From Candidatus Pacearchaeota archaeon (GTDB taxonomy: Archaea; Nanobdellota; Nanobdellia; Pacearchaeales; UBA284), in assembly GCA_026395795.1 (NCBI GenBank), contig JAPLYB010000036.1, forward strand, positions 1 to 50,600: 50,600 bases of DNA, written 5' to 3'. Shown here piece after piece: positions 1 through 50,600 of this stretch (positions are counted from its first letter, which is position 1; each line of letters begins with the position of its first letter). The notes beneath the pieces were generated by a model. It was given only the letters and a program-made list of their open reading frames with translations. It had not been told where the DNA came from and made no database searches. A program made the position numbers and the translations under genes.

Positions 1-1
1 A

Positions 2-307
2 GTTGCAAATTTATCTTTTGGTGTTCCAATCGCGTGCAAGAAGTATAAATTGGAACACAACAACAATCCGATTGAAAGATATAACGGAAAACTAAAGGAT
101 AGACTAAATGGAATTAGAAAAGGATTTGGCAGTTTTGAAGGGGCAGAGGACTTTATGAATTTACAATGTGTAATTCATAATTTTGTAAATCCCCATCAAG
201 AATTGAAAGATAAAACTCCAGCAGAAATGGCAGGTATCTTTCTGCCATTGGGTAGAAACAAAATCTTAGGATTGGCGAGATATTTGGCTAATATCCCGAC
301 AATCTGA
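2..307 (+). pseudogene. C-terminal part of a DDE transposase, truncated by the window edge
   Basis: Open frame runs from base 2 (VANLSFGVPIACKKYKLEHNNNPIERYNGKLKDRLNGIRKGFGSFEGAEDFMNLQCVIHNFVNPH...TPAEMAGI); E-H-N-N-N-P-I-E-R-x-N region is typical of archaeal DDE IS transposases. The TTG at 50 is not the true start. Confidence 0.8.
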
Positions 308-320
308 CAGTGTCCTTTTT

Positions 321-425
321 TAGGTTTATTATGACAAATAAGAAATCCGAGATTACAACCGCAATCTTCTAAATATCTATTTAATTGTCTTATCTGTGAA
401 ATAGAAATATGCCCCGGTCTCCATG
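321..425 (-). pseudogene. Coding remnant (SWRPGHISISQIRQLNRYLEDCGCNLGFLICHNKPKKG), apparently cut by the IS end
   Basis: Minus-strand open frame with protein-like composition that ends abruptly at the transposon boundary (ggacactgtcag). Confidence 0.4.
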
Positions 426-427
426 AT

Positions 428-823
428 TTACTTCAACGTAAAATACGGGGGAGTTGTAACTCCGTGAAACAATTGCAAAGTTGCTTGATAATTGGTTTCA
501 TTCAATAAAAAATCATAAAGATTTTGCCATCTTGCAACACCAGGGATTCTTATAATTGGTATCTCTTCAGCTCTTCTCCCAGTAGCGATATCTAGATCGG
601 TATGGCTCGCATGTTGATAAAAAAGAATTAAGACGCCAATATTTCTAGACTTAGAATACAAAGTTTTTCTTCCAGCTCTACGGTTAGACACATGATGATA
701 GCCCGACTTCGCCCCAAAATGGCCCTTTAATAAATCATCAAGTTCGTTTATTGTCCTGTAACCCCCAAGTACGAGAACACTTAATCCATCAAACAATTTC
801 GCCGTATTATCTTCTAACATCAT
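428..823 (-). CDS. Hypothetical protein, DUF2325-like Rossmann-type fold suspected
   Basis: 131 aa ORF; VLVLGGY..., GVLILFYQHASHTDLDIATGRRAEEIPIIRI pattern. Confidence 0.5.
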   Translation of the reverse strand: MMLEDNTAKLFDGLSVLVLGGYRTINELDDLLKGHFGAKSGYHHVSNRRAGRKTLYSKSRNIGVLILFYQHASHTDLDIATGRRAEEIPIIRIPGVARWQNLYDFLLNETNYQATLQLFHGVTTPPYFTLK

Positions 824-884
824 TTAGGGTAAAGGATCTTCTTTAAAAACATTATCAAAAAAAATAAAAAAATAAAAAGTTAAA

Positions 885-1736
885 TTAGTTATCTGTTTCC
901 GCAAAAGGTTGTCCTTGAGTTTGTTGTCCAGCTACTTTCTTATGCAATCCCGGATTTGGCCACCAGAGCGATTTAGCAGACATTAAATCCATATTCCAAT
1001 CTCCTTTATAACTTCCAGACTCAAGATTCATATCTCCTTTCCATAGTGTTATTGAATCAAACTTTATTCTGTCTAAACTCAATTCTCCAACAACATCCAA
1101 ATTGCTTGTATCTGTAGATGTAATAACCTTTGGTGTTTTGATGATTCCTAGTTTTCTACCTAAACCAACAAAAAACCCTTTCTTCTCATTTGCAGTAGAA
1201 TTATCTGCAAGATTTTGCGGTAGGATGTAAAAAGATATACTGCCGTTGTTTACATCATTCTCATTTTTTTCTAAAAGTCTGTAAGTAACATGTTCTTTTC
1301 CTCTTCCTATAACCAAAATCCCTTGATAAGAGTCAATCTCAGCACTTTTTGGCTTGTAATTCTGCAAAAGTTCTTTTAACTTTTGTCTTAATACTGCAGG
1401 ATCACCCTTATACTGTTCTTTCAAATTCTTTGCTTCTTCAAGAATGCTTGCATTGAATGTAGTTGTTCTTACTTTTCCAATCCACATTCTTATATGCCTT
1501 GCATCACTTCCATCTGTCTTCTCAGCATACCCTATTAAAGCGCCAACAGGCCCTATAACACTAAGACTTTGCTCTATCTCTGCCTGATTTAAATCAGAAT
1601 TATCCACTGCTAGATCGGTTACATCTTCTGCAAGAACGAATGCTCCTGCGAAAATTGAAACAATCATCAAAGTCAACAAGCTTACCATTAAAATAGTCTT
1701 CATTCTATTCAAACCCCCTTTCAAATTGTTTTTCAT
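885..1736 (-). CDS. Secreted/lipid-anchored hypothetical protein with N-terminal signal sequence
   Basis: 283 aa; MKTILMVSLLTLMIVSIFAGAFVLA signal-like N terminus. Confidence 0.6.
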   Translation of the reverse strand: MKNNLKGGLNRMKTILMVSLLTLMIVSIFAGAFVLAEDVTDLAVDNSDLNQAEIEQSLSVIGPVGALIGYAEKTDGSDARHIRMWIGKVRTTTFNASILEEAKNLKEQYKGDPAVLRQKLKELLQNYKPKSAEIDSYQGILVIGRGKEHVTYRLLEKNENDVNNGSISFYILPQNLADNSTANEKKGFFVGLGRKLGIIKTPKVITSTDTSNLDVVGELSLDRIKFDSITLWKGDMNLESGSYKGDWNMDLMSAKSLWWPNPGLHKKVAGQQTQGQPFAETDN

Positions 1737-1957
1737 GTTTTAAATTAAAGTTGTTTTTTATGCTTGATTTACATGTTCTTCTTAATCTGTACAAACAAAA
1801 AATACATCGATATGATGCTGAAAAATTCTTTGATTTTTTCTTGTATTTTTTTAACCATTTTATTCTATCCTCCAATCATAGAAAATCAGAAAGAAAGAAT
1901 CTATTTAGTTTCTGGGTGGAACAAAAGTGGAACAATAATAAGACAAACTTTAAATTT

Positions 1958-2740
1958 TTATCTCACAATAAGTTTAACAACATTCAATTTTCCGCTTCCT
2001 TCCTTAATTATAATTCCTTTTTTAGCAAGATTGCTCAAATGTCTTGAAAAAGAAGCTTTTGGGATCTCACTCAACTTCTGCAATCTTCCTTGAGTACTTC
2101 TTCTGCCTTCTTTAATCAAGATATCAATTATTAAATTTTCTCTTTGATTAAGTATCCTACGAATGCTAGCTAATTTACTTTCCTTTTTTTTAATAACTCT
2201 TTTCACAAGAACTTCTTTCTTTCCTTTCCTAGTTCTTAAAAATAAGATAATTACTGCAGCAATCAACAGAATAAGAATCACAATGACAATCACATTCATC
2301 CAATTAACTTGTACTGGAATATCTTCCAGCGTATAAACTAAATTCACATTCAACCCGTCTTTTCCTGAAAATTCTAAAACAAGCAATCCCTGATCAGAGC
2401 TTATTACAGGAGTTCCAGAATAGGAAAGAAGTTTTGCAGTAACAGGAAGGCTTATCCTGACATAATAGTCATCATAAAGCTGGCTAGAATTTAAGTTAAA
2501 AATCCAATTTGCTCCTTGTTTTATTGTTAAATCCTGAGTAAATCCAGAGAGAGATTTGTTTTCAAAATCAATTCCTGCAATATCCGGATTTGCATCAGCA
2601 ATCCCTAGAACAATTGCCCCACCTTGATTATCTAAAACCACGTTAAGAGAAAGTTCTTGTGCGTTTATACAAGAACTAAAAAAGATGATTCCAATCAATA
2701 CTATACCAAACAACCCTAAAGATTTATTCCAACCCACCAT
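1958..2740 (-). CDS. Membrane-anchored winged-helix transcriptional regulator
   Basis: Signal peptide, extracellular beta-rich region, TM helix (VNWMNVIVIVILILLIAAVIILFL) and C-terminal wHTH (LIIDILIKEGRRSTQGRLQKLSEIPKASFSRHLSNLAKKGII). Confidence 0.75.
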   Translation of the reverse strand: MVGWNKSLGLFGIVLIGIIFFSSCINAQELSLNVVLDNQGGAIVLGIADANPDIAGIDFENKSLSGFTQDLTIKQGANWIFNLNSSQLYDDYYVRISLPVTAKLLSYSGTPVISSDQGLLVLEFSGKDGLNVNLVYTLEDIPVQVNWMNVIVIVILILLIAAVIILFLRTRKGKKEVLVKRVIKKKESKLASIRRILNQRENLIIDILIKEGRRSTQGRLQKLSEIPKASFSRHLSNLAKKGIIIKEGSGKLNVVKLIVR

Positions 2741-2751
2741 TTTACCTCTTT

Positions 2752-3126
2752 TTAAATTATTCTCAAATTAAGCTCTTTTGCCTTCTCTATACTAATTGCA
2801 AAATTCTTTCCAGTATCTTCAAGGTGCTCTGGTTTGACAAAAAGCCATTCTGTTCTTAAAAACTTAAACGCAAGTATTGGTTGAACACCAAATTTTTTAG
2901 CAAAATGTACAAAATCAGTCATTTGCTCTTTGGTTATGTATCTCCTTTTATCTCTTGATGTTTTAACTTCAATAGCATAAGACTGTTCTCCATTTCCAGC
3001 TAATAAATCACATGAAGGTTCTGGCATGCATCCAGAGCCAGCAACTCGAACAACAGCAAATTCTCTATCCCAAAGTAAATGAAACAATTCCCTTTCAGCT
3101 GCAATCCCCTTTTTTTTGTTTCCCAT
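2752..3126 (-). CDS. hjc: Holliday junction resolvase Hjc
   Basis: KKKGIAAERELFHLLWD...VRVAGSG...CDLLAG...YAIEVKTSRDKRRYI motif set. Confidence 0.85.
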   Translation of the reverse strand: MGNKKKGIAAERELFHLLWDREFAVVRVAGSGCMPEPSCDLLAGNGEQSYAIEVKTSRDKRRYITKEQMTDFVHFAKKFGVQPILAFKFLRTEWLFVKPEHLEDTGKNFAISIEKAKELNLRII

Positions 3127-3212
3127 TTTTATGTATATTACAAAACAGTAATGTATTTAAAACTTTTTTCATGTAAATAAAATGGATAAAACTGAACTAG
3201 CTACAATCTATT

Positions 3213-3416
3213 TTGGTTCACGCCTGGGATAACCTCGATTCAAATCCACAATTTTCTTTAGCTTGCACAGATAATATAATTGCGTATTATGCTGAGGCAG
3301 AAAGAAAGGGTAATTTTGAAGAACTAGAAGCAATAAAACCATTGTATGAGGAAGCGCTAACTCTTAGAGATATTGTTCAAATCCCAAAAACGTGCTTAGA
3401 ATTGTTGCTCGCCTAG
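3213..3416 (+). CDS. Small hypothetical protein, possibly frameshifted from an ATG at 3182
   Basis: 67 aa with TTG start; an upstream ATG frame (MDKTELATIYFG) is one base out of phase. Confidence 0.3.
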   Translation: MVHAWDNLDSNPQFSLACTDNIIAYYAEAERKGNFEELEAIKPLYEEALTLRDIVQIPKTCLELLLA

Positions 3417-3577
3417 ACATCCTGCGGCAGAATCGTGGTCCTATGATTTGCTTTTGCTCTTTCCTCTGCTTTCTTTAGAATTTCTTCAATTTTCTTATTA
3501 AGTGCTTCTGGCAGATCAACAGAAACTCTCAGTTTCACAACTTCTTTTATCTTATTTTTAACAATTAAGTCTGCCAT
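3413..3577 (-). CDS. DUF1931-like short histone-fold protein (54 aa, not in ORF track)
   Basis: MADLIVKNKIKEVVKLRVSVDLPEALNKKIEEILKKAEERAKANHRTTILPQDV; resembles archaeal DUF1931/histone-fold proteins. Confidence 0.7.
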   Translation of the reverse strand: MADLIVKNKIKEVVKLRVSVDLPEALNKKIEEILKKAEERAKANHRTTILPQDV

Positions 3578-3660
3578 CTTCTTCCTTTTCAAATTAAGCG
3601 AATATATTAAAAAATAAAATGCCCGAAAATCTCCTGATTTTCGAGGGAATTAAATTAAAA

Positions 3661-3825
3661 TTAACATTGGGGTTTGTTTTTTCCAACAATCTTGAACATG
3701 TTGGTTCCACATTCCACGCATTTTCCTGTTACAGCCCAAGTTCCTGGCTTGATCTCTCTTGGAGCAGGGTCTTTCATTTTTCTTTTGTCCTTGCACTTCA
3801 TGCATCTTCCTTCAAATTCTACCAT
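3661..3825 (-). CDS. Small zinc-ribbon protein, DUF5679-like (54 aa)
   Basis: MVEFEGRCMKCKDKRKMKDPAPREIKPGTWAVTGKCVECGTNMFKIVGKNKPQC; two CxxC; GGAGG 11 nt upstream of ATG. Confidence 0.7.
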   Translation of the reverse strand: MVEFEGRCMKCKDKRKMKDPAPREIKPGTWAVTGKCVECGTNMFKIVGKNKPQC

Positions 3826-3985
3826 TTTTTGTTTTTCCTCCTTTGAGTTTAGTAAATCAATGATTATCAGCTAAATCTTTTAGCGACGATGGAATTAGAA
3901 TGTCTTAGTTTATAAAGCTTGCTAAAGCACATTTATAGAAAATAAAAATCTCAATATAATGGACATATGATTAACCATAACTAAC

Positions 3986-4825
3986 TTACTTCGTTTTTGT
4001 TACCTTACTAAGTATTTTTCCATGGTCCATAACATTATCCAACTTAACTTCTACCAAGCAACCGAAATCTCCTTGTCCCCCCACCCAATGCGTTTTTGCA
4101 AAAGAATAATCACAGTGATGACAAACAGAAGAACATATTCTATCAGTTTCATCAAAGCGATTAAGGTGTCTTCTGCCTTCCAAATCCGATTCACAACGGC
4201 CAATATTCACATAAACCGAGGCAGTTGAAATCCCCACTCTCTTTCCTTTAAAATGAAAATCAGCAGGGTCTATCACTAAATTTTTTTCTTGCAGTTCTCG
4301 TCCAGACATGTCCTTTAATGACAAAACCAAGCCATATTCTGAATCTCCTGGAACTAACTTCAAAGCCTTCAAGTAAATTAACTTTCCTCCACAAATGCTA
4401 ATCCCTCTTAACCCAAGCTCTCTACACAATTCTTCTGGAATTCGACCATTACCCCTATAAGCATCAGGAGTAGGGTTTAGAACAACCCCAAATCTAAATG
4501 TAAACGCTCCATTAAAGTCCGTCCCTCTATACATTTCATCTATTAATACATCTAAATTATTATTTCCTTTCATATTTTCTGGAGCAACTTTTGCAGGAAC
4601 TAATTTCGGGAAAGCCATATAAAAGCAAACATTGGACAGTAAAGAAGTTTTACCGAAATCACCATCAACGCTTCTTGGCTCTCTCAATATCTGTAGCGCT
4701 TTTTTTGAAAAACCCTGTCCAGATAGAGAATTAACATAGGCCTTATAATCCGGCAGTCTGTCAGCATTTTCCATAACGAGTGTTCCGATCTGCTTTTTTT
4801 CATAAAGAGGCATTTGCTTTGGCAT
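3986..4825 (-). CDS. Hypothetical protein with Cys/His-rich C-terminal segment
   Basis: 279 aa ORF; RICSSVCHHCDYSFAKTHW. Confidence 0.6.
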   Translation of the reverse strand: MPKQMPLYEKKQIGTLVMENADRLPDYKAYVNSLSGQGFSKKALQILREPRSVDGDFGKTSLLSNVCFYMAFPKLVPAKVAPENMKGNNNLDVLIDEMYRGTDFNGAFTFRFGVVLNPTPDAYRGNGRIPEELCRELGLRGISICGGKLIYLKALKLVPGDSEYGLVLSLKDMSGRELQEKNLVIDPADFHFKGKRVGISTASVYVNIGRCESDLEGRRHLNRFDETDRICSSVCHHCDYSFAKTHWVGGQGDFGCLVEVKLDNVMDHGKILSKVTKTK

Positions 4826-4888
4826 GATTTCTAAATACCTAGAAACTTTTTAAACCTTTCGTCAATGTCATTCTAGAATTAATATTAA

Positions 4889-6373
4889 TTAAGATTTCTC
4901 TTCACCAATCTTTTTCTCTTCTAAATTTTTCATGAATGGAAAGAAGATAACATCTCTTATTGATGGGGAATTTGTTAATAACATAACAATCCTGTCCACC
5001 CCAATCCCGATTCCTCCTGTTGGGGGCATGCCGTGTTCCATGGCATTCAAAAAATCATTATCAACATCGCTAGTCCAAGGCTCTTCTTCATTCTTTCTTT
5101 CTCTAACTTGCTCTTCAAGTAATTTTCTTTGTAAAAGAGGATCGTTTAATTCAGAATAAGCATTTCCGAGTTCCATACCACAGCAAGTTGGTTCAAATCT
5201 TTCAATTAAAGCAGGATTCTCTCTATGAATCTTGCATAAAGGACAGGTTTCTTTAGGATAATCTATAACAATTGTTGGTTCAACTATCTTTTTGGCAAAT
5301 GTTTCAAATAATTCATTGATTAACTCTCCTCTTGGAGATTTTTTACTCACTTTATCTGGAGCGTATTTTTCAGCTATTTTGAATAATTCATCATCAGACA
5401 TTTTTTCCACATTTATATCAAAATTTTCATTGATAGCATCATGCATAGTTACTCTTCTCCACTTTCCGAAATCAATTTTATTTCCCTGATATTCAAACTT
5501 GGTTGTTCCAAGAATCTTTTTAGCAACAAAAGCCATCATTTCTTCAAATAAGTCTGCAACTCCATCCCGGTCAATATACGCTTCATAAGATTCAAGCATA
5601 GTAAACTCAGGATTATGCTGCATGTCAACTGATTCGTTTCTAAAGTTCTTGCATATAGTATAAACTTTTTCAAATCCACCGACTAATAATCTCTTTAAAT
5701 AAAGTTCAGGAGAAACTCCCAAGTATATATCCATATCCAAATCATTGAGGTGTGTTTCAAATGGTTTTGCAGCTGCTCCGCCATAAATGGGCTGCAAGAT
5801 CGGGGTTTCAACTTCAAGGTAACCTTTAGAATTTAAAAATTCCTTAATCGCTTGGATTATCTTTGTTCTTGTAATAAAAACTTCTTTAACTTTCGGATTT
5901 GCAATTAGATCAAGATATCTTTTTCTGTATCTCTCTTCCACATCTTGCAATCCATGAAATTTTTCAGGTAAAGGCAAGATTGCTTTTGTTAAGATGGTGG
6001 ATTTTGTAACAAAAACAGAAAGCTCTCCTCTTTTTGTCCTGAAGATAGTCCCTTCAACACCAATAAAATCTCCTGCATCAATATTTTTTATTTCACTTGA
6101 GATTTTATCTTTAAACACAAGCTGGATTTTTCCAGATCCATCTTGTAAAGAAATAAAATTAATCCGGCCCATATCTCTCACAGACATGACTCTTCCGCAA
6201 ACACTGACTTTTGTTTTATCCTCTCCCTCATTTTTAAGATCTTTGAATTTTTCTTGCAATTCCTGAGCGAGATGAGTTCTGTTATAACTATAAGGATAAG
6301 GATTAATTCCCTTTTTTCTAAGCTCCTCGATTTTCTTGAGTCTTTCTTTTACAATCTCATCTTCACGTGTCAT
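4889..6373 (-). CDS. lysS: Lysyl-tRNA synthetase, class II
   Basis: OB-fold plus class II motifs (FETHLNDLDMDIYLGVSPELYLKRLLVGGFEKVYTICKNFRNE...GIGIGVDRIVMLL). Confidence 0.95.
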   Translation of the reverse strand: MTREDEIVKERLKKIEELRKKGINPYPYSYNRTHLAQELQEKFKDLKNEGEDKTKVSVCGRVMSVRDMGRINFISLQDGSGKIQLVFKDKISSEIKNIDAGDFIGVEGTIFRTKRGELSVFVTKSTILTKAILPLPEKFHGLQDVEERYRKRYLDLIANPKVKEVFITRTKIIQAIKEFLNSKGYLEVETPILQPIYGGAAAKPFETHLNDLDMDIYLGVSPELYLKRLLVGGFEKVYTICKNFRNESVDMQHNPEFTMLESYEAYIDRDGVADLFEEMMAFVAKKILGTTKFEYQGNKIDFGKWRRVTMHDAINENFDINVEKMSDDELFKIAEKYAPDKVSKKSPRGELINELFETFAKKIVEPTIVIDYPKETCPLCKIHRENPALIERFEPTCCGMELGNAYSELNDPLLQRKLLEEQVRERKNEEEPWTSDVDNDFLNAMEHGMPPTGGIGIGVDRIVMLLTNSPSIRDVIFFPFMKNLEEKKIGEEKS

Positions 6374-6411
6374 AAAAACCTAAAATAGACTTGATTTAAA
6401 TATGTTTTGAA

Positions 6412-6996
6412 TTAATTTGCTCTTAGATCCAATTCATTCTGCAAAATCGTCAAGCTCTGACTTGCAAAATACATAACTTTTCCTAAAGAAATCATCTTAG
6501 CAATTTTTTCAATCTCTTTCTTCTCTTGCTTGGGGATTCCTTCATGATCTCCTAAAACAAAAACAGCTTCTTTTAAATCTGATTTAACATTTCTTAAACT
6601 CTCTCCCTTCAAATCCAACAAATAAATCTCTTTGCCTTCTTTTTTTAAATCATTCACAACCTCAAGAAAGTTTTTTCTTTCAATAAAACAAGAATCAAAT
6701 ACTTCTGTTCTCTGCCCTCTCTTATATTTGTACAACATTTTCTTAATCAAACCAGCAACATCCTTCTTAGAAACAAACTCTTTGTTCTTTTCATTTATTT
6801 CAAGAATAATATGTCTTGGAGGATCAGGTTGTCCATAAAATATCAAATGAAGTCTAACTTCTGGTCTGATGGCATTTGAAACAAAAAAACTATTAATAAC
6901 AAAATGGCATACAATATCCATTCTCCCAGCATCTTTCAAATCTTTAAAGTTTCCTGTTGTGCTTGCTTTAGATGAAAAATAAATAAATTCCCTCAT
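6412..6996 (-). CDS. trmY: tRNA (pseudouridine(54)-N(1))-methyltransferase TrmY
   Basis: MREFIYFSSKASTTGNFKDLKDAGRMDIVCHFVINSFFVSNAIRPEV; VLGDHEGIPKQE. Confidence 0.85.
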   Translation of the reverse strand: MREFIYFSSKASTTGNFKDLKDAGRMDIVCHFVINSFFVSNAIRPEVRLHLIFYGQPDPPRHIILEINEKNKEFVSKKDVAGLIKKMLYKYKRGQRTEVFDSCFIERKNFLEVVNDLKKEGKEIYLLDLKGESLRNVKSDLKEAVFVLGDHEGIPKQEKKEIEKIAKMISLGKVMYFASQSLTILQNELDLRAN

Positions 6997-7037
6997 AATT
7001 AAGAATATCGAATAAGATATTTAAATGTTAATAAAAT

Positions 7038-7907
7038 TCAATTGCAAGATTCACATGTGCTACATTTCCCCTTGAAACCAACTTCTTTCAACATTTTACA
7101 AGCTTTGCATATTTCATTCCTTGAAGGCTCGCCACATAATTTGCAATATTTCAAATCCTTTCCAACAGTCTTCCTAAGATCTTTTTGTATAATCAAGAAG
7201 TTTTTAACAAGATTCTCCTTCACACAAGAACTAATTTTTTCAAGTTCATCAAGTTTTCTTCTAATTTCATGCCTAAACGCTCCAACAACGCAAGGACACC
7301 TTTGATAAAGTACTGGAAATTTTTTCTCTCTTGAATAAATTTCAACATCTTTCTCTTTCATAAAATACAATGGCTTGATTCTCGCAACAAATTTTCTATC
7401 TTGTATTGACCCGGTTAATGGACCGAGATTAACTCCAATCATCGGATTTCCTTTCATTAAATTCATAAGAACATTTTGAGCTTCATCATCAAGATTATGC
7501 CCCGTTACAAGTTTGTTTGCTCCAATTTCTCGAGCTTTTTTGTTTAAAATCCATCTTCTTATTATCCCGCACACAGTACATTGCTTAAGTTTTTGTTTAT
7601 TCTGTAAAACACTCTTGACATAACACATTGCATATCCTATTTCATCTCTTATACTATAAACATACAAAGGGATTTTATATTGTGAACAAAATTTTCGTAC
7701 ATCTTCTTCATTCTCATCACTCCATTTTCCCATAAGGAGATTAATATGTATCGCATGAACATTATATCCGAATTTTTTAAGCAAAAAAGCAACAACTGTC
7801 GAATCTTTTCCTCCAGACATAGCCACAAAGATCTTATCTTTCTTTTTACAAAGACCATACTTTTTGATAGTCTGCCTTATTTTTGACTCAAATTGCTTTT
7901 GATTCAT
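7038..7907 (-). CDS. tRNA 2-thiolation ATPase, TtuA/Ncs6 family
   Basis: PP-loop VAMSGGKDSTVV, CTVCGIIRRW, GHNLDDEAQNVLMN, N- and C-terminal zinc-finger cysteines. Confidence 0.85.
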   Translation of the reverse strand: MNQKQFESKIRQTIKKYGLCKKKDKIFVAMSGGKDSTVVAFLLKKFGYNVHAIHINLLMGKWSDENEEDVRKFCSQYKIPLYVYSIRDEIGYAMCYVKSVLQNKQKLKQCTVCGIIRRWILNKKAREIGANKLVTGHNLDDEAQNVLMNLMKGNPMIGVNLGPLTGSIQDRKFVARIKPLYFMKEKDVEIYSREKKFPVLYQRCPCVVGAFRHEIRRKLDELEKISSCVKENLVKNFLIIQKDLRKTVGKDLKYCKLCGEPSRNEICKACKMLKEVGFKGKCSTCESCN

Positions 7908-8337
7908 TTTTAAAAGTTTTTATGATTTCTTTAGTCGTAAAAATTCTAACAGCTTTCTGCTTTTTAAAATGTTTATCATCACTCCAGACAGGACAATTAA
8001 AAGCAAGAGCTGTTGCTATGAACTGAACATCATTTGGATCTATTTTACTGATTATCTGTATAGCTTTTTCTTTATATGCTCTAGAAAAATATGCAGGGAT
8101 TATCTTCACATATTTTACTAATCTCAGGAATAACACATCAAACTCCCTTTCAGTCAAACCAGTTTTTCTGATTATCTCCTCTTTATGATTTTTTATCTCC
8201 TCGAATTCAAATTCTGGAAAAAGAAAATTCATTTTAAAATTAGTTAGAATCTCTCTGCAGATACCCTCTTTTATTAAAGCAGAAATAAATATGTTGGTAT
8301 CAATTACTATATTCATTAAATCTTTTAGCTGCCGCAC
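7888..8337 (-). CDS. PIN-domain toxin (VapC-like)
   Basis: MNIVIDTNIFISALIKEG...DPNDVQFIATALAFNCPVWSDDKHF; true start probably MNIVID. Confidence 0.8.
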   Translation of the reverse strand: MRQLKDLMNIVIDTNIFISALIKEGICREILTNFKMNFLFPEFEFEEIKNHKEEIIRKTGLTEREFDVLFLRLVKYVKIIPAYFSRAYKEKAIQIISKIDPNDVQFIATALAFNCPVWSDDKHFKKQKAVRIFTTKEIIKTFKNESKAI

Positions 8338-8530
8338 TTTTTATTTTTTTGCTTATCTCTTCAACATCTTTTTTTGTCAATTTGCTCTTTGAAGCCATTC
8401 TATTCATAACTTCCAGATCTTCAATTCTCTGTTCAATAGCATTTCTAGCTACTTCTGCCCATCTTATGTCTGAAAATCCTTTCATCTTTTTATGCAATTC
8501 CTCTGGAATTGCTAAGGTCATGTTTACCAT
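8300..8530 (-). CDS. VapB-like antitoxin (RHH/CopG type)
   Basis: MVNMTLAIPEELHKKMKGFSDIRWAEVARNAIEQRI; overlaps the PIN gene. Confidence 0.7.
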   Translation of the reverse strand: MVNMTLAIPEELHKKMKGFSDIRWAEVARNAIEQRIEDLEVMNRMASKSKLTKKDVEEISKKIKSAAAKRFNEYSN

Positions 8531-8669
8531 TTGTCTTTGTTCCTTTATTTAAATTTATTTACTTATGTTACTTATTTAAGTATAATAAGGTATTTAAACC
8601 TTTCTGAAACATTTTTAAATTCCTTTACCCTAAACAATCATAAAAAAGAGGCAGAAAGAGGCAAAGAAA

Positions 8670-9962
8670 ATGCAATACATCGATTACGTTAATCTAAACT
8701 ATAAACCTAAAAAATCAGATCTAATTTGTGAGTTCTATATTGAACCTGCAAAAAAAGAGAATCTTAAAAGAGCAGCAGGGGCAGTTGCATCTGAATCATC
8801 TGTAGGAACATGGACAGATGTTACAACAATGACAAAGCAGTCTAAAAGACTTGCTGCAAAAGTTTATCATATTGATTTTATAAATAAAATCGCAAAAATC
8901 GCTTACCCCAATGAATTATTTGAACCAGGCAACATGCCCCAAATTCTCTCAAGTATAGCCGGAAATATTTTTGGCATGAGGATTCTTAATAATCTCAAAT
9001 TATTAGATATACATTTTCCAGATTCTATCTTAAAATCTTTCAGAGGCCCGCATTTTGGAATTTTTGGCGTAAGAAAAAAATTAGGAATAATTGAAAGACC
9101 TTTTGTCGGAACAATCGTCAAGCCTAAAGTGGGGTTAAGTCCAAAGGAACAGGCACAAGTCGCTTTTAATGCATGGATTGGCGGATGTGTGGTTTGCAAA
9201 GACGATGAAAATCTTTCAAACATGAAATTTAATAGGTTCACAGATCGAGTTGACCAAGTTCTGAAAGCAAAAGAAAAAGCAGAAAAATTGACAGGAGAGA
9301 GAAAGATGTATATGCCGAACATAACAGCAGAAACAGTAGAGGTAATCAAAAGAATGAAATATGTAAAAGATGCCGGGGGTATTTGTGTTATGATAGATAT
9401 ACTAAGTCTCGGTTGGGGAGCAGTTCAAACAGTAAGGAATTATAATGAAGATTACAAACTGATTTTACACGCACATAGAGCAGGTCATGCAGCATTAACA
9501 AGAAACAATAAACATGGAATTTCTATGTTAACAATCGCAAAATGTGCAAGGTTAGTGGGAGTTGATCAGCTACACATTGGAACTGTTATTGGAAAGATGC
9601 ACGGAAAAGCAGAAGTTCCGATAATTGACCAAGAGATAGAAGAAAGTATGATTGTTCCAAAACCGGGCATGTCCCTAATAAAAGGGGGGCATGTTTTAGA
9701 ACAAAACTGGAATAATATTAAACCAGTTTTTGCTGTTTGTTCTGGAGGACTAAATCCCCTGCACGTCCCATATCTCGTTAATCATCTTGGAAGGAATATA
9801 ATAATCCAGATGGGTGGTGGAATTCATGCACATCCGGGGGGTACAATCGCTGGTGCAAAAGCAGCAAAACAAGCAGTTGACGCAACACTTTTAGGAATTT
9901 CATTAAAAGATTATGCAAGAAGTCACAAAGAATTAAAACAAGCTATTGAAAAGTGGGGTTAA
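8670..9962 (+). CDS. rbcL: Form III-type RuBisCO large subunit
   Basis: TIVKPKVGLSPKE, GGCVVCKDDENLSN (carbamylated Lys and metal ligands), HAHRAGHAA, loop 6 GTVIGKMHG, AVCSGGLNP, GGGIHAHPGG. Confidence 0.95.
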   Translation: MQYIDYVNLNYKPKKSDLICEFYIEPAKKENLKRAAGAVASESSVGTWTDVTTMTKQSKRLAAKVYHIDFINKIAKIAYPNELFEPGNMPQILSSIAGNIFGMRILNNLKLLDIHFPDSILKSFRGPHFGIFGVRKKLGIIERPFVGTIVKPKVGLSPKEQAQVAFNAWIGGCVVCKDDENLSNMKFNRFTDRVDQVLKAKEKAEKLTGERKMYMPNITAETVEVIKRMKYVKDAGGICVMIDILSLGWGAVQTVRNYNEDYKLILHAHRAGHAALTRNNKHGISMLTIAKCARLVGVDQLHIGTVIGKMHGKAEVPIIDQEIEESMIVPKPGMSLIKGGHVLEQNWNNIKPVFAVCSGGLNPLHVPYLVNHLGRNIIIQMGGGIHAHPGGTIAGAKAAKQAVDATLLGISLKDYARSHKELKQAIEKWG

Positions 9963-9967
9963 AAGGA

Positions 9968-12148
9968 TTAAACTCTTGTTTTTCTTAATAAATTTGCATT
10001 AGTTACAACAGTTACAGAACTTGCAGCCATTGCAATTTCAGCAATAACCGGATGTAATAATCCCGCTATTGCCACTGGAATTGCAATTATGTTATATGCA
10101 AAAGCCCAGAATAAATTCTGTTTTATTTTTCTGAATGTTGCTTTTGATAATTTTATAGCAGAAACAACACCTCTCAAATTTCCAGTAGCAAGAACAATAT
10201 CTCCTGATTCTATTGCAATATCTGTTCCAGTTCCGATAGCAATTCCAACATTTGCTTGTTTTAAAGCAGGTGCGTCGTTTATCCCATCTCCAACAAAAGC
10301 AACAATTCCCTGTTTTTGTAATTCTTCAATTTTTTTAGCTTTGTCTTCTGGAAGAACGTTAGCAATTACTTCTCTTATCCCAACTTGGTCTGCAATTGCT
10401 CTAGCTGTTCTTTCATTATCTCCAGTAATCATAATAACTCTGAACTTCATTTTTCTCAATTCAGAGACAGCTTTAAAAGAATCATCTTTAACAGTATCTG
10501 CAACCCCTACCATTCCTAAAATCTTTTTATTCTCAGTAACAATCATGGTAGTGTACGCCTTACTTTCAAATTTGTCGATGATTTCTTCAAATTCTTTTAA
10601 GAAGATTCCTTCTTCCTTCATTAAGATCGAGTTTCCAATAATAATCTTCTTTCCATTTATCTTTCCTTCAACACCCTTTCCTCTTATAATCTTAAATTCT
10701 TTAACAGATTTAAATTTATTTAATCCAGAATAATCAACAATGGCTTTAGCAACAGGATGTTCTGACAATCTCTCCAGACTCGCTACAATTTCAACCAAAT
10801 ACTTTTCATTTTTAGAGTAGACCTCTCTGACTTCTGGTTTGCCTTTTGTAATTGTTCCAGTTTTATCAAAAACAATGATTTTAACTTCTTTCATAGTCTG
10901 GATTGCCTCACCCTTTCTGATCAATATCCCTCTTCTCGCCCCCATTCCACTCCCAACCATCAATGCGGTTGGAGTTGCTAATCCTAAAGCACATGGACAA
11001 GCGATTACAAGAACAGATATGGCAACTTCTAAGGATCTACTTATTCCATTTGATAAAAGAAGCCAACCCAAAAAAGTCAATAAAGAGATAACTAAGATGA
11101 ATGGAACAAATATACTTGTTATTTTATCAGCTAATTTTTGTATCGGAATCTTGCTTCCCTGAGCTTCTTCAACTAATTTAATAATATGTGACAAAAAAGT
11201 ATCTTTTCCTATTTTTGTCGCTTTGACATATAATATTCCATCTTGATTTATTGTTGCTCCAATAACATTGCTTCCTTTAATTTTATCAACAGGCATGCTC
11301 TCCCCAGAAATCATCGATTCATCAACACTTGATTCTCCTTTTATGACAAGACCATCAGTAGGAATCTTTTCTCCTGGCTTGACTATCATAACATCTCCTA
11401 AAACTATTTCGTCAACATTAATCTCAATTTCTTTTCCTTGTTTCAAAATCACTGCTTTTTTAGCCTTAATCTCTAGTAGTTTCTTTATCTCTTGGCCAGC
11501 TCTCCCTCTAGCTCTGGATTCAACATACTTTCCAGTTAAAAAGAAAGCCATGATCATAGCAGATATCCCAGAATAATCTTGAATTGAAAAGAACAAACTA
11601 AAAATTCCAGTTAAAAAAGCGATAACAGTCCCGAGCATTATCAAAGAGTCCATATTAAAATAGAAACTAGTAAATCCCCTTGCTCCTGATTTGATAGTTT
11701 TCCATCCAAAAATAAAAATAACTGGAAAAGCGAGAGCAAGCAAAATGCAGGTCATTATTATATCGGAAAAAATCATTAAACCGAAAATTCTAGAGCTAAG
11801 CATGATGATTGCAGCCGGAATAGTGAATATCCATGCCCAAATCATCCTGGTTTTCCAAGATCTAGCCTCATCCGGTTCTATCTTCCCATGTTCATGTCCA
11901 GCTTTTTTATCTTTTTTTTTAGTTTCTCCTGCTGGAATAGCATTGTATCCTAATTTTTCAACAATCTTCAAAATCTCTAAGTCAGCAACATTTGACTCAA
12001 CATAAAGTTTCCCCGCAGCAAAATTAACAAAAGCACTATTAATGCCTTTGATTTTACTAACTGCATTTTCAATGTTCTTTGCACAGCTAGCACAATGCAT
12101 CCCCTGAACTGTAAATATTTTTTTCACCATTTCATTTATACCTTCCAT
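9968..12148 (-). CDS. copA: Cu+-type P1B ATPase with N-terminal HMA domain
   Basis: GMHCASC HMA motif; [25 protein letters not shown]. Confidence 0.95.
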
Positions 12149-12189
12149 TTAATTAAAAGATTATGTAAATTATCTAATTCACTCAATTT

Positions 12190-12342
12190 TTATAATTCTC
12201 TAATTTTTAGATGTTGCTTTTTACACTTTCTGCAACAAAAATCTTTTCCTTTGTCTTCTAAGGTCATGCCGCACATTTTACAACCCTTGCCCAATTCACT
12301 ATAGACCTTTTGATGACAGATAAAACAAGTCATATTTTTCAT
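12190..12342 (-). CDS. TRASH-like small metal-binding protein (50 aa, not in ORF track)
   Basis: MKNMTCFICHQKVYSELGKGCKMCGMTLEDKGKDFCCRKCKKQHLKIREL; SD GGAGG 7 nt before ATG; next to copA. Confidence 0.65.
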   Translation of the reverse strand: MKNMTCFICHQKVYSELGKGCKMCGMTLEDKGKDFCCRKCKKQHLKIREL

Positions 12343-12420
12343 TTTTTAACCTCCTGATTTATTTTTCAAATTTTTTTCAAACAATTCTTTCCCATTAAAA
12401 ATAAAAAAATAAATTAAAAA

Positions 12421-13191
12421 TTAAGTTTTTACACCACATCCACAACTTCCTCCAGAGCTTCCACAACCTCCGCTTGCGCCACAGCAGTCACCGGCATTTC
12501 CCGCAATTCCGGTATTGTTAGCTACCGCAGCCGTAGGCTATTCTTCTTCATTCACAACAGTTGCCTTATATTCTTTAAAGATATCCAAACCTAAGATTTC
12601 TTCTTTGTTTGTTTTGCTTGCATCATAGTACACCTTAAACGTTGAGCTTGGGATGTATTCAACGTTTGTAACTCCCTGCAGTTTCTTCAATTCACCAACT
12701 ATTAAAATCGCGTGCCCTTCACAAGGAATTGCAACTTTTATAGTGATTGCTTGCATTCCATCCAGATTAGTTGAGTTATTCACAACAGCTCCTGTCGCTC
12801 CTGCTAAAGTAGCTGAAGCAACTAACGGGAACACAACAAAATAAAGCAAAACACTTATTCCGATTGTACTTCCATACAAGATTGATAGGTATCCTTTGTG
12901 ATTTTTTGCTGTTTTTATTCCTCCTTGTTTTCTTAAGTAAAGAAAAGCTGAAAAACTAGCAAAAACCAAAGACAAGACAATCATCCCATAGAAGAAATAA
13001 CTCTTCATCAAAAGGGGCTTGAATATTGAAGCAGCTACAGTCAATCCTAGAACACTCGTTAAAACAAAAGCGATACATCCAGCATGGGGAATCAATCCAA
13101 AAAGTATTCCCTGCTTTATACCCTTTGCCTTATCATTGTTCTTAGGTTGACAACAGCTTGGAACTTCTTTTGTCTCTTTTATTTCATCCAT
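12421..13191 (-). CDS. MerT/HMA-like membrane metal-handling protein; in-frame UAG at 12538-12540 splits off a Cys/Gly-rich tail
   Basis: SCCQPKNN N-term, TM helices, ferredoxin-like HMA domain; after ...VVNEEE-UAG the same frame continues PTAAVANNTGIAGNAGDCCGASGGCGSSGGSCGCGVKT-TAA. Confidence 0.65.
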
Positions 13192-13284
13192 TTTTTATTT
13201 TTTCATCAATTTATTTTATTTAATTTTGCTTTATGTTTCAAAAGCATAAAAGGCAAAGAAAGAAACTCCTTTTAAGTCATTGTT

Positions 13285-13298
13285 TGAAACTAGTTTCA
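13285..13298. promoter_or_regulatory. Palindromic operator candidate TGAAACTAGTTTCA
   Basis: Perfect 14-bp palindrome directly upstream of a TATA-like element (CTTAAAAG on minus) for the 12421-13191 gene. Confidence 0.4.
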
Positions 13299-13432
13299 CA
13301 AGTTATTCGCTTCACTCATAGCTTATTAATATCTGATGCTTCCTTCTCCTCATTGGTTGTGTTGAACGAAACAACGTCGAACTTCATATTTATTTATCAA
13401 TGCAATTTTTAATATAATTTATATACAAAAAC

Positions 13433-13795
13433 CTACTGCACAATGATTGTCGCTTCCATAAAAGAAAAATAAGGGCAATGATAAGTATATGTTCCAGGCA
13501 TATTGAAAACATGGGAGAATGATGCCCCTGACAAAATCTCTTGAGAAGCTATCTCTGTTCCATTATCAGAAATGGCTGCGTGAGTTTTCTCTCCAACATT
13601 TACCCATGTAACAGTATCTCCTGTTTTTATGACAAGTTGATCTGGTTTAAATGCATAATCTCTTACTTCAATAGTAAATTCTGATCCTTGGGTATTGCCC
13701 AGAGGGCTGACCACACTTTTACAACCAACCCCACTAATCAAGATTAAGACGATCATAAACAACAACCCTATTAATAAAAGACCATTATTTTTCAT
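13433..13795 (-). CDS. Cupredoxin/plastocyanin-like copper protein, secreted
   Basis: Lipobox-like SGVGC; EFTIEVRDYAFKPDQLVIKTGDTVTWVN...HA...YTYHCPYFSFMEATIIV. Confidence 0.85.
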   Translation of the reverse strand: MKNNGLLLIGLLFMIVLILISGVGCKSVVSPLGNTQGSEFTIEVRDYAFKPDQLVIKTGDTVTWVNVGEKTHAAISDNGTEIASQEILSGASFSHVFNMPGTYTYHCPYFSFMEATIIVQ

Positions 13796-13883
13796 TTTAT
13801 TTTATAATTTGCTTATTTTTTGTATTTATTTAATCTATTTAATCATCGCAAAAAATAGCTGATTTTTTGGGATGCCAAAAATT

Positions 13884-14384
13884 TTAATTTTTGAGCAGAA
13901 CTACATTAGTCATCCCCCTTCTTCTTCTCTCAATGAGCTGTCTTCCTTCTAATCTATCCAATATTCTTGTAACCTTCACCTTATCAAATCCAGTTTTATC
14001 AACAACGTCTGACTGAAAGATTATTCCTTGAGCATCAATAATTGATTGATAGATCTTCTTTTCATCCGCATCAAGCAATTTCAAGTTATTTTCTTTATCT
14101 TTTAGCTTCTGCTCATTAATTTCAGATTTTTCTTTGATTCTTTTCACAACAATTTGTTTCTCTTCTTTGCTGAATATTAATGTTATCCCGATAACAACAA
14201 TTATGGCAATCAAAGCGAGAGAGATATAAGTCTGTATTTGTATTGTACCATACATCGGACAAGTGGTTCCGTGACTGCATGAAGTATTCACAATTGTTGT
14301 TAATGCATTGTTAAACAAAAAAACAATTGCCCCTATCAAAAGGGCTATCCCAATTATCAATAGTCCAACATGTTTATTTTTCAT
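13884..14384 (-). CDS. Membrane-anchored winged-helix regulator
   Basis: Two N-terminal TM helices, C-terminal wHTH (IIDAQGIIFQSDVVDKTGFDKVKVTRILDRLEGRQLIERRRRGMTNVVLLKN). Confidence 0.75.
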   Translation of the reverse strand: MKNKHVGLLIIGIALLIGAIVFLFNNALTTIVNTSCSHGTTCPMYGTIQIQTYISLALIAIIVVIGITLIFSKEEKQIVVKRIKEKSEINEQKLKDKENNLKLLDADEKKIYQSIIDAQGIIFQSDVVDKTGFDKVKVTRILDRLEGRQLIERRRRGMTNVVLLKN

Positions 14385-14854
14385 TTTTCACATTTAAATT
14401 TATCATGAAAATTCTTTTCATGTTCTTGATTTCTTTTATGTTTTTCTTCAAGTTCTTTAGGAACTTTTTTTCCTTTTTTTATCATATAATCATAAATTGC
14501 CTCAGATAAAGCTTGTTCAGCTAATAAAGAACAATGAACCTTAATAGCAGGCAACCCTCCCAATTCTCGAACAACATCTTGGTTAGTTATTTTCAAAGCA
14601 TCTTGAATTGTTTTTCCTTTAGCTAAATCAATAACAACATCTGATGTTGCAACAGCAGCAGCACATCCAAGTGTTTGGAATTTTATTTGATAAATTGTAT
14701 CTTTTCCTTTAATTTCTTTAACTTTAATAAAAACATGCATGATATCACCACAGACTAAATTGCCAACTTTTCCAACTCCATCTGGATTTTTTATTTCTCC
14801 AACATTTTTTGGTTTTAAAAAATGTTGCATAACTTTCTTATTGTACTGTTCCAT
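14381..14854 (-). CDS. iscU: Fe-S cluster scaffold IscU/NifU-N
   Basis: GxVGNLVCGDIM, TLGCAAAVATSDVVIDLAKGKTIQDAL, KVHCSLLAEQAL. Confidence 0.9.
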   Translation of the reverse strand: MEQYNKKVMQHFLKPKNVGEIKNPDGVGKVGNLVCGDIMHVFIKVKEIKGKDTIYQIKFQTLGCAAAVATSDVVIDLAKGKTIQDALKITNQDVVRELGGLPAIKVHCSLLAEQALSEAIYDYMIKKGKKVPKELEEKHKRNQEHEKNFHDKFKCEK

Positions 14855-14888
14855 ATTTTTATTTTATTTAATTTTAAGTTAAATTATC

Positions 14889-14975
14889 CTAAGTTTTTGT
14901 ACACTTTGGTTTCATCTTGTGCTTAGTTCTTGAACAATTTTTAAATTTAATTTTACCCCTAACTCTATCTTGCAT
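14889..14975 (-). CDS. Candidate 28-aa basic micro-ORF
   Basis: MQDRVRGKIKFKNCSRTKHKMKPKCTKT; ATG abuts the TAA stop of the diadenylate cyclase gene. Confidence 0.25.
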   Translation of the reverse strand: MQDRVRGKIKFKNCSRTKHKMKPKCTKT

Positions 14976-15608
14976 TTAATCAAACTTTTTAACTCGCTTG
15001 ATTATATTTTTAATAGCATAGTAACCGGCTCCAAAAATGATAACTCCTGGAATCAAAGCAACTCCCAAAGCAGGTGCTAGAGCCACTACTCCAATTGTTC
15101 CCACAACTCCCGCGCCTAAAGATTCTAAGATTGATGTAATTTTAGGGATATCTTTTTCAACATTTTTCTGTAGTCCATCAATTTGCATGATTAATTTTCC
15201 GTTCTTGAATATCTTGACCTTATGCTCTTCTTCAGAACATAAGATAGAAGTATTTCCCTTCATTGAAGCAGTAAATGCAGCAGCATGTCTTGTTCCATAT
15301 CCAACAAAAGGTCTCGTTTTTTTAACCATCGCCCCATAAGCCAAAACATTTCCTTTTCTATCAATGATCACACAACCGTCCATACTAGCTATGCTTTTCA
15401 AAAGTTTATCTGCTCCTAAATCAAATAAATTAAATTTTTCAATTCTTTGCTTAACCAAAAGAGTATAATCCACCCTATCTCCAATAATAAATAAAGCCCC
15501 TTCTCCTTTTCTTGCAAGAGCAACAGATATACTCAAGATTTTCTCTTCTATCTGCTTCATCTTTTTCTTTGAAGATATTTCTGTTGTTTTAACTTTATTA
15601 TTTTTCAT
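14976..15608 (-). CDS. DisA_N-type diadenylate cyclase with C-terminal hydrophobic segment
   Basis: SMDGCVIIDRKGNVLAYGAMV ... GYGTRHAAAFTAS ... CSEEEHKVKIFKNGKLI. Confidence 0.75.
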   Translation of the reverse strand: MKNNKVKTTEISSKKKMKQIEEKILSISVALARKGEGALFIIGDRVDYTLLVKQRIEKFNLFDLGADKLLKSIASMDGCVIIDRKGNVLAYGAMVKKTRPFVGYGTRHAAAFTASMKGNTSILCSEEEHKVKIFKNGKLIMQIDGLQKNVEKDIPKITSILESLGAGVVGTIGVVALAPALGVALIPGVIIFGAGYYAIKNIIKRVKKFD

Positions 15609-15642
15609 TTTTCTACAATATTATTTAACTCCGCAAAAAACA

Positions 15643-15897
15643 TCAGCTTTTTGGGGCGCCAACAGAAATAGCCCTGTTGAGCGCTTTTATCAACTCTTTA
15701 ACATCAACCCCATGCACTTGCGCACCTTCTCTTATTGTTTCTTGTTGAGCAGCAGGACATCCCATCGCACAGAACATTTCATATTTCATGAAGACCCTAT
15801 TTGTTTCAGGAAATTTGGTGATAACATCATGAAAAGTCATCTTCTCAGTTATTTTTTGGTCTTTTTCAGATTTATCCATTTTTTTCTTTGGTTTCAT
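15643..15897 (-). CDS. DUF1858 (hybrid-cluster-associated) domain protein
   Basis: MTFHDVITKFPETNRVFMKYEMFCAMGCPAAQQETIREGAQVHGVDVKELIKALN. Confidence 0.8.
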   Translation of the reverse strand: MKPKKKMDKSEKDQKITEKMTFHDVITKFPETNRVFMKYEMFCAMGCPAAQQETIREGAQVHGVDVKELIKALNRAISVGAPKS

Positions 15898-15916
15898 TAT
15901 TACCCTTCTTTTTAGT

Positions 15917-17101
15917 TTACCAGTTTTTTTTAAATGGGCTGATCTTCCTCAATGATCCAACTACATTCTTGATCTGTTCTGCAATATAATCAATATCTTC
16001 TTCTCTATTCTCTTTCCCAAAAGTTATTCTCAAACTTCCATGGGCTTGTTCTGGTTTTAGGCCTATTGCAGTCAAAACAGGACTTGGTTCAAGACTTTTT
16101 GAAGAACAAGCAGATCCTGTAGATACTGCAATTCCTTTCTCATCCAGCCTCAAGAGCAAAGCCTCTCCTTCAACCCCTTCAAAAGAGATGTTGATATTTA
16201 CATATATTCTTTGGTCTTTTGAACCATTTATCCTTGATCCCGGGATTTTTAATAACTCCTTTACCAGTTTGTCTTTCATCTTTCCGATCCTTTCTGCTTC
16301 AGATTTCATGTTCTTGCTTGCAAGTTCTGTCGCTTTTGCAAACCCGACAATCCCAGGGATGTTTTCAGTTCCAGATCTTAACCCAGTTTCATGCCCTCCA
16401 CCATGTGTTATAGGAACAATCTTAACATCTTGATGAACATAAAGAAAACCAATCCCCTTTGGACCGTAAATCTTATGGGCGGAAGCTGATAGAAGATCGA
16501 TATTCATTTTTTTTACATTGATTGAGATCTTTCCATAGCTCTGGACAGCATCTGTATGAAAATATACTTTATGCTTAGCGCATATCTTTCCAATCTCTTC
16601 GATTGGCTGGATTGTCCCTATTTCATTATTTACGTGCATAATCGTAACAAGAATCGTTTCTTTAGTAATCGCATTTTCAACATCTCTTGGATTGATAAGG
16701 CCTTCAGAGTTAACATCTAGCCATGTTATTTTCCAACCACGTTTCTCTAGATACTTGCAAGTTTCACGGACAGCAGGATGCTCTATCTTGCTCGTAATGA
16801 TATGATTTCTCTGATTCTTTGTCCCAAAAGCAGCATTCTCTGAAAATGCAACACCCATAATTGCGAGATTATCTGCTTCAGTTCCAACACCTGTAAAAAT
16901 AATTTCAGAAGGCCTTGCCCCTATGAAATCAGCAATTTGTTTTCTTGACTTTTCTAAAGCATCCCTTGATTCTCTTCCAAAACTATGCAAACTAGAAGGA
17001 TTTCCGAATTTTTCAGAGAAGTATGGTTCCATAGCCTCAATTACTTCTTCCGCAACAGGAGTTGTTGCTGAATGATCTAAATATATCCTTTTTGAAGACA
17101 T
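15917..17101 (-). CDS. iscS: Cysteine desulfurase
   Basis: YLDHSATTPV, SAHKIYGPKGIGFLY PLP lysine, STGSACSS catalytic Cys loop. Confidence 0.95.
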   Translation of the reverse strand: MSSKRIYLDHSATTPVAEEVIEAMEPYFSEKFGNPSSLHSFGRESRDALEKSRKQIADFIGARPSEIIFTGVGTEADNLAIMGVAFSENAAFGTKNQRNHIITSKIEHPAVRETCKYLEKRGWKITWLDVNSEGLINPRDVENAITKETILVTIMHVNNEIGTIQPIEEIGKICAKHKVYFHTDAVQSYGKISINVKKMNIDLLSASAHKIYGPKGIGFLYVHQDVKIVPITHGGGHETGLRSGTENIPGIVGFAKATELASKNMKSEAERIGKMKDKLVKELLKIPGSRINGSKDQRIYVNINISFEGVEGEALLLRLDEKGIAVSTGSACSSKSLEPSPVLTAIGLKPEQAHGSLRITFGKENREEDIDYIAEQIKNVVGSLRKISPFKKNW

Positions 17102-17103
17102 TT

Positions 17104-17556
17104 TTATTCTTTACCTAGCAATCTATTTATTCTTGAGCTTGAATTTGACTTTGGCTCACCAACATCAAAAGCCATTTCAATGCCATATTTCCTACAAGTA
17201 GCTACTTCTGGGATATTGTCGATGGTCCTATCTCCACCTTTAGCAAACACAACATGGTCTCCTTTATTTTGTTTGACTATCATTTCCAAGGTTTCACATT
17301 GACCGAGATCAGAATCAATTGAAAGGATGACCTTATCAATATATTTTATCGCCCCAACAATTTTCATTCGTTCCCGCTCATTCATGATTATCTTTCCTTT
17401 TTTTAACATTTGCTGCCGATCATTATTAACGATGACCCAAACTTCGTCTCCTATTTTTTTAGCCGCAGCCATATAGTCTATATGCCCTCCATGCAAGGGG
17501 TTGAAATAACCAGAGATAACGATTATTCTTTTCGGTTGAGAATTTTGATATGCCAT
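17104..17556 (-). CDS. Cytidylyltransferase-like nucleotidyltransferase
   Basis: SGYFNPLHGGHIDYMAAAKKIGDEVWVIVNND; RINRLL. Confidence 0.75.
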   Translation of the reverse strand: MAYQNSQPKRIIVISGYFNPLHGGHIDYMAAAKKIGDEVWVIVNNDRQQMLKKGKIIMNERERMKIVGAIKYIDKVILSIDSDLGQCETLEMIVKQNKGDHVVFAKGGDRTIDNIPEVATCRKYGIEMAFDVGEPKSNSSSRINRLLGKE

Positions 17557-17594
17557 TTTCAGTTTATGTTTAATTTATCAAGCTTTTATTATAT

Positions 17595-18188
17595 TTAATT
17601 TTTTAGATATTTTGGAATTTTAAAATGATCGTATTCTTTTATCATATTCTTTCCATAAAATATTCTGGAAAAACATTCTGCAGTAAGTTTTGCATCTTCA
17701 AGAGCATTATGAAAGTTTCTTTCATCTTTCATCCCGCAAAATTTTATGATTTCTCTAAAACCGGCACTGTGGCCTTTTTTAACTAAAATCTTGCCGCTTA
17801 TTTTTAAGATTCTTGCCTGAGCGATAGAATGCAAATCAAAAGCCCTATAATGAAAAGGAAATTTCAGATTATATTTTCTAGCCTTCGTCTCTAAAAATGC
17901 GACATCAAACTGGGGGTTTTCACACATATAATTTTTTATTTTGCTTTTCTCACACCATTTAAAGAATTGTTTAAGCAGTTGTTTTTGGCTCCTTTTATTT
18001 TTTTCTCTGATCTCTTTTTCTGTTTTACCTGTAACCGTCATTGCTTCCCTGCTCACTTTGTCTTTGTTATCAATATGACCTTCTTCTAAGAAAATTCTCT
18101 TGGGATTTTCAAAATCAACAGCCCCTATCTGCCATATTCCAGAGTTTACAAGATCCGTCCCACTTGTTTCAAGGTCAATTACAATCAT
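17595..18188 (-). CDS. DnaQ-like 3'-5' exonuclease
   Basis: MIVIDLETSGTD, ENPQFDVAFLE, HNALEDAKLTAE. Confidence 0.8.
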   Translation of the reverse strand: MIVIDLETSGTDLVNSGIWQIGAVDFENPKRIFLEEGHIDNKDKVSREAMTVTGKTEKEIREKNKRSQKQLLKQFFKWCEKSKIKNYMCENPQFDVAFLETKARKYNLKFPFHYRAFDLHSIAQARILKISGKILVKKGHSAGFREIIKFCGMKDERNFHNALEDAKLTAECFSRIFYGKNMIKEYDHFKIPKYLKN

Positions 18189-18562
18189 CTTGCTATCTCC
18201 TGTTCTGGTTTAGCAGAACATAAATGTAATACCCCTTTATTATACTTTTTGCATATATCACAGGAAACTCCCTGTCTCTTCGCAACTTCGATAAGTTTCA
18301 TCATTTCTCCAATAACTTTTTTATTATCTTTGAGGATTATTTCAGCAGATTGTTCAACATATTTTACCATCTCTTCAGAAAATTTAATGTCCTTTGCTCT
18401 TTTTCTATGCATATATTGGCTAATGGCTGCTTCCGTAGTCCCCAAGAGTTCAGCGACTTTATTCTGTTTAATTTTATACTTTTTAATAAAAGATTTGGCA
18501 AGTTCCCTTCTAATAGCTGGGATGATATACCAAACTTCTATTTCTTGGGGTAACGAATACAT
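18185..18562 (-). CDS. XRE-type HTH regulator with C-terminal cysteines
   Basis: KYKIKQNKVAELLGTTEAAISQYMHRKRAKDI; CDICKKYNKGVLHLC. Confidence 0.75.
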   Translation of the reverse strand: MYSLPQEIEVWYIIPAIRRELAKSFIKKYKIKQNKVAELLGTTEAAISQYMHRKRAKDIKFSEEMVKYVEQSAEIILKDNKKVIGEMMKLIEVAKRQGVSCDICKKYNKGVLHLCSAKPEQEIAR

Positions 18563-18698
18563 TATTTCTTAACTATCGTGAAGTTTTTAAATCTTTCCGT
18601 TTGTATGTAATTAACTCAAATAAAAAAATAAAAAAGAACAAGTTTTTCAAATTAAGATTAATATTCCACGTCTCTCTCTTTTTTTAGAGCAAAACAAA

Positions 18699-19514
18699 TT
18701 AAATTTTAATCTTGGACAAAGGAATCATCTTTTCCCAACTTGAGTTAAAGATCTCATGCATTGCGTTTCCAAAGAATGGACTATTAATCCATACACCAAC
18801 ATCATAGTTTGGATGTACTTCTTCATCATCTAGTACCATTAGTAACAGCTCTTTTGCGTCAGAGATTGCAAATCTGGATTTCACTTTTCCATTTCTAACC
18901 TCTGCGTATTTACTCAATTCTTTTGCTATTTTATAATTCTTTGGAGTTATCGGCGCAACAACCCGGACCATCACTCCTTTTTTCTTTGCTTTTTCAAAAG
19001 CCGGTCTCAAATTTTCAAATTTTCTGTTTAATCCTTCAGATGTTGTAGCTATTGTTATTGATTTGTCTGCATTTCTGATCATCATATCAAGATGATTATA
19101 CAGATTAGTTCTTCCTCGTATAGCACCAGACAAATCTGTTGGTTCAATATATTTTATTCCAGTCGTGAATAGAGTAGACAACTCATTTAAAACATCTGTT
19201 CCTTTCAATTCATCAAGTCTCTTTGACATATCGTCAGCTTCCTTTACCACATTTCTCTTGACTCTCTCAACAACTTCTGTCGGTTTAAGAGCAACAAACT
19301 TTATCGGTTTTCCAAGTTTCATTATAACAAATCCTTTTTTCTCCAAACTCTCAAGGATATCATAAGTCCTGGATCTTGGAACACCAGAAATGTCACTTAA
19401 TTCTCCAGCAGTCGAAACTCCTCTAGAAAGCAAAGCAGTCCATACTCGAACCTCATACAAATTCAAACCAAAAATTTTTCTCAATCTGCTCAAAAATTCT
19501 TCTTTAACAATCAT
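18699..19514 (-). CDS. TrmB-family sugar-type regulator
   Basis: LYEVRVWTALLSRGVSTAGELSDISGVPRSRTYDILESLEKKGFV plus PLD-like C-terminal domain. Confidence 0.85.
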   Translation of the reverse strand: MIVKEEFLSRLRKIFGLNLYEVRVWTALLSRGVSTAGELSDISGVPRSRTYDILESLEKKGFVIMKLGKPIKFVALKPTEVVERVKRNVVKEADDMSKRLDELKGTDVLNELSTLFTTGIKYIEPTDLSGAIRGRTNLYNHLDMMIRNADKSITIATTSEGLNRKFENLRPAFEKAKKKGVMVRVVAPITPKNYKIAKELSKYAEVRNGKVKSRFAISDAKELLLMVLDDEEVHPNYDVGVWINSPFFGNAMHEIFNSSWEKMIPLSKIKI

Positions 19515-19626
19515 TTTTTATGCTTTTAACTTCTTTTATAACTTCTGTATAGTAAAGCTATTGTTTTTAGTTTAAAGTAGTATTTAAATCTTTCTTTGAT
19601 AAAATGAGATTTAATCGAATAAAAAT

Positions 19627-22449
19627 TCAGCGTTGGTTAAATGCAATTTCAACTGATTTTTCTTTAATTTTTTCTTTAAAGACGTTTTTGTAAGTTTCAG
19701 TAATTTTTTCTGAAATTAGTAGTTGTTTTGCATTAACTTTTTCGCAAATTAGGCCCTTAAAACCATCCACATTTTTTTGCATCTGTTTATCCAAAACAAG
19801 CATTAAATCAATTTTTTGTTCTTTTTGCAGACCCGCCTTTTTTCTAGCATCTTGAATTTTTCTCATCAGTTCTCTAACATAACCTTCTGCTTCAAGTTCA
19901 GGAGTCATTTTCGTATCAAGTAAGATTTCGAAAACTTTGTTTGATTCGAATAAAACCTTTTTCACATTTACTTGTCTTGAGACAATCTCTTGCATGTCTT
20001 TTGAAAGTTTATTCTCTGTTTTAACAGTAATTGAAGCAAGAGGCCATCTAACCCCGATCCCTTTAGCAGATCTTATAGCAAGTGCTTTTTCAATGATTTG
20101 CATCGCAAAAGAGAAGTCTTCTTCAAGTTTTTTATCAATCAGATTCTCATCATAACCCGGCCATTTACAGAGATGGATTGACTCTTCTTTCAAAGAAAAT
20201 TTTTCTTTTAGTTTTTGATAAATGGCCTCTGTTATGAAAGGCGTAAAAGGAGCGCAAAGTTTTATCAAGTCTAAATAAACCTCTTTTAAAACAAATCTTG
20301 CACTCTCATCTCTCTGAGAGATTCTTTCTCTTATTGTTTGAATATACCCCCTGCTCAAATCATTTAACCAGAAGTCTTGTAAAGCTCTTGCAGCTAAATA
20401 GGGATGTAAATCTTCTATTTCCAAAGTTACTTCCTTAATTAAAAAATTTAATTTAGACAAAATCCACTTATCTTCTATTTCAAGTTTTTTAACTTTTCCT
20501 GATTTTTCTAGAAGATTGTGCATGTTGTAAAGAATATTGATATTGGCTAGAGGTTCTTTAAGAACATTAAAGCCAAACCTTAATTCTTGAGAAGGATCTT
20601 GTAGGCAGTACAACAGTCTGATCGGATCTGCTCCAATTTTTTCAACTGCTTCGTCAAACCAAATTGTATTCCCTTTACTCTTATGCATCTCTTCTCCTTT
20701 TTCATCTTTTAAGGTTTCATATCCAAAAAGTGCTTTAAACGGAGCTTTTCCTGTTAATGTTACGCTAGCCCAAAACAATGCATTAAACCAACCTCTAAAT
20801 TGACCCGGCATATTCTCACTAATTAAATCAGCTGGAAACCACTTCTCCCATTCTTTCTTATTAGTTAGATAAGGCCCAATAGTCGAGAATGGAACAATTC
20901 CAGCATCTAACCAAGCATCTCCCACGTCTTTAACTCTTTCTACTTCTGAACTACATTCAGAACATTTAATTTTAATTTCATCTATCCAAGGTCTATGAAT
21001 TTCGGGCAGTTGATCAACCTTCTTCTTATCAATTGCTTTTTCTTTCAATTCTTTTAAACTTCCGATAACCTCAATATGCCCGCATTTACATTCCCAAATT
21101 GGTAAAGGTAATCCCCAATATCTTTTTCTAGAAATTAACCAATCCCCCATATTCTTAAACCAGTCTTCTTGTCTAGTCTTGCCATATTCTGGGTACCACT
21201 TTATTTTTTTATTTTCTTTAATTAGTTTATCCCTTATCTCTTTGCATTTAATATACCATTCATCAACTAGTCTGAACACAAGTTCTTCACCACACCTCCA
21301 ACAATGAGGATATCTGTGTTTGTATGGTATCACTTTATATAAAAATCCTCGATTTTCTAAATCTGCTATAACCATTTTATTTACTTCAGAATATTTCTTA
21401 GAACTAAATTTATTATAATCTTCTTTGAAAGTTCCATCATCATTCAAAGGAGATATTGCTGGAAGATTATTCCTTTTTCCCAAATCATAATCCTCTGCAC
21501 CACAACCAGGAGCAATATGAACAATTCCGGTCCCCTCTTCTCCAGAAGCTAGCTCCCACAATACTACTTTATGCGGAGAATCTTTTTGAGTTTTCAGATT
21601 AGCATAGGGCATGACATATTCTACATCTTTAAGATCCTTGCCCAATTTACTTTCAAAGATTTCATAATCTCCTTCTAATTCTTCTAATCTTGATTCAGCA
21701 AGCCAATAAAATTTTCCATTATGTTGAACTTTGACATAAAGAATATTTTCATTAACTGCTATTGCAACATCAGCAGGAACTGTCCAAGGAGTTGTTGTAA
21801 AAATTAAAAAATATTCATTTAGCTTTTCTTTCAAAGGAAACTGCAAGAATAATGCTGAATGAGTTACTTCCTTATAACCCTCTGTTGCGATATCATGCTT
21901 AGAACTTGCTGTCCCACATCTCCAACACCAGGGAACAGCATCTTTTCCCTTATACAACCAGCTATTCTCAAAATATTTTTTTAATAAATACCAATTATGC
22001 AAATTGTTATCATCAGTCATTGTGTAATAAGAATTATCCCAATCCATCCAGTATCCTAATCTTATTGACTGTTGTGTTTGGATTTTAGAAAATTTTTCTA
22101 CTCTTTTTCTGCAAGATTTTACAAAATTAAGAATTCCGAATTTTTCGATATCTTGTTTATCTTTTAGTCCCAAATCTTTTTCTTCTTCTCTCTCAACCCA
22201 TAATCCTTGGCAGTCAAAACCATTTTGATATCTTTGATCAAATCCTTGCATCGCCTTAAATCTTTGAAACATATCCTTGTAAGTTCTACCCCAAGCATGA
22301 TGAACCCACATTGGATTATTTGCAGTTATAGGCCCATCTAAAAAACTCCACCTCCTTTTATCTTTGTTCTTTTTTCGAAGTTTTTCAAATATCTTGTTTT
22401 CTTGCCAAAATTTCAAAATTTCCTTCTCTATTTCTTGTGCTTGATACAT
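19627..22449 (-). CDS. ileS: Isoleucyl-tRNA synthetase
   Basis: PMWVHHAWGRTYKD, DCQGLWVE, MHKSKGNT (KMSKS-type). Confidence 0.95.
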   Translation of the reverse strand: MYQAQEIEKEILKFWQENKIFEKLRKKNKDKRRWSFLDGPITANNPMWVHHAWGRTYKDMFQRFKAMQGFDQRYQNGFDCQGLWVEREEEKDLGLKDKQDIEKFGILNFVKSCRKRVEKFSKIQTQQSIRLGYWMDWDNSYYTMTDDNNLHNWYLLKKYFENSWLYKGKDAVPWCWRCGTASSKHDIATEGYKEVTHSALFLQFPLKEKLNEYFLIFTTTPWTVPADVAIAVNENILYVKVQHNGKFYWLAESRLEELEGDYEIFESKLGKDLKDVEYVMPYANLKTQKDSPHKVVLWELASGEEGTGIVHIAPGCGAEDYDLGKRNNLPAISPLNDDGTFKEDYNKFSSKKYSEVNKMVIADLENRGFLYKVIPYKHRYPHCWRCGEELVFRLVDEWYIKCKEIRDKLIKENKKIKWYPEYGKTRQEDWFKNMGDWLISRKRYWGLPLPIWECKCGHIEVIGSLKELKEKAIDKKKVDQLPEIHRPWIDEIKIKCSECSSEVERVKDVGDAWLDAGIVPFSTIGPYLTNKKEWEKWFPADLISENMPGQFRGWFNALFWASVTLTGKAPFKALFGYETLKDEKGEEMHKSKGNTIWFDEAVEKIGADPIRLLYCLQDPSQELRFGFNVLKEPLANINILYNMHNLLEKSGKVKKLEIEDKWILSKLNFLIKEVTLEIEDLHPYLAARALQDFWLNDLSRGYIQTIRERISQRDESARFVLKEVYLDLIKLCAPFTPFITEAIYQKLKEKFSLKEESIHLCKWPGYDENLIDKKLEEDFSFAMQIIEKALAIRSAKGIGVRWPLASITVKTENKLSKDMQEIVSRQVNVKKVLFESNKVFEILLDTKMTPELEAEGYVRELMRKIQDARKKAGLQKEQKIDLMLVLDKQMQKNVDGFKGLICEKVNAKQLLISEKITETYKNVFKEKIKEKSVEIAFNQR

Positions 22450-22450
22450 T

Positions 22451-23287
22451 TTAAAATTTTAATAGCTCCTTTATAATATCATCTTCCCATCCATTTTTAA
22501 ATTCTGTGGTTATGAATTTAAAACCAAATTTTTTCTTATAAAAATCAAGATATTTTTGTGTTGTGTGCGACCAAGATTTTTGGAATTCAATCGGCCTCGT
22601 AATAACAATCGGGATAGATTTTTTATTCCCATCAAGATAAGGCAACATTTTACTGATATCCATTAATATCTTCTGAATTGTTTTTTCTTTACTCCTACTT
22701 TTACTTTTAGCAACATGAGAAGAAATTGCAATTATCAATTCCTTTTTACTAGGACTGATTAACCCAAGATCATATTCCCTACCCTTAGAAACTTTTTCAA
22801 CTTGAAATCCCCGATTTAATGCTTCTTCCATCAAAATTTTAGATTCCTTTTCTACGATTAAAAGGAAATCTGATGGAGAAAGATGCAAATCTTTCCAATC
22901 ATTTAAACTTAATTCAAGAATTACTGGGAAAGTTATAGAATTATTGGAAGAATTATCCAATTTTTTCCATAATACTCTTGGTAAGCAGCCATTTGCGACT
23001 ATCTGGATGTAAGGATGTTTTCCAGAATACCCTTGTAAACTTATCCCTTTTTTAACAATTCTATGGACAACGACTTTAAAATCATCTTCGAATCTCATAG
23101 AAATTTGCCTATTTTCTTTTTTCGTATTGCTTATCTTATTTGCAAAAGTTCTGCAAGTAAACCGAATTGTAGCCCTTTTACAAGGTCTTTTGTAATCAGT
23201 CACCCTATTTTCAGACTTCCATGCATATCTTTGAGTTGAAAATCCTCTCTCCAATGTTATGGACGCCGGGATTCTTATTTTGTCCAT
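22451..23287 (-). CDS. Hypothetical protein, possibly nuclease-like C-terminal domain
   Basis: 278 aa; REYDLGLISPSKKELIIAISSH segment. Confidence 0.5.
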   Translation of the reverse strand: MDKIRIPASITLERGFSTQRYAWKSENRVTDYKRPCKRATIRFTCRTFANKISNTKKENRQISMRFEDDFKVVVHRIVKKGISLQGYSGKHPYIQIVANGCLPRVLWKKLDNSSNNSITFPVILELSLNDWKDLHLSPSDFLLIVEKESKILMEEALNRGFQVEKVSKGREYDLGLISPSKKELIIAISSHVAKSKSRSKEKTIQKILMDISKMLPYLDGNKKSIPIVITRPIEFQKSWSHTTQKYLDFYKKKFGFKFITTEFKNGWEDDIIKELLKF

Positions 23288-23380
23288 ATAATAAGAAACT
23301 TCTATCCTTTATAAATATTTACGCCTATAGAAGGAAATCTTTTTTAAATGTTTCCAATTAATAGCAGGATAAGTCAAGAA

Positions 23381-24081
23381 CCACTGGTCACCGCTCGCCC
23401 TTGAAAATTGATTTGGGCTCGCTATAGACCAGTGGCATGATTAAATAATTGCTTAGAAGTTAATTGCTGGAGATTTCTGACAGCCAATATAATCGCTTAC
23501 ATGTTCTTCATCACTTCCAATGTTGTCGAGGAGATAAGCAGGATTCCAAAAACCACTTCCATAAAAATATTTTTTCTTGATTTCTGTAAATGCTCGCAAT
23601 ATTTTTCTGCCAGTTATTCCTCTCAAAATTTTAGCCGCTTCTGGTTTGCTTCTCAAACCAATGTCCACATTAAAATGTAAATGGTTTGAATCAAAACCAA
23701 CCTTTTTTATTGGCAGATGATAGTTCTCAGAAATTTCTTTGAACAAAACAGTAAGGAAGAACCTTACTTTTGCATCATCGAATATTTGATGACAATATTT
23801 AATTTTAAACATTGCGTGGCACCATGAATTTCCCACGCACGAACTTTTTCTATTTAATTGTCGAAACATTTTTTTCTCCAGAGCTCTCGCTAAGCGAAAG
23901 CAAATATTTATTTAGTTGAGAAAGCTCTAGCTAATACAATCGTTCTGTGAGCTAGAGTCAAGCTCACATTTCTTAATGCTTCTAGAAATAAATATCTTCT
24001 TAAAAAAAGAGGATTGATTTATCAAAATGAAATAAGTCCCTTGCTGGGCACTAAGAAGCACCACCAGTCCGAGACTGGTGG
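23381..24081 (-). mobile_element. IS200/IS605-type (or REP-associated) single-strand transposon, approximate limits at the end hairpins
   Basis: Y1 transposase between CCACTGGTC...GACCAGTGG (23381-23435) and CCACCAGTCCGAGACTGGTGG (24061-24081). Confidence 0.65.
23453..23869 (-). CDS. tnpA: IS200-like Y1 (HUH) transposase
   Basis: DSNHLHFNVDIG, LRGITGRKILRAF, FWNPAYLLDNIGSDEEHVSDYIGCQK. Confidence 0.85.
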   Translation of the reverse strand: MFRQLNRKSSCVGNSWCHAMFKIKYCHQIFDDAKVRFFLTVLFKEISENYHLPIKKVGFDSNHLHFNVDIGLRSKPEAAKILRGITGRKILRAFTEIKKKYFYGSGFWNPAYLLDNIGSDEEHVSDYIGCQKSPAINF

Positions 24082-24172
24082 AAATCTCGCATTATAATAA
24101 AAAGTTTAGAAGAAAGATTGCTCTATCTTACAATAAAAAGAAAATATAAAAAAATAAAAAACAAAACATCAA

Positions 24173-24326
24173 TTACCAGTCTTCATCACCTAAATCATCA
24201 CTTGTTTCGTCTTCGTCATCCATATCGTCATCTGAATCCTCATCTTTATCAGATTTATCTTCCTCAACCTTATCGCTCTTATCTTTCTCTCCTAATTCCT
24301 TTTCCTCTTGTTTTTTTGTTTTCATG
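24173..24326 (-). pseudogene. Acidic C-terminal ORF, apparently +1 out of frame with the ATG that follows an SD hairpin
   Basis: ATG frame gives MKTKKQEEKGIRRER*; other frame gives ...LGEKDKSDKVEEDKSDKDEDSDDDMDDEDETSDDLGDEDW*; frames meet at GGAAAAAGG. Confidence 0.35.
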
Positions 24327-24379
24327 CTAAAAAATCCTCCTAATTTTTGGCACGCTGAAAATAATTTATTTTCAAGCGT
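24324..24379 (-). repeat. Double-hairpin palindrome family, copy A (SD in hairpin 2)
   Basis: CGCTTGAAAATAAATTATTTTCAGCGTGCCAAAAATTAGGAGGATTTTTTAGCATG. Confidence 0.7.
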
Positions 24380-24489
24380 TTTGTCTCCTTTTAGGTAAAT
24401 TTGACAAAAGGTTTTTATTTATAAACTTTGCGATACTACAGAACTACAGTCAAATTTATAAATAGAGTATAAACAATTCTCTTAAAAAA

Positions 24490-24606
24490 TTAGATAGCTG
24501 CCATTCTTTTTTGTTTTCTCTTTCTCTTCTCCCTCTTGATTCTTTTTCTTTGCCATTTCCATCTCATCTGTCCTTTCTTTTTCCATCTACGAGATGATCT
24601 TTTCAT
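24490..24606 (-). CDS. rpl41e: Ribosomal protein L41e (38 aa, not in ORF track)
   Basis: MKRSSRRWKKKGQMRWKWQRKRIKREKRKRKQKRMAAI; contains MRWKWxxKRI signature. Confidence 0.8.
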   Translation of the reverse strand: MKRSSRRWKKKGQMRWKWQRKRIKREKRKRKQKRMAAI

Positions 24607-24609
24607 TTC

Positions 24610-24661
24610 AGCAAAAACCTCCGGTTTTTGTTGTGCCAAAAATTATTAATTTTTGGGCATG
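24610..24661 (-). repeat. Double-hairpin palindrome family, copy B (SD in hairpin 2)
   Basis: CATGCCCAAAAATTAATAATTTTTGGCACAACAAAAACCGGAGGTTTTTGC. Confidence 0.7.
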
Positions 24662-24680
24662 ACGGTTATTTATCATTTTT

Positions 24681-24944
24681 CTATTTGAAAGCTTTTTTAA
24701 ATTCTTTTAAGATTTCTTGATTTTTCGCTTGGATTTTTTCAATTGCATCTAACAAAACCTTTTTTGCATCCTTTCCCTTAGTTCGAATAATCAAAATAGG
24801 GTTTTTAGTAGGGTGCTCTCTTTTCCAAGCACTCACTTCTACTTCTTCATTCCAGAGCTCATTTCGTAATAGTTCTGCAATTGTCAAATTATCCAACTCT
24901 ATTTCAAGCTCTTCTTTCTCTTGTTTTAAAATTTTAATTTGCAT
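24681..24944 (-). CDS. rpoL: DNA-directed RNA polymerase subunit L
   Basis: MQIKILKQEKEELEIELDNLTIAELLRNELW...REHPTKNPILIIRTKGKDAKKVLLDAIEKI. Confidence 0.85.
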   Translation of the reverse strand: MQIKILKQEKEELEIELDNLTIAELLRNELWNEEVEVSAWKREHPTKNPILIIRTKGKDAKKVLLDAIEKIQAKNQEILKEFKKAFK

Positions 24945-24957
24945 TTTGATTATTTGT

Positions 24958-25554
24958 TTAAACCTTATTAATTTCTTCTAATTTTTCTTCTTGTTTTTGA
25001 GCTTCTTTTAACTCTTCTTCCTTTTTCTCTTGTTTTTTCAAAAGTTTAAAGGTTTTTTTGAACAAATCCTTAATATTTATTTTTTTATTCGCCTCAGTAT
25101 TAAATTCAGCTTTCTGTTCTTGGGTTTTTTCTGGCAGGATTTCTTTGTTTATCTCTTCTATCAGCTCTTCTTTCTCTTGTTGTTTTTTAATCTCTAAATC
25201 TTCAATAAACTTCTTCTCATCCAATATACTGCTGTTTACTTCGCTTTTTAACTTTTTCTCTTTCTCTTCTTTAACTTTTTTATATCTATCCCAAAGATCA
25301 TTTAAACTTACTGGTTTTTTAGTGTCTACTTCTGAATCCTGAATTTTTTGTTGCTTTTTAAGTTGATTTAATCGTATTCTTTCTTTTTGTTTCTGAATCT
25401 CTTCTTCCAAGACGATTGAATTATTGCCTATAGCACATCTTGAGCAAAGTCTCATAGATCTATTGTTAGTTATAGTGTTAACAAGAGGCTCATTTTCTAT
25501 CCCGCATTCTTCACAGCCATTATCAAAATCCATAAGGAAAACAAATTTTGACAA
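24958..25554 (-). CDS. Zinc-ribbon plus coiled-coil protein
   Basis: CEECGIENEP...MRLCSRCAIGNNSIV followed by Lys/Glu-rich coiled coil. Confidence 0.6.
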   Translation of the reverse strand: MSKFVFLMDFDNGCEECGIENEPLVNTITNNRSMRLCSRCAIGNNSIVLEEEIQKQKERIRLNQLKKQQKIQDSEVDTKKPVSLNDLWDRYKKVKEEKEKKLKSEVNSSILDEKKFIEDLEIKKQQEKEELIEEINKEILPEKTQEQKAEFNTEANKKINIKDLFKKTFKLLKKQEKKEEELKEAQKQEEKLEEINKV

Positions 25555-25584
25555 TATTTAAAAGTTATGGTTTCATGATTTTCC

Positions 25585-26682
25585 ATGATTTCGATAGTTA
25601 TCCCAATAAAGAATGAAGCAAAGAACCTAGATTGCCTTGTTAAAACAATAAGCATGCTAAAATTAGGGGCATATCAGATTATATTTATTGATGATAATTC
25701 TTTAGATGGCACATTAGAATGTCTCAAAAGCCTATCTAAAAAGTATCCTATTAAGTATGTTATCAGAAAAAACCAGACAGGATATGGGTCTGCCCTTAAA
25801 TTGGGACTAGAAAAAGTAAGAAAATCAGAGATCGTTGTAACAACAGATGGGGATTTAAGCTACGATCTTAAAAAAATTCCTGAGTTGATTAAAAGAATCA
25901 ATAAAAAAGGAGAAGAAAATGACATTGTCATAGGATCCAGATACGTTCCTGGCGGGAAGATAAAAAACTGGCCGTTTTCTAGGATCTTAATAAGTAAACT
26001 GCTAAAATTGTTTGTTTCTCTTACTCTTAATACAAATGTGAAAGATAACACATCCGGATGCAGAGCATATTCTAAAAAAGCGATAAACAAGATTCTCCCA
26101 GAAATAAAATCAAATGGTTATTCAATATTAGAAGAAATCCTTTTTATCGCAAAGAAAAAAGGACTAAAGGTTGTAGAAATCCCAATAACTTTTCAAGATA
26201 GAACAAAGGGCAAATCAAAAGCAAAGATTTTGAAAGAGGGGGCTGGTTTGATAAAAACTGTTGCAGCACTAAGAAAAAGAAGTATTATTAGATTTCTTAA
26301 GTTCCTAATTGTAGGCGCAAGCGGAATAATAGTAAATGAAGGTTTATTATATATTCTAACAGAAAAAGGGCATTTACATTATCTTCTTTCAGGAATAATC
26401 TCAATTGAGATATCTATTTTATCAAACTTTTTTTTGAATGATGCTTGGACGTTTAGAGACAAAAGAGATGGATATTTTTTTAATAGACTTATGAAGTTTA
26501 ATTTCGCGAGAGCTTTAACATTGATAATAAACCTGGGAATTTCGTGGTCATTCACCCTCTTTGGATTAAACTACTTGATAGCCAACCTAATAGGGATAGC
26601 AGTTGCAACATTGCTTGCTTATTCTTTAAGTAATTCATGGGTTTGGTATCACAAAAAACAAAAAAACACTAAAACAAATTGA
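25585..26682 (+). CDS. Dolichol-phosphate mannosyltransferase-like GT2 fused to GtrA-like membrane domain
   Basis: SIVIPIKNEAKNL, FIDDNSLDGT, GSRYVPGGKIKNWPFSR; C-terminal GtrA-like TM region. Confidence 0.85.
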   Translation: MISIVIPIKNEAKNLDCLVKTISMLKLGAYQIIFIDDNSLDGTLECLKSLSKKYPIKYVIRKNQTGYGSALKLGLEKVRKSEIVVTTDGDLSYDLKKIPELIKRINKKGEENDIVIGSRYVPGGKIKNWPFSRILISKLLKLFVSLTLNTNVKDNTSGCRAYSKKAINKILPEIKSNGYSILEEILFIAKKKGLKVVEIPITFQDRTKGKSKAKILKEGAGLIKTVAALRKRSIIRFLKFLIVGASGIIVNEGLLYILTEKGHLHYLLSGIISIEISILSNFFLNDAWTFRDKRDGYFFNRLMKFNFARALTLIINLGISWSFTLFGLNYLIANLIGIAVATLLAYSLSNSWVWYHKKQKNTKTN

Positions 26683-28169
26683 AAATGCAAAAGCAGAGAG
26701 TACTGAAAATTTTCAAAAATAGAATGGAAGCAGCTTTATTTGTTCTATCCTTCTCTATTGCCTTGATTTTCTTCATTTGGCAAAAGAACTTTTTTTCATG
26801 GGATTTTTCAGTTTATATAATGAATGCAGAATGTGTCTTCAAAGGGATTTATCTCGAGCGGTTGAGAGCCCCCTTAGTGTCCTGGATCATGATTCCGTTT
26901 CTGATTTTTAGCAGACAAGTAGCAATTTACGCATTTACAATTATGACGACTATTTTTTATTTCTTAGCTTTAAAATTATTCCATGACAAATTTTTAAGTC
27001 AATACAAAAATTCGGAGATTTTTTATCTTATTGCAATAAACCCTTTTATTCTGGGTTTTGGTTTGGGGATGGGAAGTGAGCTTTTATCACTTGCTTTGAT
27101 TATTCTTTTCTTTACATTTGCCTTTTCATATTCTTCATTTATTTTTTTGGGCTTAGCAATGTTGACGAGATATTCAAACATAATTCTCTTTCCTTTGATT
27201 TTTTTTCAAAAAAGCATTAAAAAAATTCTCTTGGGCATACTAATCTTACTAATAGTCTTTTTTCCATGGTTTCTGATTAATTATCTCGGAACCGGTCATG
27301 CTTTGACAAGTCTAGGGGACTATTATGCTCTAAACTCCTTAGAACAAGCAAAACCCCAACTAGAAATAGGAAAATTTATTTCGCATTTATTCACAGTATT
27401 GAATGTTCTTATCCCATTTATTCTTGTAGGTATTTTTAGTTTAATCAAAAAATGGAAAAAACTAGAAAAGAAAGAAAAGATTTTAGTAAACTTATTAATT
27501 ATAATTTCGGTGTTAACTGTTCTAACTTACTTATTTAATCCTTTAAAGGACTCACGGTATTTATTTAATTTGATATTTCCAGCAACTTATTTTTCATTTT
27601 TAGGGTTGTCCTTTATTCTTGAAAAAATAAAGATTAAGAAAAATTTAATAATAAGACTTATTTTTATTATTTTCTTCACAGCATTAGCAATTTCTACTTT
27701 TTTTATAATGGAATCAAGAGGGAGGGGACTAGATAAAGAATTGATCCTGACAAAGCAAATAATACATGACCTACATAATAATTGCACAATTTCTTCAGAT
27801 TTATGGGTTTATTTTAACTGGCAAAATAGGGGGGCGATTCCGTCGCCATTCGCAGTACTCATTCAAAATGAGTCTCAAATATCTTTAATGACTAAAGAAG
27901 GATACAACATTATTTTATTCAAGCCGGGAGAAGCTTATCAGAAAAATATTCTTTTTATTCAGAATCTAAACACTTCAATTATAGAAGATAACAACAACTA
28001 CATCTGGATTCACAATAATGATTCATGCAAACAAACAGAGAAGGTTAACATGACTTATATGGACTCGATGAAATCCTTTGGAGAATTCTCTCAAGACTTT
28101 ACCGGTTGTGATGCTCTCTTGTTAAGATTAAAGCTGACAAAAATATGCAGAATTCTCCCATTTCTTTAA
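26679..28169 (+). CDS. Multi-TM glycosyltransferase-like membrane protein
   Basis: 496 aa with many TM helices, coupled to GT2 gene (overlap); true start probably the ATG 6 nt inside. Confidence 0.6.
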   Translation: MKMQKQRVLKIFKNRMEAALFVLSFSIALIFFIWQKNFFSWDFSVYIMNAECVFKGIYLERLRAPLVSWIMIPFLIFSRQVAIYAFTIMTTIFYFLALKLFHDKFLSQYKNSEIFYLIAINPFILGFGLGMGSELLSLALIILFFTFAFSYSSFIFLGLAMLTRYSNIILFPLIFFQKSIKKILLGILILLIVFFPWFLINYLGTGHALTSLGDYYALNSLEQAKPQLEIGKFISHLFTVLNVLIPFILVGIFSLIKKWKKLEKKEKILVNLLIIISVLTVLTYLFNPLKDSRYLFNLIFPATYFSFLGLSFILEKIKIKKNLIIRLIFIIFFTALAISTFFIMESRGRGLDKELILTKQIIHDLHNNCTISSDLWVYFNWQNRGAIPSPFAVLIQNESQISLMTKEGYNIILFKPGEAYQKNILFIQNLNTSIIEDNNNYIWIHNNDSCKQTEKVNMTYMDSMKSFGEFSQDFTGCDALLLRLKLTKICRILPFL

Positions 28170-28187
28170 TTGAAGAGGTATCAAAGA

Positions 28188-28880
28188 TTATAATACATTC
28201 TCTAAATCTGCTTTCACAATGTAAGGGTATTTTTCTCCATTAATTATAAGAGAAGGCACTTCAGTTATCTCATACTTGGCTATCAAAGCTCTTGTAGCGG
28301 GATTTTCAGAGTTGACATCAAATGCAAAGACATGCACTTTTCTGCCCTCGCCTTCATTATTATGGGCGAACACAATCTGATCTAGTATCAATCCTTGATC
28401 TTCTGATCCTGCTGCCGACCCTTTAGGGTCATCTTTCTTGTTTGTGTAAAAGAATAGAACAATATTAAAATCTTCATGACAGTTATCTTTGATATTCTGA
28501 ACCATCATCAGAGTTTTGATTTCTATCAATTCATACATTTCTTTTTGAAGCATAACATCTGGATTTTCTTTTCCCATTCTCTTTTCAAGAGTGGTTAAAG
28601 TATCTCCAAGACTGACCTTTGTCCCCCAGATATCATCCCAATTAAGATTGCAGATGCTTTCATTCCCAATAATCTGATCTCTAACTTCTAATCCCATGAT
28701 GCTTGAAAGTAACTTCTCTTCTCCTTGCCTAAACTGTTCAATTCTAGAAGAAGCAACATAATTTCCTAGAAAGAATCCAAGTAAAAATAATGCGAGTGTG
28801 GCTATAAGTGCGGCAACAAGTAATTTGCTTGTCTGTCTTGTTTCTTTTGCAATCTCTTTCATCTTATTTTGTTTATTCAT
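28188..28880 (-). CDS. Membrane-anchored thioredoxin-fold-like protein
   Basis: N-terminal TM; VFAFDVNSENPATRALIAKYEITEVPSLIINGEKY. Confidence 0.55.
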   Translation of the reverse strand: MNKQNKMKEIAKETRQTSKLLVAALIATLALFLLGFFLGNYVASSRIEQFRQGEEKLLSSIMGLEVRDQIIGNESICNLNWDDIWGTKVSLGDTLTTLEKRMGKENPDVMLQKEMYELIEIKTLMMVQNIKDNCHEDFNIVLFFYTNKKDDPKGSAAGSEDQGLILDQIVFAHNNEGEGRKVHVFAFDVNSENPATRALIAKYEITEVPSLIINGEKYPYIVKADLENVL

Positions 28881-28887
28881 TTGTTAT

Positions 28888-30183
28888 CTATACATGTTTT
28901 TTCTGCTTTTTATCAACATCTGTATGCATATGTCCCCATTGCATTTTTAGGTTGAATATATATTTTATAAAACCTTCTAATTGAGTGTATGCTAAAAACC
29001 ATATATAGGGAATAAAGAACACCAGGTAGTCTAAAAGACTTATTTTTTCTTTTCCATATCTCCTTGCAAACACAAAGAATAACACAGAGATTAATATTGA
29101 AAAAAACCCTAGCACAACCTTTGGGTCAGATGCAGCAATACTTAAATCAAACAAACTTATTCTAAAATCTAAAATAGGTCTCCATCCGATTGACCAGCTT
29201 CTTGCAGTATAAAGCAAAGCATAAATTATTGCATAAATAAGGAGTAACAAAGATAGCATTAGCAATCCTAAACCAAGAACCACTGTAATTGGAAGAAAAA
29301 ATGTTCCAACAGCACCATATTTTGGAGAAATCATGTAAGGATAATCTTTTAATAATGCTTGAAAAGTGCCATGCCCCCACCTAACTCTTTCAGTTCTAAG
29401 CTTCCCTAGTTTTTCAGGGGCAATAAAATAAACCTTATCTTTAAGATATGCTATCTTATAGAAATGCGACTTAACTCTCAATGCCATATCGAAATCTTCT
29501 GTCCATGTATGCTCATTGTAAAGTCCTGCTTCTTTGAAGAATTCAGTTTTAAACACCGTGAAAGCAGGAGTAGCGCATAAAGAGCCCACTCTCCCAAGGA
29601 GCTCTCTATAGAAATTGGACATTACATACTCAACATATTGTAAACGAAGCAAGAAATTCTTTTGTAAAGGAATCAAAGGAGCAGTAACAACCATAACAAG
29701 TTCGTCTTTTTCAAAAGCACCGATTGCATTTTTTAAAACATTTTTTGTAATGAACGTATCTGCATCAACAGGAGCAACAAAATCTGTTTTCAAATGTTTG
29801 ATTACATATTTTATCCCTTCATTGACAACTGGTGCTTTTTTTCCTTGACTTTTTTCCCTGTTAAGCAGAATTATTTCTCTAACCTTAGAATTATACTTTT
29901 TTATCAATGTTTTTACGATATGCGCAGTTTTATCTTCACTTGCATCGTTGACAACAACAATATTTAGTTTTCCTTTATAGTCCTGTTTCACGATGCTTTC
30001 AACACACCTTGTTATGCAGTTCTCTACATTTCTTGCAGGAATAACAAAAGAAACATCTGGAAATGTTTCGGTAGGATGGATTTTCTCATCTTTTTTTAAT
30101 ATAAGAATTAGAAAGAAAAAAGATATAAAAAAACCCACAAATAACAGAGGGTACACCAGCCAGCTAGGTAATGCAGGTAACAT
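28888..30183 (-). CDS. Family 2 glycosyltransferase with TM domains
   Basis: VSFVIPARNVENCITRCVESI, VVNDASEDKT, PVDADTF, RVRWGHGTFQAL. Confidence 0.9.
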   Translation of the reverse strand: MLPALPSWLVYPLLFVGFFISFFFLILILKKDEKIHPTETFPDVSFVIPARNVENCITRCVESIVKQDYKGKLNIVVVNDASEDKTAHIVKTLIKKYNSKVREIILLNREKSQGKKAPVVNEGIKYVIKHLKTDFVAPVDADTFITKNVLKNAIGAFEKDELVMVVTAPLIPLQKNFLLRLQYVEYVMSNFYRELLGRVGSLCATPAFTVFKTEFFKEAGLYNEHTWTEDFDMALRVKSHFYKIAYLKDKVYFIAPEKLGKLRTERVRWGHGTFQALLKDYPYMISPKYGAVGTFFLPITVVLGLGLLMLSLLLLIYAIIYALLYTARSWSIGWRPILDFRISLFDLSIAASDPKVVLGFFSILISVLFFVFARRYGKEKISLLDYLVFFIPYIWFLAYTQLEGFIKYIFNLKMQWGHMHTDVDKKQKKHV

Positions 30184-30242
30184 ACCTAAAAATCAAAAGT
30201 ATTGTTTATATTATTATCTATCATTTAATACAAGTATCAAGA

Positions 30243-31094
30243 TTATCCAAAGATTTTAGAGATAGCTAAAGCTAAGAAAGTTATAATTAATAGTATCACT
30301 GAATGCTTCACACCAGACTTCAAAGATCCTTCACTTAACTTTCCAACAACAAGTCCGGTGAACAAAGCTTCGATTAAAACCAGAATGAAAAAAGAATTTT
30401 TGATTATTCCAGACGAATCAGACCCAGCATAACCTCCAGTGCTTCCAAAAACAGCAGCTGTTTCAGATCCTGAGAAAGAATTAAAAATGAGGGGCATGAA
30501 CTTGATTTGCACAAAAAGCATGATAACTAAAAAAATCAAGAAAATAATATATCCCTGAACAATCATGCTATAAACTCTTGAAGCTCTTTCTTTTTTTATT
30601 TCTTCGATTTCTGAAACGCTGGTGACGACTGCATCTAAAACACATCCTATTTCTCCGCCAGAATTCTCAGCTTCTATTATTAAAGCGACAGATCTCAAGA
30701 TCACCTTATTATTTGTTTCTCTGGCAAAGGTTTGCAGTGCTTGTTTAACTGGAATTCCAAAGCTAACCTGGCTAGCAAGTTTCTTCACATGCAGCGTTAA
30801 AGATCCATAATCCTTTTCAGAAACACTTGCTATACTTTTGGATATAGGTGTTCCTGCCTTAACACTTTCTACAAGATTTCTGGCAAATTCAAGGAACATT
30901 GTTTCTTTTTCTTTTTCTTTAGATTCTCTAACTAAAAAAGAAAGTAAAAAAGGAAGAAGCGCAACAATAACTGCAATTCCAATTGTTAAAAAAAGCAACT
31001 TAGACTTTAATAAAAAAAGAAGCGAGGCTATAATAATCAATATCCCAATAATTATTGAAATTAATTTTATTTTATTTATTGTGTGTTTTATCAT
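30243..31094 (-). CDS. Type II secretion F/TadC-like platform protein
   Basis: FARNLVESVKAGTPISKSIASVSE...ALQTFARETNNKVILRSVALIIEAENSGGEI. Confidence 0.75.
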   Translation of the reverse strand: MIKHTINKIKLISIIIGILIIIASLLFLLKSKLLFLTIGIAVIVALLPFLLSFLVRESKEKEKETMFLEFARNLVESVKAGTPISKSIASVSEKDYGSLTLHVKKLASQVSFGIPVKQALQTFARETNNKVILRSVALIIEAENSGGEIGCVLDAVVTSVSEIEEIKKERASRVYSMIVQGYIIFLIFLVIMLFVQIKFMPLIFNSFSGSETAAVFGSTGGYAGSDSSGIIKNSFFILVLIEALFTGLVVGKLSEGSLKSGVKHSVILLIITFLALAISKIFG

Positions 31095-31100
31095 TTTATT

Positions 31101-32360
31101 TTAAATCTCTGGTTGTGTTATCTGTAAAAAAAGAATGAAGAGTATGTTTAAAACAACAATTGCAACAATTCCCAGATTAGCTAGGAAAGGTACGCTCAGT
31201 CCAGCAAAACTTGCACCCACACTCCCCATGAAAGATAAGACAAGCATTAATATAAGGGGGGCAACAATTAGCAAAGCAGTATAAATATCAGAATACATGC
31301 CTATGATATTAGAATATTTTTCCCTTGATAATTTATAGTCTAAAAGCACATCCTTTGATTTTTCTTTTAAATAAACCAATAGATCTCCTCCAGAAATAAT
31401 GATTGTAGAAATTCCATTAAGAAGTTCAGAGAATTTTCTGTTAACAGAAAGTTTAGACACATTCCTTAAAGCAGTGGTTAGATCATAGCCGTAGATGTCC
31501 ATCTGATTTTTTATTTTTTTCATTTGACTGCTAAACATGGGGTATTCTTTTGATTCAGCCATTATTCCAAACATCTTTGAAGGCTCAATTTTACTAGATG
31601 CAATTGCAGCCATATGAGAAAGGGCAAAGGGCATCTCTGATTCTAATTTTTTAGAATTTCCTTGAGCTTGCAGATTTGGATAAGCAAGTAAGAATACAAA
31701 TAACAACGCAGGAATTATTAAAGATATCAAGACATTCCTCGAAATTGTTAGGAATGATCCCCCCAGGGATAAAACAAGCGCGAGAATTACAGAAACGATC
31801 AAGATGGATATAGTAAGAAACAACATCAAAGAGATATAAGAAGTTAAAATGAATGGCATGCCTGCTTGTTTAAGATTCTTGTCTAAAAAAGAGAAATTTT
31901 CACTTAAATTTTTAGCTGATTTTTTAAAGACTTTGTTTGAAAAAATAACAAATTGACTAGGGTTCCTTATCTCAACTTTATCCTCCTCTGCCCTATTCAT
32001 TGCTCTAGAACTTCCAGTTTTTACACTCTTCTTTACATCAGCAATCTTCAGCTCATCGAGGTATCTTGATCTGTCTTCCTTATTAACAAAAACAGACCCT
32101 CTAGAAGTTATGATTCTTTTGTACTTTTCTTTGTTTTTCCTATCACTATTTTTACTGTCAAAAGAAATATCATTGCTCATTTCTAGTATGCTGTTGTTAA
32201 TTATCTCTAACTGCCCAAAATATGATTTAAAAGAACTCTCTAAAAATTTTCTTTCGTCTTGACTAGCAGAATGATATGCCTCAAGTAAAGCAGTTACATC
32301 ATTAGATATGCTCTCCTCTTTTTTTACGTTCTCTTTCAAATATTCCATTGATTCATTCAT
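31101..32360 (-). CDS. Type II secretion F/FlaJ-like platform protein
   Basis: EMPFALSHMAAIASSKIEPSKMF...LLNGISTIIISGGDLLVYLKEKSKD. Confidence 0.75.
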   Translation of the reverse strand: MNESMEYLKENVKKEESISNDVTALLEAYHSASQDERKFLESSFKSYFGQLEIINNSILEMSNDISFDSKNSDRKNKEKYKRIITSRGSVFVNKEDRSRYLDELKIADVKKSVKTGSSRAMNRAEEDKVEIRNPSQFVIFSNKVFKKSAKNLSENFSFLDKNLKQAGMPFILTSYISLMLFLTISILIVSVILALVLSLGGSFLTISRNVLISLIIPALLFVFLLAYPNLQAQGNSKKLESEMPFALSHMAAIASSKIEPSKMFGIMAESKEYPMFSSQMKKIKNQMDIYGYDLTTALRNVSKLSVNRKFSELLNGISTIIISGGDLLVYLKEKSKDVLLDYKLSREKYSNIIGMYSDIYTALLIVAPLILMLVLSFMGSVGASFAGLSVPFLANLGIVAIVVLNILFILFLQITQPEI

Positions 32361-32362
32361 AT

Positions 32363-32554
32363 TCAGTCTCCTTCTTTTGTAAAAGAACTCAAAACTTCAC
32401 TGATCTCTCCACAGAGTTTTTTTAAATTATCTTTAGTTCTTAAGAATTCTTTTTCATTTCCATTGTTTAAGTAAGATTCCAATTCAAAAATTTCTTTTTT
32501 AGCAGTAAGAATCAATTGAGTCAAAAAAAGAATCTTATCTTCGATTATAATCAT
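32363..32554 (-). CDS. Small hypothetical protein in the pilus operon
   Basis: 63 aa ORF between ATPase and platform genes. Confidence 0.45.
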   Translation of the reverse strand: MIIIEDKILFLTQLILTAKKEIFELESYLNNGNEKEFLRTKDNLKKLCGEISEVLSSFTKEGD

Positions 32555-32568
32555 TTTTTGTTTAAGCT

Positions 32569-34191
32569 CTATTCCCCCGATTTTATATTATATTTCTCTA
32601 AAACCGATTTTGGATTCTTATAATAATCTTGAATTACTCTCTGTATTTGGGTGAAATCAAAGATTTTTTTATTGAATAATTCCAGTAAGATTTTGGTTCT
32701 TAGCTCAAATTCCTGCAGCAAATTCTCTTTTTCAAACCCGTATCTTTTACAGATTTTGTCAAAGACAAAACTGTCTGTCTTGAAATAGAATACGTCTTTT
32801 TTTGGATCCCAAGAAAATAGTTTGTTTGAATCTGTTTCCCCATGAGCTCCAATTTCTTTGACTTCTATAACTTCCTTCAGTTTTCTCGTTTCCTGTTTTC
32901 CCGCAACTGCATGAGTCATGACAACTAAAACATCTAAAGTGTTAAGCAAAGTTGGACTTAAATTAATTGGGGGGGTTTCTAATCTCTGGATAACACTTTC
33001 AACAGAATCTGCATGAATCGTAGACATGCTAGCATGACCAGAAGCCATCCCCTGGAATAGAACCGCTGCTTCCTTTCCTCTAACCTCTCCAACAATAACG
33101 TAGTCTGGATTTTGTCTGAAACTTTCTTTAAGCAAAGTAAACAAATCAATCTCTCCCCTCCCTCCAACACCTGTCCTAGTAACGCTTGGAAGCCAATTCT
33201 CTCTTGGAAGTTGCAATTCTCTTGTATCTTCAATAGAGACAACACGGGCCTCAGGCGGAATAAAGAAAGCGATTGCATTTAACAAAGTCGTTTTTCCAGA
33301 TCCTGTTCCGCCAGTTATTAATATATTGCATTTATACTGCATCAAAATCCAAAAGTAAGCGAGCATCTCTGGGCTTAGAGTATTCAGTTTTATCAATTGA
33401 ATTGGAGTGATGGGTACCTTTGTAAATTTTCTTATTGTAAACGTCGGACCCTTGCTGGATATGTCTGTAGTGTAAGTTGCATTAACTCTCGATCCTTCTG
33501 GCAAGGTTCCATCTAACAAGGGACTTGCATAAGAAACATATCTCCCGCATCTCTGCGCAAGTTTCTCAACAAAAGTAGCAAGTTTTTTAACATCTTCATA
33601 GATAACATTGGTTCTAAGATTTCTATAAATTCGGTGCACAATATAAACTGGAGAATTAACTCCGTTGCATTCTATGTCTTCTATAAAAAAGTCCCTCATC
33701 AAAGCTTCAATTTCATTAAAACCAACAAAATCCTTGTAAATATAATAGAATATCCTAGAATAACTTTCTTCACTTAACTTTTGCCCTAATTCGTCCAACA
33801 CAACTTTTAATAATTTATCAATGTATTCCAGAATGCCTTCTGATCCTTTGTTAGAAACAGTGCTGACATTAATCATTTCTGCAATTGCCCCCTCAACTTC
33901 ATTCAAAATTTCTTTCTCCTTTTCATTAAGCAGAGGTTCTTCGATTTCGTAGACTAATTCTCCTATCTCCCTATTCCAATATATGTGACAAGAAACATAA
34001 GGAACAATCAAAGCATAACGCACATCAATCTTTGTCTTGTCTCCCATTTTAATGAGATTTGGGGTTTCTGGATTAAGATTAACAAGATTTCCTCTAAGTT
34101 GTGGGGCTCCCCTTAAAGGGGACTCAATGCCGGAGTTCATACCAGATTTCACGTTTTTTGGAGTATTGAACACAGGAACATCTAAGCTCAT
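32569..34191 (-). CDS. Type II/IV secretion ATPase (TadA/FlaI/VirB11 family)
   Basis: ITGGTGSGKTTLLNA Walker A; SIEDTRELQLP; VIVGEVRGKEA; GHASMSTIHADS. Confidence 0.92.
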   Translation of the reverse strand: MSLDVPVFNTPKNVKSGMNSGIESPLRGAPQLRGNLVNLNPETPNLIKMGDKTKIDVRYALIVPYVSCHIYWNREIGELVYEIEEPLLNEKEKEILNEVEGAIAEMINVSTVSNKGSEGILEYIDKLLKVVLDELGQKLSEESYSRIFYYIYKDFVGFNEIEALMRDFFIEDIECNGVNSPVYIVHRIYRNLRTNVIYEDVKKLATFVEKLAQRCGRYVSYASPLLDGTLPEGSRVNATYTTDISSKGPTFTIRKFTKVPITPIQLIKLNTLSPEMLAYFWILMQYKCNILITGGTGSGKTTLLNAIAFFIPPEARVVSIEDTRELQLPRENWLPSVTRTGVGGRGEIDLFTLLKESFRQNPDYVIVGEVRGKEAAVLFQGMASGHASMSTIHADSVESVIQRLETPPINLSPTLLNTLDVLVVMTHAVAGKQETRKLKEVIEVKEIGAHGETDSNKLFSWDPKKDVFYFKTDSFVFDKICKRYGFEKENLLQEFELRTKILLELFNKKIFDFTQIQRVIQDYYKNPKSVLEKYNIKSGE

Positions 34192-34269
34192 TCTTTTCTT
34201 GCCTCTTTTTATTCAATATAGAAGGAAAAATTATATTTAAATGTAACGAAAAGATAAATTTATTAGTCG

Positions 34270-34917
34270 ATGTTTAGTCAAGGTTCTATGACTCAGTCAA
34301 AAAAACTAAAAGAAAAGATTATCGGAAGGGGAGCAGAAGCTATCTTGATTCAAAAAGGCAAAATACTTATAAAAAGAAGGGTTAAAAAAAGCTACAGGCA
34401 TGAACAAATTGACTCTTTTCTTAGAACCTCAAGGACAAAACATGAATCAAAGATCCTCCAAAAAGCTTTTGGTTTGATTTCTGTTCCACAAGTTCACAAA
34501 ACAACAGAATTTGAAATAAGCATGGATTTCATTAAAGGCAAAAAATTAAGCGATTATCTAGATAATTTTTCAAAAAAAGAATCACTCAAGATATGTAAGA
34601 AAATAGGCCAAGAAGTTGCAAAGATTCATCAAGCAGACATTGTCCATGGAGATTTAACCACAAGCAATATGATATACAAGAATAAGAAGGTCTTTCTAAT
34701 AGATTTCGGCCTGGGTTTTCATAGCACACGTGCAGAAGACAAAGCAGTAGATATCCATCTTTTACGAGAAGCACTTGAATCGAAACATTTTAAAAGATGG
34801 CAAATCTACTTTCAAAAAGTGCTAGACGGCTATAAGTGGCCAAGTTCTTGTGCTGTATTAAAGCAGCTTGAAAAAGTTGAGCAGCGCGGAAGGTATAAAA
34901 ACCGAGAAAAATACTAA
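34270..34917 (+). CDS. bud32: Kae1-associated kinase Bud32
   Basis: GRGAEAILIQKGKILIKRRVKKSYRHEQID, IVHGDLTTSNMIYKNKKVFLIDFGLGFHS. Confidence 0.9.
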   Translation: MFSQGSMTQSKKLKEKIIGRGAEAILIQKGKILIKRRVKKSYRHEQIDSFLRTSRTKHESKILQKAFGLISVPQVHKTTEFEISMDFIKGKKLSDYLDNFSKKESLKICKKIGQEVAKIHQADIVHGDLTTSNMIYKNKKVFLIDFGLGFHSTRAEDKAVDIHLLREALESKHFKRWQIYFQKVLDGYKWPSSCAVLKQLEKVEQRGRYKNREKY

Positions 34918-34947
34918 ACTATTCACAATAAAAATAAAGAAAACAAA

Positions 34948-35145
34948 ATGGGACGAGTAAAATCTTTACCTATAAAACGAGCAACAAAGGAATTATTAGA
35001 GAAAAGCCCTACTCTATTTACCAAAGATTTTGAAGAAAACAAGAGGATGGTAAGAAAGGTTGTAGAAGCTGATAAAAAAACACAGAACAGTATTGCTGGA
35101 TATTTAACAAGATTAGTTAAAAAAGGGAACACAAAACACTTATAA
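34948..35145 (+). CDS. rps17e: Ribosomal protein S17e
   Basis: MGRVKSLPIKRATKELLEKSPTLFTKDFEENKRMVRKV...RNSIAGYLTRLVK-type signature. Confidence 0.85.
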   Translation: MGRVKSLPIKRATKELLEKSPTLFTKDFEENKRMVRKVVEADKKTQNSIAGYLTRLVKKGNTKHL

Positions 35146-35345
35146 TCCTCCTTCAAGAAAATTTTTTTATCTCTATTAATATTATCAATACTAGCTTAGT
35201 GATATCCTTTTTCCCCACCTGTTAAAGATATCGGTTAAAGAGAACGATATTATATCTTGCCTGTTTCGGGGGGTTCTAACAAAAGGTATATAAATTTAAG
35301 ACTATTCTCTAAGAAGTAACCTTATAAGAAGGAACTATAAGAAAA

Positions 35346-35639
35346 ATGATAGAAAAAACAAATGAAAATGTTGTTTTTATTGGTGGAAAGCCCTTCATGA
35401 ACTATGTGACAGGGGTAGTGATGCAGTTCACAACAAAAGGGGAAAAAGAAGTAGTAATAAAAGCAAGAGGAAAGTTTATTGCGAGAGCTGTTGATGTTGC
35501 AGAAGTTGCAACAAAAAGATTTTTGAAAGAACACGAGATTTCTGTAAAAGACATTAAGATTGACAGCGAAGAATTTGAAAACAGGGAAGGGAAGAAAGTG
35601 AATGTTTCCATAATTGAGATAACCTTGGCAAAGAAGTAA
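35346..35639 (+). CDS. albA: DNA/RNA-binding protein Alba
   Basis: VFIGGKPFMNYVTGVVMQFTTKGEKEVVIKARGKFIARAVDVAEVATKRFL. Confidence 0.92.
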   Translation: MIEKTNENVVFIGGKPFMNYVTGVVMQFTTKGEKEVVIKARGKFIARAVDVAEVATKRFLKEHEISVKDIKIDSEEFENREGKKVNVSIIEITLAKK

Positions 35640-35691
35640 TTAATTTAATTTTTTACTTTCTTTTTTATTTTTAGCCTACTTAGAAGAGACT

Positions 35692-36090
35692 CTACTTATT
35701 ATTTTTTGTGACTTCATAGTTGATGAAGTCTCTGACAAATCTCTGCACTTCCCAATCTACAAATCTTTTTGCGTTCAATTGGAATAAGTACAAAAAGGAT
35801 CCCTTTTCTCCATATTCGTACTTCTTAGAATTAGCAGTAGCAACTACCATTAAAACGTCTTGGAAGTGATCTTCCATTGAAAATTCAGATTTTTTGTTTT
35901 TAGATAACAAAACAATACAATATCTTTTCTCTTTATCAAAAAGCAGTTCTATCTTTGCAGGCAAGTTATTATACAAAATAAGTTGTTTTTGCCCTTTAGT
36001 AAAATTATTCTCAACTTCTTGCTGATATTGTACTAAGAAATTTTGAAAGAATGTTTTAATTTCTTCTGGATTAAGAGTATCTGCCGTCAT
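35692..36090 (-). CDS. Hypothetical protein
   Basis: 132 aa ORF with own upstream promoter-like sequence. Confidence 0.55.
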   Translation of the reverse strand: MTADTLNPEEIKTFFQNFLVQYQQEVENNFTKGQKQLILYNNLPAKIELLFDKEKRYCIVLLSKNKKSEFSMEDHFQDVLMVVATANSKKYEYGEKGSFLYLFQLNAKRFVDWEVQRFVRDFINYEVTKNNK

Positions 36091-36285
36091 TTTTCGTCAC
36101 CGTTTTTGTTTGTCTTTTTTCTGACTGTCTTTTTTTGTTCCTGTTTTATTACAGAGAATGATAGAAATGCCATTTAAAAAGTTTATTATTTTGTGCCATA
36201 TACTTTCCAACAAACTTTTTAAATAAATTCGATTAAATATCGACATCACAAAATTTTAAAATACCTCGTTTCTTGTAGTTTTCAT

Positions 36286-36357
36286 GCCAGTGTAGTTCAG
36301 CGGTAGAACACTGCTCTCATAAGGCAGACGTTGTGGGTTCGACTCCCATCACTGGCA
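36286..36357 (+). tRNA. tRNA-Met (CAT), elongator-type
   Basis: GCCAGTG...CTGCT-CTCATAA-GGCAG...GTGGG-TTCGACT-CCCAT...CACTGGC A folds as cloverleaf. Confidence 0.95.
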
Positions 36358-36408
36358 TTTTTCTTAGAAATGCATATGAGAATTTGAATACAAACTTCTG
36401 CTAAAAAA

Positions 36409-36480
36409 CGGGCACGCCAGGATTCGAACCCGGATCAAAACCTCCGCAAGGTCTTATACTATCCGTTATACTACGCGCCC
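36409..36480 (-). tRNA. tRNA-Arg (GCG)
   Basis: GGGCGCG...AGACC-TTGCGGA-GGTTT...CGGG-TTCGAAT-CCTGG...CGTGCCC G. Confidence 0.92.
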
Positions 36481-36569
36481 TGTTTGACTCTGTACAAAAC
36501 AGAGATATGAATAAGAAAATTCAAAAAGGATATATAATTCTTATCATTTATACATAAAACAATGAAAAA

Positions 36570-37442
36570 ATGAAAAAAGTAAAGATCGGAAGGCTCACTC
36601 TAAAAAACCCTTATCTTCTTGCTCCTATGGAAGCAGTCAACGATATTGTGTTTAGAAAACTATGTTCTAAATGCGGAGCAGGTTTAGTTTACACTGGCAT
36701 GACCAACCCTTTAACACAGCAGAATCTCTCTCTGGAAGACAAGCCAGCAATACAATTCTTTTGCAACACAGAAAAGGGAGTTAAGGAATTCATTAAAAAA
36801 CATGAAAAAGAAACAAGACTTTTTGATTTCAATCTTGGCTGCCCCTCAAAACTTGCAAAAAAAGCAAATATCGGATGTTTTATGCTTGATGATTCTTCAA
36901 AATTAGAAATTATAGAAAAAGTTTTAAAAATTGCAAGAGAATCGACAAAGAAACCCTTGACTATAAAGATAAGAAAATCAAAAAACTCGCTTCAAGTTTT
37001 AAAAATAGCTGAAAAATATTGTGATGCTATAACAATACATCCAAGAACTTGTGCACAAGGTTATTCTGGAAAGCCAGACATAGAATTTGCAAAGCAGATT
37101 AAAAGATTGACTTCTCTCCCAATGATATATTCTGGAAATGTAAACGAAAAAAACGCAAAAGATTTGTTAAAATATTTTGATGCAGTGATGATCGGAAGAG
37201 AAGCAATTGGTAACCCAAACATATTCTCTAGATTAACAGGCAAAAAAAACCTTGTAACATTCAAAGATTATCTAAAAGAAGCGAAAAAACGCAAATTCTA
37301 TTTTAGTCAGATAAAGTTCCAGGCAATGAACTTCACAAAAGGTATGAAAAACGCTAAAAAAATGCGTTTAAGATTAATCCATGCTAAAAAATTAGAAGAC
37401 ATAGAATCAATTTTTGAACTTTCTCAGACAAAACATATATAA
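36570..37442 (+). CDS. dus: tRNA-dihydrouridine synthase
   Basis: PYLLAPMEAVNDIVFRKLC, FDFNLGCPSKLAKKANIGC, IRKSKN, TIHPRTCAQGYSGKPD, MIGREAIGNPNIF. Confidence 0.88.
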   Translation: MKKVKIGRLTLKNPYLLAPMEAVNDIVFRKLCSKCGAGLVYTGMTNPLTQQNLSLEDKPAIQFFCNTEKGVKEFIKKHEKETRLFDFNLGCPSKLAKKANIGCFMLDDSSKLEIIEKVLKIARESTKKPLTIKIRKSKNSLQVLKIAEKYCDAITIHPRTCAQGYSGKPDIEFAKQIKRLTSLPMIYSGNVNEKNAKDLLKYFDAVMIGREAIGNPNIFSRLTGKKNLVTFKDYLKEAKKRKFYFSQIKFQAMNFTKGMKNAKKMRLRLIHAKKLEDIESIFELSQTKHI

Positions 37443-37480
37443 ATTAAAAATAACTATTATTTTTAGAAAAAGAGGGCAGT

Positions 37481-37942
37481 ATGGCAAAGAAACACAGAAA
37501 GAGTCCAAGCGTTTTAAAGAAGATTCATCAAAGGAATAAACTTCCATTATTCTTAAATATTGTATTTCATATTTATTTTGCTGCAGTAATAATTTGGCTT
37601 GCATTCAGCATACTTGCTGTTGCAGGACTAATGCCCATCAAAGACCTGTTGTTTTCGTCCATAGGTTTAAACGCCCTCATGGGAAATGAAATTGTATTAG
37701 TGATAATATGCGCGATATATTTCATTGTTGCAATAGGTCTTCTCCAATTAAGAAGCTGGGCAAGGACACTGGCAATAACATTTGCCATAATTGAGACCTT
37801 ATGTTCTGTTTTTATTTTAACAAAAACATTAACTCCTATAGGAACATTTATGGGGATATTCGCTCTAATCGTTCATGGATTTATCGTGGTTTATCTTTTA
37901 TTTAGCAAGAGCGTCTTGAGAATTTTTAAGATAGCAAACTAA
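37481..37942 (+). CDS. Multi-TM hypothetical protein with basic N terminus
   Basis: 153 aa, four predicted TM segments. Confidence 0.6.
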   Translation: MAKKHRKSPSVLKKIHQRNKLPLFLNIVFHIYFAAVIIWLAFSILAVAGLMPIKDLLFSSIGLNALMGNEIVLVIICAIYFIVAIGLLQLRSWARTLAITFAIIETLCSVFILTKTLTPIGTFMGIFALIVHGFIVVYLLFSKSVLRIFKIAN

Positions 37943-39159
37943 ATCAATTTTTCCTGCTTATCACTTTCTAGAACAAGTTGCCCGTATTCTCCATCATATC
38001 CAGGCTGAACTTTTATCTTTCCTTCCCTATTCTTTAATATGTCTCGAACAAGATTCTCAGTTGTAACTTTCTTCAGATCTGATTCAGAAACATTAAGCAG
38101 GATATTGAACTCATGTTTAAACTTCTCAATTAAAGAATTATACTCCTGCCAAACCTTCTTCGTATTAACACCCATCTGAAATCTAGCAGCAATCAATTCA
38201 TGCAACGGCAGAAGTGTTCTGAATGGTTTTGCGTGGCCTGGTTTGAACCCATCTTTTCTGTCAGCAAGTTCTTCAACTCTATTAAGAACACCGATAACCA
38301 GCTTTTTTCCACATACTGGACAGATATTGTTTATCTTTCTAGACTCTTCTGGAGAGCAAGAGAATTTACAGACCCTATGCCCATCATAATGATACTTCCC
38401 ATAGCTTGGAGAAGTTTCAATTGTAAAATCAATTTTATTATTTCTTATTCCATCCAGAATTCCCTTGTAACTGAGATCTTTTAAATCAAAAATAGTTGCT
38501 TCTCTTCCTAATCTCCAAGGCCAAAAACTATGTGAGTCTGAAAAAGAAAGAATAGAAAATTTATCAAGCTTAGAAAGTCTCCAATTCATTTCAGGATCAC
38601 TAGACATCCCTGTTTCGAAAGAGTGTATATTTTTTACTTGTTCTTTAAATGCCTGTTCCATGGTATCGAACCCAGTCATGGACCCAAAAACTCCAAAGTA
38701 TGGCGTCCAAGCATGTGCTGGAATAACTTCAATTTCATTAGAAATTTTCATTATATCTTCAACAAACTTATCGCAAGAAATATTGAATATTGGTCTGCCG
38801 TCATAATCTATCCTTCCCTTGCTTAGCAAATAACTAGTAATCTGATCAACAGTTTTAAAATTAGGGGCAAGTAAAACAATGTGCACCCGCCTTCCTTTTC
38901 CATCTTGACTATACATTAAGGAAATCTCATTAGACAAAACAAAGTTAAAGCCCGATTTTGTTTTTAGAATTCCAGTTCCATCTTCTGTTAATTCCTGTTT
39001 TAATTCTTTATTCCATTCTGGATGAGAGAAATCACCCGTCCCTAGTAAGTCTATTCCTTTTACTCTTGCCCATTTGTCTAGATTAGCAATAGTCAATTCA
39101 TGGCTAGTTGCTCTAGAAAACCTACTGTGAATGTGAAAATCTGATATAATTTGTGTCAT
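37939..39159 (-). CDS. PHP-domain Endonuclease Q-like
   Basis: ISDFHIHSRFSRATS, GIDLLGTGDFSHPEW, PAHAWTPYFGVFGSMTGFD, SFSDSHSFWPWRLGRE, CPVCGKKL zinc motif. Confidence 0.88.
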   Translation of the reverse strand: MTQIISDFHIHSRFSRATSHELTIANLDKWARVKGIDLLGTGDFSHPEWNKELKQELTEDGTGILKTKSGFNFVLSNEISLMYSQDGKGRRVHIVLLAPNFKTVDQITSYLLSKGRIDYDGRPIFNISCDKFVEDIMKISNEIEVIPAHAWTPYFGVFGSMTGFDTMEQAFKEQVKNIHSFETGMSSDPEMNWRLSKLDKFSILSFSDSHSFWPWRLGREATIFDLKDLSYKGILDGIRNNKIDFTIETSPSYGKYHYDGHRVCKFSCSPEESRKINNICPVCGKKLVIGVLNRVEELADRKDGFKPGHAKPFRTLLPLHELIAARFQMGVNTKKVWQEYNSLIEKFKHEFNILLNVSESDLKKVTTENLVRDILKNREGKIKVQPGYDGEYGQLVLESDKQEKLI

Positions 39160-39289
39160 CTTCTTTTTTTTACTCTTTTTAATTTTCTCTATTTTTAAGA
39201 TACCTTATTATCTCAAAGTTTATCATTTAAATATTTTTGCAGATTCATTTTTCAACCTACCATCTGCTATACATCTTTCTAAATGTGAT

Positions 39290-39343
39290 AAAAACCATTT
39301 TAGAGGGTTTTTAGCATGCAGAAAAAATGAATGTTTTTCTAGC
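39290..39343 (+). repeat. Double-hairpin palindrome family, copy C (between divergent promoters)
   Basis: AAAAACCATTTTAGAGGGTTTTT-AGCATGC-AGAAAAAATGAATGTTTTTCT-AGC. Confidence 0.65.
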
Positions 39344-39398
39344 ACAAGAATATTTATAAACAAACTCATTTTACTCTAATTACTAAATCTTAATAAAA

Positions 39399-40778
39399 AT
39401 GGGTGCTCAAAGAAGAATATACACATTGAATGGTTTGCCTCCAGAAGTCATTGCTGTAGCCTTTGCAAAGACATCCAGATGTCCAGATCCTTTTGATAAG
39501 ATAGCTGCTGAACTAAATGAAGATAAATCCCGGCAATTCCATGAAAAATGGGTTATTGGATACGGGCATGGCTCTATCATGGAGCACGCAGTCCTTTCAA
39601 TAGCATTGGAAAATGTCTCTGTTCTATTAACAAAATTTTTAGAAGATAATCGACTTGCATCTTATACAGAAAAATCAACAAGATATCAAGTGTTTGATAA
39701 AGAACATTATTACAAACCAGAAAACTTAATGTCCTCAGACTTAAGAGAGATTTACGAAGAAACCTGTGATTTTTTAATTGATAAATACACTGGATTAGTT
39801 CAAAAAATGACTGCGTTCATGCAGAATAAATATCCAAAAACAGCAGATGAAACAGAGGGAGTTTACAATACAAAAATAAAAAATAAGGTGCTAGACAATC
39901 TAAGATACCTCCTCCCAGTTTCAATTCTTACAAACCTTGGAATGACTATAAACGCTAGAAACTTGCGTTGGGCGATTGTAAAATTAGTTTCAAGTGATCT
40001 AAAAGAATTTAATGAGATTGGAGCAGAATTAAAACAATGTGCGGATAAGATAACTCCTACTTTATTGAAACACACCGAAAGAAATGAGTTTATAGAAAAA
40101 AACAGCGCACTTCTAAAAGAATCATCAAACAAATTAATAACTGGAACCAAACAACCAAAAGAAAACACAGTCGACCTAGTAGAATATGATAAAAATGGGG
40201 AAGACAAAGTCATATGCTCGATTCTATATAAGAATACGGGGCTTCCATATTTAGAGATTAAACAAAAGGTGATAAATATGTCAAAAGAAGAAAAGGAAGA
40301 TGTAATAAAAAAGGCATTTGAGGGGTTGGGAAAATTTGATATTCCAATAAGGGAGACAGAAATGCCTGAATACGTATTCGATATTTTGATGGATTATGGA
40401 GCTTTTAGAGATGTCCAAAGACATAGAATTTGTACACAAATCAATCCTAATCTAGATGTGGATTATGGATATTCTATTCCAGATGAAGTAATTGAAGCTG
40501 GAATGGAAGCAGACTATAAATCCTGTATGGAAAAAGCAAAAGAAACTTTCACAAAAATAAAGGAAAACTTCCCAAAAGAAGCCCAATATGTTGTTCCCTT
40601 AGCTTACAGAAAAAGGGTTTTAATTAAAATGAATTTTAGAGAGGCGTTTCATTTTATAAGACTGAGATCTGGGAAACAAGGCCATGCATCATACAGAAAA
40701 ATCGCTCAGAACATGTATAATCTTATTAATGATATTCATCCAATGTTAGGAAAACAGCTCGTTGTTGATAAAACCTGA
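39399..40778 (+). CDS. Double-length ThyX-like protein (FAD-dependent thymidylate synthase family)
   Basis: First half GHGSIMEHA ... FLEDNRLASYTEKSTRYQ; second half FRDVQRHRICTQINPNL ... LRSGKQGHASYRKIAQNMYNLI. Confidence 0.8.
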   Translation: MGAQRRIYTLNGLPPEVIAVAFAKTSRCPDPFDKIAAELNEDKSRQFHEKWVIGYGHGSIMEHAVLSIALENVSVLLTKFLEDNRLASYTEKSTRYQVFDKEHYYKPENLMSSDLREIYEETCDFLIDKYTGLVQKMTAFMQNKYPKTADETEGVYNTKIKNKVLDNLRYLLPVSILTNLGMTINARNLRWAIVKLVSSDLKEFNEIGAELKQCADKITPTLLKHTERNEFIEKNSALLKESSNKLITGTKQPKENTVDLVEYDKNGEDKVICSILYKNTGLPYLEIKQKVINMSKEEKEDVIKKAFEGLGKFDIPIRETEMPEYVFDILMDYGAFRDVQRHRICTQINPNLDVDYGYSIPDEVIEAGMEADYKSCMEKAKETFTKIKENFPKEAQYVVPLAYRKRVLIKMNFREAFHFIRLRSGKQGHASYRKIAQNMYNLINDIHPMLGKQLVVDKT

Positions 40779-40811
40779 TTAAAAATTATAAACCCGCCTA
40801 AATATCATAAA

Positions 40812-42050
40812 ATGTTACAAAAGATTGATCCTGAAATCTATGAAATAATAAAAAAAGAGAAAGAAAGAGAGCAAAATGTTCTAGAATTAATCCCTTCTGA
40901 AAATTTTACAAGTGTAGCAGTCTTGCAAGCCCTTGGATCAGTTCTCACAAACAAGTATTCAGAAGGTTATTCGCATAAAAGATATTACGGCGGTAACGAG
41001 TTTGTTGATGAAGCAGAAGATTTAGCAATTAAGAGAGCAAAAGAACTATTTGGGGCAGAGCATGTTAATGTCCAACCCTATTCTGGAAGTCCAGCAAACC
41101 TAGAGGTGTATTTTGCATTGTTAAAACCGGGAGATAAGGTGCTAGGCATGAATCTAGCTCATGGCGGGCACTTAACTCATGGACATCCGATAAACTTTTC
41201 AGGTAAAATTTTCAATTTTGCCCAGTATGGTGTAGAAGAAGGAACAGAGCTTCTTGACTATGACAAAATAAGACAGAAAGCGCTAGAAGAAAAGCCAAAA
41301 ATAATTGTTTCCGGAGCATCTGCTTATCCTAGAGCAATTGATTTTAAAAAATTCCAAGAGATTTCTGAAGAAGTTGGAGCAGTAAGCATGGCAGACATAG
41401 CACATATAGCAGGACTTATTGTAGCAGGGGAACACCAAAGCCCGTTTCCTTTTACAGATATAGTCACTACAACAACGCATAAAACATTGCGAGGACCAAG
41501 AGGAGCAATGATAATGTGCAAGGAAAAGTTTGCAAAAGATATTGATCGTGCTGTCTTCCCAGGAATGCAGGGCGGGCCTCACAATCATGTTAACGCTGCA
41601 AAAGCAGTCGCATTCAAGGAAGCATCAACACCAGAATTCAGGGAATACATCAGACAAGTTGTAAAAAACGCGAAGGTTCTTGCAGAAGAATTAAAAAAAT
41701 ATGGATTTAGGCTCGTTACAGGGGGAACAGACAATCACCTTATCCTTATTGATTTAACAAACAAGAACATTCCTGGAAAAGAAGCAGAAGCAATTTTAGA
41801 TAAAATTGGGATAACAGTTAATAAAAATATGATTCCTTTTGATAAAGGTTCTCCTTTTGATCCCTCAGGAATAAGGATAGGCACTCCTGCAATCACAACA
41901 AGAGGTATGAAAGAAGACGAAATGAAAGTAATCGCAGAATGGATAAATAGAACTCTTGAAAACAAGAACAACGAAACAGAATTAGAAAAAGTAAAATCTC
42001 AGATTCGAGAACTAACAAAACACTTTCCTCTTTATCCAGAATTAGATTGA
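40812..42050 (+). CDS. glyA: Serine hydroxymethyltransferase
   Basis: [71 protein letters not shown]. Confidence 0.96.
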
Positions 42051-42151
42051 ATACCCCAGATCATCAGTCCAGATTGCAGTTTTATCTATATTTTGATTTA
42101 TATTCTTTTAAGAATAACTTTGTTTAAATAGTATTTTTATCTATTTAGAAA

Positions 42152-42787
42152 ATGTTAAATGAAAAAAAAGGCAAATTTATTGTTTTTGAAGGCCTAGATG
42201 GTTCTGGAAAAACATTGCAGATGCTAAAAACTGCAAGTTTTCTTTTTGATAATTATAAAAAATATGAGATTCTTTGCGCAAAAGAACCAACCTACATGAC
42301 AAAGTCTGGAAAACTGATAAGAAAAAAACTCGCCCATGATAAAGATCCAAAGAAACAAGGAAAACTCTTTCGTGCACTTTATGTTAAAGATAGAGCAGAA
42401 CACAACAAAAAGATAATCTTGCCCGCATTAAAATACGGGTGCATTGTTCTATGCGACAGATACAGCCACAGCACATTTGCATATCAACAAGCTCAAGGCG
42501 ATGTTTCATTCCAAGAAGTCTTGAATGAACACAAGAAGTATAAAATAAGAAGACCGGATTTAACACTTATTTTTGACGTTCCAGCAATCGTGGCGATTCA
42601 AAGGATACAAAAAGGAAGACGAAAGAATGAACTATTTGAAAAAACTCTTTTTCTAGAAGAGGTAAGACATAATTATTTGAAATTAAAAAGATTCTTGCCA
42701 AAGGACAATATTATAGTTATAAACGGTGATGCACCAGTTGAAGAGATTTTTGCAAAAGTTCAAAAAGAAGTTGAAAAGATAATCTGA
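42152..42787 (+). CDS. tmk: Thymidylate kinase
   Basis: FIVFEGLDGSGKTLQ, DRYSHSTFAYQQAQG. Confidence 0.92.
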   Translation: MLNEKKGKFIVFEGLDGSGKTLQMLKTASFLFDNYKKYEILCAKEPTYMTKSGKLIRKKLAHDKDPKKQGKLFRALYVKDRAEHNKKIILPALKYGCIVLCDRYSHSTFAYQQAQGDVSFQEVLNEHKKYKIRRPDLTLIFDVPAIVAIQRIQKGRRKNELFEKTLFLEEVRHNYLKLKRFLPKDNIIVINGDAPVEEIFAKVQKEVEKII

Positions 42788-42847
42788 ATCTCCCAAATTC
42801 TTCCTGTTCAGCAAGTTTTTTAATCTATCTTTTATTGTTTACTTTAT

Positions 42848-42877
42848 GCCCAGATGGCCCAATGGTAAGGCGCATTA
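42848..42877 (+). other. Orphan tRNA 5' half (acceptor strand plus D-arm plus 5' anticodon stem)
   Basis: GCCCAGA-TG-GCCCAATGGTAAGGC-G-CATTA; tRNA 5'-half architecture, resembling Arg-type D arms, but no matching 3' half ending in TCTGGGC found in the window. Confidence 0.55.
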
Positions 42878-42914
42878 ATAGAAAGATTTAAATACTTCAT
42901 AGTGTTTTTATTAG

Positions 42915-43595
42915 ATGGATTTATCAAAGAGAAATAGAAAAGTTGCGATTTCTAGATGGAAAAAAGTGATAGACAAAGAAAAGAGAGAAATTTCTTCTGA
43001 TAAAAAAACAACTATCTTAAAGGCATCTATTTGCGGTTTCCTAGCTGGTGATGGAAGCGTTCAAGCCAGGGATATGGGGAATTATATCAAATATCAAATT
43101 GATTTCTTTCCAGATGATGAAATCATGCTTGAAAGATATATGAATGATATTAAAGAAGTATATGACAAAACTCCAAGTATAAAAAAGAGGGGAAAAATGT
43201 TTATTGTGAGAATTAGTTCAAAAACAATTGGAGAGGATATTCTGCAAGAAACTAAATTTGGGTTAAAAACATGGAAAGTTCCAAACAAGTTATTTATTTA
43301 TGCTGAAGCCAAAAAATCTTGGTTGAAAGCTTTTTTTTCAGCAGAAGGGTATGTTAATCAGAAATCAATTAAAATTCAAACAGTAAATAAAGAGGGGATG
43401 CTTCAAGTATCTAGGTTACTAGCACATTTTTCTATAAACCATAAGTTTTACAGTTATCTTCCCAAAAATAAGCTCCATTCTAAGGTGTATATTATAATAA
43501 TCTTTAGAAAAGAAGAAAGAAAACGATTTTATGATAAAATTGGGTTTTGGCATTCTAAGAAAATGGAAATACTTAAAAGGTCTATTTCAAATTAG
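42915..43595 (+). CDS. LAGLIDADG homing endonuclease-like protein
   Basis: ICGFLAGDGSVQARD and LKAFFSAEGYVNQ, two LAGLIDADG-type motifs; own TATA (AAAGATTTAAATACTTC) right after the tRNA half. Confidence 0.85.
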   Translation: MDLSKRNRKVAISRWKKVIDKEKREISSDKKTTILKASICGFLAGDGSVQARDMGNYIKYQIDFFPDDEIMLERYMNDIKEVYDKTPSIKKRGKMFIVRISSKTIGEDILQETKFGLKTWKVPNKLFIYAEAKKSWLKAFFSAEGYVNQKSIKIQTVNKEGMLQVSRLLAHFSINHKFYSYLPKNKLHSKVYIIIIFRKEERKRFYDKIGFWHSKKMEILKRSISN

Positions 43596-43602
43596 TAATT
43601 GT

Positions 43603-43718
43603 GCCGCGATCGCGTAATGGTATCGCAAAGGCCTGGAATAAGAATCAATGTTCTTAACAATTCCTATCCACAAAGCCTTGCCCGCAAGGGCATCGGGGTT
43701 CGATTCCCTGTCGCGGCG
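43603..43718 (+). tRNA. tRNA-Ser (GGA) with ~35-nt intron (about 43639-43673) after position 37
   Basis: GCCGCGA...AAGGC-CT-GGA-A[intron]A-GCCTT, long variable arm GCCCGCAAGGGC, T arm CGGGG-TTCGATT-CCCTG, TCGCGGC G. Confidence 0.92.
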
Positions 43719-43755
43719 TAAGATATTTTTATAAATCCCCAATAAATAATTATTT

Positions 43756-44037
43756 ATGGCAAACAAAGCAAAAGCGAGTCACATTCTTGTGAAAACAGAA
43801 GAGCAGGCAAAAGATATCTTAGCAAAAGTTCAAAGAGGAGAATCATTCTCTAAACTTGCCCAAGAATATTCTGTCTGTCCTTCAAAGAAAAAGGGCGGAA
43901 GTTTGGGAGAGTTTGGAAGAGGACAAATGGTTAAGGAATTTGAACATGCTGTTTTCAATGCAAAAAAAGGCGACGTAGTTCTAGTAAAAACACAATTTGG
44001 CTGGCACGTTATAAAAGTAGAAGATATTTGGGGCTAG
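43756..44037 (+). CDS. Parvulin-type peptidyl-prolyl isomerase
   Basis: KASHILVKTEEQAKDILAKVQRGESFSKLAQEYSVCPSKKKGGSLGEFGRGQMVKEFE. Confidence 0.95.
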   Translation: MANKAKASHILVKTEEQAKDILAKVQRGESFSKLAQEYSVCPSKKKGGSLGEFGRGQMVKEFEHAVFNAKKGDVVLVKTQFGWHVIKVEDIWG

Positions 44038-44149
44038 AGATAACAAGAAGGATTAATGCGGTTATATTCATTATTAATAATACCCGAAGTCAATTTCAAA
44101 AACAACGTCACTTAATAGAACTAAATCCCTTTTATATTAATTATCAAAC

Positions 44150-44803
44150 TCATATAACATCGCCAATCCAAGCAACAGAAGAATCAAGACCTATTCCAGG
44201 ACAAGCAGTATTAACCCAACTTTTAATTTCAGGCCAGTTTTCCATCTGCTCTTCTTGAAATTCATCAAATAAGAATACATAGACTTTTTTATTTTTTTTC
44301 TCTGATTTTTCCTTAAATTTTAACGCTTGATCAAGATGTAACTGTCCCCATTTTGTTGAGACTAACAGGCCGATATGATCGGCACTCAAGAATCTAACTT
44401 TAAAGGCTTTCTTTCTCATCTTAAATTTTTCTACCTCATTCCAAGAGATTTCTGAAAACTCTTCTGTTAAAGGGTTATAAGTAAATATTTTTTTTTGCTC
44501 TGTTAAAGACAAGGCCATTTGGATAAGATGAAATTTTCCAGATCCAATATAAAGAAATGCTTGAACTTTAGACTCAACAGCAAGTGCTGACGCAGCATTG
44601 CATCCCAAAATCATTCCGGTCCCATTTAAAAAAACATTTTTCCCGGTTTTCTCTAGTTTTTTCTTGATTTCTTTTAAAAAATCAGAAAACTGAATCGTAG
44701 AAATAAGCCCTACCTTTTCAGGAAGCTTCTCAAAGTTTTTAAGAAGAGCTGTAGGAACAGAGTAATCGGTCTTGTAACCTGCTTTTATTAAGAGTTGTTT
44801 CAT
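44150..44803 (-). CDS. Dph2-like diphthamide synthesis protein, N-terminally short
   Basis: GMILGCNAASAL, YIGSGKFHLIQMAL, VSTKWGQLHLDQALKFKEK, WVNTACPGIGLDSS. Confidence 0.75.
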   Translation of the reverse strand: MKQLLIKAGYKTDYSVPTALLKNFEKLPEKVGLISTIQFSDFLKEIKKKLEKTGKNVFLNGTGMILGCNAASALAVESKVQAFLYIGSGKFHLIQMALSLTEQKKIFTYNPLTEEFSEISWNEVEKFKMRKKAFKVRFLSADHIGLLVSTKWGQLHLDQALKFKEKSEKKNKKVYVFLFDEFQEEQMENWPEIKSWVNTACPGIGLDSSVAWIGDVI

Positions 44804-44826
44804 CGAAACTTTAGCTATAAGCTAAT

Positions 44827-45210
44827 TTACATCATCTGCTCTGTCTTTGGTGCTTGTGGTGGTACGCTTCCGCCTCTGAATATATCAACGAACGGTGGCG
44901 TAACAATAATAACATTTTCACCAAAACCAGCTATGTTTCCTTCAAGCGCATCTACTGTCTTTTTAAGCTTTGATATAGATCTCTTCAATTCGATAACATC
45001 TTTGCTTTTCAAAGACTTAATATCAATCAAAGCGATTGTATTCCCTTCTCTTAGTATCTCAAGAATTCTTCCAACGTCCTCGAATGTCCTAAGAACAAAT
45101 GGTCTCAATACTACCTTTGACTTTTTGGGTGTATCTCTGCCTATATCAACTTCGATGTAGTCTAAACTCTCTTCTCCTTTTCCGCCGAACAATTTATTGA
45201 AAAATGCCAT
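44827..45210 (-). CDS. sepF: SepF-like cell division protein
   Basis: LDYIEVDIG...VLRPFVLRTFEDVGRILEILREGNTIALIDIKSLKSKDVIELKRSISKLKKTVDALEGNIAGFGENVIIVTPP. Confidence 0.85.
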   Translation of the reverse strand: MAFFNKLFGGKGEESLDYIEVDIGRDTPKKSKVVLRPFVLRTFEDVGRILEILREGNTIALIDIKSLKSKDVIELKRSISKLKKTVDALEGNIAGFGENVIIVTPPFVDIFRGGSVPPQAPKTEQMM

Positions 45211-45266
45211 TTTAATTTAACAAGTAAATAAGACAATCATCGCTTTATAAATTTTTTGCTGATATT

Positions 45267-45352
45267 TTATATATGTCAAGAACCATATACTCGGGTGTAT
45301 AGTTCTTGAACATCCCAAAAATTCTATATTTTTCAGGATATTCAAGAGGGGG
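45267..45352. other. Tandem strong hairpins in sepF upstream region, function unknown
   Basis: TCAAGAAC-CA-TATACTCGGGTGTATA-GTTCTTGA followed by ATCC...AAAAAT/ATTTTT...GGAT. Confidence 0.5.
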
Positions 45353-45411
45353 CTATTACAACAAAACAGGATAAATCACATTGATTTAATAGTTAAAAAA
45401 AGAATTTCACA

Positions 45412-45732
45412 TTATTTTACGTCTTTCAAGACCTCTTCTCGAACCCTGCTAAACTTCTTATTCATTTCATCTTCTTGTTTTTCAATTGATTTAATCCTCA
45501 ATTCTAGAAGTTGTTTTTTTCTTTCAAGATCTTTTTGTAAGGTACTCTTGTCAGATTTGAACATTAGATTTCCAACAATTTTGAAAACATCTCCTTTCGC
45601 ATCTTTAAGACTTTCCAAAGCACTAATTGTTTCAGAAAGCTCTATTTGAAAAAGTTGTTTTTGCAAAGTCAAGTTCTGAGAAGCTTGTTCCATTATTTGT
45701 AAGTCTTCGATACTGTTTTTTGATTTTTCCAT
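45412..45732 (-). CDS. Prefoldin beta-like subunit
   Basis: Coiled-coil 106 aa: LQIMEQASQNLTLQKQLFQIELSETISALESLKDAKGDVFKIVGNLMFKSDKSTLQKDLERKKQLLELRIKSIEKQ. Confidence 0.8.
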   Translation of the reverse strand: MEKSKNSIEDLQIMEQASQNLTLQKQLFQIELSETISALESLKDAKGDVFKIVGNLMFKSDKSTLQKDLERKKQLLELRIKSIEKQEDEMNKKFSRVREEVLKDVK

Positions 45733-45778
45733 TTTTTATTGATTCATTCGTCATCTAGCTCTTATCCATTAAAGATAA

Positions 45779-45916
45779 TTAAATTGCTTTTATTTTTTTA
45801 ACCGCAGTTCTTGGTTTAAAGAAAACTTTCATTCCACAATTGGGACAAGAGAATCTACTTCTTAAAGACTTTTCATTTACTTGTTTACCGCAAAAAAAAC
45901 ATTTGTATTCTGCCAT
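45779..45916 (-). CDS. rpoP: DNA-directed RNA polymerase subunit P (45 aa, not in ORF track)
   Basis: MAEYKCFFCGKQVNEKSLRSRFSCPNCGMKVFFKPRTAVKKIKAI; two CxxC. Confidence 0.8.
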   Translation of the reverse strand: MAEYKCFFCGKQVNEKSLRSRFSCPNCGMKVFFKPRTAVKKIKAI

Positions 45917-45970
45917 GCTAGAAAAAACCTCCGTTGTTTTTTCGGCATGCTGAAAATTTTATTTTTATCA
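45914..45970 (-). repeat. Double-hairpin palindrome family, copy D (SD in hairpin 2, before rpoP)
   Basis: AAAATTTTCAGCATGCCGAAAAAACAACGGAGGTTTTTTCTAGCATG. Confidence 0.7.
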
Positions 45971-45983
45971 TTTTAATCCATAA

Positions 45984-46250
45984 TTATTTAGATTTTCTAG
46001 TTTTTAAATTTTGTTCAACTTCAATTGATTTTTCAAGAGCATATGCTCCACCAGTGAATCTTTTTCCACATGATTTTGATTTGCATTGCCATAATCCTTT
46101 AGCAATTCTTTTTGCAGCAAGTTTCTTACAGAAAGGACATCTCTGTCTCTCTTTTCTTTTTTTCTCCACTTCAAGCCATTTTTCCTTTACAGTACTTCCG
46201 TATCTTACTCCAAATCTCCCTGATGCTCCAACTTTCTTTGTCTTTCCCAT
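45984..46250 (-). CDS. rpl37ae: Ribosomal protein L37Ae
   Basis: MGKTKKVGASGRFGVRYGSTVKEKWLEVE...CPFCKKLAAKRIAKGLWQCKSKSCGKRFTGGAYAL. Confidence 0.92.
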   Translation of the reverse strand: MGKTKKVGASGRFGVRYGSTVKEKWLEVEKKRKERQRCPFCKKLAAKRIAKGLWQCKSKSCGKRFTGGAYALEKSIEVEQNLKTRKSK

Positions 46251-46309
46251 TGTACTATGTTTATTTTTATGAAATTCGGTTTTTAAAACTATCTAACCGA
46301 TAGGTAATA

Positions 46310-46383
46310 TGGGACTGCTGGGATTTGAACCCAGATCACGGGTGCCCAAGACCCGAATACTAACCAAGTTATAATACAATCCC
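46310..46383 (-). tRNA. tRNA-Pro (TGG)
   Basis: GGGATTG...CGGGT-CTTGGGC-ACCCG...CTGGG-TTCAAAT-CCCAG...CAGTCCC A. Confidence 0.92.
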
Positions 46384-46433
46384 TTGAGAAAATGATGTTT
46401 GAATGATTTATAAAAGTTGTCAAGAGAAGAACT

Positions 46434-47132
46434 TTACTTTTTCTTTTTCTCTTCTTTAGCAAGCGCAGCTTTAACTGGTGCTGATCCAGCTGCAGGCGCT
46501 GCGGTGCCTGCTACTGCAGGTGCTGTTCCAGTAGCTGCTTCACTTGCTTTTGCTTCTTTCTTAGCTTCAATTTCTTTCAAATAAGCTTCTTGAGCCTTCT
46601 TTATTTTTTCAAAGTCTTTATTTAACTGAGCTATTTTTTCAGGAGATGCTTGTTCAGCTCCTTTTGAGATTAGATCATTATGCTTCCCTTCTTTAACTTC
46701 TTGAATAACTTCAACAGGATTTTTTCCCTCAACTAGTAATCCTAAAGACATACAAGTTCCAAGAACAGAATCAACAGCTTCATTCATTCCATTAACCATC
46801 ATATCTTTTTCCTTTATTTTTGCAACCTTAATCACAATCTCAAGAGGAATGTTACCCATTTTAATTTTATTGGGTTGAGGAGATCCTTTTTCAATTCCAA
46901 CTTCTCTTTTCAAAAGTTCAGATGTTGGGGGTGTGAAAACTTGAACAGTGAATTCTTTTGTTTTTGTATTAATATCAAGAACAGCAGGAACCTTGATTCC
47001 CTTAAATCCCGCAGTTGCCTTATTGACATCTGCAATAATCTTGCCCATATTCATTCCTAATGGTCCAATCTTCTGGCTTAGAGCAGGACCTGGCTTCATT
47101 GCCCCGCCATCAACAAGTAATTTAATCTGCAT
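46434..47132 (-). CDS. rpl11: Ribosomal protein L11 with extended Ala/Lys-rich C-terminal tail
   Basis: MQIKLLVDGGAMKPGPALSQKIGPLGMNMGKIIADVNKATAGFKGIKVPAVLDI... Confidence 0.95.
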   Translation of the reverse strand: MQIKLLVDGGAMKPGPALSQKIGPLGMNMGKIIADVNKATAGFKGIKVPAVLDINTKTKEFTVQVFTPPTSELLKREVGIEKGSPQPNKIKMGNIPLEIVIKVAKIKEKDMMVNGMNEAVDSVLGTCMSLGLLVEGKNPVEVIQEVKEGKHNDLISKGAEQASPEKIAQLNKDFEKIKKAQEAYLKEIEAKKEAKASEAATGTAPAVAGTAAPAAGSAPVKAALAKEEKKKK

Positions 47133-47149
47133 TTTTATTAGTCTCCTTA

Positions 47150-47407
47150 TTACTTTACTTCAACTGAGTCATTCAAAGATTGTCCAGGCAGCCCCTTCTC
47201 AAAGGCGACTCTGACAAGCCCTTTACTTCCATGACTGGATGTAATCTTTCCATTAATAACCTTGCCTGCAGGGCTCTTCCAAGAAACTTCCTTTCCAAAC
47301 AAAGCCTTGGCATCTTTAATAGTTTTTACACCATCGACTTCGATAATCATATGTCTAATATGAATTTTTGTCTTTCCTCTCCTAAAGCTCATTATTTTTC
47401 CCTTCAT
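47150..47407 (-). CDS. rpl35ae: Ribosomal protein L35Ae
   Basis: MIIEVDGVKTIKDAKALFGKEVSWKSPAGKVINGKITSSHGSKGLVRVAFEKGLPGQSL. Confidence 0.85.
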   Translation of the reverse strand: MKGKIMSFRRGKTKIHIRHMIIEVDGVKTIKDAKALFGKEVSWKSPAGKVINGKITSSHGSKGLVRVAFEKGLPGQSLNDSVEVK

Positions 47408-47493
47408 TTTATTTTCAAGATTTTTATTTTAGCATTATGATAATTTCACAAAGAAGGGGTGTTTTTAAAAGTTTTGCCTAAAGACATAGGGGC

Positions 47494-49362
47494 TTAGCTA
47501 AGAATAATTTCAAACTCTCCGATAACTTTTTTCACGTTTTCCAGCAATTTTCCATCAAGTCTCTTTTCAACAATAGCGTCTTTTTTCAAATGCTCTGTCA
47601 ATTCTTCCTTATTGGAATCAGTAATTTTTCCTTGAACAATTTTTTTGATTGTATCTTGAGTTATGTCTGGGATTAAAAAAGCTGCCTCTTTAAAGATAAA
47701 CAATTCTGCTCTTTTAACAACCATCTTTTCTTTAACTTTTGATTGATAAATAAAATAAATTTTCTTTTTTTCTGTTTCAAGAATTTCTTTTCTCTGAAGG
47801 TACTCTGTCAAATATCCAGTTAACTCAAATGAAGCTTTTTTCATAGAAGCAACTTCTTGTTTTGTTATATTCTCTTTTTTATGTTTTCTATTAATTTCAA
47901 TAATCTCTTGTAATAAAGCAACAACTTTGTGCGGAACGAGTCCTTTTTCAACAATATCTTTAGTCAATTTATTACATGCATTCGTTTCAGTACATTTTCC
48001 GATTACTTTTTCTAGCAAAACAAAAACAGAGCTATAAACTTCTGCAACTTCTTTCTTTGCCATCTTTTGTTCAACCTGTTTCATTAACTCCTTCAATCTT
48101 TTTATGTATTCTGTTGAATCAGCAAGCATCTCATCTATTTCCTTTCCAGAAGTAATCACTTTTGGATCGTGTTCATATTTCTTATAAGCCTTAACAATCC
48201 TTTCAAGCATATCAGCATATTTTGGTTCTAAGAGTTTTTCTTTATCAACAAAAACTCTTCTAAATTCTCCCTCTTGAATCTCTTTGGGAGTTGGGGGCGC
48301 CATCCCATATAACATTAGAACAGCTTGACTGGGGGTAACAACTCCCCAAAAAATATCTTGAGCAAGAATTTCGTTTAGTCTCATTCTTACATTCTCTGCA
48401 ACTTTCTCTCCAAGAGACATAAACATATCGATTGCTTCAGGACTTGGTTTGATCTTTCCCATTCTTAGAAGCAATTTCCAAGGCATGAATGCTCCACGAT
48501 CGTATAATGGGACCCCATCTCTAATAAACGTGAAGATAACAGGATGGGCATCTTTAACAGACTCCCAGAATTCTGTCAGAATATAAATTTGGGGGCTTAA
48601 CTTGTTCTTAACGCCCGCAAGTTCTTCAGCCTCCATTATATAACTCCAGATGATCGATCTCAACTTTTCTTTTAATTCAAATCGAGACATTCGTTTAACA
48701 TCTGTATCATCAATTACAACAAAAATGTCTATATCACTTGTTTCAATTGCTTTTCCCCTAACAAGACTTCCAGCGACTACATAGCTTACAACATATTTTT
48801 CAAATTTTCTCAAAACAAGATTTTTATGAATTGTTGTAACCCTTAGCGCACCCAACATCCCCCTATCATGCAACGGGAAAGACATGGCGATTGATTCAAT
48901 TAATGCGTACTTCCCATCAAAACACATTTCCCAAATTTCCGCAGCACTTTTGACATGCAACCAGACTCTTGGCTTAAGATCTTTAATAATTTTAATCGCT
49001 TCCATTTTGATCTTCGGAATCTCTTTGAATTTATCATCTGGAACAATCATCATTAGATGCACAAGCTTTTCATCTTGCTTATCTTTTTGTACTTCTTCCT
49101 CTTCTTCAATTAATTGTGTTGCTTGAGGAGGCAGAATCCCAATGGCTTCGATGTAAGGAAATTTTTTCACAACAACTTTCTTGAATTCTTTAAGTTTCTC
49201 CCTTAATTTATCAATTTCTTTTTTGACATCTTCTGGAATTTCTTTAGAAATATCTTTTAACTTATTATAAGTGTCCTGGTCACTATCTTGTTGAACATCC
49301 AACTCATCCTTTGAATCTTTCTTTTTGGATTTATCGTCTGCTACCATCTCGTAAAAAAGCAA
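47494..49362 (-). CDS. Nucleotidyltransferase-domain protein
   Basis: SYVVAGSLVRGKAIETSDIDIFVVIDDTD (GS...D-x-D NTase core). Confidence 0.75.
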   Translation of the reverse strand: MLFYEMVADDKSKKKDSKDELDVQQDSDQDTYNKLKDISKEIPEDVKKEIDKLREKLKEFKKVVVKKFPYIEAIGILPPQATQLIEEEEEVQKDKQDEKLVHLMMIVPDDKFKEIPKIKMEAIKIIKDLKPRVWLHVKSAAEIWEMCFDGKYALIESIAMSFPLHDRGMLGALRVTTIHKNLVLRKFEKYVVSYVVAGSLVRGKAIETSDIDIFVVIDDTDVKRMSRFELKEKLRSIIWSYIMEAEELAGVKNKLSPQIYILTEFWESVKDAHPVIFTFIRDGVPLYDRGAFMPWKLLLRMGKIKPSPEAIDMFMSLGEKVAENVRMRLNEILAQDIFWGVVTPSQAVLMLYGMAPPTPKEIQEGEFRRVFVDKEKLLEPKYADMLERIVKAYKKYEHDPKVITSGKEIDEMLADSTEYIKRLKELMKQVEQKMAKKEVAEVYSSVFVLLEKVIGKCTETNACNKLTKDIVEKGLVPHKVVALLQEIIEINRKHKKENITKQEVASMKKASFELTGYLTEYLQRKEILETEKKKIYFIYQSKVKEKMVVKRAELFIFKEAAFLIPDITQDTIKKIVQGKITDSNKEELTEHLKKDAIVEKRLDGKLLENVKKVIGEFEIILS

Positions 49363-49485
49363 GAAACCTTTTTAAAGTTTCCTAAGACAAAACTTTGAAG
49401 AAGTTTCTGTATGGAAAATAGTTATTTCCTAAAGAACTACTCCCATTCTAAACTTTTTTAAATCCAACAAATGTATCATTTCTAT

Positions 49486-49589
49486 GGGCCCATAGTCCAG
49501 TGGTTAAGTTCTAAAGAATACTTTAGATTCCCATAAATGACGACTCCCTTACACGGAGTAGATCGCTGGTTCGATCCCAGCTGGGCCCA
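49486..49589 (+). tRNA. tRNA-Val (TAC) with apparent ~30-nt non-canonical intron in the D arm (about 49509-49538)
   Basis: GGGCCCA-TA-GTCC-AGTGGTTAAG[TTCTAAAGAATACTTTAGATTCCCATAAAT]GAC-G-ACTCC-CTTACAC-GGAGT...GCTGG-TTCGATC-CCAGC-TGGGCCC A. Confidence 0.85.
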
Positions 49590-49725
49590 TTTATTCTCAT
49601 AAAATTAAATTTTATCAAAAATTAAATTTCGCTGGGATCGAACCCTGGTTCTGCTCAGAAATGAGAACATTTCTGGCACGCCAAAAATTTCATAATTTTT
49701 GAGCGGATCCCAGCTGGGCCCATTT
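49573..49725 (+). repeat. 20-bp direct repeat of the tRNA-Val 3' end enclosing a multibranch palindromic insert
   Basis: GATCCCAGCTGGGCCCATTT at 49573-49592 and 49706-49725. Confidence 0.8.
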
Positions 49726-49770
49726 TTCTCTTTTAAAAAGTTTTATATACTAATTTTTTTTCTAATAAGC

Positions 49771-50442
49771 ATGTTCATAAAAAAGATATTTGAAAATAAG
49801 ATTGATGATTCTGTTCATAAACAATTTGTAAGATTCGGAAAAGGAGTCTATTCTGGAAGAGCAGTTGTTAAGATAACAAGACAACCAGAGAAGATTAAAA
49901 TAGGAACGAGTTTTGATATGGCAAATGATATTGTTGAATTCTGTTCTCAAATTTCGAATAGCCTAAAATGTTCAGGGTTAATTTTTTCCAAAGAAAAACT
50001 AAATCTTCCTGAAGAAAAGAAAAAATCTGGCCTATTGCAATATGAAATAAACCAAGATCTTTCTTCAGATCAGATAAAAAAGATTCTAGAAAAATGCTAT
50101 GCAACTCTTCTAGACATAGAATCTCCAGGCATCTCTCTAAAATCCAAGAAGAAACTTCCAAAACCAGGGAAAGCAGGAGGTTCAAAAATAGATGATAAGT
50201 TCTGTCAACTTGAATTAAACACCAAATTCTGGCCTCAAGTTAAATCAGAATTTGCTTTTGACATGCCTGATTTTAAAAAGGCATTAGCAGTTCACACATA
50301 CACAATTACAGATATAATTATGCCAAAAGGGGAAAAAGACTTCGAAAAAATCAGGATTCTAGCAAAAAGGAAAGGAAAAATAACAAGAAAGATAACCCTA
50401 GACAAGCAAGAAACCATAAAAGAGAAGGATTTTGAGACCTAA
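49771..50442 (+). CDS. Hypothetical protein (start re-assigned to MFIKKIFENKIDD)
   Basis: ORF 49699-50442 overlaps the tRNA-derived repeat; TATA (TTTTATATAC) lies at ~49741 so the internal ATG is more credible. Confidence 0.6.
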   Translation: MFIKKIFENKIDDSVHKQFVRFGKGVYSGRAVVKITRQPEKIKIGTSFDMANDIVEFCSQISNSLKCSGLIFSKEKLNLPEEKKKSGLLQYEINQDLSSDQIKKILEKCYATLLDIESPGISLKSKKKLPKPGKAGGSKIDDKFCQLELNTKFWPQVKSEFAFDMPDFKKALAVHTYTITDIIMPKGEKDFEKIRILAKRKGKITRKITLDKQETIKEKDFET

Positions 50443-50520
50443 AACCCAAAATATATCTTAAACAGTATCTCCGAATGAAGTTTAATACTATAAAGTTACT
50501 CCGAAAAGTTTAAATACTTA

Positions 50521-50539
50521 ACCTATCTATTAGATAGGT
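50521..50539. promoter_or_regulatory. Operator-like palindrome ACCTATCTA-T-TAGATAGGT between TATA box and start codon
   Basis: 9-bp perfect arms; TATA TTTAAATA at 50509-50516; ATG at 50540. Confidence 0.5.
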
Positions 50540-50600
50540 ATGAAAAGAGTGAAGATTATAACAAAAACAACACTTATTCTGAAAGGAATAAGATGCTTTC
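50540..50600 (+). CDS. Start of a gene truncated by the window edge (MKRVKIITKTTLILKGIRCF...)
   Basis: ATG directly after promoter and palindrome. Confidence 0.45.
   Translation, partial: MKRVKIITKTTLILKGIRCF

What the first reader, a model, noticed from the sequence alone, without database searches (positions are those of the whole stretch)
42848..42914. Orphan tRNA 5' half: candidate split (trans-spliced) tRNA or HEG-disrupted tRNA
GCCCAGATGGCCCAATGGTAAGGCGCATTA has acceptor strand, D arm and start of the anticodon stem, a TATA-like sequence at about -25 to -33 (TTTTTAATC), then breaks off straight into the promoter of a LAGLIDADG gene. The gene is followed within 8 nt by a complete, unrelated tRNA-Ser. 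I could not find a 3' half (T arm plus TCTGGGC) on either strand of this window. Split tRNAs are known in Nanoarchaeota and some Thermoproteota; this could be one, or the 5' exon of a tRNA whose 3' exon was lost or moved by homing.
Basis: partly seen in the sequence, partly recalled or inferred. Interest (0 to 1): 0.72.

Follow-up and report, generated by a model that had tools for sequence, protein, structure and literature searches.

The report
tRNA-Ser half displaced by homing gene
The stray half tRNA is the discarded front end of a serine tRNA gene: a selfish DNA-cutting gene appears to have landed in the tRNA gene while keeping or supplying a complete working copy just behind itself, and the same arrangement recurs in more than 20 other archaeal genomes, so this looks like an undescribed way of parasitising an essential gene without killing the host.

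Summary
Window 42848-42875 is the first 28 nt of a tRNA-Ser, with a tRNA promoter, running directly into the promoter of a LAGLIDADG homing-endonuclease gene (42915-43595), which ends 7 nt before a complete tRNA-Ser(GGA). It is not a split tRNA: all four Ser isoacceptors are intact, no partner 3' half was found, and apparent 3' halves elsewhere in this genome are cis genes with introns. The closest relatives of the endonuclease (22 loci, one same-genus copy, three decayed relics; small-genome archaea of one class) are all followed by a complete tRNA-Ser. Nine of 20 testable loci keep a recognisable 5' piece of tRNA-Ser upstream, usually ending near position 25-29; control loci lacking the gene do not. 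A same-genus empty site shows insertion at an existing tRNA-Ser gene. Best reading: a homing cassette that enters tRNA-Ser genes at about position 29, orphans the old 5' exon and leaves a complete tRNA-Ser behind. GGA-type cassettes are associated with a short intron at that position, suggesting collaborative homing or self-protection. Cleavage and mobility were not tested. Fungal mitochondrial mORFs that replace gene ends are the nearest known analogue.

The parts
42816..42825 (+). tRNA-type promoter element (TTTTTTAATC, about -32 to -23) of the original tRNA-Ser gene
   Evidence: sequence; comparable T-rich element before tRNA-Ser in relatives L054, L052
42848..42875 (+). orphaned 5' exon of a tRNA-Ser (positions 1 to about 28)
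42881..42895 (+). BRE/TATA-like promoter of the endonuclease gene (AAAGATTTAAATAC)
   Evidence: sequence; inference from archaeal promoter consensus
42915..43595 (+). LAGLIDADG homing endonuclease gene, 226 aa, two motifs (AGDG D46; SAEG E144), both acidic residues invariant in an 18-sequence alignment
43569..43578 (+). TATA-like sequence (ATACTTAAAA) inside the last codons of the endonuclease gene, at about -34 to -25 of the tRNA; presumed tRNA promoter
   Evidence: inference
43603..43718 (+). complete tRNA-Ser(GGA); the only Ser(GGA) gene found in this genome; intron at 37/38 (43639-43673)
42152..42787 (+). thymidylate kinase gene, upstream neighbour; in two relatives of the same family a TMPK gene is directly followed by tRNA-Ser(GGA) with no endonuclease (orthology of the TMPKs unsure)

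Best explanation
The half tRNA is the displaced 5' exon of a tRNA-Ser gene that was entered by a homing cassette. The cassette is a LAGLIDADG endonuclease gene with its own promoter plus at least the 5' part of a replacement tRNA-Ser (positions 1 to about 29; in some relatives a whole tRNA-Ser), with the tRNA promoter lying in the last codons of the endonuclease gene. The enzyme is inferred to cut tRNA-Ser genes near the D-arm/anticodon-arm junction; repair from the donor copy leaves old 5' exon - endonuclease - complete tRNA-Ser. The host keeps a working tRNA, the old 5' exon is useless and decays, and later the endonuclease gene itself decays. Shown: the recurrent architecture, the 5' remnants specific to endonuclease-bearing loci, a same-genus empty site, conserved catalytic residues and fold, decayed relics. 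Inferred: cleavage at the tRNA, mobility, direction of events, expression and promoter use.
For: Subfamily well separated (19 genomes with E<1e-47, next match 4e-37). 22 of 22 loci carry a complete tRNA-Ser on the same strand directly after the gene, as do G493 and three broken relics in G222, G436, G414. 5' pieces of tRNA-Ser upstream: 9 of 20 endonuclease loci score 22 or more, against 1 of 48 control tRNA-Ser loci for the adjacent window and 0-2 for windows further out (Mann-Whitney p=3e-5 to 9e-4); four near-complete halves: window, L093, L147, L153. In most loci with a D-arm piece it ends 36-47 nt before the endonuclease match. L153's remnant pairs 7/7 with the 3' end of the complete tRNA behind the endonuclease. 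In L093 a 5' half and a 3' half of the target flank endonuclease + complete Ser(CGA), and the two halves pair 7/7. Empty site: G343 has TFE-phosphoesterase-tRNA-Ser; same-genus G378 and G493 have the endonuclease in between. Catalytic D and E invariant; fold of PI-PfuI/I-DmoI. Isoacceptor type clusters on the endonuclease tree.
Against: No cleavage or mobility data. In the window the orphan 5' exon does not match the downstream tRNA (18/28; acceptor pairs only 5/7 with its 3' end), so this locus is not a simple duplication; donor and recipient must have differed or been converted. About half of the loci keep no significant remnant. What exactly moves (5' part or whole tRNA) is not settled: L093 fits a whole tRNA, L153 a 5' part. 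TMPK orthology of the proposed empty sites nearest the window is ambiguous. Endonuclease copies in L093, L098, L151 and L162 carry a frameshift or stop.
Confidence: 0.8

Rival explanations
1. A true split tRNA: the 5' half is transcribed and trans-spliced at a BHB motif to a 3' half encoded elsewhere, as in Nanoarchaeum equitans.
For: The half keeps a promoter and an intact acceptor strand and D arm; about 12% of the genome may be missing.
Against: All Ser isoacceptors are intact; no second TCTGGGC 3' end; no pairing extension after the half, which runs into another promoter; other apparent halves of this genome are cis genes; in relatives the same piece is decayed.
Confidence: 0.03
2. The endonuclease gene sits in a very long intron of the tRNA, and the old 5' exon is spliced to the 3' part of the downstream tRNA.
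For: The left junction lies at about position 25-29, where relatives have short noncanonical introns.
Against: The old acceptor strand cannot pair well with the 3' end here (5/7) or in L093 (3/7); a complete tRNA follows; no group I intron or separate 3' exon detected; many remnants have lost the acceptor strand.
Confidence: 0.05
3. Leftover of an ordinary integrase-type element that used a tRNA-Ser gene as attachment site; the endonuclease is a passenger.
For: tRNA genes are common integration sites in archaea (PMC3218864); a displaced piece plus a restored tRNA is the usual outcome (general knowledge).
Against: Only the endonuclease gene lies between the remnant and the tRNA in loci with a near-complete half; no integrase there; the same endonuclease subfamily, with conserved active site, is the only constant part.
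Confidence: 0.06
4. A chance partial duplication of a tRNA-Ser gene (for example of Ser(CGA) on contig C34) next to an unrelated endonuclease gene.
For: 29/30 identity with the Ser(CGA) gene of the same genome.
Against: Same arrangement in other genomes, with different sequences and similar spacing; controls lack it.
Confidence: 0.04

Closest known systems
Mobile ORFs of fungal mitochondria that replace gene ends (Allomyces atp6; Glomus atp6, atp9, cox2, nad3; PMC3630166)
   Same: An endonuclease gene (LAGLIDADG in most) is inserted into an essential gene together with a copy of part of that gene, so that a complete hybrid gene results and the native part is displaced.
   Different: There a protein gene's 3' end is replaced, in mitochondria; here the 5' end of a tRNA gene in archaea, with the new tRNA promoter apparently inside the endonuclease gene.
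Free-standing homing endonucleases of T4-like phages, e.g. SegB in the tRNA region; intronless homing (PMC2988022)
   Same: Endonuclease gene outside an intron, next to its presumed target; tRNA-linked in the case of SegB.
   Different: SegB targets an intergenic tRNA region and the cut sites of such enzymes lie far from the gene; no displaced half gene is described there; GIY-YIG/HNH enzymes, phage hosts.
Collaborative homing (free-standing endonuclease plus an endonuclease-less intron at its cut site; PMC2988022)
   Same: GGA-type loci usually combine the endonuclease gene with a short intron at about the same tRNA position as the insertion.
   Different: The intron would be a BHB tRNA intron, not group I; cleavage not shown; the window and some other loci lack it.
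I-DmoI / PI-PfuI type LAGLIDADG endonucleases
   Same: Fold and two motifs with the catalytic acids.
   Different: Those are encoded in an rRNA intron and an intein; here the gene stands alone before a tRNA.
Split tRNA genes of Nanoarchaeum and Thermoproteota (PMC3218864)
   Same: A 5' tRNA half with its own promoter.
   Different: No 3' half, no need for one, and the piece decays in relatives.

Membership tests
Split (trans-spliced) tRNA | matching 3' half elsewhere in the genome | tested here: not met
   (assembly 87.5% complete)
Split (trans-spliced) tRNA | no intact copy of the same isoacceptor | tested here: not met
   four intact Ser genes
Split (trans-spliced) tRNA | joined mature RNA | not testable with these tools
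   no RNA data
LAGLIDADG homing endonuclease | domain, two motifs with acidic residues, fold | tested here: met
LAGLIDADG homing endonuclease | site-specific cleavage and homing | not testable with these tools
   needs purified enzyme and crosses
Gene-end-replacing mobile ORF (Allomyces/Glomus type) | endonuclease gene inserted in a gene, with a part of that gene present twice | tested here: met
Gene-end-replacing mobile ORF (Allomyces/Glomus type) | relative with uninterrupted gene at the same locus | tested here: met
   G343 against G378 and G493; nearer the window G008 and G010, TMPK orthology unsure
Gene-end-replacing mobile ORF (Allomyces/Glomus type) | hybrid gene expressed, displaced part silent | not testable with these tools
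   no RNA data
Intron-encoded endonuclease (group I or BHB) | endonuclease gene between two exons of one tRNA within a spliceable intron | tested here: not met
   no separate 3' exon before the complete tRNA; no group I intron
Collaborative homing | endonuclease-less intron at the endonuclease's cut site, co-inherited | tested here: inconclusive
   10 of 10 detectable GGA-type loci have the intron against 42 of 117 others; p=8e-5 unstratified, 0.007 within families; window and L161 lack it; cut site unknown
Integrase-type element in a tRNA gene | integrase gene between the tRNA pieces | tested here: not met
   only the endonuclease gene lies between

The most novel reading that the evidence does not exclude
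These endonucleases are natural cleave-and-rescue elements that also spread noncanonical tRNA introns: the enzyme cuts uninterrupted tRNA-Ser genes, the cassette supplies a replacement tRNA made uncuttable by a short BHB intron (or a changed sequence) at the cut site, and after the endonuclease decays the intron stays behind. This would give a concrete origin for noncanonical archaeal tRNA introns.
Probability: 0.3. Interest if true: 0.88.

Novelty: new variant of a known kind. Interest (0 to 1): 0.68.

Why it matters
It would show how a selfish gene can live in an essential, often single-copy tRNA gene without a self-splicing intron: by bringing or restoring the piece it breaks. It makes testable the old proposal that tRNA introns and split tRNAs are connected with protection against mobile elements (discussed in PMC3218864), gives a natural parallel to engineered cleave-and-rescue drives, and offers endonuclease candidates with a predicted tRNA target. 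It also warns annotators that 5' tRNA pieces in these archaea need not be split tRNAs.

Tried and rejected
Split tRNA: rejected as above. I first took 3' pieces for Gln (two), Glu and Trp in this genome as true split halves; a pattern search and re-reading showed their 5' parts in cis. The C27 5'-half-like match has no tRNA 3' part after it. Viral contig scans failed twice. A 5'-half covariance model was considered but dropped because the alignment was too weak. 5' remnants were sought upstream of 20 intron-bearing and 28 intronless tRNA-Ser(GGA) genes without a full endonuclease: none convincing. No paper describing this arrangement was found in nine searches of the open library, which does not cover most subscription journals.

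Full report
Observation. At 42848-42875 the window reads GCCCAGATGGCCCAATGGTAAGGCGCAT, the first 28 nt of a tRNA, preceded by a T-rich tRNA promoter and followed without a gap by the TATA region of a LAGLIDADG gene at 42915-43595; 7 nt after its stop codon begins a complete tRNA-Ser(GGA) at 43603-43718 with a 35-nt intron at 37/38. The half belongs to a tRNA-Ser: it is identical over 29 nt to the start of the Ser(GGA) gene of a relative in the same order (L052) and 29/30 to the intact Ser(CGA) of the same genome. In the relative this 5' exon is followed by a short noncanonical intron in the anticodon stem and then the rest of the tRNA.

Not a split tRNA. The genome (G000, 957 kb, 44 contigs, 87.5% complete) has intact Ser(GGA), Ser(CGA), Ser(TGA) and Ser(GCT) genes, and the only tRNA 3' end TCTGGGC is that of Ser(CGA). 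Four apparent 3' halves (Gln CTG, Gln TTG, Glu, Trp) looked at first like split tRNAs, but their 5' parts lie a few tens of bases upstream; they are cis genes with introns after the D arm. So this genome gives no evidence for trans-splicing.

The endonuclease leads to the answer. A search of the order (207 genomes) and the class (382 genomes, overlapping) found a subfamily of about 230-aa stand-alone LAGLIDADG proteins, sharply separated from inteins and others (19 genomes with E below 1e-47, next 4e-37). In all 22 loci examined a complete tRNA-Ser follows on the same strand, starting from -3 to +40 nt of the end of the endonuclease match (one copy, L098, is cut short by a frameshift): 16 GGA, 5 CGA, 1 TGA. 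A further same-genus copy in G493 and three broken relics in G222, G436 and G414 show the same. Isoacceptor type is clustered on the endonuclease tree (as low in 1 of 200 shuffles), and the window's protein falls in a fully GGA clade (support 100/99) that spans several families.

Remnants. Upstream of the endonuclease, near-complete tRNA-Ser 5' halves stand in the window, L093, L147 and L153, and D-arm pieces in several others. With one scoring scheme 9 of 20 endonuclease loci reach a score of 22, against 1 of 48 tRNA-Ser(GGA) genes without a full endonuclease for the adjacent window and 0, 2 and 2 for windows further upstream (Mann-Whitney p between 3e-5 and 9e-4). The motif GGTANNGCRY, the D-arm 3' strand, lies 36-47 nt before the endonuclease match in the window, L091, L146, L147, L148, L153, L154, L156 and L157, some with one or two mismatches. 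The matched pieces mostly end at tRNA position 25-29. In L153 the remnant acceptor pairs 7/7 with the 3' end of the complete tRNA; in L093 it pairs 7/7 with a 3' half lying beyond the complete Ser(CGA), so there endonuclease plus a whole tRNA-Ser sit inside another tRNA-Ser gene.

Empty sites. G343 has TFE, phosphoesterase and tRNA-Ser(GGA) in a row; its congeners G378 and G493 have the endonuclease gene between phosphoesterase and tRNA-Ser. Near the window's own lineage, G008 and G010 (same family) have a thymidylate kinase gene directly followed by tRNA-Ser(GGA); whether these kinases are orthologous to the window's is unsure. L091, L146 and L148 have the insertion between the S10 ribosomal protein gene and tRNA-Ser, a neighbourhood known from other archaea (own knowledge).

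The protein. Pfam LAGLIDADG_3; nearest solved structures PI-PfuI and I-DmoI by sequence and by predicted fold (pLDDT 95). The motif residues D46 and E144 are invariant in 18 sequences, which argues for selection on nuclease activity.

Introns. Among genomes whose Ser(GGA) could be read by pattern, all 10 with a GGA-type endonuclease have an intron in the 5' anticodon strand, against 42 of 117 without; p=8e-5, or 0.007 when compared only within families. Three pattern-readable genomes whose endonuclease sits on Ser(CGA) (G286, G312, G348) have an intronless Ser(GGA). This suggests that the intron protects the restored gene from the enzyme or travels with it (collaborative homing), but the window, L098, L161 and G493 lack it, so it is not required. 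The pattern covers only one type of D loop.

Mechanism proposed. The enzyme cuts tRNA-Ser near the D-arm/anticodon-arm junction; repair from a donor leaves old 5' exon, endonuclease, complete tRNA. The tRNA promoter is in the last endonuclease codons or at its stop codon (for example TTTATAAA in L150, L154, L157, L158). The displaced 5' exon decays, then the endonuclease. In the window the displaced exon (18/28 identical to the downstream tRNA, 27/28 to the Ser(GGA) of L052) is still intact, so the insertion is either recent or its flank was converted from another Ser gene. Cleavage, mobility and expression are inferred, not shown.

Comparison. The closest described case is the fungal mitochondrial mobile ORF that replaces the 3' end of atp6 and other genes (PMC3630166); here it is the 5' end of a tRNA in archaea. 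T4 SegB is a tRNA-linked free-standing endonuclease, but without this replacement (PMC2988022). I found no description of the present arrangement in the papers searched.

Noticed in passing
L251 (G000:C26) 706-1596 and 1587 onward: A second, different LAGLIDADG gene in the same genome overlaps the start of tRNA-Glu(TTC), which has an intron after the D arm: possibly the same strategy on another tRNA. No Glu 5' remnant found upstream.
   Followed up: partly
L196 (G373:C4:23300-26500), minus strand about 1911-1240: At the S10/tRNA-Ser site where a congener has the subfamily endonuclease, G373 has a different LAGLIDADG gene, again abutting tRNA-Ser, whose 5' end carries an extra insertion after about position 7.
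   Followed up: partly
L103, L106, L112; window 46250-46310: A related endonuclease group sits just after tRNA-Pro(TGG) and before ribosomal protein L37ae in three genomes; the window has tRNA-Pro and L37ae side by side without it.
   Followed up: no
G000 C10:3743, C5:661, C23:49486, C14:12808, C15:19691, C41:40952, C26:1587, C36:230: Many tRNAs of this genome have noncanonical introns in the D arm or 5' anticodon strand (Phe, Val, iMet, Gln, Glu, Trp); ARAGORN lists only 3 tRNAs in the window and misses such genes.
   Followed up: partly
G000 C14:13305-13378 and C41:34413-34496: A tRNA-Pro and a tRNA-Leu appear to have A at the first anticodon position (AGG, AAG), unusual for archaea.
   Followed up: no
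L195 (G493:C38): About 1.36 kb of extra DNA lies directly after the cassette tRNA-Ser, absent from its congener G378.
   Followed up: no
L093 about 1495; L098 about 1490: The endonuclease genes are frameshifted in A runs, either decay or sequencing error.
   Followed up: partly

Follow-up and report, generated by a model that had tools for sequence, protein, structure and literature searches.

The tRNA-Val gene near the end of the DNA analysed here is followed by a 133-bp unit that ends in a second copy of the tRNA 3' end, which raises the question of what this unit is and how it came to lie behind an intact tRNA gene. The window, meaning the whole stretch of 50,600 nucleotides, is contig C23 of a 957-kb genome in 44 contigs that is 87.5% complete. 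The gene beside the locus has its nearest named relatives in MAGs of Candidatus Pacearchaeota and Nanoarchaeota, at 45-52% protein identity, which places the organism with these DPANN archaea. As described in the first-pass annotation, GATCCCAGCTGGGCCCATTT occurs exactly at 49573-49592 and again at 49706-49725, a spacing of 133 bp, and its first copy forms the tRNA-Val 3' end. Assuming even base composition, a 20-bp repeat of this kind would arise by chance within 300 bp with a probability of about 3e-10. The locus consists of the following parts.

49486-49589, + strand: intact tRNA-Val(TAC), its D arm enlarged by an intron-like insert of ~31 nt (Rfam RF00005, 53.9 bits; missed by ARAGORN).
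49573-49592, + strand: first copy of the exact 20-bp repeat, comprising the T-arm 3' half, the acceptor 3' strand and the first trailer bases.
49593-49630, + strand: 38-nt AT-rich spacer, putatively a diverged copy of the tRNA trailer as judged from other composites (from sequence).
49631-49644, - strand: inverted T-arm copy GCTGGGATCGAACC (from sequence, as an inverted repeat).
49647-49651, + strand: GGTTC, the 5' half of a second T-arm copy (from sequence).
49652-49705, no strand assigned: 54-bp double-hairpin element, T-[GCTC...GAGC]-G, between GGTTC and GATCCC (covariance model, boundary analysis and fold).
49652-49678, + strand: half-hairpin 1, with a TGC foot, bulged T, 8-bp stem, loop AGAA and GCA foot (DNA fold).
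49679-49705, + strand: half-hairpin 2, inverted relative to half 1, with a CGC foot, stem, loop TCAT, bulged A and GCG foot (DNA fold).
49706-49725, + strand: second copy of the exact repeat, followed by the original trailer, in agreement with the trailer of the tRNA-Val paralog on C5.

The tRNA itself was probably overlooked by ARAGORN because of the D-arm insert. This hairpin-forming, intron-like insert of ~31 nt is found in both tRNA-Val genes of the genome (window 49486-49589 and G000 C5:661-765), both of them missed by ARAGORN, and is absent from the syntenic tRNA-Val of relatives. Elsewhere in the window, the gene of a LAGLIDADG-domain protein (42915-43595, + strand) immediately precedes a long tRNA gene that apparently contains an intron (C23:43603-43718), and in G011 a sub-threshold group I intron match lies within an archaeal 23S rRNA gene (L055, 37-274).

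Between the two 20-bp copies, the spacer is followed in order by the inverted T-arm GCTGGGATCGAACC, CT, GGTTC and the 54-bp double hairpin. With the double hairpin left out, the middle reads GCTGGGATCGAACC-CT-GGTTCGATCCCAGC, a perfect 14-bp palindrome; GGTTC at 49647-49651 together with 49706-49714 would then pair perfectly with the inverted T-arm copy, which had been noticed on first inspection and is present at 49631-49644. The 153-nt strand folds at -40.5 kcal/mol, compared with -15.8 kcal/mol for shuffles (z -8.7), and the 54-bp element has a fold z of -7.1. The earlier proposal of a branched fold holds for the two AT hairpins and the GAACC/GGTTC hairpin, all of which are contained in the predicted structure. 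The proposed GCTC/GAGC closing stem, in contrast, is not favoured: the family folds as two adjacent hairpins with their own YGC/GCR feet, often above a bulged T.

Comparison with related loci revealed a defined empty site. In the paralogous tRNA-Val (GAC, C5:661-765) the 3' end is followed almost immediately by the same downstream sequence, TTTTAAAAAGTTTTATATACTAATTTTT, without the insert, and in three syntenic Pacearchaeota relatives the tRNA-Val adjoins the same downstream gene with neither insert nor element. The tRNA-to-gene distance is 181 bp here and 41, 50 and 54 bp in the three relatives; subtracting 133 from 181 leaves 48 bp, within the relatives' 41-54 range. Because the site is empty in the paralog and in three relatives and the distances agree, the 133-bp unit would most simply be a lineage-specific gain, rather than a region that evolved as ordinary spacer.

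Similar composites were found behind other tRNA genes, as the first-pass annotation had anticipated. Among 30 tRNA loci checked in this genome, seven have a downstream partial tRNA copy with an inverted T-arm, and all seven contain the element, compared with neither element nor inverted-T-arm duplication at the other 23 (0/23, p 5e-7). An eighth composite lies at the start of contig C27, and ten more occur in four relatives (G004, G008, G010 and G011), most of these ten having been found via an element match near a tRNA, giving 18 in five genomes. Each partial duplication is built from its own tRNA, always carries the element and leaves one tRNA intact. Well-preserved trailer copies are evident tandem duplications, most clearly in G004 C33 (TATTTTCTTTATTTTTGGA vs TATTTTCTTTATTATTGGA), which repeats AATCCGGGCGCTGGGA-TATTTTCTTTATT; G008 C90 repeats 38 bp. 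Two positions, GTTC^(R)A and AATC^C, account for most insertions within the composites. Upstream of tRNA-Pro there is a mirror-image 5' composite, in which the 5' end is split by the element at GTAT/AACTTGG and followed by an inverted D-loop.

The presence of an intact tRNA, a 20-bp direct repeat, an insert and a defined empty site is the geometry of integration at a tRNA site, and in tRNA-targeted integrative elements the insert is likewise flanked by a direct repeat of the tRNA 3' end. The locus had accordingly been likened to an integrase att site, in which a 133-bp mini-element, its attP core identical to the 3' end of the tRNA, was integrated into tRNA-Val to form attL and attR. The composites largely refute this model, to which we now give almost no credence. 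Inserts behind different tRNAs have no common body except the double hairpin, the spacer and inverted part being copied locally from each tRNA's own trailer and T-arm; the same 54-bp element also lies outside tRNAs without repeats; and the tRNA-Pro composite is on the 5' side. The inverted T-arm is a further difference from tRNA-integrase elements, and a unit of 133 bp is too short to encode an integrase.

To survey the double hairpin more widely, a covariance model was built from six copies and used to search this genome and 55 order-level genomes. In this genome the model identified at least 80 non-redundant copies, and the flank, ORF and fold counts given here rest on 80 of them. Matches were obtained in 23 of the 55 genomes, 12 of which have at least ten; for the large family f8, most genomes had no match. 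The consensus is Y-GCTN, a stem of 6-8 with a loop of 3-7, GGCATGCC, a second stem and loop, and NAGC-R. Since the unit differs little from its reverse complement, the model matches both strands, including at the tRNA-Val copy (49653-49704, 77.2 bits). Two independent hairpins, each with a YGC/GCR foot, are the best DNA fold in 79 of the 80 copies. Exactly one base is bulged at the foot in 56 of 160 halves, and it is a T in 55 of those; most of the other halves displayed have a small internal loop at the same position. Four further copies lie in the window.

13848-13896, - strand: family copy, 41.8 bits.
15631-15682, - strand: weak or decayed family copy, 35.3 bits.
24326-24377, - strand: family copy directly 5' of a start codon, with AGGAGG in the hairpin loop (covariance model).
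24611-24658, - strand: family copy, 34.4 bits.

Only 15 of the 80 copies fall within an ORF, compared with 76% expected (p 2e-27), indicating gene avoidance. Two earlier suggestions did not survive the survey: most of the 80-odd copies lie in ordinary intergenic DNA, contrary to tRNA-specific targeting, and nothing marks the tRNA-Val copy as the origin or hub of the family, its top score being due in part to its use in seeding the model. Separately, a 132-bp perfectly identical repeat with a double hairpin inside occurs at two loci, L068 and L091 (C17 and C39), and is possibly a larger, recently moved unit.

The copies have sharp ends. When they are aligned on the element edge, pairwise identity of the flanks stays at background (~0.30) up to position -3, and similarity between copies at different loci mostly begins and ends at the same edges. 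Position -1 is a pyrimidine in 149 of 160 ends and position -2 an A in 100 of 160 (p 3e-11); A and T on the two sides in 31 of 80 copies (p 6e-9) give A^T as the usual insertion site. Filled and empty sites can be paired: GGCATCAC in L068/L091 is the counterpart of GGCA|T-el-G|TCAC in L079:3996, where el denotes the element, the target AAAAA^TCTTC is occupied by nested copies as AAAAA|C-el-A|TCTTC in L085 and L062, and the target AAGTTA^TACTAC in a tRNA-Pro fragment was entered without duplication. No target duplication of more than 1 bp was found in filled/empty pairs, nested copies included, a 1-bp duplication being indistinguishable from the terminal base (Y or R) of the element. Seven copies are inserted exactly at the central GCR|YGC junction of another copy. 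The flanks of non-tRNA copies show little general preference for hairpins, and flank complementarity is only slightly above that of shuffles, driven by the nested and tRNA copies.

These boundaries bear on whether a defined unit was transposed at all. Under pure replication slippage, hairpins and inverted T-arms would arise de novo by template switching and perfection of palindromes. The inverted T-arm and trailer duplication do resemble template switching, and the stems vary between copies yet stay perfect. However, ends, foot, linker and A-rich arms common to the copies, with sharp boundaries, are unexpected of de novo palindromes, as are nested copies at one precise junction, and we regard slippage by itself as highly improbable. 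What the comparison reveals is a dispersed family whose copies have sharp ends and conserved hairpins, are inserted precisely, in most cases at A^T, and nest in one another, together with an empty site for the tRNA-Val locus. The miniature mobile element proposed on first inspection is thus supported by comparative evidence, all of it from incomplete MAGs.

Stem variation was then considered for whether the hairpins are maintained as DNA or as RNA. Over 147 rows, pairing stands at 98.6-99.3% in the two hairpins, values inflated by training of the model on well-paired copies. All 14 stem pairs have changed on both sides, with 415 double-changed cells compared with 22 G-U cells (1.1%); these counts take both strands of one copy, and cells represent sequences, not independent events. 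Selection on RNA would tolerate G-U pairs, and their near-absence therefore suggests a constraint on DNA rather than RNA. This may mean that transposition machinery reads the DNA hairpins, or that the arms are corrected by hairpin copying.

Several copies nevertheless occupy transcribed places. Elements lie within archaeal RNase P RNA in five genomes, namely this one, G001 (two), G005, G007 and G014; the RNase P RNA gene of this genome (G000 C22:14558-15042, L223) is 485 nt long, enlarged by two double-hairpin elements. In G008 a tRNA whose anticodon is TCT has an element within its intron. Taking ORFs of at least 50 codons, 13 element ends adjoin a start codon, and a Shine-Dalgarno sequence (GGAGG, AGGAG or similar) is present in the adjacent hairpin at nine of these 13, compared with 6 of 179 other ends (p 4e-9). 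The end of a double hairpin coincides exactly with an ATG, and its loop contains GGAGG, at L062:8519, L074:1570, L058:3047, L058:6284 and window 24326, and likewise at G007 L039 and G010 L042. Such hairpins are possible ribosome-binding hairpins, and because examples occur also in G007 and G010, the recruitment would be recurrent or old. By association, RNase P RNA, 5' UTRs and the intron of a tRNA tolerate copies, and some copies have apparently been exapted as ribosome-binding hairpins.

Good folding, transcribed locations and the Shine-Dalgarno excess are also what would be expected if the trailer structure, or the double hairpin, were a conserved RNA element under selection, such as a terminator, processing signal or regulator. 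We consider this improbable as an account of the family: stem variation is nearly free of G-U, the unit is matched on both strands, syntenic tRNA-Val genes lack the structure, and function at some sites looks secondary.

A search for a mobilising enzyme yielded no clear candidate in the genomes covered. Y1_Tnp is present in 5 of 12 element-rich and 14 of 43 element-poor genomes, showing no significant co-occurrence (p 0.73) in these incomplete MAGs. The ends of the three IS200-type loci of this genome (L097-L099), compared by eye, are unlike the element, and an IS200-type Y1 transposase was rejected as mobiliser on both grounds. One IS200/IS605-family Y1 transposase is encoded in the window (23453-23869, - strand; NF033573, PF01797), with IS-like ends common to two more in the genome (C3 and C43). 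A Y2/IS91 transposase was likewise set aside, occurring in only 3 of 55 genomes; this genome is among the three, with an IS91-like Y2_Tnp at G000 C8:38293-38784. No autonomous copy, in which half-hairpins flank a gene, was recognised among 47 solo half-hairpins, most of which are members of ordinary pairs missed by the strict rule, and two consensus patterns had no match to viral carriers in IMG/VR. Insertion without target duplication is a hallmark of the IS200/IS605 (HUH Y1) mechanism. The bulged hairpins also resemble what HUH (Y1) enzymes process (PMC6006769, PMC8266576). A serious candidate mechanism, though one we stop short of favouring, is movement in the form of single-stranded hairpins that a trans-acting nuclease of the HUH type would cut.

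Among known systems, the closest likeness is to REPIN/REP dimers (HH) and TnpA_REP (RAYT) systems, in which each unit also consists of two short inverted hairpins, copies are numerous and intergenic, and compensatory stem changes, clusters and nesting occur (features compared from PMC3116915, PMC3733652 and PMC8266576). E. coli REP likewise has a bulged stem. As in REPs, two inverted hairpins form one dispersed, extragenic unit. In contrast, the archaeal foot is YGCTN / NAGCR, with no GTAG or CGTC tag, and no RAYT/Y1 co-occurrence was seen in these incomplete MAGs, the Y1 protein of the window matching the IS200/IS605 model; because tag and RAYT both fail, we class the element as a variant and not as a REP member. 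It further differs from REPINs in its archaeal host, its precise nesting at GCR|YGC and its sites in tRNA-derived sequence, in RNase P RNA and at start codons. CGTC REPs are likewise without a known transposase, and some bacterial REP dimers are reported to lie within palindromes not found without them (PMC3733652), a parallel to the archaeal element in T-arm palindromes.

Double-hairpin and repetitive hairpin-forming elements of mitochondria (Allomyces, sponges) are also compact and dispersed in small AT-rich genomes, and those of Allomyces have no flanking duplications and no known mobiliser (PMC2800124). They differ in sequence, host and compartment and are not known to share an enzyme with the archaeal element; the likeness is structural only (PMC2800124), and for the archaeal element, unlike these, the evidence favours a DNA-level constraint. 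MITEs derived from IS200/IS605 (palindrome-associated elements) have subterminal hairpins (PMC6006769) and share the lack of target-site duplication (1 bp or less being undecidable), but the present element has ends unlike the three IS200-type elements of the genome and an abundance that does not track Y1 genes. A MITE of a DDE DNA transposon fits poorly, as nested filled/empty pairs lack a target-site duplication of at least 2 bp.

Taken together, the comparisons suggest that the element is probably a miniature, non-autonomous, REPIN-like mobile double hairpin that spreads at the DNA level in Pacearchaeota-like archaea and survives at tRNAs only where its insertion is coupled to a local duplication. 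We propose that the element would insert into the T-arm as a hot spot, where insertion alone would destroy the tRNA. Survivors could then arise by replication template switching through the T-arm palindrome, yielding an intact tRNA and a partial copy that carries the element. A wider and rather doubtful reading is that archaea harbour a new class of mobile hairpin DNA, represented by this element and lacking its own transposase. Such DNA would move as single-stranded hairpins (through a trans nuclease, possibly from another organism, or replication template switching), persist in essential RNA genes because it folds compactly or because a local duplication is coupled to its insertion, and be put to use time and again as ribosome-binding hairpins.

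Most known REPIN-like elements come from bacteria that possess a dedicated transposase, and we found no description of such a family in DPANN archaea in the open-access literature. The family described here abounds in genomes no larger than ~1 Mb. Its targets include tRNA-derived sequence and RNase P RNA, and some copies provide the next gene with its Shine-Dalgarno sequence. The scarcity of G-U pairs offers a simple test that distinguishes DNA-level from RNA-level upkeep of hairpins. The tRNA composites document, in natural genomes, how a cell may withstand insertion into an essential gene, and the mobilising enzyme, if found, would open a new system of single-stranded DNA mobility.
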